Source: Acidovorax sp. CF316
GTDB taxonomy: Bacteria; Pseudomonadota; Gammaproteobacteria; Burkholderiales; Burkholderiaceae_C
Length of the DNA: 64,000 nucleotides
Assembly (NCBI RefSeq): GCF_000276605.1
Contig: NZ_AKJX01000207.1
Location: 1-64,000, forward strand
Direction of reading: 5' to 3'
Under the pieces are notes generated by a model, which made no database searches, was not told the DNA's origin, and was given only the letters and a program-made list of their open reading frames with translations. A program made the position numbers and the translations under genes. Shown piece after piece: positions 1-64,000 of this stretch (within the stretch, counting starts at the first letter, position 1; every line of letters begins with the position of its first letter).

Positions 1-1989
1 TGGCGGGTCGGAGACCGCCATATCGACAACCTGCTGCAGCTGTCGCAGGAGATCCAGCACGGCCATACCAGCGGCATGGTGGACGCCGCTACGCGCCGGG
101 ACTGGCAGGCCAGCATCCGCGCCATCAACGCGGGTGCGACGCCGGCGGCCCGCGCCTTCAGCGCCTCGCTCGGGCACAGCTCCCGGCGCATCGTGCAATG
201 GCTGCTCTGGGCCAACGCGGGCATGGCCGCCGTGCTCATCCTGCTGACCACCTGGCACACCCGCAGCCTGCTGGCGCAGCGCCAGCGCGCGGAACTGGCG
301 CTCGATGCCGAGCGCGAACAGGCGCGCATCACGCTGGCCGCCATCGGCGACGCCGTCGTGACCACCGACCTGCAGGGCCAGGTGCTGTACCTGAATCCCG
401 CGGCCGAAGCCCTGGTGGGCCTGCCGGCCCAGGAAGCTACCGGCCACCCTTTGGCCCAGGTGCTGCAACTCAATGACGGCACCGGCCCCCTGGGCGCCGA
501 CCAGTTGGTGGAGCGGGTGCTGCGCGGCGGCCCCACGCACCGCGATGGCTTCACGCCGACCGTGGTGCGCCCGGACCAGAGCATGGTCCCCATCAAGCTC
601 ATGGGCTCGCCGATCGAGCACCTGGGCCGCCCCAAGGGGGTGGTGCTGGTGCTGCACGACGTGACGCGCGAACAGCACTATGTGGAACAGCTGTCCTGGC
701 AGGCCAGCCACGATGCGCTCACCGGCCTGGTGAACCGGCGCGAGTTCGAGCACCGGCTGGAAGTGCTGCTCGGCCAGCCGCGCGCGGTGGGGCGCGAGGG
801 CGCCCTGCTCTTCGTGGACCTGGACCAGTTCAAGCTCATCAACGACACCTGCGGCCACCAGGCGGGCGACGAGATGCTGCGCGAGGTCTGCCGCATGCTG
901 CAAAGCCACCTGCGCGAGGGCGATACGCTGGCACGGCTGGGCGGCGACGAATTCGGCATCCTGCTCAGGGACTGCCCGCCCGGCCCCTCGGCACGCATTG
1001 CCGAGCAGTTGCGCCAGGCAGGGCATGAGCTGCGCGTGCTCTGGGAAGGTCGGCAGCTGGGCACCGGCCTGAGCATCGGCATGGTGCAGCTGATACCGGC
1101 GCTCAGCACCATCCAGGAAGCCATGCGCGTGGCCGACATGGCCTGCTACCGCGCCAAGGAGGCCGGCCGCAACCAGGTCTTCATCTACCAGACGGAAGAC
1201 ATCGAGATGAGCCGCCGCGAAGGCGACATGGACTGGGTGCGGCGCCTGCGCCTGGCGCTGGAGCACGACCGCTTCCGGCTGCACGCGCAGACCATCAGCG
1301 CGCTGCAGGGGACGGGAGCGGGGCTGCACCTGGAAGTGCTGCTGCGCCTGGCCGAAAACACCGAGGAGCTCATCGCCCCGGGATGCTTCATCCCCGCCGC
1401 CGAGCACTACGGCATGATGCCCGCCATCGACCGCTGGGTGGTGCGACACACGCTGCGCGCCCTGGCACAGCACCAGGCCGCGGGCGGCGGCCCGGCCGTG
1501 CACACCTGCGCCATCAACCTCTCGGGCACCAGCCTGGGCGACGAAAGCCTGCTCAGGTACATCCACACCGAAATCGAGCAGTCGGGCGTGGATCCCCATC
1601 GGCTGTGCTTCGAGATCACCGAGACCAGCGCCATCTCGCACCTGCCCAGCGCGGTGCGGCTCATGAAGGACCTGCAGCAGCTGGGCTGCCGCTTCGCGCT
1701 CGATGACTTCGGCGTCGGCATGTCCTCCTTCACCTACCTCAAGCACCTGCCGGTGGACTACCTCAAGATCGACGGCAGCTTCGTGCGCGACCTGCTGGAC
1801 GACCCGACCAACCGGGCCATGGTGGAGATGATCAACCACATCGGCCATGTCATGGGCAAGGAGACCATCGCGGAGTTTGCCGAGTCGATGGACATCGTTG
1901 ACGCGCTGCGCGCCATCGGCGTCGACCATGCACAGGGCTATGCGCTCTCGCGCCCCATCCCGCTGGTCGATTGCCTGCGCAAGGGTTGA
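1..1989 (+). CDS. Membrane PAS-GGDEF-EAL cyclic-di-GMP enzyme, 5' end missing
   Basis: The frame is open from the first base of the window, so the true start lies upstream. A first in-frame ATG at 76 would give 637 aa. Counting from that ATG, one membrane segment lies near residues 43-62, then a PAS domain (about 85-195), a GGDEF domain and an EAL domain. The cyclase signature GGDEF is intact near residue 291. An RxxD inhibitory site (REGD) sits five residues before it, so product inhibition by c-di-GMP is likely. The EAL signature reads EVL near residue 418, but the downstream ExTE (EITET) and DDFG motifs are present, so phosphodiesterase activity is plausible. It probably makes and/or degrades c-di-GMP at the inner membrane. 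Its last 52 bases overlap the convergent exporter gene. Confidence 0.93.
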   Translation, partial: WRVGDRHIDNLLQLSQEIQHGHTSGMVDAATRRDWQASIRAINAGATPAARAFSASLGHSSRRIVQWLLWANAGMAAVLILLTTWHTRSLLAQRQRAELALDAEREQARITLAAIGDAVVTTDLQGQVLYLNPAAEALVGLPAQEATGHPLAQVLQLNDGTGPLGADQLVERVLRGGPTHRDGFTPTVVRPDQSMVPIKLMGSPIEHLGRPKGVVLVLHDVTREQHYVEQLSWQASHDALTGLVNRREFEHRLEVLLGQPRAVGREGALLFVDLDQFKLINDTCGHQAGDEMLREVCRMLQSHLREGDTLARLGGDEFGILLRDCPPGPSARIAEQLRQAGHELRVLWEGRQLGTGLSIGMVQLIPALSTIQEAMRVADMACYRAKEAGRNQVFIYQTEDIEMSRREGDMDWVRRLRLALEHDRFRLHAQTISALQGTGAGLHLEVLLRLAENTEELIAPGCFIPAAEHYGMMPAIDRWVVRHTLRALAQHQAAGGGPAVHTCAINLSGTSLGDESLLRYIHTEIEQSGVDPHRLCFEITETSAISHLPSAVRLMKDLQQLGCRFALDDFGVGMSSFTYLKHLPVDYLKIDGSFVRDLLDDPTNRAMVEMINHIGHVMGKETIAEFAESMDIVDALRAIGVDHAQGYALSRPIPLVDCLRKG

Positions 1990-2897
1990 ACCAGGGCCCC
2001 GCTGCCCAGCGCCAGGCCGGGCACCACCAGCAGCACCGCGGCCAGCAAGGCGCCCGAGACGGGCTCGCCCAACAGCCAGGCGCCACCCGCGGCCGTGAGC
2101 AGCGGCACCAGCGCCGCAGACAGCGCCGCACGTGCCGCGCCCAGCCGCGCAATCGCCACGCTGTAGACCACCAGGCCCAGCAACCCGGCCGCCACGCCCT
2201 GCCCCAGCGCCTGCCAGGCCACATCGGTCCAGGGTGCCGAGAGCAGGCGCGGAGCGCCCACCACCAGCAGCACGGGCAGCAACAGCACGGCCGAGCCCAG
2301 GTTCACCACGGCAGCGCCCTGCCAGGGCGTGAGGCCACTGCCGCGAAACGCCAGGGTGTACACCGCCCACAGCAGCGCCGCCAGCAGGAACAGCAGGTCG
2401 CCGCGCCAGGCCTCTTCCACCGTGCGCCAGCCGGCGGCGCCAAAGACCGCCATGCCCGCCACGATCAGCGCCAGACCCAGCAGCCGCGGGGTTGGAGGCC
2501 GCTCCCCGGCCACCAGCCAGCCACCCAGCGCGGTGAACACCGGCAGGCTGCCCGCCACGAAGATGCCCATGTGCGCGGCCGGCGCCCAGCGCGCGCCGGC
2601 CAGCACCACCAGGCCGAACGGCAGGCCACCGCACAACACCAGCAGCGCGCAGCGCTGGGGAGACAGGCCGGCTGGCCACCCGCTGCGCCGCAGCCACAAC
2701 GGTGCCAGCACCAGGGCCGGTACGGCATAGCGCAGCACGGCCAGCTCGACCGGCCCCAGCGTGGTGGTGACACCATGGCGCGAGGCGATCTGCCAGCCGC
2801 TGCCGATGAGCGCGGCAGCCAACGCGGCCAGCCAGCCGACCCAGGGCGATGGAATGGAGGAGCACAGGCGGCGAAAGGAGGGGGCGAAAGCAGGCAT
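1938..2897 (-). CDS. EamA/DMT family membrane exporter
   Basis: The 319-aa protein has about ten hydrophobic segments arranged as two repeated five-helix halves, typical of the EamA (drug/metabolite transporter) family. An early GSGWQIASRHG and an AVLRYAVPALVL segment match the first half-repeat of the family. Substrate cannot be told from sequence; family members export amino acids, nucleosides or small metabolites. It lies 63 bases downstream of an AraC-type regulator on the same strand, a pairing that usually means the regulator senses the exporter's substrate. The start at 2897 has no strong ribosome binding site. The 3' end overlaps the preceding convergent gene by 52 bases. Confidence 0.88.
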   Translation of the reverse strand: MPAFAPSFRRLCSSIPSPWVGWLAALAAALIGSGWQIASRHGVTTTLGPVELAVLRYAVPALVLAPLWLRRSGWPAGLSPQRCALLVLCGGLPFGLVVLAGARWAPAAHMGIFVAGSLPVFTALGGWLVAGERPPTPRLLGLALIVAGMAVFGAAGWRTVEEAWRGDLLFLLAALLWAVYTLAFRGSGLTPWQGAAVVNLGSAVLLLPVLLVVGAPRLLSAPWTDVAWQALGQGVAAGLLGLVVYSVAIARLGAARAALSAALVPLLTAAGGAWLLGEPVSGALLAAVLLVVPGLALGSGALVQPLRRQSTSGMGRESA

Positions 2898-2960
2898 GCC
2901 CGCAGTCTCGGCGCGGCACCCCCTGCCCGGCTATCAGAATCCTGCCCAGGTCAGTTGCAG

Positions 2961-3731
2961 TCAGGTGCGCAGTGCCTGCCGGGCCTGTGCCGGCGTCACG
3001 CCGATGGCGCGGCGGAACGCGGCCCCCAGGTGGCTCTGGCTGCTGTAGCCCAGGTCGTGCGCCAGCGCAGCCAGGTCGGCCTCGCCCTCATCCAGGCGCT
3101 GCAGTGCCGCGGCCAGCCGCAGTTGCTCGCGGTAGGCGTGCAGGCCCAGGCCGGTATGGGTACGGAACAGGCGCGCGAGGTGGAAGTAGGAGCAGCACGC
3201 CGCATCGGCCACGTCGTGCAGCGACCAGTGAAGGCCATCGGCAGACGCGGTGCGCGTGGCCATGAAGCGCCTTGCACGCGCCACTGCCACATGGGCCATG
3301 GCACTGTCGCACAACACCCCCTGCCCGAGCACGGGCTCTTCGACCCGCTCTCGCCCCTGCGCCAGCGCGCGCCAGTGCAGGCGCAGTTGCCAGAGGGCCC
3401 GGGGTGGCAGCATCCAGGCGAGTGCATGGCCGGGGCTGCCGGCCGATGGGGCGCCCGGCTGCATGCTGACCACCATGTGGCTGCGCGGCGCGGGCTGCCA
3501 CTCATGGATACGGTATGGCAGCCCGGTGGGCAGGGCCACGACGGTCAGCCCGTCGAGCAGCACCTGCCGCTCCTCCAGATGGAACTCGGACACGCCGCAC
3601 ACCGGGAAGACCCAGCGCGGCGTAGCCACCTGGTAGACGGCGCCGCCGGCATGGGCCACGCCCGCGGGCTTGACCACCCGCTCCACCCGCCACGCAGCGG
3701 TGTCGGCGTAGAGGATGCGGTCCTGCGGCAT
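2961..3731 (-). CDS. AraC family transcriptional regulator with cupin sensor domain
   Basis: 256 aa. The N-terminal half (about 1-140) looks like the cupin-type AraC ligand-binding domain, with a repeated His/Gly-rich beta pattern. The C-terminal 100 residues carry the paired helix-turn-helix of the AraC family: a first HTH around CCSYFHLARLFRTHTG and a second around LAHDLGYSSQSHLGAAFRR, ending in the usual GVTPAQAR. It is followed by the EamA exporter gene and preceded by ygiQ on the same strand, 24 bases away. It most likely controls the exporter and perhaps itself. The ligand is unknown. Confidence 0.92.
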   Translation of the reverse strand: MPQDRILYADTAAWRVERVVKPAGVAHAGGAVYQVATPRWVFPVCGVSEFHLEERQVLLDGLTVVALPTGLPYRIHEWQPAPRSHMVVSMQPGAPSAGSPGHALAWMLPPRALWQLRLHWRALAQGRERVEEPVLGQGVLCDSAMAHVAVARARRFMATRTASADGLHWSLHDVADAACCSYFHLARLFRTHTGLGLHAYREQLRLAAALQRLDEGEADLAALAHDLGYSSQSHLGAAFRRAIGVTPAQARQALRT

Positions 3732-3755
3732 TGCGGGCCGGGCTGGGCGCCCGTG

Positions 3756-6143
<2,388 letters not shown>

Positions 6144-6245
6144 GTGGGGGGTGCGAGACCTCGAATGGGCGAGGCCGTTATGGATAACCCGCGATTTTAC
6201 GTTGGCAAGCCCGTTTTGTCGCCCCGCATCGGTTTGTCCTACCCA

Positions 6246-6274
6246 TTGTCCGGCCATGCCCTGGCAGATATATA
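6246..6274 (+). promoter_or_regulatory. Candidate sigma70 promoter of the MarR-GNAT gene
   Basis: TTGTCC at 6246-6251 and TATATA at 6269-6274 are separated by 17 bases, the canonical spacing, and lie 42 bases before the ATG at 6316. No mapping data are available, so this is a sequence-only prediction. Confidence 0.5.
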
Positions 6275-6280
6275 CTTGCC

Positions 6281-6314
6281 AAAGTCAATCAATTGCATGA
6301 CAAAGGCAATCAAT
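6281..6314 (+). promoter_or_regulatory. Tandem direct repeat, candidate operator
   Basis: AAAGTCAATCAAT (6281-6293) and AAAGGCAATCAAT (6302-6314) differ at one base and are 21 bases apart, two helical turns. They fill the space between the candidate -10 box and the start codon of the MarR-GNAT gene. A protein bound here would block transcription or translation start, so autoregulation is a reasonable guess. Confidence 0.5.
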
Positions 6315-6315
6315 C

Positions 6316-7260
6316 ATGAAAACCCCGACCGCCGAAGCCCCGGCAGGTGCCGTCAAGGCCGTGCGCCGTTTCAACCGCTTCTTCACGCGCCGCATCGGCG
6401 TGCTCGACCCCTACCTGGGCAGCGAGCTGTCGTTGACCGACGTGCGCGTGCTCTATGAACTGGCCCACCGCGACGCCCTGGTGGCCAGCGAACTGGCGCG
6501 CGAGCTGGGGCTGGATGGCGGCTACCTGAGCCGCATCCTGCGGCGCTTCGAGGGCGCGGGCTGGATCAGCCGGGCACCGAGCGCCAGGGATGCGCGCCAG
6601 AGCGAGCTCACGTTGACGCCTGCCGGGCATGCTGCCTTTGCGCCGCTGCAGCAGCGCTCGCGCGACGAAGCGGCCGCGCTGCTCGCCCCCCTGCCCGCCC
6701 CGCGCCAGGCAGAGCTGGTGCAGGCCATGGAGCGCATCGAAGCGCTGCTGGAGCCCGCTGCCGCCACCAGCGGGCCTGCCAGGGTGGCCGTGCTGCGCGA
6801 CCCGGTGCCTGGCGACATGGGCTGGGTGGTGCAGCAGCATGGCGAAATCTATGCGCGGGAATACGGCTGGGACCTGCGCTTCGAGGCCCTGGTGGCCGAT
6901 ATCGCCGCGCAGTTCGTGCGCAAGTTCCAGCCTGAATGGGAAAAATGCTGGATCGCCGAGCTCGACGGCGAGCGCGTGGGCGCCATCTTCGTGGTGCGCA
7001 AATCCGCCAGCACCGCCCAACTGCGCATGCTGATCCTCTCGCCCAAGGCCCGTGGCATGGGCCTGGGAGCGCGGTTGACGGACGAATGCATCGCCTTTGC
7101 GCGTGCCAAGAGTTACAAAAAAATGGTGCTGTGGACCAACAGTTGTCTCACCACCGCACGTTCCATCTATGCCAAACGGGGTTTTGTGCTCGACAAGTCG
7201 GAGCCCTACGAGGACTTCGGGCAACAATTGGTGGGAGAAACCTGGTCGCTCAAGCTATGA
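6316..7260 (+). CDS. MarR-type helix-turn-helix / GNAT acetyltransferase fusion
   Basis: 314 aa. Residues about 10-150 form a winged helix of the MarR family (LTDVRVLYELAHRDALVASELARELG, with the recognition helix in DGGYLSRILRRFEG and the wing in RDARQSELTLTPAG, quoted in pieces). Residues about 155-314 are a GNAT N-acetyltransferase domain with the acetyl-CoA loop around SPKARGMGLGARL. Such fusions are a known family and likely couple sensing or acetylation of a small molecule to gene control. The target genes are unknown. The direct repeats just upstream suggest it controls its own expression. It is divergent from ygiQ. Confidence 0.92.
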   Translation: MKTPTAEAPAGAVKAVRRFNRFFTRRIGVLDPYLGSELSLTDVRVLYELAHRDALVASELARELGLDGGYLSRILRRFEGAGWISRAPSARDARQSELTLTPAGHAAFAPLQQRSRDEAAALLAPLPAPRQAELVQAMERIEALLEPAAATSGPARVAVLRDPVPGDMGWVVQQHGEIYAREYGWDLRFEALVADIAAQFVRKFQPEWEKCWIAELDGERVGAIFVVRKSASTAQLRMLILSPKARGMGLGARLTDECIAFARAKSYKKMVLWTNSCLTTARSIYAKRGFVLDKSEPYEDFGQQLVGETWSLKL

Positions 7261-7268
7261 CCAGGGCA

Positions 7269-7525
7269 TGTCATCATTCATTTCGCCCCCGCGAAAGCCT
7301 GCAGCGCGGTGCAGTGCAAGGCGCCCTGAGTGCCGTGTAGCACGGCTACACAAGCGAAGGGCAACACCGCAATGTGCCGCGCCGCAGGCTTTCCCTTGGG
7401 GCTGGCCCCGGCATGCGGCGTCTGCTTTGTCGCACGGCTTGCCAATAGCCCGCTATTGGCTGCGCCGCGCTTCGCGCATCCATCCTCATGCCGGGGCCAG
7501 CGCGGGGGCGAAATGAATGATGACA
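7269..7525. repeat. Nested palindromic element (MITE-like or structured intergenic repeat)
   Basis: The outer arms, 7269-7293 and 7501-7525, are a perfect 25-bp inverted repeat with the core TTCATTTCGCCCCCGCG. Inside are two further long hairpins: 7294-7316 with 7370-7392 (23 nt, four mismatches), and 7401-7415 with 7487-7501 (15 bp, perfect). Each carries a small tip hairpin: GTGTAGC/GCTACAC at 7335-7351 and CCAATAGC/GCTATTGG at 7442-7459. The whole would fold as a cloverleaf in single-stranded DNA or RNA. There is no transposase. The right arm contains the start codon of the next gene. From memory, similar sequences occur dispersed in Comamonadaceae, but this was not searched. Confidence 0.8.
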
Positions 7526-8077
7526 CGCCCTACCCCCGCCCGGACCGATGCCGTGACCACCAGCCCGCCTTCAGAACCCACCCTGCGCCTGCTCACCCCG
7601 CACGATGACCTGGAGCGGCTGACCGCGCTGATCCATGCGGCCTACGCCCCGCACGCCGCCAAGGGCCTGCGCTACTGGGCCACCCACCAGACGGTGGAGG
7701 ACACGGCCAAACGCCTGGCCTCGGGCCTGGCACTGGTCATGGAAATCGAAGGTGACCATGCGGCCACGGCGACCTTGCGCGCCCCGCAACCCGAGTCCAA
7801 GGTGGCGCTGTACCGCGACAGCACGGTGTGGTCGATCACGCAGTTCTGCGTGGCGCCCCGGTTCAAGGGCCTGGGCCTGGGGAAACTGCTGCACGGGGAA
7901 CTGCTGACCAGGGCGCGCAGTGCCGGGGCCGCCACCCTGGCACTGGACACGGCCGAACCGGCCCATGCGTTGATTGCGATGTACGAATCCTGGGGCTACC
8001 GGGTGGTCGGCGCGTGCGACTGGAGGCCGCTCACCAACTACACCAGCGTGCTCATGGCACGCCCCGTGGACGCCTGA
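7517..8077 (+). CDS. GNAT family N-acetyltransferase
   Basis: 186 aa with the GNAT fold: an N-terminal DDLERLTALIHAAY helix and the acetyl-CoA binding segment VAPRFKGLGLGKLLHGELL near residues 115-133, followed by the conserved YESWGYRVVG strand. The acceptor substrate is unknown. The annotated ATG lies inside the right arm of the palindromic element at 7501-7525, which makes the start doubtful. An in-frame GTG at 7553, just outside the element, would give a protein of more usual N-terminal length. If the ATG is used, the insertion has supplied the start codon and altered the leader. Confidence 0.85.
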   Translation: MMTRPTPARTDAVTTSPPSEPTLRLLTPHDDLERLTALIHAAYAPHAAKGLRYWATHQTVEDTAKRLASGLALVMEIEGDHAATATLRAPQPESKVALYRDSTVWSITQFCVAPRFKGLGLGKLLHGELLTRARSAGAATLALDTAEPAHALIAMYESWGYRVVGACDWRPLTNYTSVLMARPVDA

Positions 8078-8113
8078 GGCACGGCTACGCCGAGCGCCAG
8101 GCGCCGATAGTTT

Positions 8114-8320
8114 TTACCACTCGCCCACTTCGCGCACGCGCTGGGCCAGGTCGAACTCTTCTTCCTCTTCGAAATCCGTCGCCGCGGCGCTGGTGGCCAC
8201 GCTGGGCGATGGCATGGCCATGCGGGGCATGGACGATGCTGCCGACGAGGCGGCGAAGCGGCCGAACACATGGCTGGCCAGCGTGCTGGGGAGGGAGGCG
8301 GTCAATGGCAGTGCGAACAT
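8114..8320 (-). CDS. Small hypothetical protein with acidic tract
   Basis: 68 aa, not recognised. The N-terminal half is rich in Ala, Ser and Met; the C-terminal part holds DFEEEEEFDLAQRVREVGEW, a strongly acidic stretch followed by an amphipathic helix. An AAGGA Shine-Dalgarno-like sequence lies six bases before the ATG. No signal peptide is clear. It is divergent from the yigZ-type gene across a 243-base gap that holds CRP-like sites. It may be a genuine small cytoplasmic protein; function unknown. Confidence 0.5.
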   Translation of the reverse strand: MFALPLTASLPSTLASHVFGRFAASSAASSMPRMAMPSPSVATSAAATDFEEEEEFDLAQRVREVGEW

Positions 8321-8413
8321 GGCGGGTCCTTGGGTGCGAGTCGTTTGCTTGTTGTCTGCCGAGAATAGTTATCGGCTATGGGGTCAAGTGTAGGAACGCA
8401 CCGCGTCTGCGCT

Positions 8414-8429
8414 TGTGACAGAACGCACA
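8414..8429. promoter_or_regulatory. CRP-like palindrome, imperfect
   Basis: TGTGACAGAACGCACA matches the CRP consensus TGTGA-N6-TCACA with one mismatch in the right half. It lies 51 bases from the better site at 8465-8480 in the same divergent intergenic region. Confidence 0.35.
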
Positions 8430-8464
8430 CTTACAGGCCCAAGCCCGATCAGCGGGCGCGCGGC

Positions 8465-8480
8465 TGTGACAGGCGTCACA
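8465..8480. promoter_or_regulatory. CRP-type operator, perfect TGTGA-N6-TCACA
   Basis: TGTGACAGGCGTCACA is a perfect match to the CRP consensus half-sites with six-base spacing. It lies 84 bases upstream of the yigZ-type ATG (8564) and 145 bases upstream of the small gene reading the other way. No CRP gene is in the window, but an adenylate cyclase is encoded at 19219-21114. Confidence 0.5.
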
Positions 8481-8563
8481 TAACTGCCACCCGCGTGGGG
8501 CCACGGGTGGTGCATTTGCGCCACAACCTGGCGAGCGGGCGACGCTGATAAGCTCGGCGCCCC

Positions 8564-9154
8564 ATGCCACAGACCCTTGCAGCCCCCGCCCACAGCGAGC
8601 TCGTCATCAAGAAAAGCCGCTTCATCGGCTGCGTGCAGCCCATGGCCGATCGCGCCAGTGCGCAAGCGGTGGTGGACGCGCTGCGCAAGCAGCACCCGGG
8701 CGCTGCGCATGTCTGCTGGGCCTTGCTGGCGGGCGGCCAATCGGCCGCGGTGGACGACGGCGAGCCGGGCGGCACCGCCGGCCGGCCCATGCTCGACGTA
8801 CTGCGCCACCAGGACCTGGAGGGGGTGCAGGCCACCGTGGTGCGCTACTTCGGCGGGGTGAAGCTGGGCGCGGGCGGGCTGGTGCGCGCCTACACCGACA
8901 CCATCGCCCAGGCCTTGCTCACGGCCCCCAAGATCGTCCTGCAGCGCATGGCCACACGGCAATGCATGGTGCCGTACGCGCTGGAAGGCCTGCTGCGCCG
9001 GGAGATCGAGGCCGCAGGCGCCGAACTGGTCGATGTGCAGCACGGCACCCTGGTCACCCTGCAACTGCGGCTGCCCCAGGCCCAGGCCGAAGCTTTCGTT
9101 CAGCGCATCAACGACCAGGGCCAGGGGCGCGTGGGCTGGATGGACCCAGCCTGA
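8564..9154 (+). CDS. yigZ: YigZ/IMPACT (UPF0029) family protein
   Basis: 196 aa, close to the usual 200-residue length. The N-terminal domain carries the family hallmarks KKSRFIGCV, the DDGEPGGTAGRPML loop near residues 65-78, and VRYFGGVKLGAGGLVRAY. The C-terminal part is a ferredoxin-like domain. Eukaryotic IMPACT inhibits the kinase GCN2; the bacterial protein is thought to act around the ribosome or RNA, but its role is not settled. It stands alone, with CRP-like sites upstream. Confidence 0.93.
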   Translation: MPQTLAAPAHSELVIKKSRFIGCVQPMADRASAQAVVDALRKQHPGAAHVCWALLAGGQSAAVDDGEPGGTAGRPMLDVLRHQDLEGVQATVVRYFGGVKLGAGGLVRAYTDTIAQALLTAPKIVLQRMATRQCMVPYALEGLLRREIEAAGAELVDVQHGTLVTLQLRLPQAQAEAFVQRINDQGQGRVGWMDPA

Positions 9155-9244
9155 ACGCCGGACATGGTTGGGCAACCCGCCTACATGCGCGCGGGCCCAT
9201 GCCCTGCACACTAGGCCTCAACGCAACCCCGGGAGACGCGAGAC

Positions 9245-10660
9245 ATGGGCCAGCCGTTCGACACCATCATCATCGGCGCAGGCACGGCCGGCCTGGCCGC
9301 CCTGCGCGAGGTGCGCAAACACACCGAGCGCTACCTGATCGTCAATGACGGGCCCTGGGGCACCACCTGCGCGCGCGTGGGCTGCATGCCCTCCAAGACC
9401 TTGATCGAGGCGGCCAACGCCTTCCACCGGCGCCATGCGTTCGAGGAGTTCGGCATCCGGGGCGGCGCCGACCTGCGGGCCGACATCCCTGCCGTGCTGC
9501 AGCGCGTGCGAGCGCTGCGCGACGACTTCGTGGCCGGCGCCATGAGGGCCACGGACGACCTGGGCGGCGCCAGGCTCTCGGGCCGCGCCGTGCTGCTGGA
9601 CGCCCACACGGTGGATGTGGCCGGCATCCACTACCACGCCGACAGCATCATCCTCGCCACCGGCTCCAGACCCGTGGTGCCCGAGGAATGGCTGGCCTTT
9701 GGTGACCGCATCCTGACCACCGACACCCTGTTCGAGCAGCCCACCCTGGGGCCGCGCGTCGCCGTGATCGGCATGGGCGCCATCGGCGTCGAGCTGTCGC
9801 AGGCCCTGGCGCGCCTGGGACTGGAGGTGGCAGCCTTCACCACCGGCCATGCCCTGGGTGGCCTGAGCGACCCGACCCTGAACGCTGAACTGGCGGCACT
9901 GCTGAAAAAGGAAATGGTGCTGCACACCCATGCCAAGGCCGAGTTGCGCGAAGTACCCGGCGGCATCGAGGTCAGCAGCGGCGCCAACCGCGTGGTGGTG
10001 GACCAGGTGATCGCCGCCATGGGCCGCACGCCCAACATCGAGCACCTGGGGCTGGAGACCCTGGGCGAACCGCTGGATGAACGCGGCAGGCCCCGGGTGG
10101 ACCGGCAGACCCAGCAGATCGGCCAGCTGCGCGTGTTCCTGGCGGGCGATGCCAACGACGATGCGGCGCTGCTGCACGAGGGCGCGGACGAAGGCCACAT
10201 CGCCGGCATGAACGCGCTGGCAGCCGAGCCCACGCGCTTCGTGCGCCGCACCCCGCTGTCCATCGTGTTCTCGGACCCCAACATCGCAGTCGTGGGCACG
10301 CCGTTCGACAAACTCGACCCAGCCCACACCGTGGTGGGCGCCGTGGACTTCGACCACCACGGCCGGGCCCGCGCCGCCCTGCGCAACCAGGGGCGCCTGT
10401 GCGTGTATGCCGACAAGGGCAATGCCCGGCTGCTGGGGGCCGAGATGTGTGCCCCCGATGGCGAGCACCTGGCACACCTGCTGGCCCTGGCCATTCAGCA
10501 AAAGCTCACGGTGCACCAATTGCTGGGCATGCCCATCTACCACCCGGTGCTGGAGGAAGGCCTGCGCACCGCCCTGCGCAATGCGGCCCGGCACCTGCCC
10601 GAGATCAGCGAATCAGACCTGGCCGCCTGCAAACCCCTGGGCGTACCCGCGCTGGAATGA
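9245..10660 (+). CDS. Dihydrolipoyl dehydrogenase-like FAD disulfide oxidoreductase
   Basis: 471 aa. The N-terminal Rossmann motif IIGAGTAGLAA binds FAD. The redox-active disulfide lies in CARVGCMPSK (C-x4-C), a second Rossmann motif VIGMGAIGVE binds NAD(P), and the C-terminal dimerisation domain carries the catalytic HPxxE (YHPVLEE). This is a class I pyridine nucleotide-disulfide oxidoreductase. No pyruvate or 2-oxoglutarate dehydrogenase genes are nearby, so it may be a stand-alone reductase rather than the E3 of a complex. It follows yigZ by 90 bases on the same strand. Confidence 0.92.
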   Translation: MGQPFDTIIIGAGTAGLAALREVRKHTERYLIVNDGPWGTTCARVGCMPSKTLIEAANAFHRRHAFEEFGIRGGADLRADIPAVLQRVRALRDDFVAGAMRATDDLGGARLSGRAVLLDAHTVDVAGIHYHADSIILATGSRPVVPEEWLAFGDRILTTDTLFEQPTLGPRVAVIGMGAIGVELSQALARLGLEVAAFTTGHALGGLSDPTLNAELAALLKKEMVLHTHAKAELREVPGGIEVSSGANRVVVDQVIAAMGRTPNIEHLGLETLGEPLDERGRPRVDRQTQQIGQLRVFLAGDANDDAALLHEGADEGHIAGMNALAAEPTRFVRRTPLSIVFSDPNIAVVGTPFDKLDPAHTVVGAVDFDHHGRARAALRNQGRLCVYADKGNARLLGAEMCAPDGEHLAHLLALAIQQKLTVHQLLGMPIYHPVLEEGLRTALRNAARHLPEISESDLAACKPLGVPALE

Positions 10661-10753
10661 CAGGAGCTGCCGCCCCAGGATGTAACAGTTCGCAAACGCG
10701 CTGCATTTCGGGAGCAGAATGTCGATAAATCCGGCAAGCAACGGAGAACCCCC

Positions 10754-10957
10754 ATGGATGTCGCACTCAGCAACAGCATCGTCAGCACCGCCACGGCACT
10801 GGCCAGCCGCGAAAATTCAGATGCCCTGAATATTCGGGTGCTCAAGAAGGCGCTGGACATCCAGGCCAACTCCGCCGCCACGCTGCTGCAGGCCCTGCCC
10901 CAACCGCCACTGGCCACCTCGGGCACGCTGGGCACCCAGCTCAATACCTTCGCCTGA
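10754..10957 (+). CDS. YjfB family putative motility protein
   Basis: 67 aa with the family pattern: an N-terminal MDVALSNSIVS, a central ALNIRVLKKALDIQ helix, then a Gln/Ala helix and a Thr-Gly-Leu-rich C-terminus. YjfB-like proteins (PF14070) are annotated as putative motility proteins, with no defined activity. A GGAG-type ribosome binding site (acggagaacccccATG) precedes the start. No flagellar genes are nearby; it is a single-gene unit ending at the terminator at 11011-11037. Confidence 0.82.
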   Translation: MDVALSNSIVSTATALASRENSDALNIRVLKKALDIQANSAATLLQALPQPPLATSGTLGTQLNTFA

Positions 10958-11010
10958 TCCCTCCGCCGGACTGGAATCTTCCCCTTTTCTCCAAGGTAAG
11001 CCCCTCAAAA

Positions 11011-11037
11011 GCCGCCCCTAGAGGCGGCATTTTTTTG
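11011..11037 (+). terminator. Rho-independent terminator after yjfB
   Basis: GCCGCC-CCTAGA-GGCGGC stem-loop followed by ATTTTTTT. On the opposite strand a shorter run of four T follows, so it may also serve the convergent GlxA-type gene. Confidence 0.85.
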
Positions 11038-11056
11038 GCCTGCGTCACCTGGGCCG

Positions 11057-12067
11057 TCACGCTGCCGCAAACCTTTCGCGGTAGCCCTTGGGCGAGACAT
11101 TCAGGTGGCGCATGAACATGCGCCGCATCACTTCCTCCGAATTGAAGCCGCACTGCACGGCAATGGCCTTGTTGCTGTGCCGGTGGGCTTCAATCAGGCG
11201 GCAGGCCTTCTCCAGGCGGATGCGCTCCACCGCATGGGCCGGCGTGGTGCCGGTCTGGGCGGTGTAAAAACGCGCAAAGGTGCGCAGGGTCATGCCCATC
11301 TGGTCGGCCATGCGTGCCACGTTGAGGTCGGAGCGCAGGTGCTCGGCAATCCAGGCATGCAGCCGTGAGATGCGCTCGTCGCCTGCGGTCTGCTCCAGCA
11401 GCGCGCTGCTGAACTGCGACTGCCCGCCCGGGCGCTTGTAGAACACCACCAGTTTCTTGGCCACGGCCATCACGATGTCGCGGCCCACGTCGGCCTCGAC
11501 CATGCCCAGCGCCATGTCGATGCCGGCTGTGACCCCGGCCGAGGTCCACACCCGCCCCTGGCGGAAATAAATGGCATCGGGCTGCACCGCAACGGCGGGA
11601 AATCGGGACGACAGGTGCTCGCAGGCGGCCCAGTGGGTCACCGCACCGGCGCCATCGAGCACGCCGGTGTGCGCCAGCACGAAGGCGCCCGTGCACACCG
11701 ACGCCAGCCGCTCGATACGCGGTGACGCCAGCCGGATCCACCGCGCCAGGGCGGCTGCCGCAGGCATGTCGGCGGCTTCGCACGACGGTGCCGCCGGCCG
11801 GAACACCCCGGGCCCCCCGGGCACCACCAGGGTCTGCACGGCTCGGGACAGCCGTTTCGGCAAGGGCCGCGCAAGCACCTCGACCCCGCTGGAGCTGCGG
11901 GTCGCGCCACCCTCGAGCCCGTAGACGCCCGTCTCGTACAGCGCCGGCCGGCCCGCCAGCCGAAGCTCGTCGTTGGCCGTGGCGAACACCTGCAGCGGCC
12001 CGCTCACATCGAGCAGCTGGAACTGGTCGAACACAAGGAACCAGACCTGGTGCAGGGGTTTGTCCAT
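11057..12067 (-). CDS. GlxA family regulator: DJ-1/PfpI domain plus AraC helix-turn-helix
   Basis: 336 aa. Residues about 5-185 form a DJ-1/PfpI amidotransferase-like domain with the nucleophile-elbow motif LASVCTGAFVL. Residues about 220-330 form an AraC-type double HTH (LNVARMADQMGMTLRTFAR and AIAVQCGFNSEEVMRRMF). GlxA-type proteins are transcriptional activators in which the DJ-1 domain senses ligand. The ATG at 12067 is chosen because it begins MDKPLHQVWFLVFDQF, a standard family N-terminus. It is divergent from an isonitrile-hydratase-like gene with 105 bases between starts, so it probably controls that gene and its followers. Confidence 0.93.
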   Translation of the reverse strand: MDKPLHQVWFLVFDQFQLLDVSGPLQVFATANDELRLAGRPALYETGVYGLEGGATRSSSGVEVLARPLPKRLSRAVQTLVVPGGPGVFRPAAPSCEAADMPAAAALARWIRLASPRIERLASVCTGAFVLAHTGVLDGAGAVTHWAACEHLSSRFPAVAVQPDAIYFRQGRVWTSAGVTAGIDMALGMVEADVGRDIVMAVAKKLVVFYKRPGGQSQFSSALLEQTAGDERISRLHAWIAEHLRSDLNVARMADQMGMTLRTFARFYTAQTGTTPAHAVERIRLEKACRLIEAHRHSNKAIAVQCGFNSEEVMRRMFMRHLNVSPKGYRERFAAA

Positions 12068-12106
12068 GGAAGTCGCGATCCGGGTTGGCAGAAATCGTGG
12101 TACTTG

Positions 12107-12120
12107 TGTCCTGACGGACA
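12107..12120. promoter_or_regulatory. Inverted repeat in divergent promoter region, candidate operator
   Basis: TGTCC-TGAC-GGACA is a perfect 5+5 palindrome with a four-base spacer. It sits 40 bases from the regulator start and 53 bases from the isonitrile-hydratase-like start. It is the only clear palindrome between the two genes, so it is the first candidate for regulator binding. Confidence 0.4.
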
Positions 12121-12172
12121 AACCACCCGATCCTACAGTGGAGCCATCTCGACACCAACGAAAGCCAACACC

Positions 12173-12841
12173 ATGAACATCGGCATGCTTGTATTCCCGG
12201 ACATCACCGCCATCGACTACGTCGCGCCCGCCGACCTGCTGGTGCGCATACCCGGCGCGCAATTGCACCTGGTGTGGAAGCACACCGACCCGATCCGTAC
12301 GGAGCTGGGCTGGGAATTCCGCCCCACGGCATCCTTTGACAGCTGCGGCCCACTCGACATGCTGGTGGTACCCGGCGGGCCAGGCATCGAGGCCCTGCTC
12401 AGCGACGAGGAAACCCTGGCCTTCCTGGCGCAGCAGGCTGCGGGCGCGCAGTGGATCGTGGGCATCTGCACCGGCCCGCTGGTGCTGGGTGCCGCCGGCC
12501 TGCTGCAGGGCTACCGCGCCACCTGCCACTGGGGATCGCACGCCCTGCTCTCCCTGGTGGGCGCCACACCGGTGGACGAGCGCGTGGTGGTAGACCGCAA
12601 CCGCATCACCGGTGCCGGCATGACCTCGGGCATCGACTGCGCGCTGCAGGCCATTGCACTGGCCAGCAGCGCCGACGTGGCCCAGGGCATCCAGCTGTTT
12701 GCCGAGTACGACCCCAAGCCGCCTTTCGACACCGGATCGCCGCACAAGGCGCCCGCGCCCCTGGTGCAAGCCGCCCGGGCCCGCTTGCACCCCATCGTGG
12801 AACGGCGCCGCGCCTTGCTCACCAAGCGCCAGGCCGCCTGA
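12173..12841 (+). CDS. DJ-1/PfpI family protein, isonitrile hydratase-like
   Basis: 222 aa. It shows the DJ-1/PfpI fold with the catalytic cysteine in VGICTGPLVLGAAG and the family segments LLQGYRATCHWGSHALL and VVVDRNRITGAGMTSGID. These are strongly reminiscent of isonitrile hydratase (InhA), which hydrates isonitriles to N-formamides. The C-terminal YDPKPPFDTGSP is also typical. Substrate is not certain; related proteins include regulators without enzyme activity. Start MNIGMLVFP at 12173. It is 39 bases ahead of a Bug receptor gene and divergent from its likely regulator. Confidence 0.88.
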   Translation: MNIGMLVFPDITAIDYVAPADLLVRIPGAQLHLVWKHTDPIRTELGWEFRPTASFDSCGPLDMLVVPGGPGIEALLSDEETLAFLAQQAAGAQWIVGICTGPLVLGAAGLLQGYRATCHWGSHALLSLVGATPVDERVVVDRNRITGAGMTSGIDCALQAIALASSADVAQGIQLFAEYDPKPPFDTGSPHKAPAPLVQAARARLHPIVERRRALLTKRQAA

Positions 12842-12880
12842 TCCGACACAACGCCCCTTGCCAGAGAGAGAAACAACGCC

Positions 12881-13864
12881 ATGCTCCACCCTGATGCCCC
12901 CCTCGCCCTGTCCCGCCGCCGCTGCCTGCAGGTGGCGCTACTGGCACTGCCCCTGTCGGCCGCCGCGCAAACCTACAGCGGCCCCATCCGCATGCTGGTG
13001 GGCTACCCACCCGGTGGCCCGGCCGATACGGCGGCACGCATCGTGGCCGAAAAGCTGGCCGTGCAGCTGGGCCAGCCCGTGCTGGTGGACAACAAGCCCG
13101 GCGCGGGTGGCCAGATTGCGGCCCAGGCGCTCAAGGCGGCGCCTGCGGACGGGTCGGTGGTCTTCCTGAGCAACACGCACACGGTGGCCATGGTGCCGCT
13201 GACCATGAAGGCGCCGGGATTTGCGCCCGCCACCGACTTCCGGCCCCTGGGCGCAGTGGCCAACTTCGAACTGGCGCTGGCCGTGCACCCCAAGACCGGG
13301 GCGAGCAATCTGGCGGAACTGGGCACCTGGTTCGCCAGCCGCCGCAGCGACGCCAGCATCGGCGTGCCGGCGCCGGCGTCCGCGCCGGAGTTCATCGCTG
13401 GCGAAGTGGCGCGCCACCTCAAGGCCGACATCGTGCCCGTGGCCTATCGCGGCGCCACGCCCATGGTGACCGACCTGCTGGCAGGGCAGATTTCGGCAGG
13501 TGTGTCAGGCATCTCGGACTTCCTGCAGCACCAGAAGGCGGGCAAGCTGCGCATTCTGGCGGTCAGCCGCGCCACCCCCTTGCTGCCCGGCGTGCCCTCC
13601 TTCGCACAGGCGGGCCTTGCGAGCCTGGATGCAACCAGCGACTTCTTGGGCCTGTACGCCCCCGCCGGGCTCCAGGATGCGACCGTGGCGCGCTACAACA
13701 CGGCTTTGAACCAGGTGCTGGCCCTGCCCGAGGTGGTGGCCAAGCTGCAGGCCAGCGCCATGACGCCGGCCGCAGGCACACCCGCCGAGCAGGCCCAGCG
13801 CCTGGCGCAGGTGTCCAAAGCCCTGGGGGCGCTGGTCGCGCAAAGCGGGTTCGTGCCCCAGTAA
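12881..13864 (+). CDS. Bug/TctC family periplasmic solute-binding protein
   Basis: 327 aa with a signal peptide (LALSRRRCLQVALLALPL, cleavage near SAAAQ). The mature protein has Bug hallmarks: IRMLVGYPPGGPADTAAR, the VDNKPGAGGQIAA loop, and a domain-two GISDFLQHQKAGKLRILAVS. Bug proteins bind carboxylates and deliver them to tripartite tricarboxylate transporters. No TctA/TctB membrane genes are nearby, which is common for the numerous orphan Bug proteins of Comamonadaceae. Its position suggests its ligand relates to the neighbouring hydratase-like and dioxygenase-like enzymes. Confidence 0.93.
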   Translation: MLHPDAPLALSRRRCLQVALLALPLSAAAQTYSGPIRMLVGYPPGGPADTAARIVAEKLAVQLGQPVLVDNKPGAGGQIAAQALKAAPADGSVVFLSNTHTVAMVPLTMKAPGFAPATDFRPLGAVANFELALAVHPKTGASNLAELGTWFASRRSDASIGVPAPASAPEFIAGEVARHLKADIVPVAYRGATPMVTDLLAGQISAGVSGISDFLQHQKAGKLRILAVSRATPLLPGVPSFAQAGLASLDATSDFLGLYAPAGLQDATVARYNTALNQVLALPEVVAKLQASAMTPAAGTPAEQAQRLAQVSKALGALVAQSGFVPQ

Positions 13865-13947
13865 GCGGTCTGGGTGCATTGCTTGGCCGGACATGCGCAG
13901 GCTGCTACAAAGGAGTGCCCGCACCACCACCCGCCTTTGAGCCTTGC

Positions 13948-14988
13948 ATGTCCTCAGCACCCCATTCCACCGATCCCCTTTGCTCCGCCCATGACCGTGG
14001 CATCCTGCAGGTGCCCTACCTCAAGCGCTGCTGGTCCAGCCTCATGGCGGCGCGCCAGGGCAAGGCGGGAACAGGCATGCAGGAGGCGCACCGCACCCAG
14101 GTCGTTCTGGCCGCCATGGGCCTGGGGCTGGAGCAGGCCATGCAGCACGTGCTGCGCGAAGCACCGGATTTCGCCGGTTTCGAAGACTGGATCGTGCGCA
14201 CCGCGGGAGCCCCCGATGCCGCCACCGTGGCGCGCATCCAGGCATTGGTCGATGGGGGCCCGCAACCCGACGCCATCCTGGACCTGCATGGCCGGATCGA
14301 CGCCATGCCGCCCGTGCTCGGCGCGGCCGACCTGGCCCATTGGGAAGAGCATGGCTATGTGGTGCTGCGGCAGGCCGTGCCAGCCGACGACAGCGCGGCT
14401 GCCGCACAGGTGGTGTGGGATGCCGTCGGCGCCACCCCGGGCGACGTGGACTCCTGGTACCCGAACGCCCCGCGCAATGTCATGGTGCAGCTGTTCCAGC
14501 ACCCGGCCTTCGAGAAGAACCGCCGTTCGCCGCGCATCCACAAGGCCTTTGCCCAGCTGTGGGGCACAGCCGACCTGTGGCGCAGCACGGACCGCTGCGG
14601 CTTCAATCCGCCCGAGCGCCCAGGCCATACCTACAGCGCCCAGGGCATGCATTGGGACGTGAGCCTGGCGCAGCCGATACCGTTCTGCACGCAGGGCATC
14701 CTCTACCTCACGGACACATTGCCGGAACAGGGCGGCCTGACCGTGGTGCCCGGCTTCCACCGCCGGGTGGGTCCGTGGCTGGCCAGCCTGCCGCCGGGTG
14801 CCGACCCGCGCCGCCAGGACTTCAACGCCCTTGGCGCCCGCCCCATCGGTGCGGGAGCGGGCGATCTGGTGATCTGGCACCAGGCCCTGCCCCACGGGCC
14901 CAGCCCGAATCGGGCCACCCAACCCCGCTTGGTGCAGTACATCAACATGTTCCCGGCAGAGGTACCGGCCAGCGACGACTGGGTGTGA
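13948..14988 (+). CDS. Phytanoyl-CoA dioxygenase (PhyH) family protein
   Basis: 346 aa. The double-stranded beta-helix core carries the iron ligands HxD (MHWDVS, about residue 237) and a distal His in WHQALPHGPSPN (about residue 310), with a following Arg (PRLVQYIN) that would hold 2-oxoglutarate. The first 120 residues are a helical extension. PhyH-family enzymes hydroxylate unactivated carbons using Fe(II), O2 and 2-oxoglutarate. The substrate is unknown. The start at 13948 is the only ATG in the plausible range; an AAGGAG lies 33 bases upstream, too far to be its binding site. It is 83 bases after the Bug gene. Confidence 0.87.
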   Translation: MSSAPHSTDPLCSAHDRGILQVPYLKRCWSSLMAARQGKAGTGMQEAHRTQVVLAAMGLGLEQAMQHVLREAPDFAGFEDWIVRTAGAPDAATVARIQALVDGGPQPDAILDLHGRIDAMPPVLGAADLAHWEEHGYVVLRQAVPADDSAAAAQVVWDAVGATPGDVDSWYPNAPRNVMVQLFQHPAFEKNRRSPRIHKAFAQLWGTADLWRSTDRCGFNPPERPGHTYSAQGMHWDVSLAQPIPFCTQGILYLTDTLPEQGGLTVVPGFHRRVGPWLASLPPGADPRRQDFNALGARPIGAGAGDLVIWHQALPHGPSPNRATQPRLVQYINMFPAEVPASDDWV

Positions 14989-15033
14989 CCATCCGGCAAG
15001 GGCCGCCCCTCCCGGCCAGGGTTGCCGGTTGCC

Positions 15034-16404
15034 TTACTTCGACGGCACAGCACCCACGCGCCAGACGGCATTGCCCACGTCATCGGCCACCAGCAGGCCG
15101 CCGCGCGCATCCATGGCTACACCCACCGGCCGGCCATAGGCATCGCCGTCCGGGCTGACAAAGCCCGCAAGCACGTCGATGGGCAGGCCCGCAGGCTGGC
15201 CGTCAGCAAAGGGCACGAACACCACCTTGTAGCCACTGCGCGGCTTGCGGTTCCAGGAGCCATGCTCGCCCACGAAGGCGCCACTGGCCAGTTGGGGCGC
15301 CAGGGCCGGCCCTTGCGCGAACGCCAGGCCCAGCGGCGCGACGTGCGAGCCCAGGGCATAGTCGGGTGCCACCGCCTTGGCCACCAGGTCGGGCCGCGGC
15401 GGCTTCACGCGTTCGTCCACATGCTGGCCGTAGTAGCTGTAGGGCCAGCCGTAGAAGGCGCCGTCCTTCACCGAGGTGAGGTAGTCGGGCACCAGGTCGC
15501 TGCCGATCTCGTCGCGTTCGTTGACCACCGTCCATAGCGCGCCGCTGCCCGGCGCCCAACCCAGGCCATTGGGGTTGCGCAGGCCACTGGCAAAGATGCG
15601 GTGGGAGCCGCTGGCCCGGTCCACCTCCCAGATGGCGGCACGGCCCTCTTCGGCCTGCATGCCGTTCTCGCCGACGTTGCTGTTGGAACCCACGGTGACG
15701 TAGAGCTTGCTGCCGTCGGCGCTGGCGATGAGGTTCTTGGTCCAGTGGTGGTTGATGGGGCCGCCGGGCAGGTCCACCAGCTTGGTGCCCGCCGCCGTGA
15801 TGCGGGTCTGGCCGGGTTCGTAGGGAAAGCGCACGACCGCATCGGCATTCGCCACATAGAGTTCCTTGCCCACCAGGACCATGCCGAACGGCGAGTTCAG
15901 GTCTTGCAGGAATACGTTCCTGGTTTCGGCCTTGCCGTCGCCATCGGCGTCGCGCAGCAGCGTGATGCGGTTGGCCGAGGGGCGCTTTCCCGAGCCGGCC
16001 TTGCCCATCACGGTCTTCATGACCCAGCCCCGGACGGCGCCGAACACCCCGCCCGAAGGGGCGCCCTCGCCCTTGGGCGGCGCCTGGCTTTCGGCCACCA
16101 GCACGTCGCCATTGGGCAGCACCAGCACCCAGCGCGGGTGGTCCAGCCCGGTGGCCAGCGGGGTGACCGACAGGCCCGGCAGGCTGGCGCTAGGCATGGC
16201 GCCCTCGGGCCAGCCTTTGGCTGGGGCGATGTGCAGTGTGGGGATCAGCGATTGGTGGGGCGCCGGCAAAGTGGGTGACTTGCCCATGCCCTGCTCGGGC
16301 GAGAGGATGGCGGTGTCACCGCAAGCGGCCAGACTGGCTGCCAGCACCGTGCCTGTGAGCACAACCGGCCAAGAGCGCGATGTCGGGGAAAAGAGAGATG
16401 GCAT
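15034..16404 (-). CDS. PQQ-type sorbosone/glucose dehydrogenase-like lipoprotein
   Basis: 456 aa. A lipobox ([10 protein letters not shown], Cys near residue 28) predicts lipid anchoring in the envelope. The rest is a six-bladed beta-propeller of the glucose/sorbosone dehydrogenase family, with the blades [33 protein letters not shown] and GEHGSWNR characteristic of the active face. Related enzymes oxidise aldose sugars with pyrroloquinoline quinone as cofactor; whether this one binds PQQ cannot be judged. The start at 16404 (MPSLFSPTS) gives a normal signal peptide. It converges on the dioxygenase gene with a 45-base gap. Confidence 0.88.
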
Positions 16405-16565
16405 GGCGGTGGGCTTTCTGGTGGCAGGGGGATGGTGCAGTGTGAAGGGGCAGGCAGGCACGCCCTGTCAGCCGATCGCGCAAAATGCGCAGCCCCGCGT
16501 TACATTTATTTCCGCCACCCCCAGCGCCCAGCCCCCTTTGCTTTGCGCTGCCGCAAGAAGCTTCC

Positions 16566-17183
16566 ATGAGACTCAAGACCGTTGTCCTGCTGGCGATCAT
16601 CCTGTTCATCGGCTTTTTCGCCGTCGAGAAGCTGCGCGTGGGCCGGGTGGACAGGAAGCTGCAGGGCCAGTCGGCCACGCAGCAGGTGTTTGCCGAGGTG
16701 CCGCAGCAGACCGCCACCAGCGCCGCCCCCTTTGCGCTGCAGGGATACCAGGTCAGGCCGCTCGCCCAATTCGCCATCCGGGCGCGGGTGCTGGGGCGCG
16801 AGGAGTACTCCTTTGGCCGCGAAGCCGATCTCTCCCCCGTGGACCTGGCCCTGGGCTGGCGGCGCATGGCCGAGCCCGCCGTCTACGAGCCCCTTAACAT
16901 CACGCAGGGCGGGCGCTGGTACCGCTACTCCTGGTCCAACCAGCCACCGATTCCGCTGCAGGAGATCATCGAATCCTCGGCCAACATGCACCTGATCCCT
17001 GCCAACGCGGCCGTGGAGCGGGCGCTCAAGAAAGCGCGCAAGGGCAGCTTCATCCGCATCACCGGCCAGCTGGTGGAAGTCACGTACCCGGGCGGCTGGC
17101 GCTGGACCAGTTCGCTCACCCGCGGCGATTCCGGCGCCAACTCGTGCGAGCTGATCTATGTGGAGACGGCGCAGGTCGAATAG
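16566..17183 (+). CDS. Hypothetical membrane-anchored protein, TMEM43-like pattern not proven
   Basis: 205 aa, not recognised. A single N-terminal membrane segment (LKTVVLLAIILFIGFFAVEKL) predicts an inner-membrane anchor with the rest in the periplasm. The soluble part is Arg-rich and contains WYRYSWSNQPPIP, SFIRITGQLVEV and GGWRWTSSLTRGD, consistent with a small beta-rich domain. Start at 16566 (MRLKTV). It is divergent from the sugar-dehydrogenase lipoprotein and has no operon partner. Function unknown. Confidence 0.7.
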   Translation: MRLKTVVLLAIILFIGFFAVEKLRVGRVDRKLQGQSATQQVFAEVPQQTATSAAPFALQGYQVRPLAQFAIRARVLGREEYSFGREADLSPVDLALGWRRMAEPAVYEPLNITQGGRWYRYSWSNQPPIPLQEIIESSANMHLIPANAAVERALKKARKGSFIRITGQLVEVTYPGGWRWTSSLTRGDSGANSCELIYVETAQVE

Positions 17184-17353
17184 GTGCGGGGCGGCGCAAA
17201 AAAAGACAAAAAACGGCCACAAAGTATCCAGATGTGACGCACGGCAGGTCCGTGGAATATTTCACGGTTTTTTGGATAATCTTTGGTGGACGGAGCGCTC
17301 TCGCTCCCGTGACTTTTAAGCTGCCATACCACAGCCTGCACAGAGGAACCTCC

Positions 17354-17638
17354 ATGGCGAAGATTCTGGTCACCAAGTACGAAAACCAGGCCGATGCAAC
17401 CGTTTGCGAAGTGGCCTACGAAAGCCAGGCCGATCTGTGCTGGTACGAAACGCCCTACGAACAGCAGGCCCAGGGCGATGCCAAGTGGCTCTTCGTCGAC
17501 TACGAGAGCCAGGCCAGCTTCAAGATCTTCAAGGTGAAGTACGAGGGCCAGGCCGACATCAAGGCCTTCCAGGTCAAGTACCCTGAGCAGGCGGGCTGGC
17601 GCAATGCGGCGCACAAGTTTGTAGGCAAGATGGGCTGA
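17354..17638 (+). CDS. DUF6150 family tandem-repeat protein
   Basis: 94 aa made almost wholly of six short repeats of about 13 residues with the pattern YExQAD followed by hydrophobic/aromatic strand residues: KYENQADATVCEV, AYESQADLCWYET, PYEQQAQ, DYESQASFKIFKV, KYEGQADIKAFQV and KYPEQAGW. This is the DUF6150 signature, a family of unknown function expected to form a small beta structure. No signal peptide is seen, so it is likely cytoplasmic. It is preceded by a 170-base gap and followed by a strong terminator, so it is a single-gene unit. The start at 17354 has an AGGAACC ribosome binding site. Confidence 0.85.
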   Translation: MAKILVTKYENQADATVCEVAYESQADLCWYETPYEQQAQGDAKWLFVDYESQASFKIFKVKYEGQADIKAFQVKYPEQAGWRNAAHKFVGKMG

Positions 17639-17660
17639 GCACCATTGCCCGCGCCAAAAG

Positions 17661-17697
17661 AAAAACCCCTGCCACGCATTGCCCGGCAGGGGTTTTT
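17661..17697. terminator. Bidirectional terminator
   Basis: A perfect 13-bp stem (AAAAACCCCTGCC at 17661-17673 pairing with 17685-17697) gives a T-run on either strand. It serves the DUF6150 gene and the convergent M48 peptidase gene. Confidence 0.9.
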
Positions 17698-17732
17698 GCC
17701 ATTGGCGACCGGCTGGCCGCCCCTGCGAGGAA

Positions 17733-18662
17733 TCAACGCAGTTGGCGTTTGATGGCGTCGTAGCGTGCTTCGTTGCTCACGTTCGATGCCACGGTCGAGA
17801 ACTTGCTGCTCATGAAGGGTTGCAGCTTCTCCAGACGGTCCTTGGGCGCGGGGTGGGTCTTGAACAGCAGCGTGAAGTTCTGGTCGGCACTGGAGCCGGT
17901 CGCATACATGTTCAGCACCGTGGGCAGGCCGACGGGTGCATAGCCAGCACGGGCGGCATACAGCACGCCCTGGCGGTCAGCGTCGAACTCGTCACCCTGG
18001 TCCAAGCCCTTGGAATACAGGTTCTTGGCAAAATTCACCATGGCGGAACTCACCATGGCATTGCCAGAGCGGGCCTGCACCACGCCACCCACCGCCTGGG
18101 CAAAACCGCCCTTCTTGAGCGCAGCCAGGTAGTGGCCGCGCGTCACGTGGGCGATCTCGTGGCCCAGCACGCCTGCCAATTCCGATTCGGACTTGAGCTG
18201 GCGCATCAGGCCGACGGTCACGAACACGAAGCCACCAGGCGTGGCATAGGCATTCACGGCGTCGGAATCGATCACGCCAAAGCGCCAGGCGAACTGGATC
18301 TCCTTGCCGTCCTTGTCCTTGGGTTTCTCTGCCTGCGCCGCCACCCACCAGCCGACCTGGTTCACATAGCGCTGCACGGCCTCATTGCGCAGCAGGGGGC
18401 GTGCGCCCAGCAGCACGGACGAGAAGTCATTGCCCAGTGCACGTTGCTCTTCTGCGGTGTAGTCCTTGAACGCGGCCGACGCGCCCTGGATGACATCCAG
18501 CACGCCGCCCGCACGCGAACCACCGCCGGAGCCACCGCCCAGCGCGGACGAAAGAACATTCAGGCCACCAGAGCCGCCAGCCTGGGGCATGGTTTCACAA
18601 CCGGTCAGCAGCACGACCGTGGCCAGCGCCAGCGCGGCGGCCTTCAAGCGTTGGATCTTCAT
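17733..18662 (-). CDS. M48 family metallopeptidase lipoprotein
   Basis: 309 aa. A lipobox (VVLLTGC, Cys near residue 22) predicts an envelope lipoprotein. The zinc-binding motif HEIAH (VLGHEIAHVTRGH) and a downstream glutamate (DEFDADRQG) define an M48 peptidase of the LoiP/BepA-like exported type, involved in outer-membrane protein quality control. A Gly-rich linker lies near residues 28-52. Its ATG overlaps the stop of the SH3 gene by four bases (ATGA), so the two are translationally coupled. It is the last gene of the cyclase-SH3-M48 unit. Confidence 0.93.
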   Translation of the reverse strand: MKIQRLKAAALALATVVLLTGCETMPQAGGSGGLNVLSSALGGGSGGGSRAGGVLDVIQGASAAFKDYTAEEQRALGNDFSSVLLGARPLLRNEAVQRYVNQVGWWVAAQAEKPKDKDGKEIQFAWRFGVIDSDAVNAYATPGGFVFVTVGLMRQLKSESELAGVLGHEIAHVTRGHYLAALKKGGFAQAVGGVVQARSGNAMVSSAMVNFAKNLYSKGLDQGDEFDADRQGVLYAARAGYAPVGLPTVLNMYATGSSADQNFTLLFKTHPAPKDRLEKLQPFMSSKFSTVASNVSNEARYDAIKRQLR

Positions 18663-19180
18663 TTTTCTGCTCCGGTGTAGGCGTCAATCTTCTGTGCCAC
18701 AACCTTGCCACTGCGCGCAAAGGCTTCGGCCTGGCCCATGTTGATGGCGTACTTCTCCAACTGGGCCATTTCAGCCGGTGCAGGTTGGGCATTGGCCAGC
18801 TGTTCTTCGGTGAGGCCTCGGGTTCCGGTGGTTGCCGTTGCACCGCGGCTGGGAGCCGAGAACATGCTCGCCAGGTTGGTGCCCGAGCTGGCGGGGGCGG
18901 ACGCGGCGGGGGCCGTAGCTTCCAGGGATTTCACATGGGTCACGCGCACCCAGCCTTCGGTGCGGCCGAACTTGACCTTGACCCAGCCCTCCTGTGCCGA
19001 GGTCTGTTCGAGCTTGTTGCCCTTGGCCAGCTTGACCAGGACCTTGCCGTCCAGCGCCGGCGTCGCGCGCAGCTCGGTGGCCACGGTGACTTCCAGCTGT
19101 TGGGCATGCGCGCCGAGGCCCAACCCCAGCAGCAGCGCAATGAGCAGGCCCTTCAACAGGCCCACGAATGATGTGTTCAC
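18659..19180 (-). CDS. Exported SH3-domain protein
   Basis: 173 aa. It starts with GTG at 19180, directly after a strong ribosome binding site (gaggagaaggaaa). The longer ATG frame lacks one. A signal peptide (GLLKGLLIALLLGLGLGAHA) is followed by a bacterial SH3 domain (about 25-80) with VTVATELRATPALDGKVLVKL and GWVKVKFGRTEGWVRV. The C-terminal part is Ala/Ser-rich then helical. Such domains often bind peptidoglycan stem peptides or partner proteins. It sits 38 bases after the adenylate cyclase gene and is coupled to the M48 peptidase gene, suggesting a shared periplasmic role. Confidence 0.88.
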   Translation of the reverse strand: MNTSFVGLLKGLLIALLLGLGLGAHAQQLEVTVATELRATPALDGKVLVKLAKGNKLEQTSAQEGWVKVKFGRTEGWVRVTHVKSLEATAPAASAPASSGTNLASMFSAPSRGATATTGTRGLTEEQLANAQPAPAEMAQLEKYAINMGQAEAFARSGKVVAQKIDAYTGAEK

Positions 19181-19218
19181 TTTCCTTCTCCTCTGTATGA
19201 CGATACCTATGCGCCAGA

Positions 19219-21114
19219 TCATTCCGGCGCCCCTCCACTGGACCTGCGCTGCGGCTCGAAAAGCCGCACCGCCTGGTCGCGGCCTTTCACCTCGAAATCG
19301 CCGCGGTCAATGAAAACAAATGTTTCCCCACATTGTGCTCTTGTCGACTCGGAAACCAAAACCCGGGCTATCCCTTTTGTGCAACCTTCGATGCGGCTGC
19401 ACAGGTTGACGGCATCGCCGATTGCGGTGTAGTCCAGCCGGCGCGAAGTGCCCAGGAATCCCACCACGGCCGAGCCCGTGTGCACGCCGATGCCGATGTC
19501 GAATTTGGCCGTCGGGTCCTCGCGCGCCATGTCGTCGGCAAAGCGCTGCAGCGCGTCGGCCATGCCCAGCGCCGCCTCCACGGCCAGCACGGCGTGGTTG
19601 GGCTGGGCGATGGGTGCCCCCCAGAAGGCCATGATGGCATCGCCGATGAACTTGTCGAGCGTGCCCTGGTAGCGAAAGATCACCTCCACCTGCATCTCGA
19701 AGTAGCGGTTGAGGATGTTCACGATCTCCTCGGGCTTGCGGTGTTCCGACAGGCTGGTGAAGCCCCGGATGTCCGAGAACAGCAGCGTGATCTCGCGGCT
19801 GGCGGACACCTCGGCTTCGGCCACCGTTTCTGACAGATCCTGCACGATGCGGGGGTCCACGAAGCGCGAGAACATGGCCTGTACGTGGCGCCGCTGCCCC
19901 ATCTCCAGCCGCGACGAGAGCAAGCCGAAGGCCAGCAGCGCGACGGCGCCCAGCACCAGGGAGGACACGGGCATCCAATACACATTCGCTTCCTGCAAGG
20001 CCACGACGCTTCCCCCGATGGCCGCCGCAGCAAGCGCCCCGTAGCCCATGACCACCCAAGTGGGTGATACGCGCACCACGAAGGCCAGCGCCAGGCCGAA
20101 GATGAGGATCAGCACCAGGGTCGGGTTGGCCCAGTCCGGTGCCTCGCGCAACCATTCGTTGTTCTGCAGATTGGCCAGCCCAGTCGCCAGCACGAAGGGC
20201 CCTGGCGTGGTGGCATCCATGGGCGTGGGCACGAAATCCAGAATGCCGCTGGCCGTTGCGCCAATCACGATGATCTTGCCGCGCGCGTCGAAAGGCAGCT
20301 TGCGATCACCCGTTTGGGTGGCCAGGTAGGCATCGGCGTAGGAAATGCGCGTGAATTCCGAGCCATACCAGTTCAGCCGAAAGCCCGGCTTTCTGGGCTG
20401 GGGCAGCTGCAGGGCATCGGCAACCCGGCCGATGATGTGCGGAATCCACCACCCCTGGGTTTCCCGGCCCACCTCGGTGCGGCGACCGATACCGTCTCGG
20501 TCCTTGATGAAATTGATGTACCCCGTGCGCCAGACCTCGGCCGGCAGCGAGAGCGGGCCTTCGATCCCATAGGCCGCTTCAGGGTCCGCGTTCTCCAGCG
20601 GGCGTATGCCCATGGCTGGCGGCGCCATCCTCAGCGGGGCCTTCTGTTCGGTGTTTTCTTCCAGCACCATGGGGATGAAGGCATGCTCGAATGCCAGGGC
20701 CTTGGCCAGCTCCACGTCGTTTTCAGGACGAAAGCGGTCCGGCTGGGTCAGGATCAGGTCGAGCACGATGGCGCGCGGCTGCTGGGCCACGAGCGCAGAA
20801 ATCATTTCCGCATGGATGACCCGGGGCCACACCCACTTGCCGGCCACGTCGAGCATCTGTGGATTGACCAACGACACCTGGTCGATATCGACCACGACGA
20901 TGTCCTCCGGCGGCGTGCGGCTGTCCGCATGCCAGCGCAGCAAGGCGTCCCCCACCCGGTTGTCGAGGGCGTCGAGCTTGTGCCAGGTGGTCACCTCGAA
21001 CAGCGCCAGCGCGCAGAGCATGAGGCACAGCCCGGCATACAGCGCGCTGCGGCCGAAGCGCTGGCGCAGCCGGGTGAGCACCGACGAGGAATGGGGGGAT
21101 GGGGCAGAGGACAC
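19219..21114 (-). CDS. CHASE2-domain class III adenylate cyclase
   Basis: 631 aa. An N-terminal membrane segment (about 23-42) is followed by a periplasmic CHASE2 sensor domain (about 45-330), three membrane helices (about 335-415) and a cytoplasmic cyclase domain (about 430-615). The two metal-binding Asp are in LLFSDIRGFTSL and GDAIMAFWG. The adenine-selective Lys (LDKFIGD) and Asp (DYTAIGD), and the transition-state Asn and Arg (VNLCSRIEG), are all present. It should therefore make cAMP in response to an unknown periplasmic signal. It is the first gene of an operon with the SH3 and M48 genes. Confidence 0.93.
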   Translation of the reverse strand: MSSAPSPHSSSVLTRLRQRFGRSALYAGLCLMLCALALFEVTTWHKLDALDNRVGDALLRWHADSRTPPEDIVVVDIDQVSLVNPQMLDVAGKWVWPRVIHAEMISALVAQQPRAIVLDLILTQPDRFRPENDVELAKALAFEHAFIPMVLEENTEQKAPLRMAPPAMGIRPLENADPEAAYGIEGPLSLPAEVWRTGYINFIKDRDGIGRRTEVGRETQGWWIPHIIGRVADALQLPQPRKPGFRLNWYGSEFTRISYADAYLATQTGDRKLPFDARGKIIVIGATASGILDFVPTPMDATTPGPFVLATGLANLQNNEWLREAPDWANPTLVLILIFGLALAFVVRVSPTWVVMGYGALAAAAIGGSVVALQEANVYWMPVSSLVLGAVALLAFGLLSSRLEMGQRRHVQAMFSRFVDPRIVQDLSETVAEAEVSASREITLLFSDIRGFTSLSEHRKPEEIVNILNRYFEMQVEVIFRYQGTLDKFIGDAIMAFWGAPIAQPNHAVLAVEAALGMADALQRFADDMAREDPTAKFDIGIGVHTGSAVVGFLGTSRRLDYTAIGDAVNLCSRIEGCTKGIARVLVSESTRAQCGETFVFIDRGDFEVKGRDQAVRLFEPQRRSSGGAPE

Positions 21115-21202
21115 AGCCGAGAGTATCCACGCCCCGCTTTGCAGGCGGCAAGCGCATCAACCCTGCACGTTGCGGCCGCCCGACTACCCCGGCGCGCTGG
21201 CG

Positions 21203-22048
21203 TCAACCGCCCGAGCAGATCTGCAGTTGCTCGCCCAGCCCCGTGGCGCCCAGGCGCACCACGTCGCCGGGCTCGAGGAACCAGGGCGCGGGCTTCTGGC
21301 CCAGGCCCACGCCGGCGGGCGTGCCGGTGAGCACGATGTCGCCGGGCTCCAGCGTCATGAACTGGCTGATGTAACAGATCACCGTGGGCAGGCCGAAGAT
21401 GAAGTTGCGCGTGTTGCCGTTTTGCACGCGCTGGCCGTTGACTTCGAGCCACAGGTCCAGCGCGTGCGGGTCGGCCACCTCGTCGGCCGTCACCAGCCAG
21501 GGGCCGATGGGGGCGAACGTGTCGTAGCTCTTGCCCTTGACCCACTGGCCGCCGCGCTCGATCTGGTAGGAGCGCTCGGACACGTCGTTGGCCAGCACAT
21601 AGCCCGCGACGTGCTGCAGCGCAACACCCTCGCTGACGTGGCTGGCGCGCGTGCCGATGACCAGGCCCAACTCCACCTCCCAGTCGGTCTTCTGCGACCC
21701 GGGCGGAATGCGCACCGCGTCGTTCGGGCCGCTCAGCGAGGTGACGGCCTTCATGAACAGCACCGGCTCGGCCGGCGCCTGCATGCCGGCCTCGGCCGCA
21801 TGGTCGGCGTAGTTCAGGCCCACGCAGACGATCTTGCCCACGCCGCCCACGGGGGAGCCCAGGCGCGGCGTGCCTTCCACGGCCGGCAGGCGGGTGGCGT
21901 CGATGGCGGCCAGGGCCGCCAGCGTGCGCGGGTTGAGCTGGGCCGGCCCCAGGTCGGGCAGCAGCATGGAGAGGTCGCGCAGCACGCCCTGGGCGTCCAG
22001 CAGGCCGGGGCGCTCTGCGCCGGGCGGGCCGTAGCGGAGGAGTTTCAT
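21203..22048 (-). CDS. Fumarylacetoacetate hydrolase (FAH) family protein
   Basis: 281 aa, start at 22048 (MKLLRYGPPGAERPG), the usual family N-terminus, with GGAGG as ribosome binding site. It has the FAH core with metal-binding acids: VGLNYADHAAEAG, the EVELGLVIG segment and YVLANDVSER, plus LTGTPAGVGLG. Members hydrolyse or decarboxylate acylpyruvates such as 2,4-diketo-3-deoxy-fuconate, or act as ureidoglycolate lyase. Exact substrate is not determinable. It is divergent from the chromate-transporter pair with a 92-base gap. Confidence 0.92.
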   Translation of the reverse strand: MKLLRYGPPGAERPGLLDAQGVLRDLSMLLPDLGPAQLNPRTLAALAAIDATRLPAVEGTPRLGSPVGGVGKIVCVGLNYADHAAEAGMQAPAEPVLFMKAVTSLSGPNDAVRIPPGSQKTDWEVELGLVIGTRASHVSEGVALQHVAGYVLANDVSERSYQIERGGQWVKGKSYDTFAPIGPWLVTADEVADPHALDLWLEVNGQRVQNGNTRNFIFGLPTVICYISQFMTLEPGDIVLTGTPAGVGLGQKPAPWFLEPGDVVRLGATGLGEQLQICSGG

Positions 22049-22140
22049 GTCGGAATGGGTCGCGAAAATGCAAGGGGCGCCAGCATACCCCGCAGGGCAA
22101 TTCCCCGTCCGGGCGTTTAACATCGCAGCCTGGCGCCGCG

Positions 22141-22788
22141 ATGGCGCCCGGTCTCCTGCCTCCTGCCCTGCCTGTCCCGCGCCCCATGGCCCCAGCCACA
22201 CCGCCCTCCCCCATCCCACCCCTCCTGGCAGAGCCGCGCCCGGCTCCCCGCAATTGCACCGACCTGTTCTGGTCCTTCACCTGGCTGGCGCTGCAGGGCT
22301 TTGGCGGGGTGCTGGCCGTGGTGCAGCGCGAGCTGGTGGAGCGCAAGCGCTGGATGACCAACGAGGAGTTCGTCGAGGAATGGGCCGTGGCCCAGATCAT
22401 GCCGGGCCCCAATGTGGTCAACCTCTCCATCACCATCGGCGACCGCTACTTCGGCTGGCGCGGCGCGCTGGCGGCGCTGGCCGGCATGCTGCTGTTTCCG
22501 CTCATGCTGGTGCTGTCGCTGGCCGTGGTCTATGCCCAGTTTGCCAGCCACCCGGCCGTGGCCGGCGCGCTGCGCGGCATGGGCGCGGTGGCCGCAGGCC
22601 TCATCGCGGGCACGGGCCTCAAGCTCTCGGCCACGCTGCGCACCCACCCGCTGGGCCCTGCCGTGTGCTCGGTGATCACGGTGCTCACGGTGGTGGCCAT
22701 GGCCGTGCTGCGCTGGCCGCTGGTGTGGACCCTGCCGCTGCTGGGCGGCACGGCCTGCCTGCTCACCTGGCGAAAGCTCGCACCATGA
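22141..22788 (+). CDS. chrA: Short-chain chromate transporter family protein, N-terminal-type half
   Basis: 215 aa with five to six hydrophobic segments and the CHR family motifs FGGVLAVVQRELVER and AQIMPGPNVVNLSI. Classical ChrA carries two such domains in one chain of about 400 aa; here each domain is a separate gene, the short-chain (SCHR) arrangement that works as a heterodimer. It likely exports chromate or a related oxyanion, or has a still unknown substrate. An alternative ATG at 22186 is possible. The stop overlaps the next gene's ATG by four bases. Confidence 0.87.
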   Translation: MAPGLLPPALPVPRPMAPATPPSPIPPLLAEPRPAPRNCTDLFWSFTWLALQGFGGVLAVVQRELVERKRWMTNEEFVEEWAVAQIMPGPNVVNLSITIGDRYFGWRGALAALAGMLLFPLMLVLSLAVVYAQFASHPAVAGALRGMGAVAAGLIAGTGLKLSATLRTHPLGPAVCSVITVLTVVAMAVLRWPLVWTLPLLGGTACLLTWRKLAP

Positions 22789-23384
22789 CGGGCGCCACCA
22801 TCCACATGGGCTGGGCCGACTGGCTGCAGCTGTTCCTGTACTACATGTCGCTGTCGCTGCTGGCCGTGGGCGGCGCCATCGCCACGGCGCCCGACATGCA
22901 CCGCTTCCTGGTGGACAAGCAGGCCTGGCTGGCCGACCCGCAGTTCAACGCCTCGATTGCCATCGCCCAGGCGGCGCCCGGGCCCAACGTGCTCTTCATC
23001 GCGCTGCTGGGCTGGAACGTGGGGCTGAACGCGGGCGGCGCCGGCCCGCTGGGCTGGGCCCTGGGCGCCCTGGGCATGGGGCTGTGCATGCTGGGCGTGA
23101 TGCTGCCCAGCAGCCTGCTGACCTGGCTGGCCACGCGCTGGGGCCACCGCAACCGCGAGCGCCGTGGCGTGCGCGCCTTCAAGCAGGGCATGGTGCCGGT
23201 GGTGATCGGCCTGCTGCTAGCCACCACCTGGGTGCTGGCCCAGGCCCATGGCGGCCTGGCCAGTGCCTGGCCGCTGTGGCTGGCGACCGTGGTGACCATG
23301 CTGCTGGTGTGGAAGACGCGCCTGCACCTGCTGTGGATGCTGGGCGCCGGCGCCCTGCTGGGCGCGCTCGGCTATATGGGGTGA
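22785..23384 (+). CDS. chrA: Short-chain chromate transporter family protein, second half
   Basis: 199 aa with the matching CHR-domain motifs LLAVGGAIATAPDMHRF and AIAQAAPGPNVLFI and about six hydrophobic segments. It starts within the stop of the preceding CHR gene (ATGA overlap), so both proteins are likely made in equal amounts and assemble together. Its 3' end overlaps the convergent exported-protein gene by 13 bases. Confidence 0.88.
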   Translation: MTGATIHMGWADWLQLFLYYMSLSLLAVGGAIATAPDMHRFLVDKQAWLADPQFNASIAIAQAAPGPNVLFIALLGWNVGLNAGGAGPLGWALGALGMGLCMLGVMLPSSLLTWLATRWGHRNRERRGVRAFKQGMVPVVIGLLLATTWVLAQAHGGLASAWPLWLATVVTMLLVWKTRLHLLWMLGAGALLGALGYMG

Positions 23385-24391
23385 CCGTTGATGTGCGAGC
23401 TGGACTTGATGTACAGCGTGATGGGGTTGCCTGCGCCATCGTCGCCGGTGATCACCAGGGGCAGGCCGGTACCCTTGGCCGTCCACCCTGCCGACACACG
23501 CGCGCCGTTGGTCCATTCGAACTTGCAGGCCATGTAGGTGCCGGCGGGCACGGTCACGCTTTCCTGGCCGCGGTAGGTGATGGTCTGGGCTTCGCGCAGG
23601 GTGCTGGTCTGGGTCGGCAGCCCGGGGAGTTCCATGGTGGTGTGCCGTACCTCGTTGATCGTGTAGCTCTCGTTGAGCGCCAGCGCAAAGTCGCGCACGC
23701 GGTTGACCGGGTCGAGCACCATGGTGGTCCTCATCCCGGCAATCGGCGCTTCCACGCGGGCGGTGCTGCCGTAGCGCAACAGCACCGGCCCCTGCGGTGT
23801 GGTTTCCAGCTTGTCGTACTCCCATACGCGGGCATTGAACGAGGTGACTCCGGCCTTGCTCACCAGGACTGTGCGCTCGGTCTCGATCAGCCCCGACTGC
23901 CCGGCAAAGCTGCCGGGGCCGTTGATGCGGCCCTCGGTGCTGAACTGCACGGCGCCGTCGCTGGACTGCCAGTCCCAGCGGTAGGTCGTGCCCTGTTGCA
24001 GCAGCACCGGGTTGAAGCAGTCCGACGCGGCGCCGGTGCCCGTGCCGGGAGGAGTCACGGACGTGGTCTCGCACAGCGAGGCGTTGAGCTGGCACATGGC
24101 CGCCGTCAGGTCCACGATCTGCCCTGCGGTCTGGGTCTGGCTGGCCACGAGAAACCGGCCTTCGCTGAAGGCAAAGGCATTGCCTACTGAAGGGTAGAAC
24201 CGGTAGGCATAGGGCCCGGCCATTCCGTCCTGCCCGGCGCCGGATGGAAAAAGGGAGGGGAACGAACTTTCAAGCCATTGCCGCGCCGCGTCGCGGCTGG
24301 AGGGACGTACCGACAGTTGCGCCTGGGCGGTGGCGGCAACCGATACGCCGAGTGCCAGCGCTGCAAAGCGCCTGATAGATGATCGCATCAT
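23372..24391 (-). CDS. Exported hypothetical protein
   Basis: 339 aa, not recognised. A signal peptide (MMRSSIRRFAALALGV, cleavage near TAQAQ) sends it to the periplasm. Early residues SSRDAARQWLESSFPSLFP and YAYRFYPSVGNAFAFSEGRFLVAS resemble a short domain seen in exported Comamonadaceae proteins of unknown role. The rest is beta-rich with many Thr and Gly, ending in a domain with TYMACKFEWTNG. The start at 24391 has a GGAG ribosome binding site. Four cysteines in the mature part may form disulfides. It overlaps the ChrA gene end by 13 bases. Confidence 0.75.
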   Translation of the reverse strand: MMRSSIRRFAALALGVSVAATAQAQLSVRPSSRDAARQWLESSFPSLFPSGAGQDGMAGPYAYRFYPSVGNAFAFSEGRFLVASQTQTAGQIVDLTAAMCQLNASLCETTSVTPPGTGTGAASDCFNPVLLQQGTTYRWDWQSSDGAVQFSTEGRINGPGSFAGQSGLIETERTVLVSKAGVTSFNARVWEYDKLETTPQGPVLLRYGSTARVEAPIAGMRTTMVLDPVNRVRDFALALNESYTINEVRHTTMELPGLPTQTSTLREAQTITYRGQESVTVPAGTYMACKFEWTNGARVSAGWTAKGTGLPLVITGDDGAGNPITLYIKSSSHINGHPI

Positions 24392-24702
24392 GGTTTCTCC
24401 AGTGAAGGCGTAGACCAGGAGCTCTGCAGATCCGGGCTTGCCAGATATCCCCGTGGGTACCAGCCAAGGCCTGCAGGGCACGGGTTCCCTGCGGCTGGGC
24501 GAAGTGTCCTCTTCGCTGGGCCCTGCAGTCCATAGACCACCAAGACAGCAGATGCCCCTGCCGTGAACAACATCACGCACAGGCCGGCCGCGTGCCACCC
24601 GCCTCTCGAGGCCAGCGGCGCTGTCCGCCTGCAGCACTCGCCAAAAGCGGCAACAATGCCGCTGACCAGTGCTCAACCTTCCCATCCAAGGAATCCCGCT
24701 CC
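24392..24702. other. 311-base divergent intergenic region
   Basis: Separates the exported-protein gene (minus) from the aldo/keto reductase gene (plus). It holds one CRP-like palindrome (24562-24577). A 61-codon minus-strand open frame (24388-24573) ends in an ATGA overlap with the exported-protein start, but has no ribosome binding site and starts inside the palindrome, so it is not called as a gene. Confidence 0.5.
24562..24577. promoter_or_regulatory. CRP-like palindrome CGTGA-N6-TCACG
   Basis: CGTGAACAACATCACG is a perfect 5+5 palindrome with the GTGA-N6-TCAC core of CRP sites. It is 171 bases from the exported-protein start and 126 bases from the aldo/keto reductase start. Confidence 0.35.
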
Positions 24703-25656
24703 ATGAATCTCCGTCCCCTGGGCCGCTCGGGCCTGCAAGTCTCCCCCTTGTGCTTTGGCGGCAATGTCTTCGGCTGGACAGCCGACGAGGCCACCTCGTT
24801 CCGGCTGCTCGACGCCTGGGTGGACGCAGGCTTCAACTTCATCGACACGGCCGATGTGTATTCGCGCTGGGTGCCGGGCCACACGGGCGGCGAGTCCGAG
24901 GCCGTGATCGGCCGCTGGCTCAGGCAGAACGGCAAGCGCAACCGCATCGTGCTGGCCACCAAGGTCGGCAAGGACATGGGCGACGGCAAGGTGGGCCTGC
25001 GCCCCGAATACATCCGCCAGGCGGTGGACGCCTCGCTCAAGCGCCTGCAAACCGACCACATCGACCTCTACCAGTCGCACGACGACGATGCCACGGTGCC
25101 GCTGGCCGACACGCTGGGCGCCTACAGCGACCTCGTCAAGGCCGGCAAGGTGCGCGCCATCGGTGCCTCCAACTTCACGGCGGCACGCCTGGCAGAGTCT
25201 CTCAAGACCAGCGACAACCTGGGCCTGGCCCGCTACGAGAGCCTGCAACCGCTGTTCAACCTGTACGACCGCGCCGTGTTCGAGAAGGAACTGCAGCCGC
25301 TGTGCGTGGAGCACAACGTGGGCGTGATCAACTTCTATGCGCTGGCGGCGGGCTTTCTGACCGGCAAGTACCGCACCGAGGCCGATGCCGCCAAGAGCGC
25401 CCGCGGCAAGAACACCACGGCCAAGTACCTCAACGAGCGCGGCCTGCGCATCCTAGCCGCGCTGGACACCGTGGCCGCGCGCCTGAACGCCACGCCGGGC
25501 CAGGTGGCGGTGGCCTGGCAGATCGTGCAGCCGGGTATCACCGCACCGATCGCCAGCGCCACCTCGCTGGCGCAGCTGCAGGACCTGGTGAAGGCCAGCC
25601 AGCTCACGCTGGACGCCGAGGCCCTGGCCACGCTGGGCGCTGCCAGCGCGCAGTGA
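24703..25656 (+). CDS. Aldo/keto reductase
   Basis: 317 aa with the TIM-barrel aldo/keto reductase pattern. The catalytic tetrad is visible: Asp and Tyr in FIDTADVYSRW, Lys in VLATKVGKDMG, and His in DLYQSHDDDAT. The NADPH-binding end is represented by VAWQIVQPGITAPIASATS. It reduces aldehydes or ketones with NADPH; substrate unknown. The start MNLRPLGRSGLQVSPL at 24703 is the standard family beginning; the longer frame upstream is not protein-like. Confidence 0.95.
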   Translation: MNLRPLGRSGLQVSPLCFGGNVFGWTADEATSFRLLDAWVDAGFNFIDTADVYSRWVPGHTGGESEAVIGRWLRQNGKRNRIVLATKVGKDMGDGKVGLRPEYIRQAVDASLKRLQTDHIDLYQSHDDDATVPLADTLGAYSDLVKAGKVRAIGASNFTAARLAESLKTSDNLGLARYESLQPLFNLYDRAVFEKELQPLCVEHNVGVINFYALAAGFLTGKYRTEADAAKSARGKNTTAKYLNERGLRILAALDTVAARLNATPGQVAVAWQIVQPGITAPIASATSLAQLQDLVKASQLTLDAEALATLGAASAQ

Positions 25657-25782
25657 GCTGCAACGGCTGGCTCCTCACCGCACGGGACGGTACGCAGCCC
25701 CGTTTGGCACCCAGAGCCACCGGTTCACCCAACACGTGAACCGCCGCCTCGGTGGCGACTTCGGCGTTGCCCGCGAAAACGC

Positions 25783-26334
25783 TCAGGCCGGCAGCGTGTC
25801 CAGAATGCGCCGGTTGGCCTTGATGTGCGCTTCGATCTTGTCGATCTGCTCATCCAGGTTTTTTGTCTCCCGCGCCAGGTCGAACTTCGGCAGCTTGTAT
25901 TTCTTGTAGACCAGCACCAAGGTGCCGATCAGCACCCCAAAGAAGCACGCAATCTGCCAGGCAGTGTCCAACATCGGCCCCAAGAGGACCGCCCAGAGAA
26001 TGGAGACGCACACCACGGCAATGAGGGCAATGGTGCGCCGATCAGTCTCGGCCTGCTCCAACTGGCGCTGGAGCCGCTGGACCACCTTCTCTCGCCGCGC
26101 CAGCACTTCGTCCAGCTCGCGCGTCAATCTGGGCATGGCCAACTCCGCAGCCGTGCGGTCAGTCCCCCGCTGCACAGCGCTGATCGCCACCTCGAGCTTG
26201 CGGGTGGAAACCACGCCGCCTGAACGCTCCACGATCTGCGCAATGCCGCAGTAAGCGCAAGTAAAGCGCTCCAGATCAGCCCCCACCTCCAGCGGAGCGG
26301 AGCAATTGGCACAGGCAAGGTTCAGCAACGGCAC
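25783..26334 (-). CDS. Zinc-ribbon, coiled-coil membrane protein
   Basis: 183 aa, not a named family I recognise. An N-terminal zinc ribbon (CANC at residues 8-11 and CAYC at 26-29, spaced as C-x2-C...C-x2-C) is followed by a helical, likely coiled-coil stretch (about 60-105), two membrane helices (IALIAVVCVSILWAVLLG and IACFFGVLIGTLVLVY) and a second charged helix at the C-terminus. It is probably an inner-membrane protein with both ends in the cytoplasm. It has no operon partner. Function unknown. Confidence 0.72.
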   Translation of the reverse strand: MPLLNLACANCSAPLEVGADLERFTCAYCGIAQIVERSGGVVSTRKLEVAISAVQRGTDRTAAELAMPRLTRELDEVLARREKVVQRLQRQLEQAETDRRTIALIAVVCVSILWAVLLGPMLDTAWQIACFFGVLIGTLVLVYKKYKLPKFDLARETKNLDEQIDKIEAHIKANRRILDTLPA

Positions 26335-26523
26335 GACAAGATCTCCTCAGGTGATCGCCTGAATCTATCACCGGTAACCGGGTGCCAAAAAGCACCCAAA
26401 TGGCGCAGACCACCGGCCCAACACCCGGCAACCGCCTGCACGCCGCCGGCGTGCTCGGGCCCGGCCCGATATGCAGCGCCCATTCGCCCCTGCGGATGCA
26501 ACTGTCAGGAATTCAACGGGCAG

Positions 26524-26554
26524 AAAAAAGGCCCGACTCCATGGGAGCGGGCCT
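26524..26554 (-). terminator. Terminator after icd
   Basis: On the minus strand, AGGCCCG pairs with CGGGCCT with an inner CTCC/GGAG extension, followed by six T. It lies 36 bases beyond the icd stop codon. Confidence 0.85.
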
Positions 26555-26590
26555 GTTTTGCGGGTGCCGAGGGAATCCGGGCAAACGCAA

Positions 26591-27850
<1,260 letters not shown>

Positions 27851-28046
27851 GGGCGGGAGTCTCCGTTGGATATCTGAAACACAATGCAGCGTGCCGGGCG
27901 GGGCGCACCTGATCACAAAGATTCTATAGACAAAAAAATGCCGGAAACCCCTGTCAACCGCGTACGGGCTGCTATCGTTGCAGGTGGAGCTTCGTGAATA
28001 TTTTGCGGAGCCCTCAACCCGATAGTTCGTCTAGGAAATGGCACAT

Positions 28047-28259
28047 ATGAAAAAACTCCTCGCTGTCCTGATGGCTGGTCTGTTCTCCGCCGGTGCGTCC
28101 TTCGCACAGGCTCCAGCCGCCCCTGCTGCCGCCCCAGCCCCTGCCGCTGCTCCGGCAGCAGCCCCGGCCCCTGCAGCCAAGGCCGCACCCGCCCACAAGC
28201 AGTCCAAGAAAGTGGCGCAAAAGAAGACCAAGAAGCACCCCAAGAAGGCTGCCGCCTGA
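28047..28259 (+). CDS. Small exported Ala/Pro-rich protein with Lys-rich tail
   Basis: 70 aa. The signal peptide (MKKLLAVLMAGLFSAGASFA) is clear. The mature part is a low-complexity run of Ala/Pro (about residues 21-45) followed by a basic tail rich in Lys, Gln and His (KQSKKVAQKKTKKHPKK). The start at 28047 is preferred to the ATG at 28038 because an AGGA lies ten bases before it. Similar small secreted Ala/Pro/Lys proteins are common in this family and have no known role; electrostatic binding to envelope polyanions is a guess. A terminator follows at once. Confidence 0.75.
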   Translation: MKKLLAVLMAGLFSAGASFAQAPAAPAAAPAPAAAPAAAPAPAAKAAPAHKQSKKVAQKKTKKHPKKAAA

Positions 28260-28312
28260 TGGTGCTGGGGGTCTGTGCGGAACTCTGACCCCCACCCTTT
28301 CCGGTTTGCTTC

Positions 28313-28343
28313 AAAATCGCCCGCATCCGCGGGCGATTTTGTT
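28313..28343 (+). terminator. Terminator after the small Ala/Pro-rich protein gene
   Basis: A 12-bp perfect stem, AAAATCGCCCGC (28313-28324) with 28329-28340, loop ATCC, then TTTTGTTT. Confidence 0.88.
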
Positions 28344-28387
28344 TCTGGCGCCCCCTTCTTGTCTTTCCCACCGAATGAACCCTGTCC

Positions 28388-28885
28388 ATGCCCAGCCCGA
28401 GCCTTGCCACACCCCTCTCCTCCTTGCACCGCCGCCTCCACCTGACCGCCTTGCTCGCCATGTCGCTCGCGGCCCTGGCGCCTGCCGCCCAGGCCCAGGA
28501 AGGCCCCCAACTGAACCTGCAGCGCGTGGAACTGACCGCCGGCATGCACCGCATCGATGCCCAGGTGGCCGCGGCCCCACTGGAGCGCCAGATCGGCCTG
28601 ATGAACCGGCCCGAGATGCCCCAGCACGAGGGCATGCTGTTCATCTTCGAGCAGCCCAGCCAGCAGTGCTTCTGGATGAAGAACACGCTGCTGCCGCTGA
28701 CGGCGGCCTTCGTCGCGGACGACGGCACCATCGTCAACCTGGAGGACATGAAGCCGCAGACCCTGGACTCGCACTGCTCCAAGAAGCCCGTGCGCTTCGT
28801 GCTGGAGATGAACCAGGGCTGGTTTGCCAAGAAGGGCATCAAGGCCGGCTCCAGGCTCGGCGGTGCGCCCTTCGCGAAGAAGTGA
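28388..28885 (+). CDS. Exported DUF192 family protein
   Basis: 165 aa. A signal peptide (cleavage near AAQAQ, residue 37) precedes a DUF192 domain with the family hallmarks APLERQIGLMNRPEMPQHEGMLF (quoted in part), CFWMKNTLLPL and LEMNQGWFAKKGIKAGS. DUF192 proteins are small beta-barrel periplasmic proteins of unsettled function. It converges on sodB across a bidirectional terminator. Confidence 0.92.
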   Translation: MPSPSLATPLSSLHRRLHLTALLAMSLAALAPAAQAQEGPQLNLQRVELTAGMHRIDAQVAAAPLERQIGLMNRPEMPQHEGMLFIFEQPSQQCFWMKNTLLPLTAAFVADDGTIVNLEDMKPQTLDSHCSKKPVRFVLEMNQGWFAKKGIKAGSRLGGAPFAKK

Positions 28886-28901
28886 GTTGCCTGCGCCCAT
28901 G

Positions 28902-28928
28902 AAAAAACGGCCCGAGGGCCGTTTTTTT
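28902..28928. terminator. Bidirectional terminator between DUF192 gene and sodB
   Basis: AAAAAACGGCC-CGAG-GGCCGTTTTTT: an 11-bp stem with T-runs on both strands. Confidence 0.92.
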
Positions 28929-28968
28929 TGCTGCCCGCTGAACGGGCGCAAGGATTGCACCCAGGCAA

Positions 28969-29550
28969 TCAGGCGAAGTTGGCTTCGGCGAACTTCCAGT
29001 TGACCAGCTTGTCCAGGAAGGTCTCGACGAACTTGGGGCGCTGGTTGCGGTAGTCGATGTAGTAGGCATGCTCCCACACGTCCACCGTCAGCAGGGCCTT
29101 GTCGGCCGTGGTCAGGGGCGTGCCGGCGGCGCCGGTGTTCACGATGTCGACGCTGCCGTCGGCCTTCTTGACCAGCCAGGTCCAGCCGGAACCGAAGTTG
29201 CCCACGGCGCTCTTGACGAAGGCTTCCTTGAAGGCGGCGTAGCTGCCCCACTTGGCGGTGATGGCCGCAGCCAGCGCGCCCGATGGCTCGCCGCCGCCGG
29301 CGGGTGCCATGCAGTTCCAGAAGAAGGTGTGGTTCCAGATCTGGGCGGCGTTGTTGTAGATGCCACCGCTGGACTTCTTGATGATTTCTTCCAGGGACAG
29401 CGACTCGAACTCCGTGCCCTTTTGCAGGTTGTTGAGGTTCACCACGTAGGCATTGTGGTGCTTGCCGTGGTGGTACTCCAGCGTTTCCTGGCTGTAATGG
29501 GGCGCCAGCGCGTCGATGGCATAGGGCAGCGGGGGAAGGGTATGTTCCAT
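28969..29550 (-). CDS. sodB: Iron superoxide dismutase
   Basis: 193 aa, the usual length. It converts superoxide to peroxide and oxygen in the cytoplasm. Metal ligands are visible: His in [12 protein letters not shown], His in [10 protein letters not shown], and Asp/His in [13 protein letters not shown]. The Gln in the [11 protein letters not shown] segment and [11 protein letters not shown] are typical of the iron rather than manganese form. Start [11 protein letters not shown] at 29550, preceded by GAGGAAA. Confidence 0.98.
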
Positions 29551-29722
29551 GGTGTTTCCTCGTGGTGGTTTGAATTGTGGCGGACTCGCCGGCCGTGAAG
29601 CGGGCAGGCGAACCTGCAGGCGAACGGGCATTGTAGGAAGATCGTGTGACCTCTGCAGAGAAGTTGGCAAGCAATCGTGCCACGCCGTGCGGAGATGCGC
29701 GCTGATCCTACAGCGCCATGGG

Positions 29723-31036
29723 CTACAACAGGCGGGGCTGGGCCGCCACGGTGACGTCCACCGCCCCATCGGCCAGCGTCGCGCGCAGGGCGTCGCCCGG
29801 ACGGGCCTGGCGCACGCTGGTGACGGCGCGGCCCTCGGCATCGGCCAGCAGCGCGTAGCCGCGCTGCAGCACCAGGCGCGGGTCCAGCAGCTCCAGGCGC
29901 AGCGCGGCACGGTCCACCCGTTCGCGCAGGCCATCGATGCGGCGCTGCACCTGCACCGGCAAGGCGGCTGCGGCCGCCTGCTGGGCCTGCTCCATGCGCT
30001 GCAGGCGCAGCAGCACGGCATGGCGCATGCGCTGGGCCGTGCGGGCCATCTGCAGTTGTTCGCGCGCCACCAGCCCCGAGGGGCGGCCCAGGCGCGCGGC
30101 GGCCTGGTCCAGCCGCTGGTGGCGGGCGTCCAGCAGGCGCTGGATGCCATCAGCGATGCGGCCTTCGATCAGATCCAGGGCCCCCAGCCAGACTTCGCGC
30201 GGCTGCGCTACCAACTCGGCCGCCGCCGTAGGGGTGGGTGCGCGCAGATCGGCGCAGAAGTCGGCAATCGTGAAATCGGTCTCGTGCCCCACGCCGCTGA
30301 CCAGCGGCACCGGGCTTTGCACAATGGTGCGGGCGAGCTGCTCGTCGTTGAAGGCCCACAGGTCCTCGATGGAGCCGCCACCGCGCACCAGCAGGATGGT
30401 GTCGATGTGCGGCTGGCCGGCCGCAGGCCCCTGCTCCGCCAGCCGGTACAGCCGCGCCAGCGCCGAGACAATGGACTGCGGCGCCGCCGCGCCCTGCACC
30501 TGCGCCGGGGCCAGCACCACGGGGATGTGCGGCGCCCGGCGGCGCAAGGCCGTCACCACGTCGTGCAGCGCAGCCGCCCCGAGCGAGGTCACGAGGCCAA
30601 TGCCGCGCGGCTGCACGGGCAGTGGCCGCTTGCGCGCCGTGTCGAACAGACCTTCGGCCTCGAGCTGGGCCTTGAGGCGCAGGAACTGCTCGAACAGCGC
30701 GCCCTGCCCCGCGCGCTGCATGCTTTCCACAATGAACTGCAGGTCGCCCCGGGCCTCGTACACCCCGAGCTTGCCGCGCACCTCCACCAATTCACCATCG
30801 CGCGGCGAAAAGTCAAGCAGGCTGGCCGCGCGGCGGAACATGGCGCAACGCAGCTGGCCCTGGGGGTCCTTGATCGAGAAATAGCAATGCCCGCTGGATG
30901 CGCGCGAGAAGCCCGTGATCTCGCCGCGCACCGCGACAGGATTGAAGCGCGCCTCCAGCGCATCAGCAATGGCGCGGCACAGCGCGCCAACTTCCCATAC
31001 GCGCGGCGCCACCATGGGGTTTGCGCGTTCAAACAT
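29723..31036 (-). CDS. xseA: Exodeoxyribonuclease VII large subunit
   Basis: 437 aa. The N-terminal OB-fold ([27 protein letters not shown], quoted in part) binds single-stranded DNA. The catalytic core contains [18 protein letters not shown] and [18 protein letters not shown], plus [22 protein letters not shown]. The C-terminal half is a long coiled coil that binds XseB subunits. It degrades single-stranded DNA into oligonucleotides during repair. xseB is not in the window. Start at 31036 ([17 protein letters not shown]). Confidence 0.96.
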
Positions 31037-31389
31037 GAGCAACGGCGGCCATTGGCGCCCCATTGACAGGCCGAGTCTTCCACAGAAACGGCGATGCAGC
31101 GCTCCGCATTGCCTGAGAAGCATTCTCGCCTCGAATGCCACAGATGCACGTGCAAGTCATTGATTTATAAGGATTTTTCACTGCGCAATTTTTCATCAAT
31201 CTGTTGCAAGCACGGCGCCAAGCCACTTTGCGGGCCTGGACAGCCCGGTTGCCCACAAAGTTATCCACAGTTTTTGTGGGTGACGCGCCGGCCTAAAAGA
31301 GCGTCCGCCAAGGTAACGGTTTGTGACCGAAAGCTGTCAAGAAGCTGGGCCATAATCACCGATTGCCCCTCATCTGCGCGGAGAGAGAT
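31037..31389. other. 353-base divergent intergenic region xseA/exbB
   Basis: A relatively AT-rich stretch (about 31150-31210) and a perfect DnaA-box-like 9-mer inside a short inverted repeat (31252-31280) are the only structures seen. It should hold the promoters of both xseA and exbB, but no clear -35/-10 pair could be assigned. Confidence 0.5.
31261..31269 (+). promoter_or_regulatory. DnaA box TTATCCACA within an inverted repeat
   Basis: TTATCCACA is a perfect match to the high-affinity DnaA box. It lies between inverted arms CCCACAAA (31252-31259) and TTTGTGGG (31273-31280). A weaker box-like TTGCCCACA precedes it at 31249-31257. One box in a divergent promoter region suggests DnaA-linked transcription control or chance, not an origin. 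Confidence 0.45.
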
Positions 31390-32031
31390 TTGCTGTCCAT
31401 CATACAAGCCGCAGGCTGGCCGATCTGGCCGCTGATCCTGTGTTCCATCCTCGGAATGGCCCTGGTCATCGAACGTTTCGTGGCCCTCAAGACGGCCCGT
31501 GTAGCCCCACCCAAGCTGCTCGATGAAGCCATCACCGTTTCGTCCAAAAGCCTGCCCACGCCCGACGTGGTGAATCAGCTGGCCCAGAACTCGGCCCTGG
31601 GCGAGGTGCTGGCCAGTGGCCTGCGCACGCTCAACAGCAACCCGCAGTGCAGCGAGGCCGACCTGCGCGCTGCCATGGAAGGCACGGGCCGCTCCGTGGC
31701 CCACCGGCTCGAAAAGTACCTGGCCGCCCTGGCCACCATCGCTTCGGCGGCGCCCCTGCTGGGCCTCTTGGGCACCGTCATCGGCATGATCGAGATCTTC
31801 GGCTCCCAGGCCGGCGGCGGTGGCGTGGGTCAGGCCATGGGCGGGGGCAACCCGGCCCGGCTGGCACACGGCATCTCGATCGCGCTGTACAACACGGCCT
31901 TCGGCCTGATCGTGGCCATCCCGGCGCTGATCTTCTGGCGCTATTTCCGCGGCCGCGTCGATGCCTACCTGCTGACCCTGGAACTCGCATCCGAGCAGTT
32001 CGTGCGCCACATCCTGCGCCACAAGAAGTGA
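31390..32031 (+). CDS. exbB: ExbB/TolQ/MotA proton channel family protein
   Basis: 213 aa with three membrane helices. The first lies in the opening AAGWPIWPLILCSILGMAL, and the other two flank the MotA/TolQ signature ALATIASAAPLLGLLGTVIGMI (quoted in part) and HGISIALYNTAFGLIVAIPAL. With ExbD it forms a proton-driven motor that energises TonB-dependent outer-membrane transport. The start is TTG at 31390, six bases after GGAG; this gives the family's usual MLSIIQAAGWPIWPL beginning. It is the first gene of exbB-exbD-lpxK-trm112-kdsB. No tonB is adjacent. Confidence 0.93.
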   Translation: MLSIIQAAGWPIWPLILCSILGMALVIERFVALKTARVAPPKLLDEAITVSSKSLPTPDVVNQLAQNSALGEVLASGLRTLNSNPQCSEADLRAAMEGTGRSVAHRLEKYLAALATIASAAPLLGLLGTVIGMIEIFGSQAGGGGVGQAMGGGNPARLAHGISIALYNTAFGLIVAIPALIFWRYFRGRVDAYLLTLELASEQFVRHILRHKK

Positions 32032-32041
32032 CGGGGCGGCC

Positions 32042-32485
32042 ATGAACTTCCGCCCCCGCACCAAGGAAGAACCCGAGATCAACCTGATCCCGTTCATCGA
32101 CGTGCTGCTGGTGATCCTCATCTTCCTGATGCTGACCACCACCTACAGCAAGTTCACCGAGCTGCAGCTGACCCTGCCCGTGGCCGACACCGAGCAGCAG
32201 CGCGACCACCCCAAGGAAGTCGTGGTCGCGGTGGCGGCGGATGGCCGCTATGCGGTGAACAAGGCCGGCGTGGACGGCAAGAGCGTCGATGCCGTGGCCC
32301 GCGCCCTGCGCGAAGCCGCCACCGCCATCGGCAAGGACAGCGTGGTCATCATCAGCGCCGATGCGATGTCGCCCCACCAGGCCGTGGTGACGGTGATGGA
32401 GGCTGCGCGCCGCGTGGGCCTGACGCAGATCACCTTTGCCACCCAGTCATCGGCTGGCGCGCGCGCAGGCAACGGCGCCCGCTAG
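32042..32485 (+). CDS. exbD: ExbD/TolR family protein
   Basis: 147 aa. The N-terminal cytoplasmic part ([20 protein letters not shown]) carries the essential membrane Asp of ExbD (FIDVLL), followed by one membrane helix and a periplasmic domain. It partners ExbB, whose gene ends ten bases upstream. Its stop is five bases before lpxK, a tight operon. Confidence 0.96.
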
Positions 32486-32490
32486 CGGAC

Positions 32491-33561
32491 ATGGCTGCCC
32501 CAGGGCTGCAGCCGCCCCCTTCTGCCGGTCTGGCAAGGGCCTGGCAATCCCGGGGCCTTGCTGCCTGGGCCCTGTGGCCCGTCTCCCTGCCCTACGGTGC
32601 CCTGGTGCGGCTGCGCCGGGCCCTGTACCGCAATGGCACGCTGCGCTCCGAACACCCCGGGCGCCCGACCATCGTGGTGGGCAATGTGATTGCCGGCGGC
32701 GCCGGCAAGACCCCCGTGGTGATGGCCCTGGTGGAGCATCTCAAGGCCCGCGGGCTCAAGCCCGGGGTTGTCTCGCGCGGCTATGGCCGCAGCACCGCCG
32801 ACTGCCGCGAGGTGCTGGCCGACAGCCCGGCCAGCGAGGTCGGCGACGAACCCGCCCTGATCGCGCGCAACTGCGGCGTGCCGGTCTTCGTGGACCGCCA
32901 GCGGACCAGCGCGGCACGGGCGCTGCTGGCCCGCCATCCAGGCATCGACGTGATCATCTGCGACGACGGCCTGCAGCACCTGGCACTGCAGCGCGACCTG
33001 GAGGTCTGCGTCTTCAACGACCAGGGGGTCGGCAACGGCCTTCTGCTGCCCGCAGGGCCGCTGCGCGAGCCCTGGCCGCGCAAGGTGGACTGGGTGCTGC
33101 ATCCCGACACCACCCCCCCCCCGGCCGGCACGGCACCCGCGTTTGCATTGCAGCGCGGCCTGGCCAACCATGCCGTGCGCGCCGATGGCAGCAGCGTGCC
33201 GCTGCCATCGCTGCGCGGCCAACCCGTGCATGCCCTGGCGGCGATTGCCCGGCCCGAAGACTTTTTCGGCATGCTGCGGGCCCAGGGGCTGACCCTGGCG
33301 CGCACCACCGCACTGCCCGACCACCACGACTTCACCGGCTTCACCGACCCGAGCGATGGGGCAGCACCGGGCACGCAAATGCCACTGCTGTGCACGGCCA
33401 AGGACGCGGTGAAGCTCTGGAGCCTGCGCCCCGATGCGCTGGCCGTTCCGCTCGAAGTGCGCCTGGACCTGGGCTTTTTCGCAGCCCTCGACGCCCGGCT
33501 GGCTGTTTTGCTGGGCGCCGCCTCGCTATCATCGCCCCCTGCCCGCCCATCAGGCGATTGA
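32491..33561 (+). CDS. lpxK: Tetraacyldisaccharide 4'-kinase
   Basis: 356 aa. It phosphorylates the lipid A disaccharide at the 4' position, the sixth step of lipid A synthesis, at the inner membrane. The P-loop is [14 protein letters not shown] near residues 70-83, followed by LVSRGYGRS-type ([10 protein letters not shown]) and [20 protein letters not shown]. The [15 protein letters not shown] segment is the conserved catalytic region. An N-terminal hydrophobic helix anchors it to the membrane. Confidence 0.97.
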
Positions 33562-33600
33562 TTGACTGACTGAACCAACGTTTGCCGGAAAGCTGCCGCC

Positions 33601-33783
33601 ATGGACCCCAAACTGCTTGAACTGCTGGTCTGCCCCGTTACCAAGGGCCCGCTGACCTTTGACCGCGAGCACCAGGAACTGGTCTCGCGCAGCGCGCGCC
33701 TGGCCTACCCGGTGCGCGACGGCATCCCCGTGCTGCTCGAAAACGAGGCGCGCACGCTGACCGACGAAGAAGTCGAGGCATGA
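33601..33783 (+). CDS. Trm112 family protein
   Basis: 60 aa with the Trm112/UPF0434 pattern [19 protein letters not shown] and the C-terminal [18 protein letters not shown]. Only one cysteine of the zinc-binding set is seen (LVCPV), as in many bacterial members that have lost zinc. In eukaryotes Trm112 activates methyltransferases; bacterial partners are poorly known. It lies between lpxK and kdsB, a conserved position, and its stop overlaps the kdsB start by four bases. Confidence 0.92.
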
Positions 33784-34574
33784 GCGCGGTGGTGCCCGCA
33801 TCCGCGCCCTTCACGGTCGTGATCCCGGCGCGCATGGCATCGAGCCGGCTGCCGGACAAACCCCTGGCCGACATCGCCGGCCTGCCCATGGTGGTGCGCG
33901 TGGCCCAGCGCGCGGCGCTGAGCGGCGCCGCCCGCGTGGTGGTGGCGGCCGATGACGCGCGCGTGCTGCACGCCTGCCAGGCGCATGGCGTGCCCGCCAT
34001 CCTGACCCGCACCGACCATGCCAGCGGCAGCGACCGGCTGGCCGAGGCCTGCGAGCAACTGGGCCTGGCAGGCGACGACATCGTGGTCAATGTGCAGGGC
34101 GACGAACCGCTGATGGACGCGAGCCTCATCGACGCCGTGGCGGCCCTGTTGCCAGCGCGGCCCGAGGCCAGCATGGGCACGGCTGCGCACACCATCCACA
34201 CCCTGGCCGACTACGAAAACCCGAACGTGGTGAAGGTGGTGCTGGATGCCCGCGGTCTGGCGCACTACTTCAGCCGCGCCCCCATTCCGTGGGCGCGCGA
34301 CCATGCGGGCACGGCCTGGTGGGAAAGCGCAACGGGCGCGGTGCCGGCAGGCTTCGCACCGCTGCGCCACATCGGCATCTACAGCTACCGCGCGGGCTTT
34401 CTGCGCGCCTTTCCCACCCTGTCCCAGGCACCTACCGAGGTCATGGAAGCGCTGGAGCAATTGCGTGCGCTGTGGCACGGCCACCGCATTGCCGTGCATG
34501 TCACGGACACGGCACCCGGCCCCGGCGTGGACACCCCGCAGGACCTCGAGCGCGTGCGCGCCCTGCTGGCCTGA
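33780..34574 (+). CDS. kdsB: 3-deoxy-manno-octulosonate cytidylyltransferase
   Basis: 264 aa. It activates Kdo as CMP-Kdo for the LPS inner core. The nucleotide-binding N-terminus [19 protein letters not shown], the [10 protein letters not shown] metal-binding loop and the [15 protein letters not shown] segment identify the family. It is coupled to the Trm112 gene by an ATGA overlap. Confidence 0.97.
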
Positions 34575-35551
<977 letters not shown>

Positions 35552-35572
35552 TTTTTCGGCTGCGGCCACACC

Positions 35573-35607
35573 AACAACAAAGCCGGGCATGCCCGGCTTT
35601 GTTGTTT
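35573..35607. terminator. Bidirectional terminator after adk
   Basis: A perfect 16-bp stem (35573-35588 with 35591-35606) built round AGCCGGGCATGCCCGGCT. It separates adk from the convergent DUF3617 gene. T-tracts are interrupted (TTTGTTGTTT), so efficiency is uncertain. Confidence 0.8.
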
Positions 35608-35641
35608 CTGCACGCCTTGGAGGCGCTGCCTGCCGCGCAGC

Positions 35642-36136
35642 TTACTTGGTCTTCGGGGCAGGAGGAATGGGCATGTTGGGCATGGTCATGGAGCCGGGCT
35701 TCTGGCCAGCGGCACAGGGGCCGAGGTAACGGGCCTCCATCACGGTATTGTCGCTGGCCTTGCCCATGAGCGGCGGGTTGAACGTGCTTTTGACCTCGAC
35801 CTTGTAGGCGCTGGAATAGTCGCCCGAGCTCACCGACTGCGAGGTCACCGTGGTCGAACCGATCTTGCAGACCGCATCGGCAGTGATGGTGTTGCCACTG
35901 CGCTTGATGTCGTTCTTGCTGCACATGGTCTTGGACTGCTCCAGGGCCGTCTTCTGCATCTGGGCCTCGAAGGCCTCATCCGTGCACTGCTGCATCACGG
36001 TGGGCGGCGTGCCTGGGCTGGATGTGGCCTTGATCTCCCACAGCCCCGCCTTGCGCTTGGGCATGTCCTGGGATTGCGCAGGCAGGGCTGCCAGTGCCAC
36101 GGCTGCGGCCACGAGAGAGAGGGAAACGAAACGCAT
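35642..36136 (-). CDS. Exported DUF3617 family protein
   Basis: 164 aa with a signal peptide (LSLVAAAVALAALPAQSQ) and the DUF3617 pattern: RKAGLWEIKATSS, a CTDEAFEAQM segment, then a cysteine pair (MCSKNDIKRSGNTITADAVC) likely to form a disulfide, and TTVTSQSVSSGDYSSAYKVE. Role unknown; the family is abundant in the periplasm of proteobacteria. The C-terminus is Pro/Met-rich. Single gene. Confidence 0.9.
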   Translation of the reverse strand: MRFVSLSLVAAAVALAALPAQSQDMPKRKAGLWEIKATSSPGTPPTVMQQCTDEAFEAQMQKTALEQSKTMCSKNDIKRSGNTITADAVCKIGSTTVTSQSVSSGDYSSAYKVEVKSTFNPPLMGKASDNTVMEARYLGPCAAGQKPGSMTMPNMPIPPAPKTK

Positions 36137-36256
36137 GGGACAACTCCTGCAAAGTGATGCGCCGGATGATAGTTGCGCTCCCGCGCAGAACCAATGGCGC
36201 GGCTAAAAGCTGTGCAACCAAACGTGCACTATTCGACGCGCGCGCCGCTTCTGGCC

Positions 36257-36736
36257 TCAGGCAGGACTGGAGCGCAGGCCGTAGGCCTTGCCATCGACGA
36301 ACAGGTACTCGGCACGCAGCACCGGATCGCCCTTCTCCTCGCGCAACGTGAAGCCCAGTACCGAGATGGCCGTGCCCGGCTTGATCTCGGCCACCTGCCA
36401 GGCCTGCATGCGGGTCAGCGGCGCCAGCTCGACCTCCCACATCCGGTCCCTGCGCGTGGGCAGCACGGCACGGGCCAGCAGGGCCTTGCCATCGACCGGT
36501 GCCGTCTGCGCGGGCACTGCGCGCTGTGCCAGGTTGGGCGGCAAGGCCAGGTTGGCGGGCAGCTCCAGCTCCAGTTCGGCATGCGGGTTCTGCCAGCGCA
36601 CCTTGCGCACTGTGCCTTCGAGGTAGATCGGGCGGTCCGCATCGAAACTGCTCCAGCCGTGGTGGGCATGGGCCGCCAGGGGAACAAGGGGAAGGACGCT
36701 GGCCACGGTGAGAATCTGGCGACGCTGCAAAGGCAT
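36257..36736 (-). CDS. Exported DUF6152 family protein
   Basis: 159 aa. A signal peptide (RRQILTVASVLPLVPLAAHA) leads to the family hallmark HHGWSSFDADRPIYLEGTV and KVRWQNPHAELELELP. The two adjacent His at the mature N-terminus could bind metal, but this is speculative. It follows a small four-helix membrane protein by 20 bases on the same strand, so they probably form one operon. Confidence 0.87.
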   Translation of the reverse strand: MPLQRRQILTVASVLPLVPLAAHAHHGWSSFDADRPIYLEGTVRKVRWQNPHAELELELPANLALPPNLAQRAVPAQTAPVDGKALLARAVLPTRRDRMWEVELAPLTRMQAWQVAEIKPGTAISVLGFTLREEKGDPVLRAEYLFVDGKAYGLRSSPA

Positions 36737-36756
36737 GGAGTTTTTCCTTTCGAATG

Positions 36757-37176
36757 TCAGAGGTACGCTATCCAGCGACCACAGGCGACGATGGCCAGCC
36801 AGATCAGAGTGGACAGCAGCATCTGCGCCCGCGCCAGGCCATCGAGCCGTGCCAGCGAACCGCGCCCATGAAACCACGCCGCGTTGCAGCCGGCAAGCAT
36901 CAACAACAGCATCTTCAGGGTGAAGGCCCGGTTGGCGAGCAATTCCTGGGGCTGCGTGGCAAACATCACCAGGCCCGACAGAGCCGCCATGCCAAAGCCG
37001 CACAGTGCCAGCGACAGGCTCAGTCGCGCCAGGTCCCGGGGCGGCAGCGCGGCACCCCAGCCAAACACCCGCAGCTCCAGCAGCACCAGGTTGCCCAGCA
37101 GCAGTGCAATGCCCACAATGTGCACCACCTCCAGTGCCGGATAGGCCCATACATGGGATCGGAGGGCGGTGAACAT
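36757..37176 (-). CDS. Four-helix membrane protein, DUF6644/DUF2214-like
   Basis: 139 aa with four predicted membrane helices. The opening HVWAYPALEVVHIVGIALLL and the central LSGLVMFATQPQELLAN pattern resemble a small family often found beside DUF6152 genes. The conserved His in EVVHIVG may be a heme or metal ligand; that is inference. It sits upstream of the DUF6152 gene with 20 bases between. Confidence 0.8.
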   Translation of the reverse strand: MFTALRSHVWAYPALEVVHIVGIALLLGNLVLLELRVFGWGAALPPRDLARLSLSLALCGFGMAALSGLVMFATQPQELLANRAFTLKMLLLMLAGCNAAWFHGRGSLARLDGLARAQMLLSTLIWLAIVACGRWIAYL

Positions 37177-37214
37177 GCGGGGCTTCCTGGCGTTGTGGGT
37201 TGGCTTAGGCCTTC

Positions 37215-38168
37215 CTAGCCCAGCAGATCGAGCACCAGGCTGATGCGCGCCTTCACGGGGGACAGGCCGGGAGCGGCCACGAGGGCATTGCCCGGCGTGG
37301 GCAGCAACTGCCCCTCGGGGCAGCGCGTGGCACGCACCACGCGCACACCCACGGCCTGGGCCCGCAGCAACGCGGCCTCCAGCGCATGGTGCAGGGTGCC
37401 GTTGCCGGTGCAGGCAACGACCAGACCCTGGACACCATCGCGCACCAGCGCGTCCACCGCACGACCGCTGGCGCCCGCATGGCTTACCACCAGTTCCACC
37501 CAGGGCCAGGGTGCGTCGGCGGTCTGGTTCTGCATGGCTGCAAGACCCTTGCCTTGCGAGACGGCGGGCCAGCCCTGCACCAGGCGCACTGCGCCCTCTT
37601 CCACCCAGCCCAGCGGCCCGGCATCACCGGAGCTGAACGGGTCGACCCGGTAGGGGTGCACCTTCTGCACGCGCTGCGCGCCATGGATGGCGCCGGCAGC
37701 CACCACCACCACGCCCTGCGCACCAGTGCTGGCCGCCACCGCCACGGCGTCGAGCAGGTTCTGCGGGCCATCGGGCACCAGCGCGGTCGAGGGGCGCATG
37801 GCGCAGGTCAGCACCACGGGCTTGGTCGCATCCAGCACGGAGTGCAGGAACCAGGCCGTCTCTTCGATCGTGTCGGTGCCATGGGTGATGACGACGCCGC
37901 GCACGGCGGGGTCGGCCAGGCACTCGGCGCAGCGCAGCGCCAGGGCCCGCCACACGCCATGCTCCATGTCCTTGCTGTCGATCTGGGCCACCTGCTCGAC
38001 CACCAGGGGACCACCGGCCAGCGCCTGGAGCCCTGGAACGGCCGCCAGCAGCTCGCCCACCCCCACCTGTGCGGCCGTGTAGCCGATGTTGTCCCCCGCC
38101 TGCGCAGCGGTGCCGGCAATGGTGCCGCCCGTACCCAGAACCACAATTTTTTGCGCACTCACTTGCAT
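37215..38168 (-). CDS. Asparaginase
   Basis: 317 aa. It hydrolyses L-asparagine to aspartate. The two catalytic Thr motifs are [12 protein letters not shown] near residue 12 and [15 protein letters not shown] near residue 92. There is no signal peptide, so it is cytoplasmic in spite of sequence resemblance to type II enzymes. It is divergent from lexA with only 83 bases between starts, and both SOS boxes lie in that gap. Confidence 0.94.
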
Positions 38169-38179
38169 ACTCCGAAAAA

Positions 38180-38195
38180 CTGGTGAAAAATACAG
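38180..38195. promoter_or_regulatory. LexA (SOS) box 1
   Basis: CTGGTGAAAAATACAG fits the CTG-N10-CAG consensus exactly. It is 12 bases from the asparaginase start and 57 bases from the lexA start. Confidence 0.75.
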
Positions 38196-38198
38196 CTA

Positions 38199-38214
38199 CT
38201 GGATTAAAAAACAG
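38199..38214. promoter_or_regulatory. LexA (SOS) box 2
   Basis: CTGGATTAAAAAACAG also fits CTG-N10-CAG. The two boxes are 19 bases apart, as at the autoregulated lexA promoters of other proteobacteria. Confidence 0.78.
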
Positions 38215-38251
38215 TTATTTGCCACTGTACCGGCACACACTGGAAACCACC

Positions 38252-38926
38252 ATGCTCGACAACCCCAAGCTCACTGCCCGCCAGCAACAGATTCTGGACC
38301 TGATCCAGACCGCCATTGCGCGCACCGGCGCCCCCCCTACCCGCGCCGAGATCGCGACCGAGCTGGGCTTCAAGTCCGCCAATGCGGCGGAAGAGCACCT
38401 GCAGGCCCTGGCCCGCAAGGGCGTGATCGAGCTGGTCAGCGGCACCTCACGGGGCATTCGCCTGCGCGGCGAGACAGTGCGCTCCATCAACGCAGCACGC
38501 GGCACCCAGTTCAGCCTGCCCATTCCCGGCCTGTCGCAGTTGATGCTGCCGCTGATCGGCCGGGTCGCAGCAGGCTCGCCCATTCTCGCGCAGGAGCATG
38601 TCGATCAGACCTACAGCGTGGAAAACAGCCTGTTCCAGCACAAGCCTGATTACCTGCTCAAGGTGCGCGGCATGTCCATGCGCGACGCCGGCATCATGGA
38701 CGGCGACCTGCTGGCCGTGCAGTCCACGCGCGAGGCGCGCAACGGCCAGATCATCGTGGCCCGCCTGGGCGACGACGTCACCGTCAAGCGCCTGCGCCGC
38801 ACGGCCACCGGCATCGAGCTGCTGCCCGAGAACCCGGACTACCCCGTGATCACCGTGCAGCCCGGCGAGGCCTTCGAGATCGAAGGCCTGGCAGTCGGCC
38901 TGATCCGCAACACCATGCTCATGTAA
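38252..38926 (+). CDS. lexA: SOS repressor LexA
   Basis: 224 aa. The N-terminal winged HTH ([23 protein letters not shown], quoted in part) binds SOS boxes. The self-cleavage site is the Ala-Gly in GRVAAGSPI, and the catalytic dyad is Ser in RGMSMRDAG and Lys in DDVTVKRL. RecA-stimulated cleavage after DNA damage inactivates it. Two boxes upstream indicate autorepression. Start [15 protein letters not shown] at 38252. Confidence 0.98.
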
Positions 38927-39064
38927 TTGCCGTCGCGCTGCCCAGGTGGCGGGCGTTTGACGGGCGGGGTGCCGGGTATCGGGCACCGCCGCTGGTCAGC
39001 CCTGGGCGGCGCCATGTTCCTTGCAATCCTGCCTGTGTTCACCACCGACCTTCGGAGTCTTCAC

Positions 39065-39466
39065 ATGGGAATTGCTTCTTTGACCTTCTCGGCCTTCTCC
39101 CACCCCCTGCATGCGCTGACACGCTGGCTGCAGCCCATCGCCATGCAGGGCGGGCACGACAGCGCTGCGGCACGGCTGCGCACCTGCAAGGCGCCAGTGC
39201 CTGCCCATGCGGCACCCGCATGGCCTACCACGGCCCGCATGCCACGCGACGAGATCGCACTGCCGGCCACGGGCACGCGCAGCCTGCACCCTGCCCCCGG
39301 CGCCGACCCCCTGTGCAACCATGTCCAGGCACGCCGCGTGGTGCGCGTGCTGCGCACGGCCGCCTCGGGCGCCGATGCCGGGCGCCTCGTGATCTCGGGC
39401 CGCATGGCCGATGTCTGCGCGGAGCTGGACCGCATGGCCGCGCGCGAGGCGCTGCTGCAACACTGA
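39065..39466 (+). CDS. Hypothetical protein
   Basis: 133 aa, not recognised. The N-terminus MGIASLTFSAFSHPLHALTRWLQP is amphipathic, the middle is low in structure, and the C-terminus GRLVISGRMADVCAELDRMA looks conserved, like a short helix-strand unit seen at the end of several small Comamonadaceae proteins. An 'ATCTTCGGAGTCTTCAC' leader gives a GGAG ten bases before the ATG. Function unknown; a longer start at 38927 is less likely because it has no ribosome binding site. Confidence 0.65.
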   Translation: MGIASLTFSAFSHPLHALTRWLQPIAMQGGHDSAAARLRTCKAPVPAHAAPAWPTTARMPRDEIALPATGTRSLHPAPGADPLCNHVQARRVVRVLRTAASGADAGRLVISGRMADVCAELDRMAAREALLQH

Positions 39467-39682
39467 GCACGCGGCCTGCGGGCTGGCGCGGGGACACGGC
39501 CACCATGGCCTGCAACGCCCGGCCGTCGACTGCGCAGAGCCCGCCGCAACGGCCGCGGGCACCCGCATTGCGCATGCACCCAGGCCGTCGAGGCATGTGG
39601 CATTCACGCAGCGTTGCAAATGCTGCACGCCCGACGGGGCTTGGGGCACAAAGACCGCGGCCCGCCAAGGCACAATGTCGGG

Positions 39683-40690
39683 ATGAACATCGTGATCCTC
39701 GACGACTACCAGGACGCAGTGCGCAAGCTCCATTGCGCCACCCGGCTCGACGCCTACACCGCCAAGGTCTATACCAACACCGTCAAGGGCCTGGGCCAGC
39801 TGTCGATACGGCTCAAGGACGCCGACATCATCGTGCTGGTGCGCGAGCGCACCCAGATCACCCGCCAGCTGGTCGAAAAGCTGCCGCGCCTGAAGCTCAT
39901 TGCCCAGACCGGCAAGATCGGCAACCACATCGACGTGGCAGCCTGCACCGAGCGTGGCATTGCCGTGGCCGAGGGCGTCGGTTCACCCGTGGCACCGGCC
40001 GAACTCACCTGGGCACTGGTGATGGCCGCCACGCGCCGACTGCCGCAGTACATCTCCAACCTCAAGCATGGGGCCTGGCAGCAGTCGGGCCTCAAGACCG
40101 CGTCCATGCCGCCCAACTTCGGGCTGGGCACGGTGCTGCGCGGCAAGACGCTGGGCATCTGGGGCTACGGCCGCATCGGTCAGCTCGTGGCCGGCTATGG
40201 CCGCGCCTTCGGCATGAACGTGCGCGTCTGGGGCCGCGAGGCATCGCGCGCCCAGGCCCTGACCGATGGCTACCAGGCCGCCACCACGCGCGAGGAGTTC
40301 TTCTCGCAGTGCGACGTGATCTCGGTGCACCTGCGCCTGAACGACGAGACACGCGGCATCATCTCGCTCGAAGACCTGTCGTGCATGAAGCCCACCTCGC
40401 TGTTCGTGAACACCTCGCGCGCCGAACTGGTCGAGTCCGACGCCCTGATCGCCGCCTTGAACCGGGGCCGCCCCGGCATGGCGGCCGTGGACGTATTCGA
40501 GAGCGAGCCCATCCTGCAGGGCCATGCCCTGCTGCGCCTGGAGAACTGCATCTGCACGCCGCACATCGGCTATGTGGAGCAGGACAGCTACGAGCTCTAC
40601 TTTGGTGCGGCCTTCGACAACGTGGTGAACTTCATCAAGGGCACGCCGACCAATATCGTGAATCCAGGTTCTCTGCAGGTGCGACGCTAG
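39683..40690 (+). CDS. D-2-hydroxyacid dehydrogenase family protein
   Basis: 335 aa. The NAD-binding Rossmann motif is GIWGYGRIGQLVAGYG; the catalytic residues follow the family order, with Arg in VNTSRAELVE, Glu in DVFESEPI and His in CTPHIGYVEQDSYE. It interconverts 2-keto acids and D-2-hydroxy acids; it most resembles the phosphoglycerate/hydroxypyruvate reductase side, but substrate is uncertain. Start MNIVILDDYQDAV at 39683, with GGGATG context. Confidence 0.94.
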   Translation: MNIVILDDYQDAVRKLHCATRLDAYTAKVYTNTVKGLGQLSIRLKDADIIVLVRERTQITRQLVEKLPRLKLIAQTGKIGNHIDVAACTERGIAVAEGVGSPVAPAELTWALVMAATRRLPQYISNLKHGAWQQSGLKTASMPPNFGLGTVLRGKTLGIWGYGRIGQLVAGYGRAFGMNVRVWGREASRAQALTDGYQAATTREEFFSQCDVISVHLRLNDETRGIISLEDLSCMKPTSLFVNTSRAELVESDALIAALNRGRPGMAAVDVFESEPILQGHALLRLENCICTPHIGYVEQDSYELYFGAAFDNVVNFIKGTPTNIVNPGSLQVRR

Positions 40691-40722
40691 CAACTGAGCG
40701 CTGCAACGCAGCGAGCACCAAT

Positions 40723-40753
40723 AAAAAAGGCTTCCCGAGGGAAGCCTTTTTTG
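40723..40753. terminator. Bidirectional terminator
   Basis: AAAAAAGGCTTCCC pairs with GGGAAGCCTTTTTT around a two-base loop. T-runs lie on both strands, ending the 2-hydroxyacid dehydrogenase gene and the convergent livK transcript. Confidence 0.9.
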
Positions 40754-40803
40754 CCCTGTGGTGCGCCGCCCGAAGGCAGCGCTCCCACACGGATTGCATT
40801 CGA

Positions 40804-40872
40804 CCGGATAACTAGGCGGGGAGCCGCAGACAGTGCTGTAGCACGGCAAGGCTCCCCAACGACGTTAGCCGG
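40804..40872. repeat. Imperfect palindrome with attC-like layout
   Basis: Outer arms GGATAAC (40806-40812) and GTTAGCC (40864-40870) pair with one mismatch. Unpaired spacers TAGG and AACGAC follow, then an inner perfect stem GGGGAGCC/GGCTCCCC (40818-40825 and 40850-40857) and a loop with a GTGCT/AGCAC tip hairpin. It lies between livK's stop and the shared terminator. The arm-spacer-arm order resembles integron attC sites, but the GTTRRRY core is not met. Confidence 0.5.
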
Positions 40873-40891
40873 TTGAAGGCAAGTCCGTGCC

Positions 40892-42022
40892 TTAGTTCAG
40901 GGGGGTCTTCTTGCCGTCCTTGTAGTTGTACAGGGTGATGGCAGGGTTCTTCATTTCGCCGTTGGGTTCGAAGGCGATCGTCGAGGTCACGCCCTTGAAG
41001 CTGGACTTGAGCAGCTCGGGGGTATAGACCTTGGGGTCGACCGAGTTGGCGCGCTTCATGGCGTCCACGATCAGGAACGTGGCGTCGTAGGTGTAGGGGC
41101 TGTACACCTGGAACTGGTTGGGGTACTTGGCGTCGTACTTGGCCTTCCAGGCCGTGCCGCCAGGCATCTTGGCCAGCGATGCGCCGCCTTCGGCGCAGAT
41201 CACGTTGGCCAGGGTCTTGGCGCCGGCAGCCAGCTTGGCGATTTCGGCCGTGCAGATGCCGTCACCACCGAAGTACTTCACGTTGCCCATGCCCAGCTGT
41301 TCCATCTGGCGCAGCATCGGGCCACCTTGGGGGTCCATGCCGCCGTAGAAGATGGCGTCGGGGTTCTTGGCCTTGATGGCGGTCAGGATGGCCATGAAGT
41401 CCGTGGCCTTGTCGGTCGTGAACTGCTCGTCCACCACCTTCATGCCCTTGGCGGCTGCGGTCTTCTTGAACACGTCGGCAACACCCTGGCCGTAAGCGGT
41501 ACGGTCGTCGATGATGGCGACCGACTTGAGCTTCAGCGTGTCCACGGCGTAGGCAGCCAGACCAGCGCCCAGGGCGTTGTCGTTGGCGATGATGCGGAAC
41601 GTGGTCTTGTAGCCTGGCTTGGTCAGGTTGGGGTTCGTGGCCGCGCCGGTCACGTGGGGGATGCCGCAGTCGTTGTAGACCTTGGACGCGGGGATGGTGG
41701 TACCGGAGTTGAGGTGACCGACCACGCCAGCAACCTTGGCGTCGCACAGCTTCTGTGCAGCAGCCGTGCCCTGCTTCGGATCCGCAGCGTCGTCTTCAGC
41801 CTGCAGCTCGAACTTGATCTTCTTGCCGCCGATCGTCACGCCTTGTGCGTTCAGCTCTTCAATGGCCATGCGGGCGCCATTTTCGTTGTCCTTGCCGTAG
41901 TGGGCTTGGGCGCCGGAAACCGGAGCCACGTGGCCGATCTTGACCACCTGCTCTTGTGCAGAGGCCACACCAGCAGCAGCCGCGATAGCAGCAACCACGG
42001 TCAGTTTCAACTTCAATTGCAT
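40892..42022 (-). CDS. livK: Branched-chain amino acid ABC transporter substrate-binding protein
   Basis: 376 aa with a signal peptide (LKLTVVAAIAAAAGVASAQ). The mature protein is a type I periplasmic binding protein: VVKIGHVAPVSGAQAHYGKD, the ligand-loop VVGHLNSGTTIPASKVY and FYGGMDPQGGPMLRQM. It delivers leucine, isoleucine, valine or related compounds to a LivHMGF transporter, whose genes are not in the window. The start at 42022 has CTGGAG six bases upstream. A palindrome and terminator follow. Confidence 0.94.
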   Translation of the reverse strand: MQLKLKLTVVAAIAAAAGVASAQEQVVKIGHVAPVSGAQAHYGKDNENGARMAIEELNAQGVTIGGKKIKFELQAEDDAADPKQGTAAAQKLCDAKVAGVVGHLNSGTTIPASKVYNDCGIPHVTGAATNPNLTKPGYKTTFRIIANDNALGAGLAAYAVDTLKLKSVAIIDDRTAYGQGVADVFKKTAAAKGMKVVDEQFTTDKATDFMAILTAIKAKNPDAIFYGGMDPQGGPMLRQMEQLGMGNVKYFGGDGICTAEIAKLAAGAKTLANVICAEGGASLAKMPGGTAWKAKYDAKYPNQFQVYSPYTYDATFLIVDAMKRANSVDPKVYTPELLKSSFKGVTSTIAFEPNGEMKNPAITLYNYKDGKKTPLN

Positions 42023-42153
42023 ATCAATCTCCAGTAAAGATAAACGCTGAGAAATGTTCTTGTGTCTCAACGCAGGCGAACATATCGCAATTTACGGGCC
42101 AGATCATTAGGGAACACGATTAAATGTGGGAGAAACCACAGGGGAATACCCTG

Positions 42154-42894
42154 TCATCCCTTGGTGGGCGTGGGCTGGCCGCCGGCAAGCTCATCGGCCA
42201 CAGCCTCGTACACAGCGTGGCGAACCACGGATTCGATCTCCTCGCGCAGGCGCGGAAGCACTGAACGCGTCTGCTCCTGCACCACAGTGGCGATGGCATC
42301 GCGCAGGCGCTGGTCCAGTGCCACGTCCACCCGCTGCATGACCCGGTGCACCATGTACTCCTCCATGCCCTCTGGCAGTGCACGCGCGGCCGCCGGCTGC
42401 CCCACATTCGGCACGGCAGGTGCAGATGCCGCGGCGGGCACGCCAAGCGGTGCCGCAAAAGGCCCAGGCGCAGCGACCAAAGGCCTGGCAGGCACGGAAG
42501 CGGCAGGTACTGCAGGCGCGGGAGCCGGCGTGGCGACAGGAGCGACCACGGGTGCAGCAACCACGGGTGCCGGGGGGGCAACTGCTGCCGCTGCAATCTG
42601 CGCGCGCCGCAATGCCAGGGCCTCCAGTGCACGGCCGGCCGCCTGCGCCACCGGCGAAGACGCTGCGGGAGTGGCGGCGGCAGGCGGGCGCGCCGGAGCG
42701 CTCTGCGGCGCGGCGCCGCGGCTGGCAACGCGGCCATCCGGGGCCGCTGCAGGAAGCGGGCGCGCAGGCGCCGCCGAAGGCGCTGGCGGCTTGGCCACCA
42801 GCGGCACGGGCATGGCACCCGGCGGCGCCTGCACCACTTCAGTGAGCGTGGGTACAAAACGGGGCGGCGTACGGGGCGGCGTGGTGGCCATCAA
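42154..42894 (-). CDS. Ala/Pro-rich protein, DUF2486-like, downstream of holC
   Basis: 246 aa. The middle (about 25-180) is low-complexity Ala/Pro/Val. The ends are conserved-looking: N-terminal PPRFVPTLTEVVQAPPG and a C-terminal helical domain of about 65 residues (EEYMVHRVMQRVDVALDQRL and VRHAVYEAVADELAG). A DUF2486 protein next to holC is a known arrangement in Burkholderiales, and the PTLTEVV motif fits. Function unknown. Its ATG overlaps the holC stop by four bases. Confidence 0.78.
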   Translation of the reverse strand: MMATTPPRTPPRFVPTLTEVVQAPPGAMPVPLVAKPPAPSAAPARPLPAAAPDGRVASRGAAPQSAPARPPAAATPAASSPVAQAAGRALEALALRRAQIAAAAVAPPAPVVAAPVVAPVATPAPAPAVPAASVPARPLVAAPGPFAAPLGVPAAASAPAVPNVGQPAAARALPEGMEEYMVHRVMQRVDVALDQRLRDAIATVVQEQTRSVLPRLREEIESVVRHAVYEAVADELAGGQPTPTKG

Positions 42895-43325
42895 GCGCCT
42901 TTCAGCACCAGATCGTGGCGCACGATGGCGTAGCCGCGCGAAGCGTAGTGGCGCCAGCGGTTGCGCGCCTGCCCCCGGTCTTCCTCGTCATGGGCGCTGA
43001 CCACTTCGATCAGCTTTTCGAAGCGCCCGAAACCTTCAGGCACCTCAGCGCCCAGGTTCAACAGCACCTCGTGGTGCGGAGCACCCTGCACATCGGACGT
43101 GAGCAGCACCGGCGAAGCCAGGCGCAGGTCCTCGTCGGCCGCGTCGGTGCAGTGGGCGACGAAATCCTGCGGCGCCATGCTCCACATCTGCCGGTCCAGG
43201 GCAGCCAGCACATGGGCCGGACCGGCGATCACCAGGCGGGCATCGCTGCGCAGCACCTTGCGCGCAAACCGGCAGGCATAGGCCACCTTGTCCGGCGCGT
43301 TGAAATGGAAGGCGACCTCGGTCAT
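42891..43325 (-). CDS. holC: DNA polymerase III chi subunit
   Basis: 144 aa. It links the clamp loader to SSB at the replication fork. The N-terminus TEVAFHFNAPDKVAYACRFARK, the SAHDEEDRGQARNRWRHYASRGY C-terminal segment (both quoted in part) and the central VHCTDAADEDLRLASPVLL-type sequence match HolC. It lies six bases after pepA, a conserved pair, and is coupled to the DUF2486-like gene. Confidence 0.95.
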   Translation of the reverse strand: MTEVAFHFNAPDKVAYACRFARKVLRSDARLVIAGPAHVLAALDRQMWSMAPQDFVAHCTDAADEDLRLASPVLLTSDVQGAPHHEVLLNLGAEVPEGFGRFEKLIEVVSAHDEEDRGQARNRWRHYASRGYAIVRHDLVLKGA

Positions 43326-43331
43326 CGGAGC

Positions 43332-44825
<1,494 letters not shown>

Positions 44826-44848
44826 AATCGGTGTTTTCCTCAGAGCCA

Positions 44849-45943
44849 ATGTTATTCGATTCATCCATCCGCAAGGAGCTGGCGCGCAGCTTCGGGGCCA
44901 CACTGGTGGTGCTGGTCACCGTGGTGATGACCATGATGCTCATCCGCACGCTGGGCCAGGCCTCGCGCGGCAGCGTGAGCCCGTCCGACGTGATGCTGGT
45001 CATGGGCTTCACCGTGCTGGGTCAGCTGTCCACCATTTTGACGCTGAGCCTGTTCGTCGCTGTGGTCAGCACGCTGTCGCGCATGTACCGCGACAGCGAG
45101 ATGGTGATCTGGTTCGCCAGCGGCCGCGGCCTGACCAGCCTGCTGCGCCCGCTGCTGCGCTTTGCCTGGCCGTCCATGCTGGTGATCTCCGTGCTCTCGC
45201 TGCTGGTATGGCCCTGGGCCAACACCCAGATCCAGGAGCTCAAGACCCGTTACGAGCAGCGCAGCGACATCGACCGCATCGCCCCCGGTGAGTTCCAGGA
45301 GTCGGCCAACGGCAGCCGGGTGTTCTTCATCGACAAGGACAGCCCCGACAACCTGGCCGGCAACAACATCTTCATCGCCACCAACGTGGCCAAGAAGGAA
45401 ACGGTCACCTCCGCGCGCAGCGCCCGGCTGGAAACCAAGGACGGCGAGCGCATCGCCACGCTGGTCCAGGGCCAGCGGCTGGAAACCGAGCACGACAAGC
45501 CCGGCCTCAAGATCAGCGAGTTCGAGGAATACACCACCCGCATCGGCTCGGCCCCCGCCGGCTCCGCCGAGGAGCTGTCGGTCAAGACCCGTGCCACCCA
45601 TGAGCTGCTGATGCAGCCCCTGCCCGCCTACCGGGCCGAGCTGGGCTGGCGCATCGGCCTGGCCCTGGCGGCGCTGAACTTCGTGGTCCTGGGCCTGGCC
45701 GTGGCCACGGTCAACCCGCGTGCCGGGCGCAGCACCAGCCTGGTGTTCGCCCTCTTCGCCTTCATCGTCTACTACAACCTCATGACCCTGGGCACCAGTT
45801 GGGTCGGCGCCGGGCGCCTGGGCCTTGGCAGCTTCATGCTCATGCTGCACGGCGGCACCCTGGCCTTCTCGCTGCTGGTGCTGACCGCACGCCACAACAA
45901 CTGGAGCCTGCGCCGCCTGTGGCAGCGCCGGAGCCCCACATGA
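44849..45943 (+). CDS. lptF: LPS export permease LptF
   Basis: 364 aa with six membrane helices, three at each end of a periplasmic beta-jellyroll domain. Start MLFDSSIRKELARSFGATL is the family N-terminus. With LptG it forms the membrane part of the LptBFG ABC exporter, moving LPS from the inner membrane to the Lpt bridge. The lptB ATPase gene is not here. It overlaps lptG by four bases. The divergent pepA-lptFG order is common in proteobacteria. Confidence 0.96.
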   Translation: MLFDSSIRKELARSFGATLVVLVTVVMTMMLIRTLGQASRGSVSPSDVMLVMGFTVLGQLSTILTLSLFVAVVSTLSRMYRDSEMVIWFASGRGLTSLLRPLLRFAWPSMLVISVLSLLVWPWANTQIQELKTRYEQRSDIDRIAPGEFQESANGSRVFFIDKDSPDNLAGNNIFIATNVAKKETVTSARSARLETKDGERIATLVQGQRLETEHDKPGLKISEFEEYTTRIGSAPAGSAEELSVKTRATHELLMQPLPAYRAELGWRIGLALAALNFVVLGLAVATVNPRAGRSTSLVFALFAFIVYYNLMTLGTSWVGAGRLGLGSFMLMLHGGTLAFSLLVLTARHNNWSLRRLWQRRSPT

Positions 45944-47046
45944 AAACCATCCGCCGCCTGATCCACCGCGAGGCCTTCTTTGCGGTGGCTTACGTCACCA
46001 TCGGCTTCCTGGCCCTGTTCTTCTTCTTCGACCTGGTCGATGAACTGCGCTGGGTGGGCCGCACCGGGCCCCAGGGCTACCAGCTCTCGCACGCCATGCT
46101 GTTCGTGGTGCTCAGCATCCCGAGCCACCTGTACGAATTGCTGCCCATCACGGTGCTGATCGGCACCATTTTCGTGATGGCGCGCCTGGCGCAGAGCTCC
46201 GAATTCACCATCATGCGCACCAGCGGCATGGGGCCCTGGCGCGCCATGCGCACCCTGCTCACACTGGGCGGGTTCTTCGTGGTGCTGACCTTTGCCGTGG
46301 GCGACTACATCGCGCCCCTGAGCGACAAGGCCGCGCAACTCATCAAGGTGCGCCACCTGGGGCGCCTCACCTCGGGTGCCACCGGCGCGTGGCTCAAGGA
46401 ACGCCAGAACGACCACTCCTACGCAGTCAATGTGCGCGCCCTCACGCCCGATGGCGGCATGCTGGACATCCGCATCTTCGAATTCAACGCCAAGGGCCTG
46501 CTCGCCTCGCAGACCCGCGCCGCATCGGGGCGCTTCGGCGACGGCGGTGCCTGGGAGCTCACCGGCGTGCAGCGCAGCAGCTTTTTGCAGCGCGGCGAAG
46601 ACCAGGCGCGAGTGGACCGGCTGGACGTGCCCGCACTGCAATGGCCCACCCGCATCAGCGCCGACATGGTGGCGGCCTCGCTGCTCAAGCCCGACCGCAT
46701 GGCCACGGTGGACCTGTTCCAGTACATCCGCCACCTGGACAGCAACGGCCAGTCGGCCCAGCGCTACGAGATCGAATTCTGGCGCAAGGTGTTCTACCCC
46801 CTGTCCTGCCTGGTGATGGTGGTGCTGGCCCTGCCCTTTGCCTACCTGCATTTCCGCTCGGGCGGCATCGCCGGCTATGTATTCGGTGGCGTCATGGCCG
46901 GCATCAGCTTCTTCCTGCTCAACAACGTGTTCGGCTACGCCGGCAACCTGCAGAACTGGTCGCCCTGGCTCACGGCGGCAGCGCCGGGACTGATTTACTC
47001 CCTGCTGTCGCTGGGCGCCTTCAGTTGGCTGGTACTCAGACGCTAG
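45940..47046 (+). CDS. lptG: LPS export permease LptG
   Basis: 368 aa. The first helix follows MKTIRRLIHREAFFAVAYV and the family motif EFTIMRTSGMGPWR lies in the cytoplasmic coupling helix region near residue 90. A periplasmic jellyroll and three C-terminal helices follow. It pairs with LptF, its ATG overlapping the lptF stop (ATGA). Confidence 0.96.
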   Translation: MKTIRRLIHREAFFAVAYVTIGFLALFFFFDLVDELRWVGRTGPQGYQLSHAMLFVVLSIPSHLYELLPITVLIGTIFVMARLAQSSEFTIMRTSGMGPWRAMRTLLTLGGFFVVLTFAVGDYIAPLSDKAAQLIKVRHLGRLTSGATGAWLKERQNDHSYAVNVRALTPDGGMLDIRIFEFNAKGLLASQTRAASGRFGDGGAWELTGVQRSSFLQRGEDQARVDRLDVPALQWPTRISADMVAASLLKPDRMATVDLFQYIRHLDSNGQSAQRYEIEFWRKVFYPLSCLVMVVLALPFAYLHFRSGGIAGYVFGGVMAGISFFLLNNVFGYAGNLQNWSPWLTAAAPGLIYSLLSLGAFSWLVLRR

Positions 47047-47054
47047 CCACACCC

Positions 47055-47429
47055 ATGACCGACCACGCCATCGTCCTTTTCGCCCACGGCTCGCGCGACC
47101 CCCTGTGGCGCGCGCCCATGGAAGCCGTGGCTGCACGCATAGCGGCGCAGCAACCCCGCCGGCCCGTGGCCTGCGCCTACCTGGAGTTGTGCGCCCCCGC
47201 CCTGCCCGAGGCCGTGGCGCAACTGGTAGCCCAGGGTGCCCGGCAGGTCACCGTGGTGCCCATGTTCCTGGGCACCGGCAAGCATGCGCGCGAGGACTTG
47301 CCCGTGCTGGTGCAGCAACTGCGCACCGCCCACACGGGCGTGCAGTTCAACGTGCAGACGGCCATTGGCGAGGACCCGCGCATGACCGCGCTCATGGCGG
47401 AAATCGCCTGCGAGTCGTCTCCGAGCTGA
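47055..47429 (+). CDS. cbiX: CbiX-type sirohydrochlorin chelatase
   Basis: 124 aa, the small single-domain form (CbiX-S). Two metal-handling His are visible in LFAHGSRDPLW and FLGTGKHAREDL. It inserts cobalt, nickel or iron into sirohydrochlorin. Position just before cysB suggests iron insertion for siroheme, the cofactor of sulfite reductase. It begins eight bases after lptG. Confidence 0.93.
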   Translation: MTDHAIVLFAHGSRDPLWRAPMEAVAARIAAQQPRRPVACAYLELCAPALPEAVAQLVAQGARQVTVVPMFLGTGKHAREDLPVLVQQLRTAHTGVQFNVQTAIGEDPRMTALMAEIACESSPS

Positions 47430-47502
47430 GTTTTTGCAACCTCGCCGCATATCCCTTAGATGCTTGCAGCATAATGATGCAACTCTTTAGGCGATATCAG
47501 AT

Positions 47503-48444
47503 ATGAATCTGCACCAATTCCGCTTTGTCCAGGAGGCCGCGCGGCGCGGCCTGAACCTGACCGAAGCCGCCAAGGCACTGCACACCTCGCAGCCGGGCGT
47601 CTCCAAGGCCATCATCGAGCTGGAAGAAGAGCTGGGCGTTGACATCTTCGCGCGCCACGGCAAGCGCCTCAAGCGCATCACCGAGCCCGGCCAGCATGTG
47701 CTCAAGAGCATCGAGGTCATCATGCGCGAGGTGGGCAACCTCAAGCGCATCGGCGAACAGTTCAGCGCCCAGGACAACGGCACGCTGAGCATCGCCACCA
47801 CCCACACCCAGGCCCGCTACGTGCTGCCCGTGCCCGTGGCACGCCTGCGCGAGGCCTACCCCAAGGTCAACATCAGCCTGCACCAGGCCACGCCCGACCA
47901 GGTGGCGCGCATGGTCATCGACGAGGTGGCCGAGATCGGCATGGCCACCGAGTCCCTGGCCGACTACCCCGAGCTCGTGACCCTGCCCTGCTACGAGTGG
48001 GAGCACGTGCTGGTGCTGCCGCCCGGCCACCCGCTGGCGCAAAAGGAACGCATTGGCCTCGATGACATCGCGCACGAGGCGCTCATCACCTACCACCCCT
48101 CGTTCACCGGCCGCGGCAAGATCGACCACGCCTTTGCCGCACGCCGCCTGCAGCCGCGCATCGCGCTCGAGGCCATCGATTCGGACGTGATCAAGACCTA
48201 TGTGCGCCTGGGCCTGGGCATCGGCATCGTGGCCGAGATGGCCATGCGCGACGACCCCGTGGGCGACCTGGTGGTGCGCCCCGTGGGCCACCTGTTCGGC
48301 CAGAGCGTGGCGCGCGTGGCCTTCAAGCGCGGAGCCTACCTGCGCAATTTCGTGTACAAATTCGCAGAACTGCTGAGCGACCGCCTGAGCCGCGAGTTGA
48401 TTGCCCGCGCGATGAGTGGCCATGTGAACGACTACGAACTCTGA
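47503..48444 (+). CDS. cysB: CysB-type LysR regulator of sulfur assimilation
   Basis: 313 aa. The N-terminal LysR HTH (LNLTEAAKALHTSQPGVSKA) opens the protein; the CysB-specific beginning MNLHQFRFVQEAARRGLNL and the inducer-domain segment TTHTQARYVLPVPVARLR identify it as CysB rather than another LysR protein. CysB activates sulfate uptake and cysteine genes, with N- or O-acetylserine as inducer. It follows cbiX by 73 bases. Confidence 0.95.
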   Translation: MNLHQFRFVQEAARRGLNLTEAAKALHTSQPGVSKAIIELEEELGVDIFARHGKRLKRITEPGQHVLKSIEVIMREVGNLKRIGEQFSAQDNGTLSIATTHTQARYVLPVPVARLREAYPKVNISLHQATPDQVARMVIDEVAEIGMATESLADYPELVTLPCYEWEHVLVLPPGHPLAQKERIGLDDIAHEALITYHPSFTGRGKIDHAFAARRLQPRIALEAIDSDVIKTYVRLGLGIGIVAEMAMRDDPVGDLVVRPVGHLFGQSVARVAFKRGAYLRNFVYKFAELLSDRLSRELIARAMSGHVNDYEL

Positions 48445-48456
48445 TGGGGAGGCACC

Positions 48457-49344
48457 ATGGATGCTATTTCTTCGGCAGCACCGCCTTGTGTCTGCTGTGG
48501 CCAGGCACTGCGCGCCGGACTCGAGAAATGGCACCAGGTGTGCGCCCTGTGCGGCTACGAGTCCGCGCAGCTCGCGCCAGCGATCAACCAGGCCGCATCG
48601 CACCAGAAGGTCGATGAAGCCCGGCGCGACACCGGCCTCAAGAGCCTGCGCGAGCTCAACTTCCGCCAACTGCTGGACCGCATCGGCCAGCACGTCGCCC
48701 CTGCGGGTAGCCGCTTGCTGGACGTGGGTGCGGCCCATGGCTGGTTCGTGAAGGCCGCAGCAGGCCGGGGATTCAGCGCCCTGGGCCTGGAGCCGGACCG
48801 TGCCGTCTGCGAGCAGGCGCAGCGTACCGGTGCGCTGGTGCGCGAGGGCTTCTTTCCCGATGTGCTCGCCGAGGGCGAGCAGTTCGAGGTGATCGTCTTC
48901 AACGACGTGTTCGAGCACATTCCGCATTCCGACACCCTGCTGGCCCAGTGCATGGCACGGCTGGCCCCAGGGGGCCTGCTGGTGCTGAACCTGCCTTCCA
49001 GCCGCGGCATCTTCTACCGCACCAGCAAACTGCTGCACCGCTTCGGCGCGGGTGCCTTCTTCGACCGGCTCTGGCAAAAAGACATGCCCTCGCCGCACCT
49101 GCACTACTTCCATGCCCGCAACCTCACCCAGTTGAGTGCACGGCACGGACTCACCCTGGTCGACTCGGCCCACCTGGCAAGCATCCACCTGGGCGGCCTG
49201 TACGCACGCATTGCCTATGTGAAGTCGGGCCTGCGCTGGCTGGCACCGTTGATCTGGCTGTCCATCGTGGCGGCCTACCCGCTGGTACGCTGGGGCGCGC
49301 CGAGCGACATCGACGTGGTGATCTTCCGCAAAAGGGCCACGTAG
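48457..49344 (+). CDS. SAM-dependent class I methyltransferase with zinc-ribbon N-terminus
   Basis: 295 aa. Cys pairs CVCC and CALC near residues 12-32 likely form a zinc ribbon. The SAM-binding motif is LLDVGAAHGWFVKAA near residue 88, with motif VIVFNDVFEHI. A hydrophobic C-terminal stretch (LAPLIWLSIVAAYPLV) could touch the membrane. It resembles methyltransferases acting on small molecules or sugars; the substrate is unknown. GGGGAGG precedes the start, 12 bases after cysB. Confidence 0.88.
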   Translation: MDAISSAAPPCVCCGQALRAGLEKWHQVCALCGYESAQLAPAINQAASHQKVDEARRDTGLKSLRELNFRQLLDRIGQHVAPAGSRLLDVGAAHGWFVKAAAGRGFSALGLEPDRAVCEQAQRTGALVREGFFPDVLAEGEQFEVIVFNDVFEHIPHSDTLLAQCMARLAPGGLLVLNLPSSRGIFYRTSKLLHRFGAGAFFDRLWQKDMPSPHLHYFHARNLTQLSARHGLTLVDSAHLASIHLGGLYARIAYVKSGLRWLAPLIWLSIVAAYPLVRWGAPSDIDVVIFRKRAT

Positions 49345-49400
49345 GTCCTGTTTCCTTACCCCCTCCATTCCCTGTTTTTCTTCTCTTTTCGTTCCTTCCC

Positions 49401-50573
49401 ATGACCCTCGCGACCGACACCGCACGCACCCCTGCCCTTGCCAGCAAGCTGCCTCAGGTGGGCACCACCATCTTCACCGTGATGTCAGCCCTGGCGGCCG
49501 AGCACAACGCCGTGAACCTGGGCCAGGGTTTTCCGGACTTCGCCTGCGACCCCGCGCTGGTCGATGCCGTCACCGCCGCCATGCAGGCCGGCCACAACCA
49601 GTACCCGCCCATGACCGGCGTGCCCGCGCTGCGCGAGGCCGTGTCGGCCAAGATCGAGGCCCTGCACGGCCGCCGCTACGACCCGGCGAGCGAGATCACC
49701 ATCACCGCCGGCGCCACGCAGGCCATCATCACCGCCATCCTGGCCATCGTGCACCCGGGCGATGAAGTCATCGTGCTCGACCCCTGCTACGACAGCTATG
49801 TGCCCAACATCGAGCTGGCCGGCGGCCGCGCGGTGCGCGTGCCGCTCACGCCCGGCACGTTCCGGCCCGACTTCGGCAAGATCAGCGCCGCCATCACGCC
49901 ACGCACGCGCGCCATCCTCATCAACACCCCGCACAACCCCAGCGCCACCGTCTGGAGCGCCGAGGACATGCAGGCGCTGCAGGACCTGCTCGCCCCCACC
50001 GACATCCTGCTGATCAGCGACGAGGTCTACGAGCACATGGTGTTCGACGGCGGCCAGCACCAGAGTGCTGCGCGCTTTGCGGGCCTTGCGGCGCGCGCCT
50101 TCATCGTCTCGAGCTTCGGCAAGACCTTCCACGTCACAGGCTGGAAGGTGGGCACGGTGGCCGCGCCCGCCGCGCTGACAGCAGAGTTCCGCAAGGTACA
50201 CCAGTTCAACGTGTTCACGGTGAACACCCCCGTGCAGTACGGCCTGGCCACCTACCTCAAGGACCCTGCCCCCTACCTGCAGCTTCCCGCCTTCTACCAG
50301 GCCAAGCGCGACCTGTTCCGCGAGGGCCTGGCCGGCTCGCGCCTGAAGCTCTTGCCCAGCACGGGCAGCTACTTCCAGTGCGTGGACATCTCGGCCGTGA
50401 GCGATCTCAATGAATCGGACTTCTGCCAGTGGCTCACGCGCGAGATCGGCGTGGCCGCGATTCCGCTGTCGGCCTTCTACGGCGACGGCTTCGACCAGCG
50501 CGTGGTGCGTTTCTGCTTCGCCAAGAAGGACGACACCCTGCGCGCTGCATTGGAGCGGCTGCGCAAGCTGTGA
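49401..50573 (+). CDS. ybdL: Methionine aminotransferase (class I/II PLP enzyme)
   Basis: 390 aa. PLP binds Lys in IVSSFGKTFHVTGWKVG near residue 240. AVNLGQGFPDFACDP and LINTPHNPSATVW are typical of the YbdL/kynurenine aminotransferase branch, which transaminates methionine and related amino acids. Start MTLATDTARTPALASKLP at 49401. Its place after cysB and a methyltransferase fits sulfur amino acid use, though this is inference. Confidence 0.92.
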   Translation: MTLATDTARTPALASKLPQVGTTIFTVMSALAAEHNAVNLGQGFPDFACDPALVDAVTAAMQAGHNQYPPMTGVPALREAVSAKIEALHGRRYDPASEITITAGATQAIITAILAIVHPGDEVIVLDPCYDSYVPNIELAGGRAVRVPLTPGTFRPDFGKISAAITPRTRAILINTPHNPSATVWSAEDMQALQDLLAPTDILLISDEVYEHMVFDGGQHQSAARFAGLAARAFIVSSFGKTFHVTGWKVGTVAAPAALTAEFRKVHQFNVFTVNTPVQYGLATYLKDPAPYLQLPAFYQAKRDLFREGLAGSRLKLLPSTGSYFQCVDISAVSDLNESDFCQWLTREIGVAAIPLSAFYGDGFDQRVVRFCFAKKDDTLRAALERLRKL

Positions 50574-50595
50574 CCTGTGGGCGGCCTGCGAGCCG

Positions 50596-51516
50596 TCATC
50601 GGTAGCCCGCCACATCCACCGGCTTGCCCGCCCGCTCCTCGGCCAGCATGTGGCCCCAGGCATCGGGCTGGCTGCCATCGAGGTCCGTGAAGCCATAGAC
50701 CCGCGCCAGTTGACCGCTGGACAAGGACTGCCCATTCCAGCGCGCCACCGCGGGGTCCTGCGCCAGGGCCACCACGGCGCGGCCCACATAGGCAGGGCTT
50801 TCCGCCACCGCAAAGCCCGGCACCCGGGTAATCGCATCGCGCCAGGTGGCCTCGGTGACGCCAAAGGCCTCCAGCATGGCCTCCGAGCGCAGCCAGCCGG
50901 GCGACAGCGACACGGCGGTGGCGCCGTGCGGCGCCAGCTCATGCCCCAGCGCAAATCCCATGCGCAGCACCGCAGCCTTGGCGATGTCGTAGAAGAAGGA
51001 GTTGCGGTAGCGCGTGCCGTTGTATTCGGCCGTGCCATCGTTGACTTCCACCACCAGCCCGCCGGGTGACTTCAGCAGCAGCGGAAGCGCGAAATGGCTG
51101 GTGATGGCATGCGTGTCCACCGCCAGGCGCAGGGTGCGCAGGCCATAGTCCAGGTCGGACTCCCACACGGTCTTGCTCCATTCGACGTGCGTGGCGCCGA
51201 AGATGTCGTTTACCAGCAGGTGCAATGCGCCCTGCTCGCGTTCGATGCGTGCCACCAGGGCGCGCACCTCATCCTGCACCAGGTGGTCCACCCGCACCGC
51301 AATGCCCTGGCCACCGGCCTGGTCCACGAGCGCCGCGGTCTCCTCGATGGTCTCGGGCCGGTCCATCTCGGAGCGCTGCGCGCCCGATGAGCGGCCGGTC
51401 ACATAGACCGTGGCCCCTGCCGCGCCGAGTTGCACGGCAATGCCACGACCGGCACCCCGGGTGGCTCCCGCCACGAGGGCGACTTTTCCCTTGAGGGAGT
51501 TGTGTGTCGGGTTCAT
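50596..51516 (-). CDS. SDR family oxidoreductase, DHRS1-like
   Basis: 306 aa. The cofactor motif is AGATRGAGRGIAVQ (TGxxxGxG type). The catalytic Tyr and Lys are in FYDIAKAAVLRM (Y-x3-K), and the sequence VNDGTAEYNG occupies the Ser strand. The start MNPTHNSLKGKVALV at 51516 is chosen as the usual SDR beginning. It lies 52 bases after an AraC-type regulator gene, same strand. Substrate unknown. Confidence 0.93.
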   Translation of the reverse strand: MNPTHNSLKGKVALVAGATRGAGRGIAVQLGAAGATVYVTGRSSGAQRSEMDRPETIEETAALVDQAGGQGIAVRVDHLVQDEVRALVARIEREQGALHLLVNDIFGATHVEWSKTVWESDLDYGLRTLRLAVDTHAITSHFALPLLLKSPGGLVVEVNDGTAEYNGTRYRNSFFYDIAKAAVLRMGFALGHELAPHGATAVSLSPGWLRSEAMLEAFGVTEATWRDAITRVPGFAVAESPAYVGRAVVALAQDPAVARWNGQSLSSGQLARVYGFTDLDGSQPDAWGHMLAEERAGKPVDVAGYR

Positions 51517-51568
51517 GCGTTGCGTCCTTTTTTCTTTCGATGGATGCCACGGTACCGACGCCAGCGGT

Positions 51569-52444
51569 CTATGTCTTGGAAGAAAGCGAAACGCCGCGCT
51601 GCAGGAAGTCGGTGGGCGAGAGCCCGCAGAGCACGCGGAACTCGTTGGCCAGGTGCGCCTGGTCGTAGAAACCACCATCGGCTGCCAGAGCGGCCCACGG
51701 CGGCGCAGTGGGACCGCCGCGCAGCGCGCGCAGGCAGGCATGCAGTCGCGCAAGCCGACCCCAGGCCTTGGGCGACATGCCCACCTCGGCACGGAAGATC
51801 TGCTGCAGGCGCCGCTCGCCCACACCCACGGCACGGGCCACCTCCCGGGGGCGCATCCGGCCTGCCGATGCCGTCAGCAGGGCGGCGGCCTGCGCGGCGC
51901 AGGGGTTTGCAGGCATGGTGCCGCGCGCAAGGCGTTGCGCCAGCGCGGCCTGCAGCACGGCCATCCGTGCCCCATCGTCCGGCTGCTCGGCCATGCGCTC
52001 GCGCAATTCGGCGAAGTCCCTGCCCCACAGCACCTCCAGCGGCACCGCCATGCCCTGCAGCTCCCCGGCCGGCAACCCAAGCAAAGCCGATGCGGTGCCG
52101 GGGCGCAGCGCGACCGAGATGCTGTGCATGCGGCTGCCACCGCGCCAACGCAGCAGCACGGGTGCCGTGGCGGCACCGATGGCCACGCTGCCCTGGGACT
52201 CACCCGCCGGGCCTGCTGGCGTGCCATCCTCCAGGTGGACCACCAGGCGCACGGCCCCATCGGGCAGCACGCGCTCGGCCACCCCGGCACCCTCGGCAAA
52301 GGTTTCGCGGTACTGCAGGATCTGGGAGACATGGGGCGCCAGGCGCGCGCCCACCGAAAAGGTGCGCAGCGTATCGGCAGGCACGGTGCTTTCCGGCCCG
52401 TGCACGTTGTCGCCATCGAGGCGAAGAAAGAGGCGCTCGGTCAT
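51569..52444 (-). CDS. AraC family transcriptional regulator
   Basis: 291 aa. The C-terminal part has the double HTH: MRPREVARAVGVGERRLQQIF and a second unit FYDQAHLANEFRVLCGLSPTDFL. The N-terminal 150 residues resemble the sensor domain of the DUF6597 type (VLPDGAVRLVVHLEDG). It sits between the RidA and SDR genes on the same strand and likely controls one or both. Confidence 0.9.
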   Translation of the reverse strand: MTERLFLRLDGDNVHGPESTVPADTLRTFSVGARLAPHVSQILQYRETFAEGAGVAERVLPDGAVRLVVHLEDGTPAGPAGESQGSVAIGAATAPVLLRWRGGSRMHSISVALRPGTASALLGLPAGELQGMAVPLEVLWGRDFAELRERMAEQPDDGARMAVLQAALAQRLARGTMPANPCAAQAAALLTASAGRMRPREVARAVGVGERRLQQIFRAEVGMSPKAWGRLARLHACLRALRGGPTAPPWAALAADGGFYDQAHLANEFRVLCGLSPTDFLQRGVSLSSKT

Positions 52445-52525
52445 GGGGGATGCGGCAGATGGCGCATCCTAATTCACTGCACGTCGGCCAGACCACCCGC
52501 ACAGGCCGCGCCGAGAGGGCCGGCC

Positions 52526-53011
52526 TCAGCCGTAGAGCGCCACTTCCCCTTCGATCTCCACCGGGATGTTGAACGGCAGCGCCGCCATGCCCACCGCACT
52601 GCGCGTGTGCATGCCGCGATCTTCGCCATACAGCTCCAGGATGAGGTGCGAAAAACCGTTGATGACCGCGGGCTGGGCCGCAAAGTCGGGCGTGCAATTC
52701 ACCATGCCAAAGACGCGAGTCCAGGCCGAGATCCGGTCCAGGTCGCCGAGCGCCCTCTTCAGGCTCCCCAGGACCGACAGCGCCACCCTGCGCGCCTGCT
52801 CATAGCCCTGCTCGACGGTCAAATCCTGACCCAGCTTGCCCAGCGGCCCGGCAATCGAACCATCGTCGTTCAACGGCCCATGGCCGGAGAACAGCACCCG
52901 CGTCCCCTGAACCTGCACGAAGGCGAATGGCAAGCTGACGCCCGGCGGAGGCTGGATCTGCGCCGGCAGCTTAAGCCCGAGTTGCGCGAGGCGTTGTTCG
53001 ATCAGTGCCAT
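52526..53011 (-). CDS. RidA/YjgF family protein, atypical length
   Basis: 161 aa, longer than canonical RidA (about 130). It resembles the RidA subgroup with N-terminal ALIEQRLAQLGLKLP and the C-terminal SAVGMAALPFNIPVEIEGEVA. The catalytic Arg of RidA is expected in a RSAVG-type segment, which is present (TRSAVGMAAL). RidA deaminates reactive enamines from PLP enzymes; this subgroup's activity is unknown. Start MALIEQ at 53011. Confidence 0.9.
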   Translation of the reverse strand: MALIEQRLAQLGLKLPAQIQPPPGVSLPFAFVQVQGTRVLFSGHGPLNDDGSIAGPLGKLGQDLTVEQGYEQARRVALSVLGSLKRALGDLDRISAWTRVFGMVNCTPDFAAQPAVINGFSHLILELYGEDRGMHTRSAVGMAALPFNIPVEIEGEVALYG

Positions 53012-53102
53012 GGACGGTACTCCGGTCGGCTGCAAACAAACATTGTCATCTCTTTGAAGGCAGGAGAAGGCCACCGCGGAGTCCGGCGGTAGACCTGCCT
53101 GC

Positions 53103-53966
53103 ATGAAAAAGCCCTGTCTTGCCTTCGGTGCCGCCATCGTTCTGGCGGCTCAATTTTCCACCGTACATGCGACCGAATTCAAGACCGCTGTCGTAGGGCA
53201 GGTCATTGCAGATCGCACGTTGACCATCGGGAAACTGTCGATGCAACTCCCGAGCGGCGAGTGGATTTTGGCCGCGAAGGCGCAAGTGGGAGGCGGATCA
53301 CAGCCCAACATGCCTGCACCACCATTGCACAGGTTCGCCGTGGTGCAGGTACGCGACAAGACCATCTCCGCTGTCATCATGTTCAGCGGGCCCGCCTGGA
53401 GCTATGCCGTTACCCAGTGGAGCGATGAGCCGTGCAAGAACGTGACCTCCTACATCGTCAAAAGCACATTGAACCAGACCAGGGCCATGCCCGAATGCTT
53501 TGTGGTTGCCAACCTGAATGCAGGCGCTTTTGAAGCCTTGTCAGACACCCACAAGGAGGTTGCACGCTGGGCCCACAGCAACAGCTATGCGCTCCCCGTC
53601 CCCATGCTTCAGGTGCACCACACCAAGTACCACAAGGGCGACTACTTCAGACTCAACGCGCACTTCGCGGGAGGCCTCGACTCCGCACCTGCCGCAGAAG
53701 CCTGGGGACGCGAGGCGGCCTCGTCTCTCACCGCCATGATCACCCGGGCCACTCCCCTGGGACAGTTGCCCGAGCTCCCGGCATTCGCGTCCACTCTAGG
53801 GGCCACACAACCTGTCGCCGCACAACCCATGGCCGGCAGCGCGACCGCTGCCGCCCCCGGTTCGGCTGAAGCTCGCCTGCGCCAACTGAAGTCCTTGCTC
53901 GATAGCAAGCTGATCACTCCCGAAGAGTACGAAGGCAAACGAAAGAAGATCGTCGACGAAATGTAG
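53103..53966 (+). CDS. Exported protein with C-terminal SHOCT domain
   Basis: 287 aa. A signal peptide (CLAFGAAIVLAAQFSTVHA) is followed by a roughly 190-residue domain I do not recognise, with two cysteines (CKN, ECF) and several aromatic strands. After an Ala/Pro linker comes a C-terminal SHOCT unit (RLRQLKSLLDSKLITPEEYEG and KRKKIVDEM). SHOCT is a short helical domain found at protein ends, thought to mediate interaction or oligomerisation. It converges on another SHOCT protein 24 bases away. Confidence 0.82.
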   Translation: MKKPCLAFGAAIVLAAQFSTVHATEFKTAVVGQVIADRTLTIGKLSMQLPSGEWILAAKAQVGGGSQPNMPAPPLHRFAVVQVRDKTISAVIMFSGPAWSYAVTQWSDEPCKNVTSYIVKSTLNQTRAMPECFVVANLNAGAFEALSDTHKEVARWAHSNSYALPVPMLQVHHTKYHKGDYFRLNAHFAGGLDSAPAAEAWGREAASSLTAMITRATPLGQLPELPAFASTLGATQPVAAQPMAGSATAAAPGSAEARLRQLKSLLDSKLITPEEYEGKRKKIVDEM

Positions 53967-53990
53967 GCGGGCTTCAACCGCAAGACGGCA

Positions 53991-54515
53991 TCACAGTCCG
54001 TCCAGCACTTTCTTGCGCTTAGCGTCGTATTCCTGTTGCGTAATCAATCCATCGGCATGCAAGCGCCGCAGTGCTTCGAGTTGGGCTTGAACAGAGGATG
54101 GCGGACTTGCTACAGGAGCCGCTGGCGTTGCTGGACCTCGCACTGCCAGCGCTGGCGCCGCCTGGATACGGGTGGAGGCAACGGTGTCGCACCGGTTCTT
54201 GATCTGTGCGGTCTCCAACGCCTCGATCTCGCCCTTCGCGCGCGCGACATCGGCCTCATGGTCTCCGGACATCTTGCTGAAAGGCACCCCCAGCAAGAAC
54301 ACGCCTACCGCGTCGTTGTTGGCCTTCTGGTCTTGCAGTACCGAGTAGCGGGATAGATCGTTGCGTGCAGACACCAGGCGTTCGTGGATAGCGGGGCATT
54401 CCAGTCCAACGAAGCGCTCGTGGGACACAAATGACGGCTTGATGCTTGCCGGCCGATTGGCGCATGCGGTCAAGCAGATGGCAAGTCCCAAAATACCTAC
54501 GCGCAACGCTGCCAT
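53991..54515 (-). CDS. SHOCT-domain lipoprotein
   Basis: 174 aa. A lipobox (AICLTAC, Cys near residue 18) predicts lipid anchoring. A charged middle (about 45-105) looks helical. The C-terminus is a SHOCT unit: LEALRRLHADGLITQQEYDA and KRKKVLDGL. This is near-identical in pattern to the C-terminus of the convergent neighbour at 53103-53966, separated from it by 24 bases. Confidence 0.82.
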   Translation of the reverse strand: MAALRVGILGLAICLTACANRPASIKPSFVSHERFVGLECPAIHERLVSARNDLSRYSVLQDQKANNDAVGVFLLGVPFSKMSGDHEADVARAKGEIEALETAQIKNRCDTVASTRIQAAPALAVRGPATPAAPVASPPSSVQAQLEALRRLHADGLITQQEYDAKRKKVLDGL

Positions 54516-54607
54516 GAGGCCTCCCTAAATGCTGTTTGAACGGTGTGACCGGGTTGCCGATACGCCAGCCTCATGGCTGTCCGCGCCAAACCAGCCCGCG
54601 TCGAAGC

Positions 54608-56095
54608 TCACAGCAGCACGATGTCGTACTGCTCCTGCCCCATCGCGCTTTCGGACTGCAGCGAGATCGGCTTGCGGATGAAATCCGACAGCCCTGCCAG
54701 GTGCTGGCTTTCCTCGTCGAGGAACAGCTCCACCACGCGTGCCGAGGCGACCACACGGAACTCGCGCGGGTTGAACTGGCGTGCCTCGCGCAGGATCTCG
54801 CGCAGGATGTCGTAGCAGACGCTGCGCGCGGTCTTCACGCTGCCCTTGCCCTGGCAGGCCTCGCAGGGCTCGCACAGCATGTGGGCCAGGGATTCGCGCG
54901 TGCGCTTGCGCGTCATCTCCACCAGGCCCAGCTGCGAGAAGCCGCCGGCCATGGTCTTCACGCGGTCGCGCGCCAGCTGCTTCTTGAATTCGGAGAGCAC
55001 GGCCTCCTGGTGGCCCGCCTGCACCATGTCGATGAAGTCCACGATGATGATGCCCCCCAGATTGCGCAGGCGCAGCTGGCGGGCGATGGCCTGGGCGGCC
55101 TCCAGGTTGGTCTTGAAGATGGTGTCGTCGAAATTGCGCGCACCCACGTAGCCGCCGGTGTTCACATCGATGGTGGTGAGCGCCTCGGTCTGGTCCACGA
55201 TCAGGTAGCCGCCGGACTTCAGGTCCACGCGCCGGCCCAGGGCCTTGGCGACTTCCTCGTCGATGGAGTAGAGGTCGAAGATGGGGCGCTCGCCCTTGTA
55301 GTGCTGCAGCTTGGGCGCCGCGGCCGGCATGAACTCCTGCCCGAAGGCGCGCAGGCGCTGGAACTGCTCCAGCGAATCGAGGCGGATGGTCTGCGTGTGG
55401 TCGCCCACCAGGTCGCGCAGCACGCGCTGCAGCAGGTCCAGGTCCTGGTGCAGCAGCGACATGGGCGGCAGCTTGAGCGATGCCTCCTTGATGCGTGCCC
55501 AGGTCTTGCGCAGGTAGGCGATGTCCTCGGCCAGCTCGGCGTCGGTTGAATCCTCGCCATTGGTGCGCAGGATGAAGCCGCCGCCACCGCCCGTGGACTT
55601 GTCGCCCACCAGGGCCTGCAGGCGCGCGCGCAGCGCATCGCGCTCGGCCGAGGGGATCTTCTGCGACACGCCGACATGGTCGTCCTGCGGCAGAAACACC
55701 AGCAGGCGTCCGGCGATGCTGATCTGCGTGGACAGGCGCGCACCCTTGGTGCCGATGGGGTCCTTGATGACCTGCACCATGAGCGACTGGCCTTCGAACA
55801 CCTGCTTTTCGATGGGCACCTGCGGCTCGCCCTTGCGCGCGAAGGCGGGAGGCTCGCCGTCGGGCTGGCGCTGCCAGACGTCGGCCACGTGCAGGAAAGC
55901 GGCCCGTTCCAGGCCGATGTCGATGAAAGCCGACTGCATGCCCGGCAACACGCGCGAGACCTTGCCCAGGTAGACGTTGCCCACCAGGCCACGCTCCAGC
56001 GTGCGCTCGATGTGCAGTTCCTGCACGGCGCCGTGCTCGACGATGGCGACGCGTGTCTCCTGCGGCGACCAGTTGATGAGGATGTCTTGTTGCAT
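54608..56095 (-). CDS. rng: Ribonuclease G
   Basis: 495 aa. It processes 5S/16S rRNA precursors and mRNA by endonucleolytic cutting. The S1-like N-terminal part has GNVYLGKVSRVLPGMQSAFI; the catalytic Asp pair is in TTIDVNTGGYVG and IVDFIDM; the zinc-link cysteines are in LCEPCEAC. The start at 56095 (MQQDILINWSPQETR) is the usual beginning; an ATG three codons earlier is possible. It ends the rsfS-rlmH-maf-rng run. Confidence 0.95.
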   Translation of the reverse strand: MQQDILINWSPQETRVAIVEHGAVQELHIERTLERGLVGNVYLGKVSRVLPGMQSAFIDIGLERAAFLHVADVWQRQPDGEPPAFARKGEPQVPIEKQVFEGQSLMVQVIKDPIGTKGARLSTQISIAGRLLVFLPQDDHVGVSQKIPSAERDALRARLQALVGDKSTGGGGGFILRTNGEDSTDAELAEDIAYLRKTWARIKEASLKLPPMSLLHQDLDLLQRVLRDLVGDHTQTIRLDSLEQFQRLRAFGQEFMPAAAPKLQHYKGERPIFDLYSIDEEVAKALGRRVDLKSGGYLIVDQTEALTTIDVNTGGYVGARNFDDTIFKTNLEAAQAIARQLRLRNLGGIIIVDFIDMVQAGHQEAVLSEFKKQLARDRVKTMAGGFSQLGLVEMTRKRTRESLAHMLCEPCEACQGKGSVKTARSVCYDILREILREARQFNPREFRVVASARVVELFLDEESQHLAGLSDFIRKPISLQSESAMGQEQYDIVLL

Positions 56096-56117
56096 GGTCG
56101 TCAACGCTTGTTGTTCT

Positions 56118-56732
56118 TCAAACAGGGAATCCGGCGGCGCGCAATAACTGCGCCGTCTCGTACATGGGCAGGCCCATGATGCCCGAATAGCTGCCGCTCA
56201 GCTGGGGAATGAAGGCCGCCGCGCGGCCCTGCACCCCATAGGCACCGGCCTTGCCCAGCGGCTCGCCGGTGGCCACGTAGTCATCGACCTGTTGCGGCGT
56301 GAGCGCCGCGAAGGTCACGCGCGACACCGACAGCGCCGCCACGCGGCGCGTGCCCATCTGCAGCGCCACGGCCGTGAGCACGCGGTGCGTGCGGCCCGCC
56401 AGCTCGGCCAGCATGCGCGCGGCGTGGGCGGCATCGTCGGGCTTGCCGTAGATGGCGCGGCCCAGGGCCACCGTGGTGTCGGAGCACAGGATGGGCGCCT
56501 CGGGCAGGCCCCGGCGTGCGCGGCGCGCCATGGCGGCGTCGAGCTTGAGGCCGGTGACGCGCTGCACATAGGCCGTCGGCACCTCGCCGGGGCGCACTTC
56601 CTCGATGGCCTCGGCGTCCTCGCCCATGTCGCCGTCCACATTGGGTACCAGCAGTTCATGGCGCACGCCCAGCTGGTCGAGCAACTGGCGGCGGCGGGGG
56701 CTTTGGGAGGCGAGGTAGATGAAGTCCGGCAT
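56118..56732 (-). CDS. maf: Maf-family nucleotide pyrophosphatase
   Basis: 204 aa. Maf proteins hydrolyse non-canonical nucleoside triphosphates, including dTTP/UTP analogues. The N-terminal [15 protein letters not shown] and the [11 protein letters not shown] substrate motif are present, with [20 protein letters not shown] in the C-terminal half. Start [12 protein letters not shown] at 56732. It is in the conserved slot between rlmH and rng. Confidence 0.95.
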
Positions 56733-56823
56733 GGTGGGATCAAGGATAACCAAGAAAGAGTGATCGATCCGGCCCCGCCTACCTCCTTTGCAGCGCAGGC
56801 GCGCAGCAAATCACGCCTGGCCG

Positions 56824-57291
56824 CTACTCGCGGTGGTACGGATGGCCGGCATTCACCGACCAGGCGCGGTACAGCTGCTCGATGAGCAGCACCCGCACCA
56901 TGGCGTGCGGCAGGGTCAGGTCGGACAGGCGGATGCGCTCGTGCGCCGCCTGGCGAAAGGCCGGGTCGAGGCCGTCGGGCCCGCCGATGACCAGGGCCAC
57001 GTCGTCTCCGCCCAGCTGCCAGCCCTTGAGCCGCTCGGCCAGGGCCTTGGTGGTGAGGTTGGTGCCGCGCTCGTCGAGTGCCACCACGCGGGTGCCGCGG
57101 GGGATGGCGGCCTCGATGCGCTCACGCTCGGCGGCGTACAGCGTCTCCAGCGTCTTGGAGCCGCGCGGTTCGGTCTTCACCGCCTTGAGCTCGACCTTGA
57201 GCTCGGGCGGGAAGCGCTTGGCATAGTCGTCGTAGGCGGTCTGCGCCCAATCGGGCACGCGCTGGCCCACGGCCACGATCAGCAGTTTCAT
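56824..57291 (-). CDS. rlmH: 23S rRNA m3Psi1915 methyltransferase
   Basis: 155 aa, exactly the family length. It is a SPOUT methyltransferase that methylates pseudouridine 1915 in 23S rRNA helix 69. The knot carries the SAM loop [13 protein letters not shown] and the C-terminal [15 protein letters not shown] is invariant. It lies 59 bases after rsfS, a conserved pair. Confidence 0.97.
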
Positions 57292-57350
57292 GGCAATTCA
57301 GGCGCCAGGAGATTGTTGCGGGAGACCGGCCGAAGCCCTCCTCCATCGCC

Positions 57351-58175
57351 TCACTTGCGGCCGGGCGCCCTCTTGGCGGGGGCCTTGACCGCTGGCCGTG
57401 CACCACCGCGCGAAGCGGGCTTGGCGGCCTCGGCATTGGCCTTGCTGCGCGGCACGGATGGCTTGACCACGATGGTCTTGACCGGGGCCTTGGTGGCGGC
57501 GGGCTTCTTGGCTGCAGGGCTGGTCTTCACGGCGGACTTGGCCGGTGCGGCCTTGGAGGCCGTGCCGGTCTTCGCCGGGGCGCGGCTCGGTGCCTTTGCG
57601 GGGGCCTTGGCTGCCGGCTTGGCCGCAGACTTGGCGGCGGGGCGGGCAAACGACTTGGCAGGTGCTGCCGCCTTCTTGGCCGCGGGGCGGGCCGAGGTAC
57701 CACTCTTGGCGGCCGATTTGGCATCGGACTTCGCAGCCTTCTGCGCCGACTTCTTCTCGGCCAGCTCGGTGGCTGCCGAGGATGCCGGCTTGGCCGCACC
57801 CAGCTTCATGCGCACGGGCACCTCGCCCCAGAGTTCTTCCAGGCGGTAGTACTGGCGTATGGCGGGCTGCATGATGTGGGCCACGGCCGCACCGCAGTCC
57901 ACGATGATCCACTCACCGTTGTCTTCGCCTTCGATGCGGGGCTTGGAAAACCCGGCTTCCTTCACCGCGTCGCGCACGCTGGCGGCCAGCGCCTTGGTCT
58001 GGCGGTTGGAAGTACCCGATGCCACGATGACCCGTTCAAACAGCGGCGAGAGATGCTCGGTGTTGAAGACCTGGATGTCTTGCGCCTTGACGTCTTCCAA
58101 GCCATCGACGATGGCGCGCTGGAGTTTGGTGACGTCTTTCTTGGCGGCGGTTTCCGATTTGGTGGATGTGGTCAT
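57351..58175 (-). CDS. rsfS: Ribosomal silencing factor RsfS with long basic tail
   Basis: 274 aa. Residues 1-125 are the normal RsfS domain (LQRAIVDGLEDVKAQDIQVF and WIIVDCGAAVAHIMQPAIRQY), which binds ribosomal protein uL14 and blocks subunit joining under starvation. Residues about 130-274 form a long Ala/Lys/Pro-rich tail of repeated AAKPA/APAK units, much like bacterial histone-H1-like proteins. Canonical RsfS is only about 105-130 aa, so the tail more than doubles the protein. Start MTTSTKSETAAKK at 58175. Confidence 0.93.
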   Translation of the reverse strand: MTTSTKSETAAKKDVTKLQRAIVDGLEDVKAQDIQVFNTEHLSPLFERVIVASGTSNRQTKALAASVRDAVKEAGFSKPRIEGEDNGEWIIVDCGAAVAHIMQPAIRQYYRLEELWGEVPVRMKLGAAKPASSAATELAEKKSAQKAAKSDAKSAAKSGTSARPAAKKAAAPAKSFARPAAKSAAKPAAKAPAKAPSRAPAKTGTASKAAPAKSAVKTSPAAKKPAATKAPVKTIVVKPSVPRSKANAEAAKPASRGGARPAVKAPAKRAPGRK

Positions 58176-58318
58176 CAGGCGGTGATTTATGAGGAATGGA
58201 ATCAATATAGCGCGCAACCGGGCGTGCAGCCAGTGGGCTGGGCCTCGGGTGTTGCGCGGTGGCGCTCAGGCGATAAAGGGTGTTGGAACCCTTCGCTGCT
58301 GGCGCCAAAAGCGCGGGC

Positions 58319-58341
58319 AGCTATTGAAATTATAGCTTTTT
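58319..58341 (+). repeat. Short hairpin AGCTAT/ATAGCT with T-run
   Basis: A 6-bp stem with a seven-base loop followed by TTTTT. On the plus strand this looks like a terminator, yet no plus-strand gene ends here. Hairpins of this AGCTAT type are frequent between genes in Comamonadaceae (from memory, not searched). It lies between hemF and rsfS. Confidence 0.5.
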
Positions 58342-58357
58342 GCGAACAGCGGCCGTT

Positions 58358-59317
58358 TCAGACGGTATCCGCAAGCCAGTCGCGCCGCACCAGGAAGCGC
58401 TCGGCCAGCGCTGCTTCAGGCGAACCGGCGCCCTCCTGGCGCTGGTAGGACCAGGACACCAGCGGCGGCATGGACAGCAGGATGGACTCGGTGCGCCCGC
58501 CCGATTGCAGGCCGAAATGCGTGCCCCGGTCCCACACCAGGTTGAACTCGACATAGCGGCCGCGGCGGTAGAGCTGAAAGTCGCGTTCGCGCTCGCCATG
58601 GGGCATGTCCCGGCGCTTTTGCACGATGGGCAGGTAGGCATCCAGGAAGGCATCGCCCACCGACTGCGTCATGGCCAGGCTCTGCTCGAAACCCAGTTCC
58701 GAGAAGTCGTCGAAAAACACGCCGCCCACGCCGCGCTGCTCGTTGCGGTGCTTGAGGAAGAAGTATTCGTCGCACCACTGCTTGAAGCGCGGGTACTTGT
58801 CGTCGCCAAAGGGCGCGAGCGCATCGCGGCAGCTGCGGTGGAAATGCACCGCATCCTCCTCGAAGCCGTAGTACGGCGTGAGGTCCATGCCCCCGCCGAA
58901 CCAGCAGGTCGGGTGCTGGCCGGGGTGGCCCGCGGCGATCATGCGCACGTTCATGTGCACCGTGGGCACATAGGGGTTCTTCGGATGGAACACCAGCGAC
59001 ACCCCCATGGCCTCGAAGGGTGCACCCGCCAACTCGGGCCGGTGCTGGGTGGCCGATGGCGGCAGCAGCGGCCCGCGCACATGCGAGAAGCCGCAGCCCG
59101 CGCGCTCGAACACGCGGCCGCCCTCGAGGATGCGCGTCACGCCATCGCCCTGCAGGGTCTCGCCGGGATCCTTGCGCCAGGCATCGGCCAGGAAGCGGGC
59201 CCCGCCCTCGCCTTCCACGGCCTCCAGGGCATCGGTGATGCGCAACTGCAGTCCCTGCAGGTAGCTGCGCACCCGCGCCACCGTGTCGGCGGCATTCAGA
59301 GGGAGATCCGTGGGCAT
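58358..59317 (-). CDS. hemF: Aerobic coproporphyrinogen III oxidase
   Basis: 319 aa. It uses oxygen to convert coproporphyrinogen III to protoporphyrinogen IX in heme synthesis. The family sequences [32 protein letters not shown] and [16 protein letters not shown] contain the active-site residues. Starts at 59317 ([12 protein letters not shown]) or 59344 are both possible; neither has a strong ribosome binding site. The gene follows purD across a long palindrome. Confidence 0.96.
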
Positions 59318-59353
59318 CAACCCAGATCCGGCAGTCATATGCATGGGTGTGCG

Positions 59354-59526
59354 CTCAGAAGGTGTGAAGGGACCCGGCGTGTCCGAGCAGGCCGCCAAAA
59401 CGCGTGCGATCTAGGCGCAAAGCACAGCCATAGCTCGGGCTAGGGCTATGGCGAGCATTTGCAACGACGAGCGCGCGTGTTTTGGCGGCATGATCGGGCA
59501 TGGCGGGTTCGTTCACACCTTCTTAG
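59354..59526. repeat. 173-bp imperfect palindrome between purD and hemF
   Basis: The outer 50 bases of each arm (from 59361 and back from 59519) match at about 80% as inverted repeats, with GCCGCCAAAA and GGTGTGAA fully conserved. An inner 8-bp perfect stem, GCCATAGC/GCTATGGC (59427-59434 and 59445-59452), sits at the centre. The right arm runs into the purD stop codon. It could fold as one long stem. It shares no obvious sequence with the element at 7269-7525. Confidence 0.78.
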
Positions 59527-60803
59527 GCCTTGACGGCGCGAAAGCCGATGTCGCGGCGGTACTGGGCGCCGTCGAACTGGATGCCCCGCGCCACATCGTA
59601 GGCGCGCTGCTGCGCCTGCTTGACGCTGTCGGCCAGCACCGTCACGCACAGCACGCGGCCACCCGTCACGCTGACCACACCATCCTTGAGGGCCGTGCCC
59701 GCATGGAAGGCCACGGCATCGTCCGCATCGGCCGGCAGGCCGGTGATCACGTCGCCCTTGCGCGGGTTCTCGGGGTAGCCGTGGGCAGCCATCACCACGC
59801 CCAGCGCGGTGCGGCGGTCCCACTGCAGCTCGATCTGGTCGAGCTTGCCGTCCACGCCGGCGCCCAGCACGTCGGCCAGGTCGCTTTTCAGGCGCATCAG
59901 GATGGGCTGGGTCTCGGGGTCGCCCATGCGGCAGTTGAACTCGAGCGTCTTGGGCTGGCCCTTGGCGTCGATCATCAGGCCCGCGTACAGGAAGCCGGTG
60001 TAGGGAATGCCGTCCTTTTCCATGCCGCGGATGGTCGGCAGGATGATCTCGCGCATGGCGCGGGCATGCACGTCGGCCGTGACCACGGGCGCGGGCGAAT
60101 AGGCGCCCATGCCACCGGTGTTGGGGCCTTCGTCGCCGTCCTTCAGGCGCTTGTGGTCCTGGCTGGTGGCCAGGGCCAGCACGTTCTTGCCATCGCACAG
60201 CACGATGAAGGAGGCTTCCTCGCCTTCGAGGAAGGCCTCGATCACCACCCGGGCACCGCCTTCGTTGTGGGTCACGCCGTACTTGTTGTCCACCAGCATG
60301 AAATCGACGGCATCGTGCGCCTCTTTCAGCGTCATGGCCACGACCACGCCCTTGCCGGCTGCCAGGCCGTCGGCCTTGATCACGATGGGTGCGCCCAGGC
60401 GGTCCACGAAGGCGTGGGCTGCCACCGGGTCGGTGAAGGTGTCGTAGTCCGCCGTGGGGATGCCGTGGCGGCGCATGAAGGCCTTGGAGAAGGCCTTGGA
60501 GCTTTCGAGCTGCGCGGCCGCCTGCGTGGGGCCGAACACGCGCAGGCCGTGCGCGCGGAATTCATCGACCACGCCGGCGGCCAGCGGGGCCTCGGGGCCC
60601 ACGACGGCCAGGGCGATCTTCTCGGCCTGCGCCCAGATGCGCAGCTCGCGCACGTCGGTGATGGCCACGTTCTCCAGCTTGGAGTTCAAGGCCGTGCCCC
60701 CGTTGCCGGGCGCCACATACACCTTCGTGACCTTGGGAGACTGGCTCAGTTTCCAGGCCATTGCGTGTTCACGGCCGCCGCCACCAATTACAAGAACCTT
60801 CAT
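59523..60803 (-). CDS. purD: Phosphoribosylamine-glycine ligase
   Basis: 426 aa. It makes glycinamide ribonucleotide in purine synthesis. The N-terminal LVIGGGGREHAMAWKLS and the ATP-grasp domain (APIVIKADGLAAGKGVVVAM, quoted in part) are typical, as are FNCRMGDPETQPILMRL and GPNTGGMGAYSPAP. It follows yebC by 81 bases. Confidence 0.98.
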   Translation of the reverse strand: MKVLVIGGGGREHAMAWKLSQSPKVTKVYVAPGNGGTALNSKLENVAITDVRELRIWAQAEKIALAVVGPEAPLAAGVVDEFRAHGLRVFGPTQAAAQLESSKAFSKAFMRRHGIPTADYDTFTDPVAAHAFVDRLGAPIVIKADGLAAGKGVVVAMTLKEAHDAVDFMLVDNKYGVTHNEGGARVVIEAFLEGEEASFIVLCDGKNVLALATSQDHKRLKDGDEGPNTGGMGAYSPAPVVTADVHARAMREIILPTIRGMEKDGIPYTGFLYAGLMIDAKGQPKTLEFNCRMGDPETQPILMRLKSDLADVLGAGVDGKLDQIELQWDRRTALGVVMAAHGYPENPRKGDVITGLPADADDAVAFHAGTALKDGVVSVTGGRVLCVTVLADSVKQAQQRAYDVARGIQFDGAQYRRDIGFRAVKA

Positions 60804-60884
60804 ACTGGCCTATTAGAACCTGTCTCCAGGGGGTGCAAAGCACCGTTACAGAGACAATGTTGTGAATTCAATCGTGGCAGCGTC

Positions 60885-61604
60885 TCAGAGCGCAGCGTTG
60901 TGGTAGATCTCCTGGGCATCGTCCAGGTCTTCCAGGATATCGAGCAATTTTTGCATCCGCACAGCGTCGTCACCCTCCAGCTCGATGGTGTTTTCGGCGC
61001 GCATGGTGACTTCGGACACCTCCGGCGCCAGGCCGGCGGCCTCCAGGGCGTTCTTCACGGCCTCGAAGTCGGCCGGTGCGGTCAGCACCTCGATGGCACC
61101 GTCCTCATCGGTCAGCACATCCTCGGCGCCGGCCTCCAGCGCCACCTCCATGACCTTGTCCTCGTCGGTACCGGGCGCGAAGATCAGCTGGCCGCAGTGC
61201 TTGAACTGGAACACCACCGAACCCTCGGTGCCCATGCTGCCGCCGTGCTTGCTGAAGGCATGGCGCACTTCGGCGACCGTGCGCACGCGGTTGTCGGTCA
61301 TGGTGTCGATCATGATGGCCACGCCACCGATGCCATAGCCTTCGTAGCGGATTTCCTCGTAGGTCAGGCCTTCGGCATTGCCCGTGGCCTTGTCGATGTT
61401 GTACTTGATGCGGTCGGCCGGCATGTTGGCCGCCTTGGCCTTGTCCACCGCCAGGCGCAGGCGGGGGTTGGCAGACAGGTCCCCGCCGCCCGCACGGGCC
61501 GCCACGGTGATTTCGCGAATGATGCGGGTCCAGATCTTGCCGCGTTTTTCATCCTGCCGCCCTTTGCGGTGCTGGATATTCGCCCATTTACTGTGTCCTG
61601 CCAC
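60885..61604 (-). CDS. yebC: YebC/PmpR family protein
   Basis: 239 aa, the usual length. The N-terminus [21 protein letters not shown] is nearly invariant, with [20 protein letters not shown] in the middle. YebC proteins were annotated as transcription regulators; some members are now linked to helping ribosomes pass difficult proline motifs. It begins the yebC-purD-hemF run. Confidence 0.97.
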
Positions 61605-61646
61605 GGGAAGTCCTTTTTGTATTGATGGAGTCTGTCGGGGGTGATT

Positions 61647-64000
61647 TTACTTTTCGCCGGAAGCTGGTTGGGACACGGACAGCAGGGATTTCCGGCGGAG
61701 ATGAAGAATGCTGCGCCCTGCACCGGGCCGCTGCACCGTCAACGCCACTTTGGTTCCCGGTTTCCCACGAAGGAGCAGAACCATCTCGCCCATGGATTTG
61801 CCCTGCGTCTCCACACCATTGACAGCTACGAGCAGATCCCCTGAACGGATACCAACCCTTGAAGCTGGAAAACCGGCAACTGTTCCCGCAATCCTTGGCG
61901 GCTCCCCAGATCGCGCTTGGTCGAGGGTCACACCAACCCCAGCCACATTCGCAACACTCCGTTTGTAGTAAGGCCATAGGGTGGATCGGTGAAGCTCAGC
62001 CATTTCCGCGACGTCCAGAGCCCAGATTTCGTTTTCTGCAAGCCGCAGTCCGGCACGGTGCAACACCTCCAGGTGCGCATTGCGGACAGACGCCTCCTTG
62101 TCATCACAGAAATCCACGGCGGCCCGAACCGAACTTTGCAGGAAACCACCACCCCGTGACGCTTTCAGCTGCACGCCAGCACGCATGGCACTGACCAGCA
62201 AGCCTGGCTCGCAACCGAGCACCAGCGCGTCTGAAATCTGCTGCCAACCCTGTTCGTCAATCCGCGGGCCTCGCTTGCCACGAACAACCGACCGGACCCA
62301 GTCGGGCCGACGAAGTGGCCCCAGCAAGGCCTGGATGAGCAAGGCTGCATTTTCCGCGGTGATGGGACTGCGGTCTGCTGGCAATATGTCCAGCAGCCAA
62401 TCCGTCGCCATACGGTCGATCTTCAGTGCGTCGTAAATGGCGCCACCACCGCTCAGGGAATCGAGACGCCCCTGGTATCCGCCAAAGACCTGGCTGCGCA
62501 ACCCGGGGGCCTGGTCAGGAAGCGCCTCCAGCAACTGCACCACCTCCTGCGTGCTGCGGTAGCGGCCGGCATCAAAGGAGAGCACACGCTCGGTCAAACC
62601 CAATTGCCCCAGTGCTGCCAAGTCAATGGCAAGCTGCGCACTGTTTCCGGGCTGCGCCTGGGACAGATGCAGATCCACCCATGATTCCAGGGGTCGCCCT
62701 GCCAACGTGGAAACGCAGGGTTGGGGTCTCGAGCCCTCCCCCGCATCGTGGCAACGACGTCGCGCCCGGTCGCCCAAAAAAGTACTGTCGCCTCCCGCAA
62801 GTTTCGTGGTCAGCTGCCAACCGGACCGCAGCAACTCCTCCATGACACTGCCGAATTGGCCATGATCCACGGCGCTCCACATGAATTCGGCGTCGGCATA
62901 CTTCTGGGACGGCACCACGGCGCCCAGCCCGCGCAGCGCCCAGTACATCGCATCCCCTCGCCTGGGCCTGTCCACATGCGCTCCGAGCATGAGCGCCCAT
63001 TCCACCGCCGAAAGCCCTGCAGGCCCGCGCTCGTTCAGATCGACGCCAGCCCTGGCAAGTTGCCGAACGGCAGCCAGGTCGTCGGCAATGACGGCCTTGT
63101 TGAGCGGGGTCTCACGCGGGTACTCCAGCAAAGGAAATACGGGGAGCGAGCCGTGGTCCATGTATTCCACGGAGCGCGGAATAGCCAACCCTGCATCGGA
63201 AGCCGTCCACGTCGCCCCATGGTCATGGGAGCGAAAGATACGGCCCGATGCCCAGACCATGAGCAAGATTCCGGAATCATGCGGATGCGGTGCGATCACC
63301 TGTGGATACCAGCGAGAGGGCAGCCCCTCCCCGCCGATACGCGACCAACTCACCCCGGAATCGGAGCTCTGCAACTGGGAACTGGACGGAATCGGCAGAT
63401 AGCCACCTACCGAGCAGCTCGCGAGCAGGTACGCAGCGTCGGCAGGCGACTGGGCGGGCCTGCAATGGCTGCCCATGGCATGCGGGTAGGGACTTGGCTG
63501 CTCGCCGGGCAACAAGTCGCTGGAATGCCCCTTGGGTGACGAAGGCCCGTGCCCCCAAGTGCCCGCCGCGGACCTCAGCCACCAGCCTTGGCGGGATGCA
63601 ACGGCCACGCGGTCTCCCGACAGGGCCTCTATGGCCCGCAGCTCCTGGCCTTCTGGAAATCCTGTCGACTGCCAGTCCTTGCCATCCTCCGATCGCCAGA
63701 CCTGCGTTGATGAATGCACATAGAACGCCTCCCGCGTGGCGGTCAGATTGACCCTTGACCGCGCAAGACCCAGATCGGGGCCAGCTTCCCACGATACCCC
63801 CGCGTTCCGCGTGGTCCACAGCTTTCCCGTTCCATAGGCAAGCCACACACCAGGCGAAGATGGGTGCATGAGCAACCTGGGATAAGACAGGCCCTCGCCC
63901 TCCCGCGACCTTGGCACGATGCGCTTGTGTGACCATGTCTCGCCCCCATCGAGGGACTCCAGATAGTCGCCAGGTCCCGGAGAAGAGCTACGCGGCACGA
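61647..64000 (-). CDS. Large Asp-box beta-propeller / ankyrin-like / PDZ protein, 5' end missing
   Basis: The frame is open to the window edge; 784 residues are visible. Residues about 1-290 hold at least five Asp-box (BNR) turns of the S-x-D-x-G-x-x-W type: SLDGGETW, TTRNAGVSW, SEDGKDWQS, SSDSGVSW and SHDHGATW, so a beta-propeller is likely. About residues 300-345 read PLNKAVIADDLAAVRQLARAG, an ankyrin-like repeat. A long helical region follows, and the last 90 residues are a PDZ domain (AGFPASRVGIRSGDLLVAVNG). I know no family with this order. It probably acts outside the cytoplasm, but the N-terminus is not seen. Confidence 0.8.
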   Translation of the reverse strand, partial: VPRSSSPGPGDYLESLDGGETWSHKRIVPRSREGEGLSYPRLLMHPSSPGVWLAYGTGKLWTTRNAGVSWEAGPDLGLARSRVNLTATREAFYVHSSTQVWRSEDGKDWQSTGFPEGQELRAIEALSGDRVAVASRQGWWLRSAAGTWGHGPSSPKGHSSDLLPGEQPSPYPHAMGSHCRPAQSPADAAYLLASCSVGGYLPIPSSSQLQSSDSGVSWSRIGGEGLPSRWYPQVIAPHPHDSGILLMVWASGRIFRSHDHGATWTASDAGLAIPRSVEYMDHGSLPVFPLLEYPRETPLNKAVIADDLAAVRQLARAGVDLNERGPAGLSAVEWALMLGAHVDRPRRGDAMYWALRGLGAVVPSQKYADAEFMWSAVDHGQFGSVMEELLRSGWQLTTKLAGGDSTFLGDRARRRCHDAGEGSRPQPCVSTLAGRPLESWVDLHLSQAQPGNSAQLAIDLAALGQLGLTERVLSFDAGRYRSTQEVVQLLEALPDQAPGLRSQVFGGYQGRLDSLSGGGAIYDALKIDRMATDWLLDILPADRSPITAENAALLIQALLGPLRRPDWVRSVVRGKRGPRIDEQGWQQISDALVLGCEPGLLVSAMRAGVQLKASRGGGFLQSSVRAAVDFCDDKEASVRNAHLEVLHRAGLRLAENEIWALDVAEMAELHRSTLWPYYKRSVANVAGVGVTLDQARSGEPPRIAGTVAGFPASRVGIRSGDLLVAVNGVETQGKSMGEMVLLLRGKPGTKVALTVQRPGAGRSILHLRRKSLLSVSQPASGEK

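Follow-up and report, generated by a model that had tools for sequence, protein, structure and literature searches.

The stretch of DNA considered here, called the window, comprises 64,000 nucleotides from Acidovorax sp. CF316, and it holds a nested palindrome between two acetyltransferase genes. The locus raises the question of what kind of element this is, what could have carried it between the two genes, and what its ordered interior is for. An earlier note, made from the letters alone, left three options: a mobile miniature inverted-repeat element (MITE), a large palindromic unit moved by a host transposase, or a structured RNA. Comparison with related sequences makes it very probable that the element is a non-autonomous MITE with IS5-type ends which is mobilised in trans, and that its interior belongs to a superfamily of cloverleaf interiors separable from those ends.

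Architecture and insertion site of the element

The features of the locus are as follows.
6316..7260, +, upstream gene with MarR and GNAT domains; in relatives G069 and G063 its stop overlaps the next start
7263..7531, no strand, whole MITE of family A, 269 bp, delimited by same-ended copies and the empty site
7263..7292, no strand, outer stem, left half (terminal inverted repeat), with family ends in common with an IS5-family insertion sequence (IS)
7293..7393, no strand, arm 1, an imperfect hairpin of 101 nt, from the fold
7306..7380, +, hairpin module copy 1 (AGGCGC ... CAAG ... GCAAC), 78.9 bits with model R1, whose training set includes this copy
7394..7400, no strand, central mini-hairpin of 7 nt, CC-TTG-GG in the window copy
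7401..7501, no strand, arm 2, an imperfect hairpin of 101 nt, from the fold
7415..7487, -, hairpin module copy 2, facing copy 1, 72.6 bits with R1, also in the training set
7502..7531, no strand, outer stem, right half (terminal inverted repeat), from the repeat and the fold
7517..7519, +, ATG contributed by the right terminal repeat and in frame with the GNAT gene; replaces the ATG from the ATGA overlap of G069 and G063
7517..8077, +, downstream GNAT acetyltransferase gene

The perfect 25-bp inverted repeat reported earlier (7269-7293/7501-7525) is present in the sequence, but the bounds of 7269 and 7525 had to be moved outwards to 7263 and 7531 in view of the copies and the empty site. The outer inverted repeat is 31 bp long at 97% (7263-7293/7501-7531), with an outer stem of 30 bp. 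Folded as single-stranded DNA, positions 7260-7535 reached -105.3 kcal/mol, compared with -63.9 +/- 3.9 kcal/mol for 200 dinucleotide shuffles (z -10.6, no shuffle as good). The fold agrees with the earlier description of an outer repeat enclosing two hairpins, each with its own tip hairpin; the three-stem layout was correct, but the small central CCC-TTG-GGG hairpin was missing from it. At 269 bp the element is too short to hold a transposase gene, and it is short, gene-less and bounded by terminal inverted repeats, as a MITE is.

In G069 and G063 the site is empty, and the stop/start overlap of the two genes reads straight through as ATGA, while relative G031 has a short different spacer at this place. 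The window element sits directly after ATGACC. The downstream protein starts with MTLARTDAV in G069 and with MMTRPTPARTDAV in the window, where the first residues come from the right terminal repeat. The proposal that the downstream open reading frame takes its ATG (7517) from the right arm was confirmed for both position and frame. On this comparison the window copy split the ATGA overlap and its right repeat now offers a candidate in-frame start codon, as would follow if the element inserted between two overlapping acetyltransferase genes and then offered the second one a start. It is an example of a MITE that breaks up a stop/start overlap and itself offers a start codon.

Copies, empty sites and the probable partner insertion sequence

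The host draft assembly (7.09 Mb in 315 contigs) contains three full-length family-A copies, on contigs C207 (the window), C135 and C198, plus several partial matches. Since the palindrome may break short-read assembly, copy numbers from drafts may be underestimates. Element ends were also seen at two contig ends of the host (C263:22840-22901 and C87:1-61), perhaps one copy split by assembly. A search of the host with the terminal repeat pattern, allowing two mismatches, was abandoned as a copy finder because its matches were largely chance (104, against 55 for the reversed control). Within the genus Acidovorax 31 near-full family-A copies were found in 12 genomes, and 10 further distinct copies came from named records of Acidovorax, Simplicispira, Comamonas and two MAGs. 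The length of these 41 copies is nearly constant: 29 are 269 bp, seven 270 bp and three 268 bp long (39 of 41 within 268-270 bp), with one each of 251 and 279 bp. The element is thus not a single copy, but occurs in the host and its relatives as multiple dispersed copies with the same ends. Phage and plasmid collections gave no matches to the element (blastn, E<=1e-3). The copy on host contig C198 (G000:C198; L020:1046-1315 and flanks) lies inside the tip of a single-module family-D palindrome, i.e., the two module elements are nested.

Eight more copies, from G069 and G063, were examined for empty sites. Joined flanks were compared for these eight out of 15 prepared copies, the eighth being short by 17 nt. 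Five sites were continuous in one to three sister genomes, one (L136) matched only partially, with 16 nt of left flank, and for two (L137 and L139) no empty site was found. Where the site was clear, the flanks joined across the element equalled the empty site with zero to few base changes. Empty sites in strains, which the earlier note had named as a check, are therefore available for the window copy and for five of the eight others. T precedes and A follows the 269 bp in 20 of the 31 copies from the genus, and the window copy is flanked by C and A. A TA target duplication is the simplest reading of the T...A flanks, but it is not clean at the empty sites, as TA stands there in only two of the five clear cases and the sister genomes read TC or TG in the other three. 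One copy (L140:512-780, G069:C19) apparently lies within coding sequence, the flanks of its empty site reading DPFGHRWNIGH by eye; since the insert does not add a whole number of codons, it has probably disrupted the gene.

An IS of 873 bp with family-A ends was found in Rhodoferax sp. BLA1 (L212) and in a Burkholderiaceae MAG (L169). Two reading frames of the L169 copy scored 159 and 130 bits against the NCBIfam model transpos_IS5_3 (cut-off 110), and this partner of the IS5 family is presumably IS427-like. Its right end in L169 equals the family-A ends of G009 over 25 nt, the right end in L212 over 20 nt, and the right end of the window element agrees with the same L169 end over 14 nt. In G009 the family-A ends are found on MITEs and also bound a longer element with an IS5-type transposase at its sequenced edges, where DDE_Tnp_1_2 scored above the Pfam cut-off and DUF4096 just below. 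At the DNA level the IS had matches in 10 of 47 genomes of the genus, mostly partial ones, and nearly full-length only in G033, G035 and G009 (in the latter as two overlapping pieces). Hence an autonomous IS with ends matching those of the MITE exists in relatives, whereas the host draft assembly gave no matches to the DNA of the partner IS and none to PF13586 or PF13340. Current mobility in this host is accordingly putative, and the transposase, suggested before to be one of the host, was recovered in relatives and not in the host draft.

An IS5-family transposase that recognises the ends AGGGCGTGTCATC... would move the element in trans. What the comparison gives is dispersal, empty sites, ends shared with the IS5 family, and a common interior and geometry, and from these we infer the trans-mobilisation. 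Among the three options named at the outset the MITE was upheld, by dispersed copies, empty sites and an IS with matching ends; the structured RNA was not.

The hairpin module and the cloverleaf behind different ends

Partial matches in relatives, read at 17 places, proved to be other elements with other ends which carry one of the hairpins of the window element. Arm 1, arm 2 and the hairpins of families B-E align as one motif, (T)GC-N-AGGCGC ... tip stem ... CAAG ... GCAACG-N-CGC. Judged by this alignment, both arms of the window element are one homologous hairpin module. The covariance model R1 was built from 14 modules (seven of family A, four of B, and one each of C, D and E). Its hits in families A-E and in G057, the source of C, are for that reason not independent, while those in families F and G and in other taxa are.

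In the host, R1 placed modules at 45 or more sites at E<=0.05 and at 32 or more at E<1e-3, with 150 of 13527 first-look candidates scored. In the window element the modules start at 7306 and 7415, as the facing pair that characterises the proposed superfamily, although both are training copies. Four F elements were found by R1 as facing pairs 108 nt apart, compared with 107-109 nt in family A. Of two G elements R1 found one module each; the partner module scored a weak 26 bits in one element and was otherwise missed. Modules were present in at least 37 of 120 sampled Burkholderiales genomes (E<=1e-4) and in at least 18 of 299 genomes of the phylum (E<=1e-5), the host included in both sets and some of the latter genomes belonging to another class; both searches used stricter filters on overlapping genome sets, and the counts are lower bounds. 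Several genomes were rich in modules at the search thresholds (G082 with 40, G101 39, G089 31, G091 30 and G305 16) and are candidates for active families elsewhere. Two further places in the window deserve mention. Positions 59357-59523 contain an element of about 167 bp with one module and the ends AGAAGGTGTGAA...TTCACACCTTCT, an end type that also occurs at host locus L285, and R1 scores 27.3 bits at 59401-59478. A weak R1 match (26 bits) at 40806-40871 is an imperfect palindrome, TAGGCG...CAAGG...CCAACGACG.

The families of the host differ in their ends, which begin AGGGCGTGTCATC in most copies of A, AGAGCCTGTTCA in B, AGGGCCTGTTCACAC in F and CCACTGAAACCGAG in G. Their lengths are similar (A and B 269 bp, F 267-268 bp, G 262 bp), and the three other two-armed host MITE families share the cloverleaf and the length of family A behind differing ends. 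All nine host elements compared consist of an outer stem, an arm, a near-central hairpin of the CCC-TTC-GGG type and a second arm. IS5-type genes with matching ends occur for other families too: in G021 a B-type element adjoins an IS5-type IS that carries the ends of this element, and in G004 (L228) an IS5-type gene lies between F-type ends.

Outside the host, 53 loci (L288-L340) were taken as part of the matches from the order and phylum searches, some genomes giving two loci. Ends were detectable in 48 of them (five had none), and 26 of the 48 form the canonical junction. Together with the nine host elements, which were chosen as two-armed, a four-way junction is formed in 35 of 57 elements, a figure which does not count independent lineages, as the host elements were preselected and several other genomes gave two loci. 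The remaining 22 comprise elements with a single arm, degraded or rearranged ones, and some whose bounds the script set wrongly. According to minimum-energy folds with RNA parameters, the junction is gap-free in 33 of the 35 canonical elements, arm 1 measures 97-105 nt in 34, and the mini-hairpin is 7 nt long in 30, CC-TTC-GG being its commonest form among the 35. Arm 1, mini-hairpin and arm 2 add up to 202-215 nt in 34 of the 35, within an outer stem of about 30 bp. Six loci from genomes of another class (L317, L319, L322, L325, L335 and L336) have the canonical junction, so the set spans at least two classes. Hierarchical clustering of the ends at 70% identity gave 12, 16 or 19 clusters with single, average and complete linkage, respectively; many clusters begin with an AGRGC(C/G)TGTT-like sequence, i.e., the ends differ but are not all unrelated.

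In the superfamily that we propose, two homologous modules would face each other round the mini-hairpin and close a gap-free four-way junction (100 + 7 + 100 nt). One and the same interior accompanies a variety of terminal repeats and can accordingly be separated from the ends, which link it to a particular transposase. Common descent could explain part of the near-constant length; the geometry appears, in addition, to be under selection. We consider it an even matter whether a selected cloverleaf cassette of about 207 nt, whose two facing modules would bind protein or RNA within the gap-free junction, repeatedly gained new ends, parasitising many IS5-type transposases across Proteobacteria, with the interior as the unit that persists.

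Possible role of the interior and comparison with known systems

Paired positions of the element change together. In the 41 family-A copies 97.8% of the cells of 103 pairs are paired, compared with 35-42% when the pairing is slid, and the covariation score is 0.188 against at most 0.031. Thirty pairs change on both sides, and 18 of these are mainly swaps (A-U/U-A, C-G/G-C, A-U/C-G) without a G-U step. Many of the covarying pairs split 16 host-like sequences (G000, G031, G063 and G069) from the other 25, which points to few events. The G.T/A.C exceptions in family A number 15/19 in the outer stem, 20/12 in arm 1 and 18/15 in arm 2. Three pairs in which such a mismatch is the majority state were left out of these counts, two of them from arm 1 and one from arm 2. 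In two copies (L174:6902-7169 and L180:1024-1291) a clustered change made the imperfect tip of arm 2 a perfect hairpin, as expected from templated correction of a palindrome. Across families, 69 aligned modules from 46 loci have 93.5% of cells paired and a score of 0.642 against at most 0.106 when slid, in an alignment fitted to the model. Covariation among the copies, proposed earlier as a check for an RNA structure, is therefore very strong, but does not establish such a structure, as the G.T and A.C exceptions of family A are balanced. This balance and the swaps without a G-U route are explained no less well by upkeep of the palindrome in DNA than by an RNA, and one arm may have been corrected from the other at the DNA level, with or without selection.

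That the cloverleaf acts as RNA, co-transcribed and folded so that it terminates, stabilises or processes the mRNA, or as a small RNA, is a reading which we hold as tentative and rather doubtful. It draws on the very stable folds, the cross-family covariation and the excess of G.T over A.C on the module strand, 52 against 13 in the 69 fitted modules and 47 against 15 in arm 1 of the 35 canonical elements. These excesses are not clean, since a model of the pairing had guided the module alignment and G.U is among the pairs that the folds allow. In the same 35 elements arm 2 has 25/22 and the outer stem 14/27, and the family-A stems lack a clear G.T excess. Rfam gave no family at threshold for window positions 7150-7650, where three sub-threshold microRNA resemblances of long hairpins were taken as chance, and the sole gathering-level hit in 18 module loci was a tRNA. 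The balance in family A suggests a constraint on DNA, for instance an extruded cruciform or folded single strand that is recognised by the transposase or a host factor, the geometry being needed for mobility. The gap-free junctions in 33 of 35 elements, the outer stem of about 30 bp and the arms of about 100 nt are what such recognition would call for, but we find it unlikely in view of elements that lack this geometry. Single-arm elements with ends exist (112-182 bp), and 52-bp elements with family-A ends and almost no interior occur at L173, L176, L199, L209 and L214 of one Burkholderiales groundwater MAG. Three of the latter are identical and two similar; each lies at a site of its own, preceded by T and followed by A. 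Because they are dispersed, the interior is probably not required for transposition, as far as sequence comparison can tell.

The interior-less copies are also consistent with an ordinary MITE, derived by internal deletion from one IS5-family IS, in which the palindrome would be a functionless by-product of inverted duplication and correction. The agreement of the ends with those of an IS5-family IS, which reaches 25 nt, points the same way, as do the paired changes that resemble arm-templated correction, i.e., the 18 of 30 swaps and the tips in L174 and L180. We regard this explanation as possible, though improbable on the whole, since R1 located a module at one place only among ten IS-bearing loci, a place covered by two overlapping loci, and that one is a family-B MITE beside the IS. 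Homologous modules with an arm length near 100 nt stand, moreover, behind 12-19 end clusters, and the bases unpaired in the consensus (CAAG and the AA of GCAACG) are conserved in the 69 aligned modules and similarly in 70 arms. Conservation of unpaired bases together with the fixed geometry favours a function of the interior. A cloverleaf interior that is separable from its ends would then serve persistence rather than the transposition reaction, as a protein-bound or transcript-level structure making insertions beside or inside operons tolerable. Simple inheritance with palindrome correction may be the alternative to such a tolerated structure. Finally, the element is palindromic and dispersed, as REP or BIME-type elements moved by a tyrosine transposase are, but its long terminal inverted repeats in common with an IS5-family IS, its unit of 269 bp and its ends without a GTAG or CGTC tag make this origin extremely improbable.

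The usual view of MITEs is that they derive from one IS by deletion and that their interior does not matter. The pattern described here is the reverse, which is unexpected in MITEs: the interior is conserved and the ends vary, and the geometry is held to a few nucleotides despite very different sequence. The persistence of non-autonomous elements thereby becomes a testable question, and a model of the R1 type could annotate many intergenic repeats in Burkholderiales. In the open-access literature searched we found no description of the 269-bp element or of a cloverleaf MITE superfamily with a shared interior, and within that literature a group of MITEs that keep a single cloverleaf interior while their ends differ is apparently new. 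MITEs as such, their IS partners and their insertion in operons are already known from the available text of a review (PMC10969869), in which the words "cloverleaf" and "cruciform" do not occur.

Several known systems share single properties with the window element. The 873-bp IS of the IS5 family has the family-A ends, but the MITE lacks its transposase, and R1 finds no module inside the tested IS copies. TIMEs are inverted-repeat miniature elements derived from Tn3 and are non-autonomous like the MITE, which has IS5-type ends instead (PMC4133298, as available in part). The REPs tagged with GTAG or CGTC are palindromic too, but they measure 20-40 bp with a 4-nt tag according to the portion of the source consulted (PMC3733652), while the window element has arms of 100 nt inside an element bounded by terminal inverted repeats. 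Correia/NEMIS, ERIC, RUP and QMITE are short non-coding elements with terminal inverted repeats, and none is presented as a two-module cloverleaf in the descriptions used for comparison, which come from parts of two sources (PMC10969869, PMC3733652). Chunjie, a MITE of Geobacter uraniireducens with copies of 178-235 bp, one of them in an operon, resembles the window element, as far as the available text describes it, in being short and gene-less with terminal inverted repeats and many copies (PMC10969869). Its length is variable, whereas the window family is nearly constant in length and has an interior common to families with different ends.
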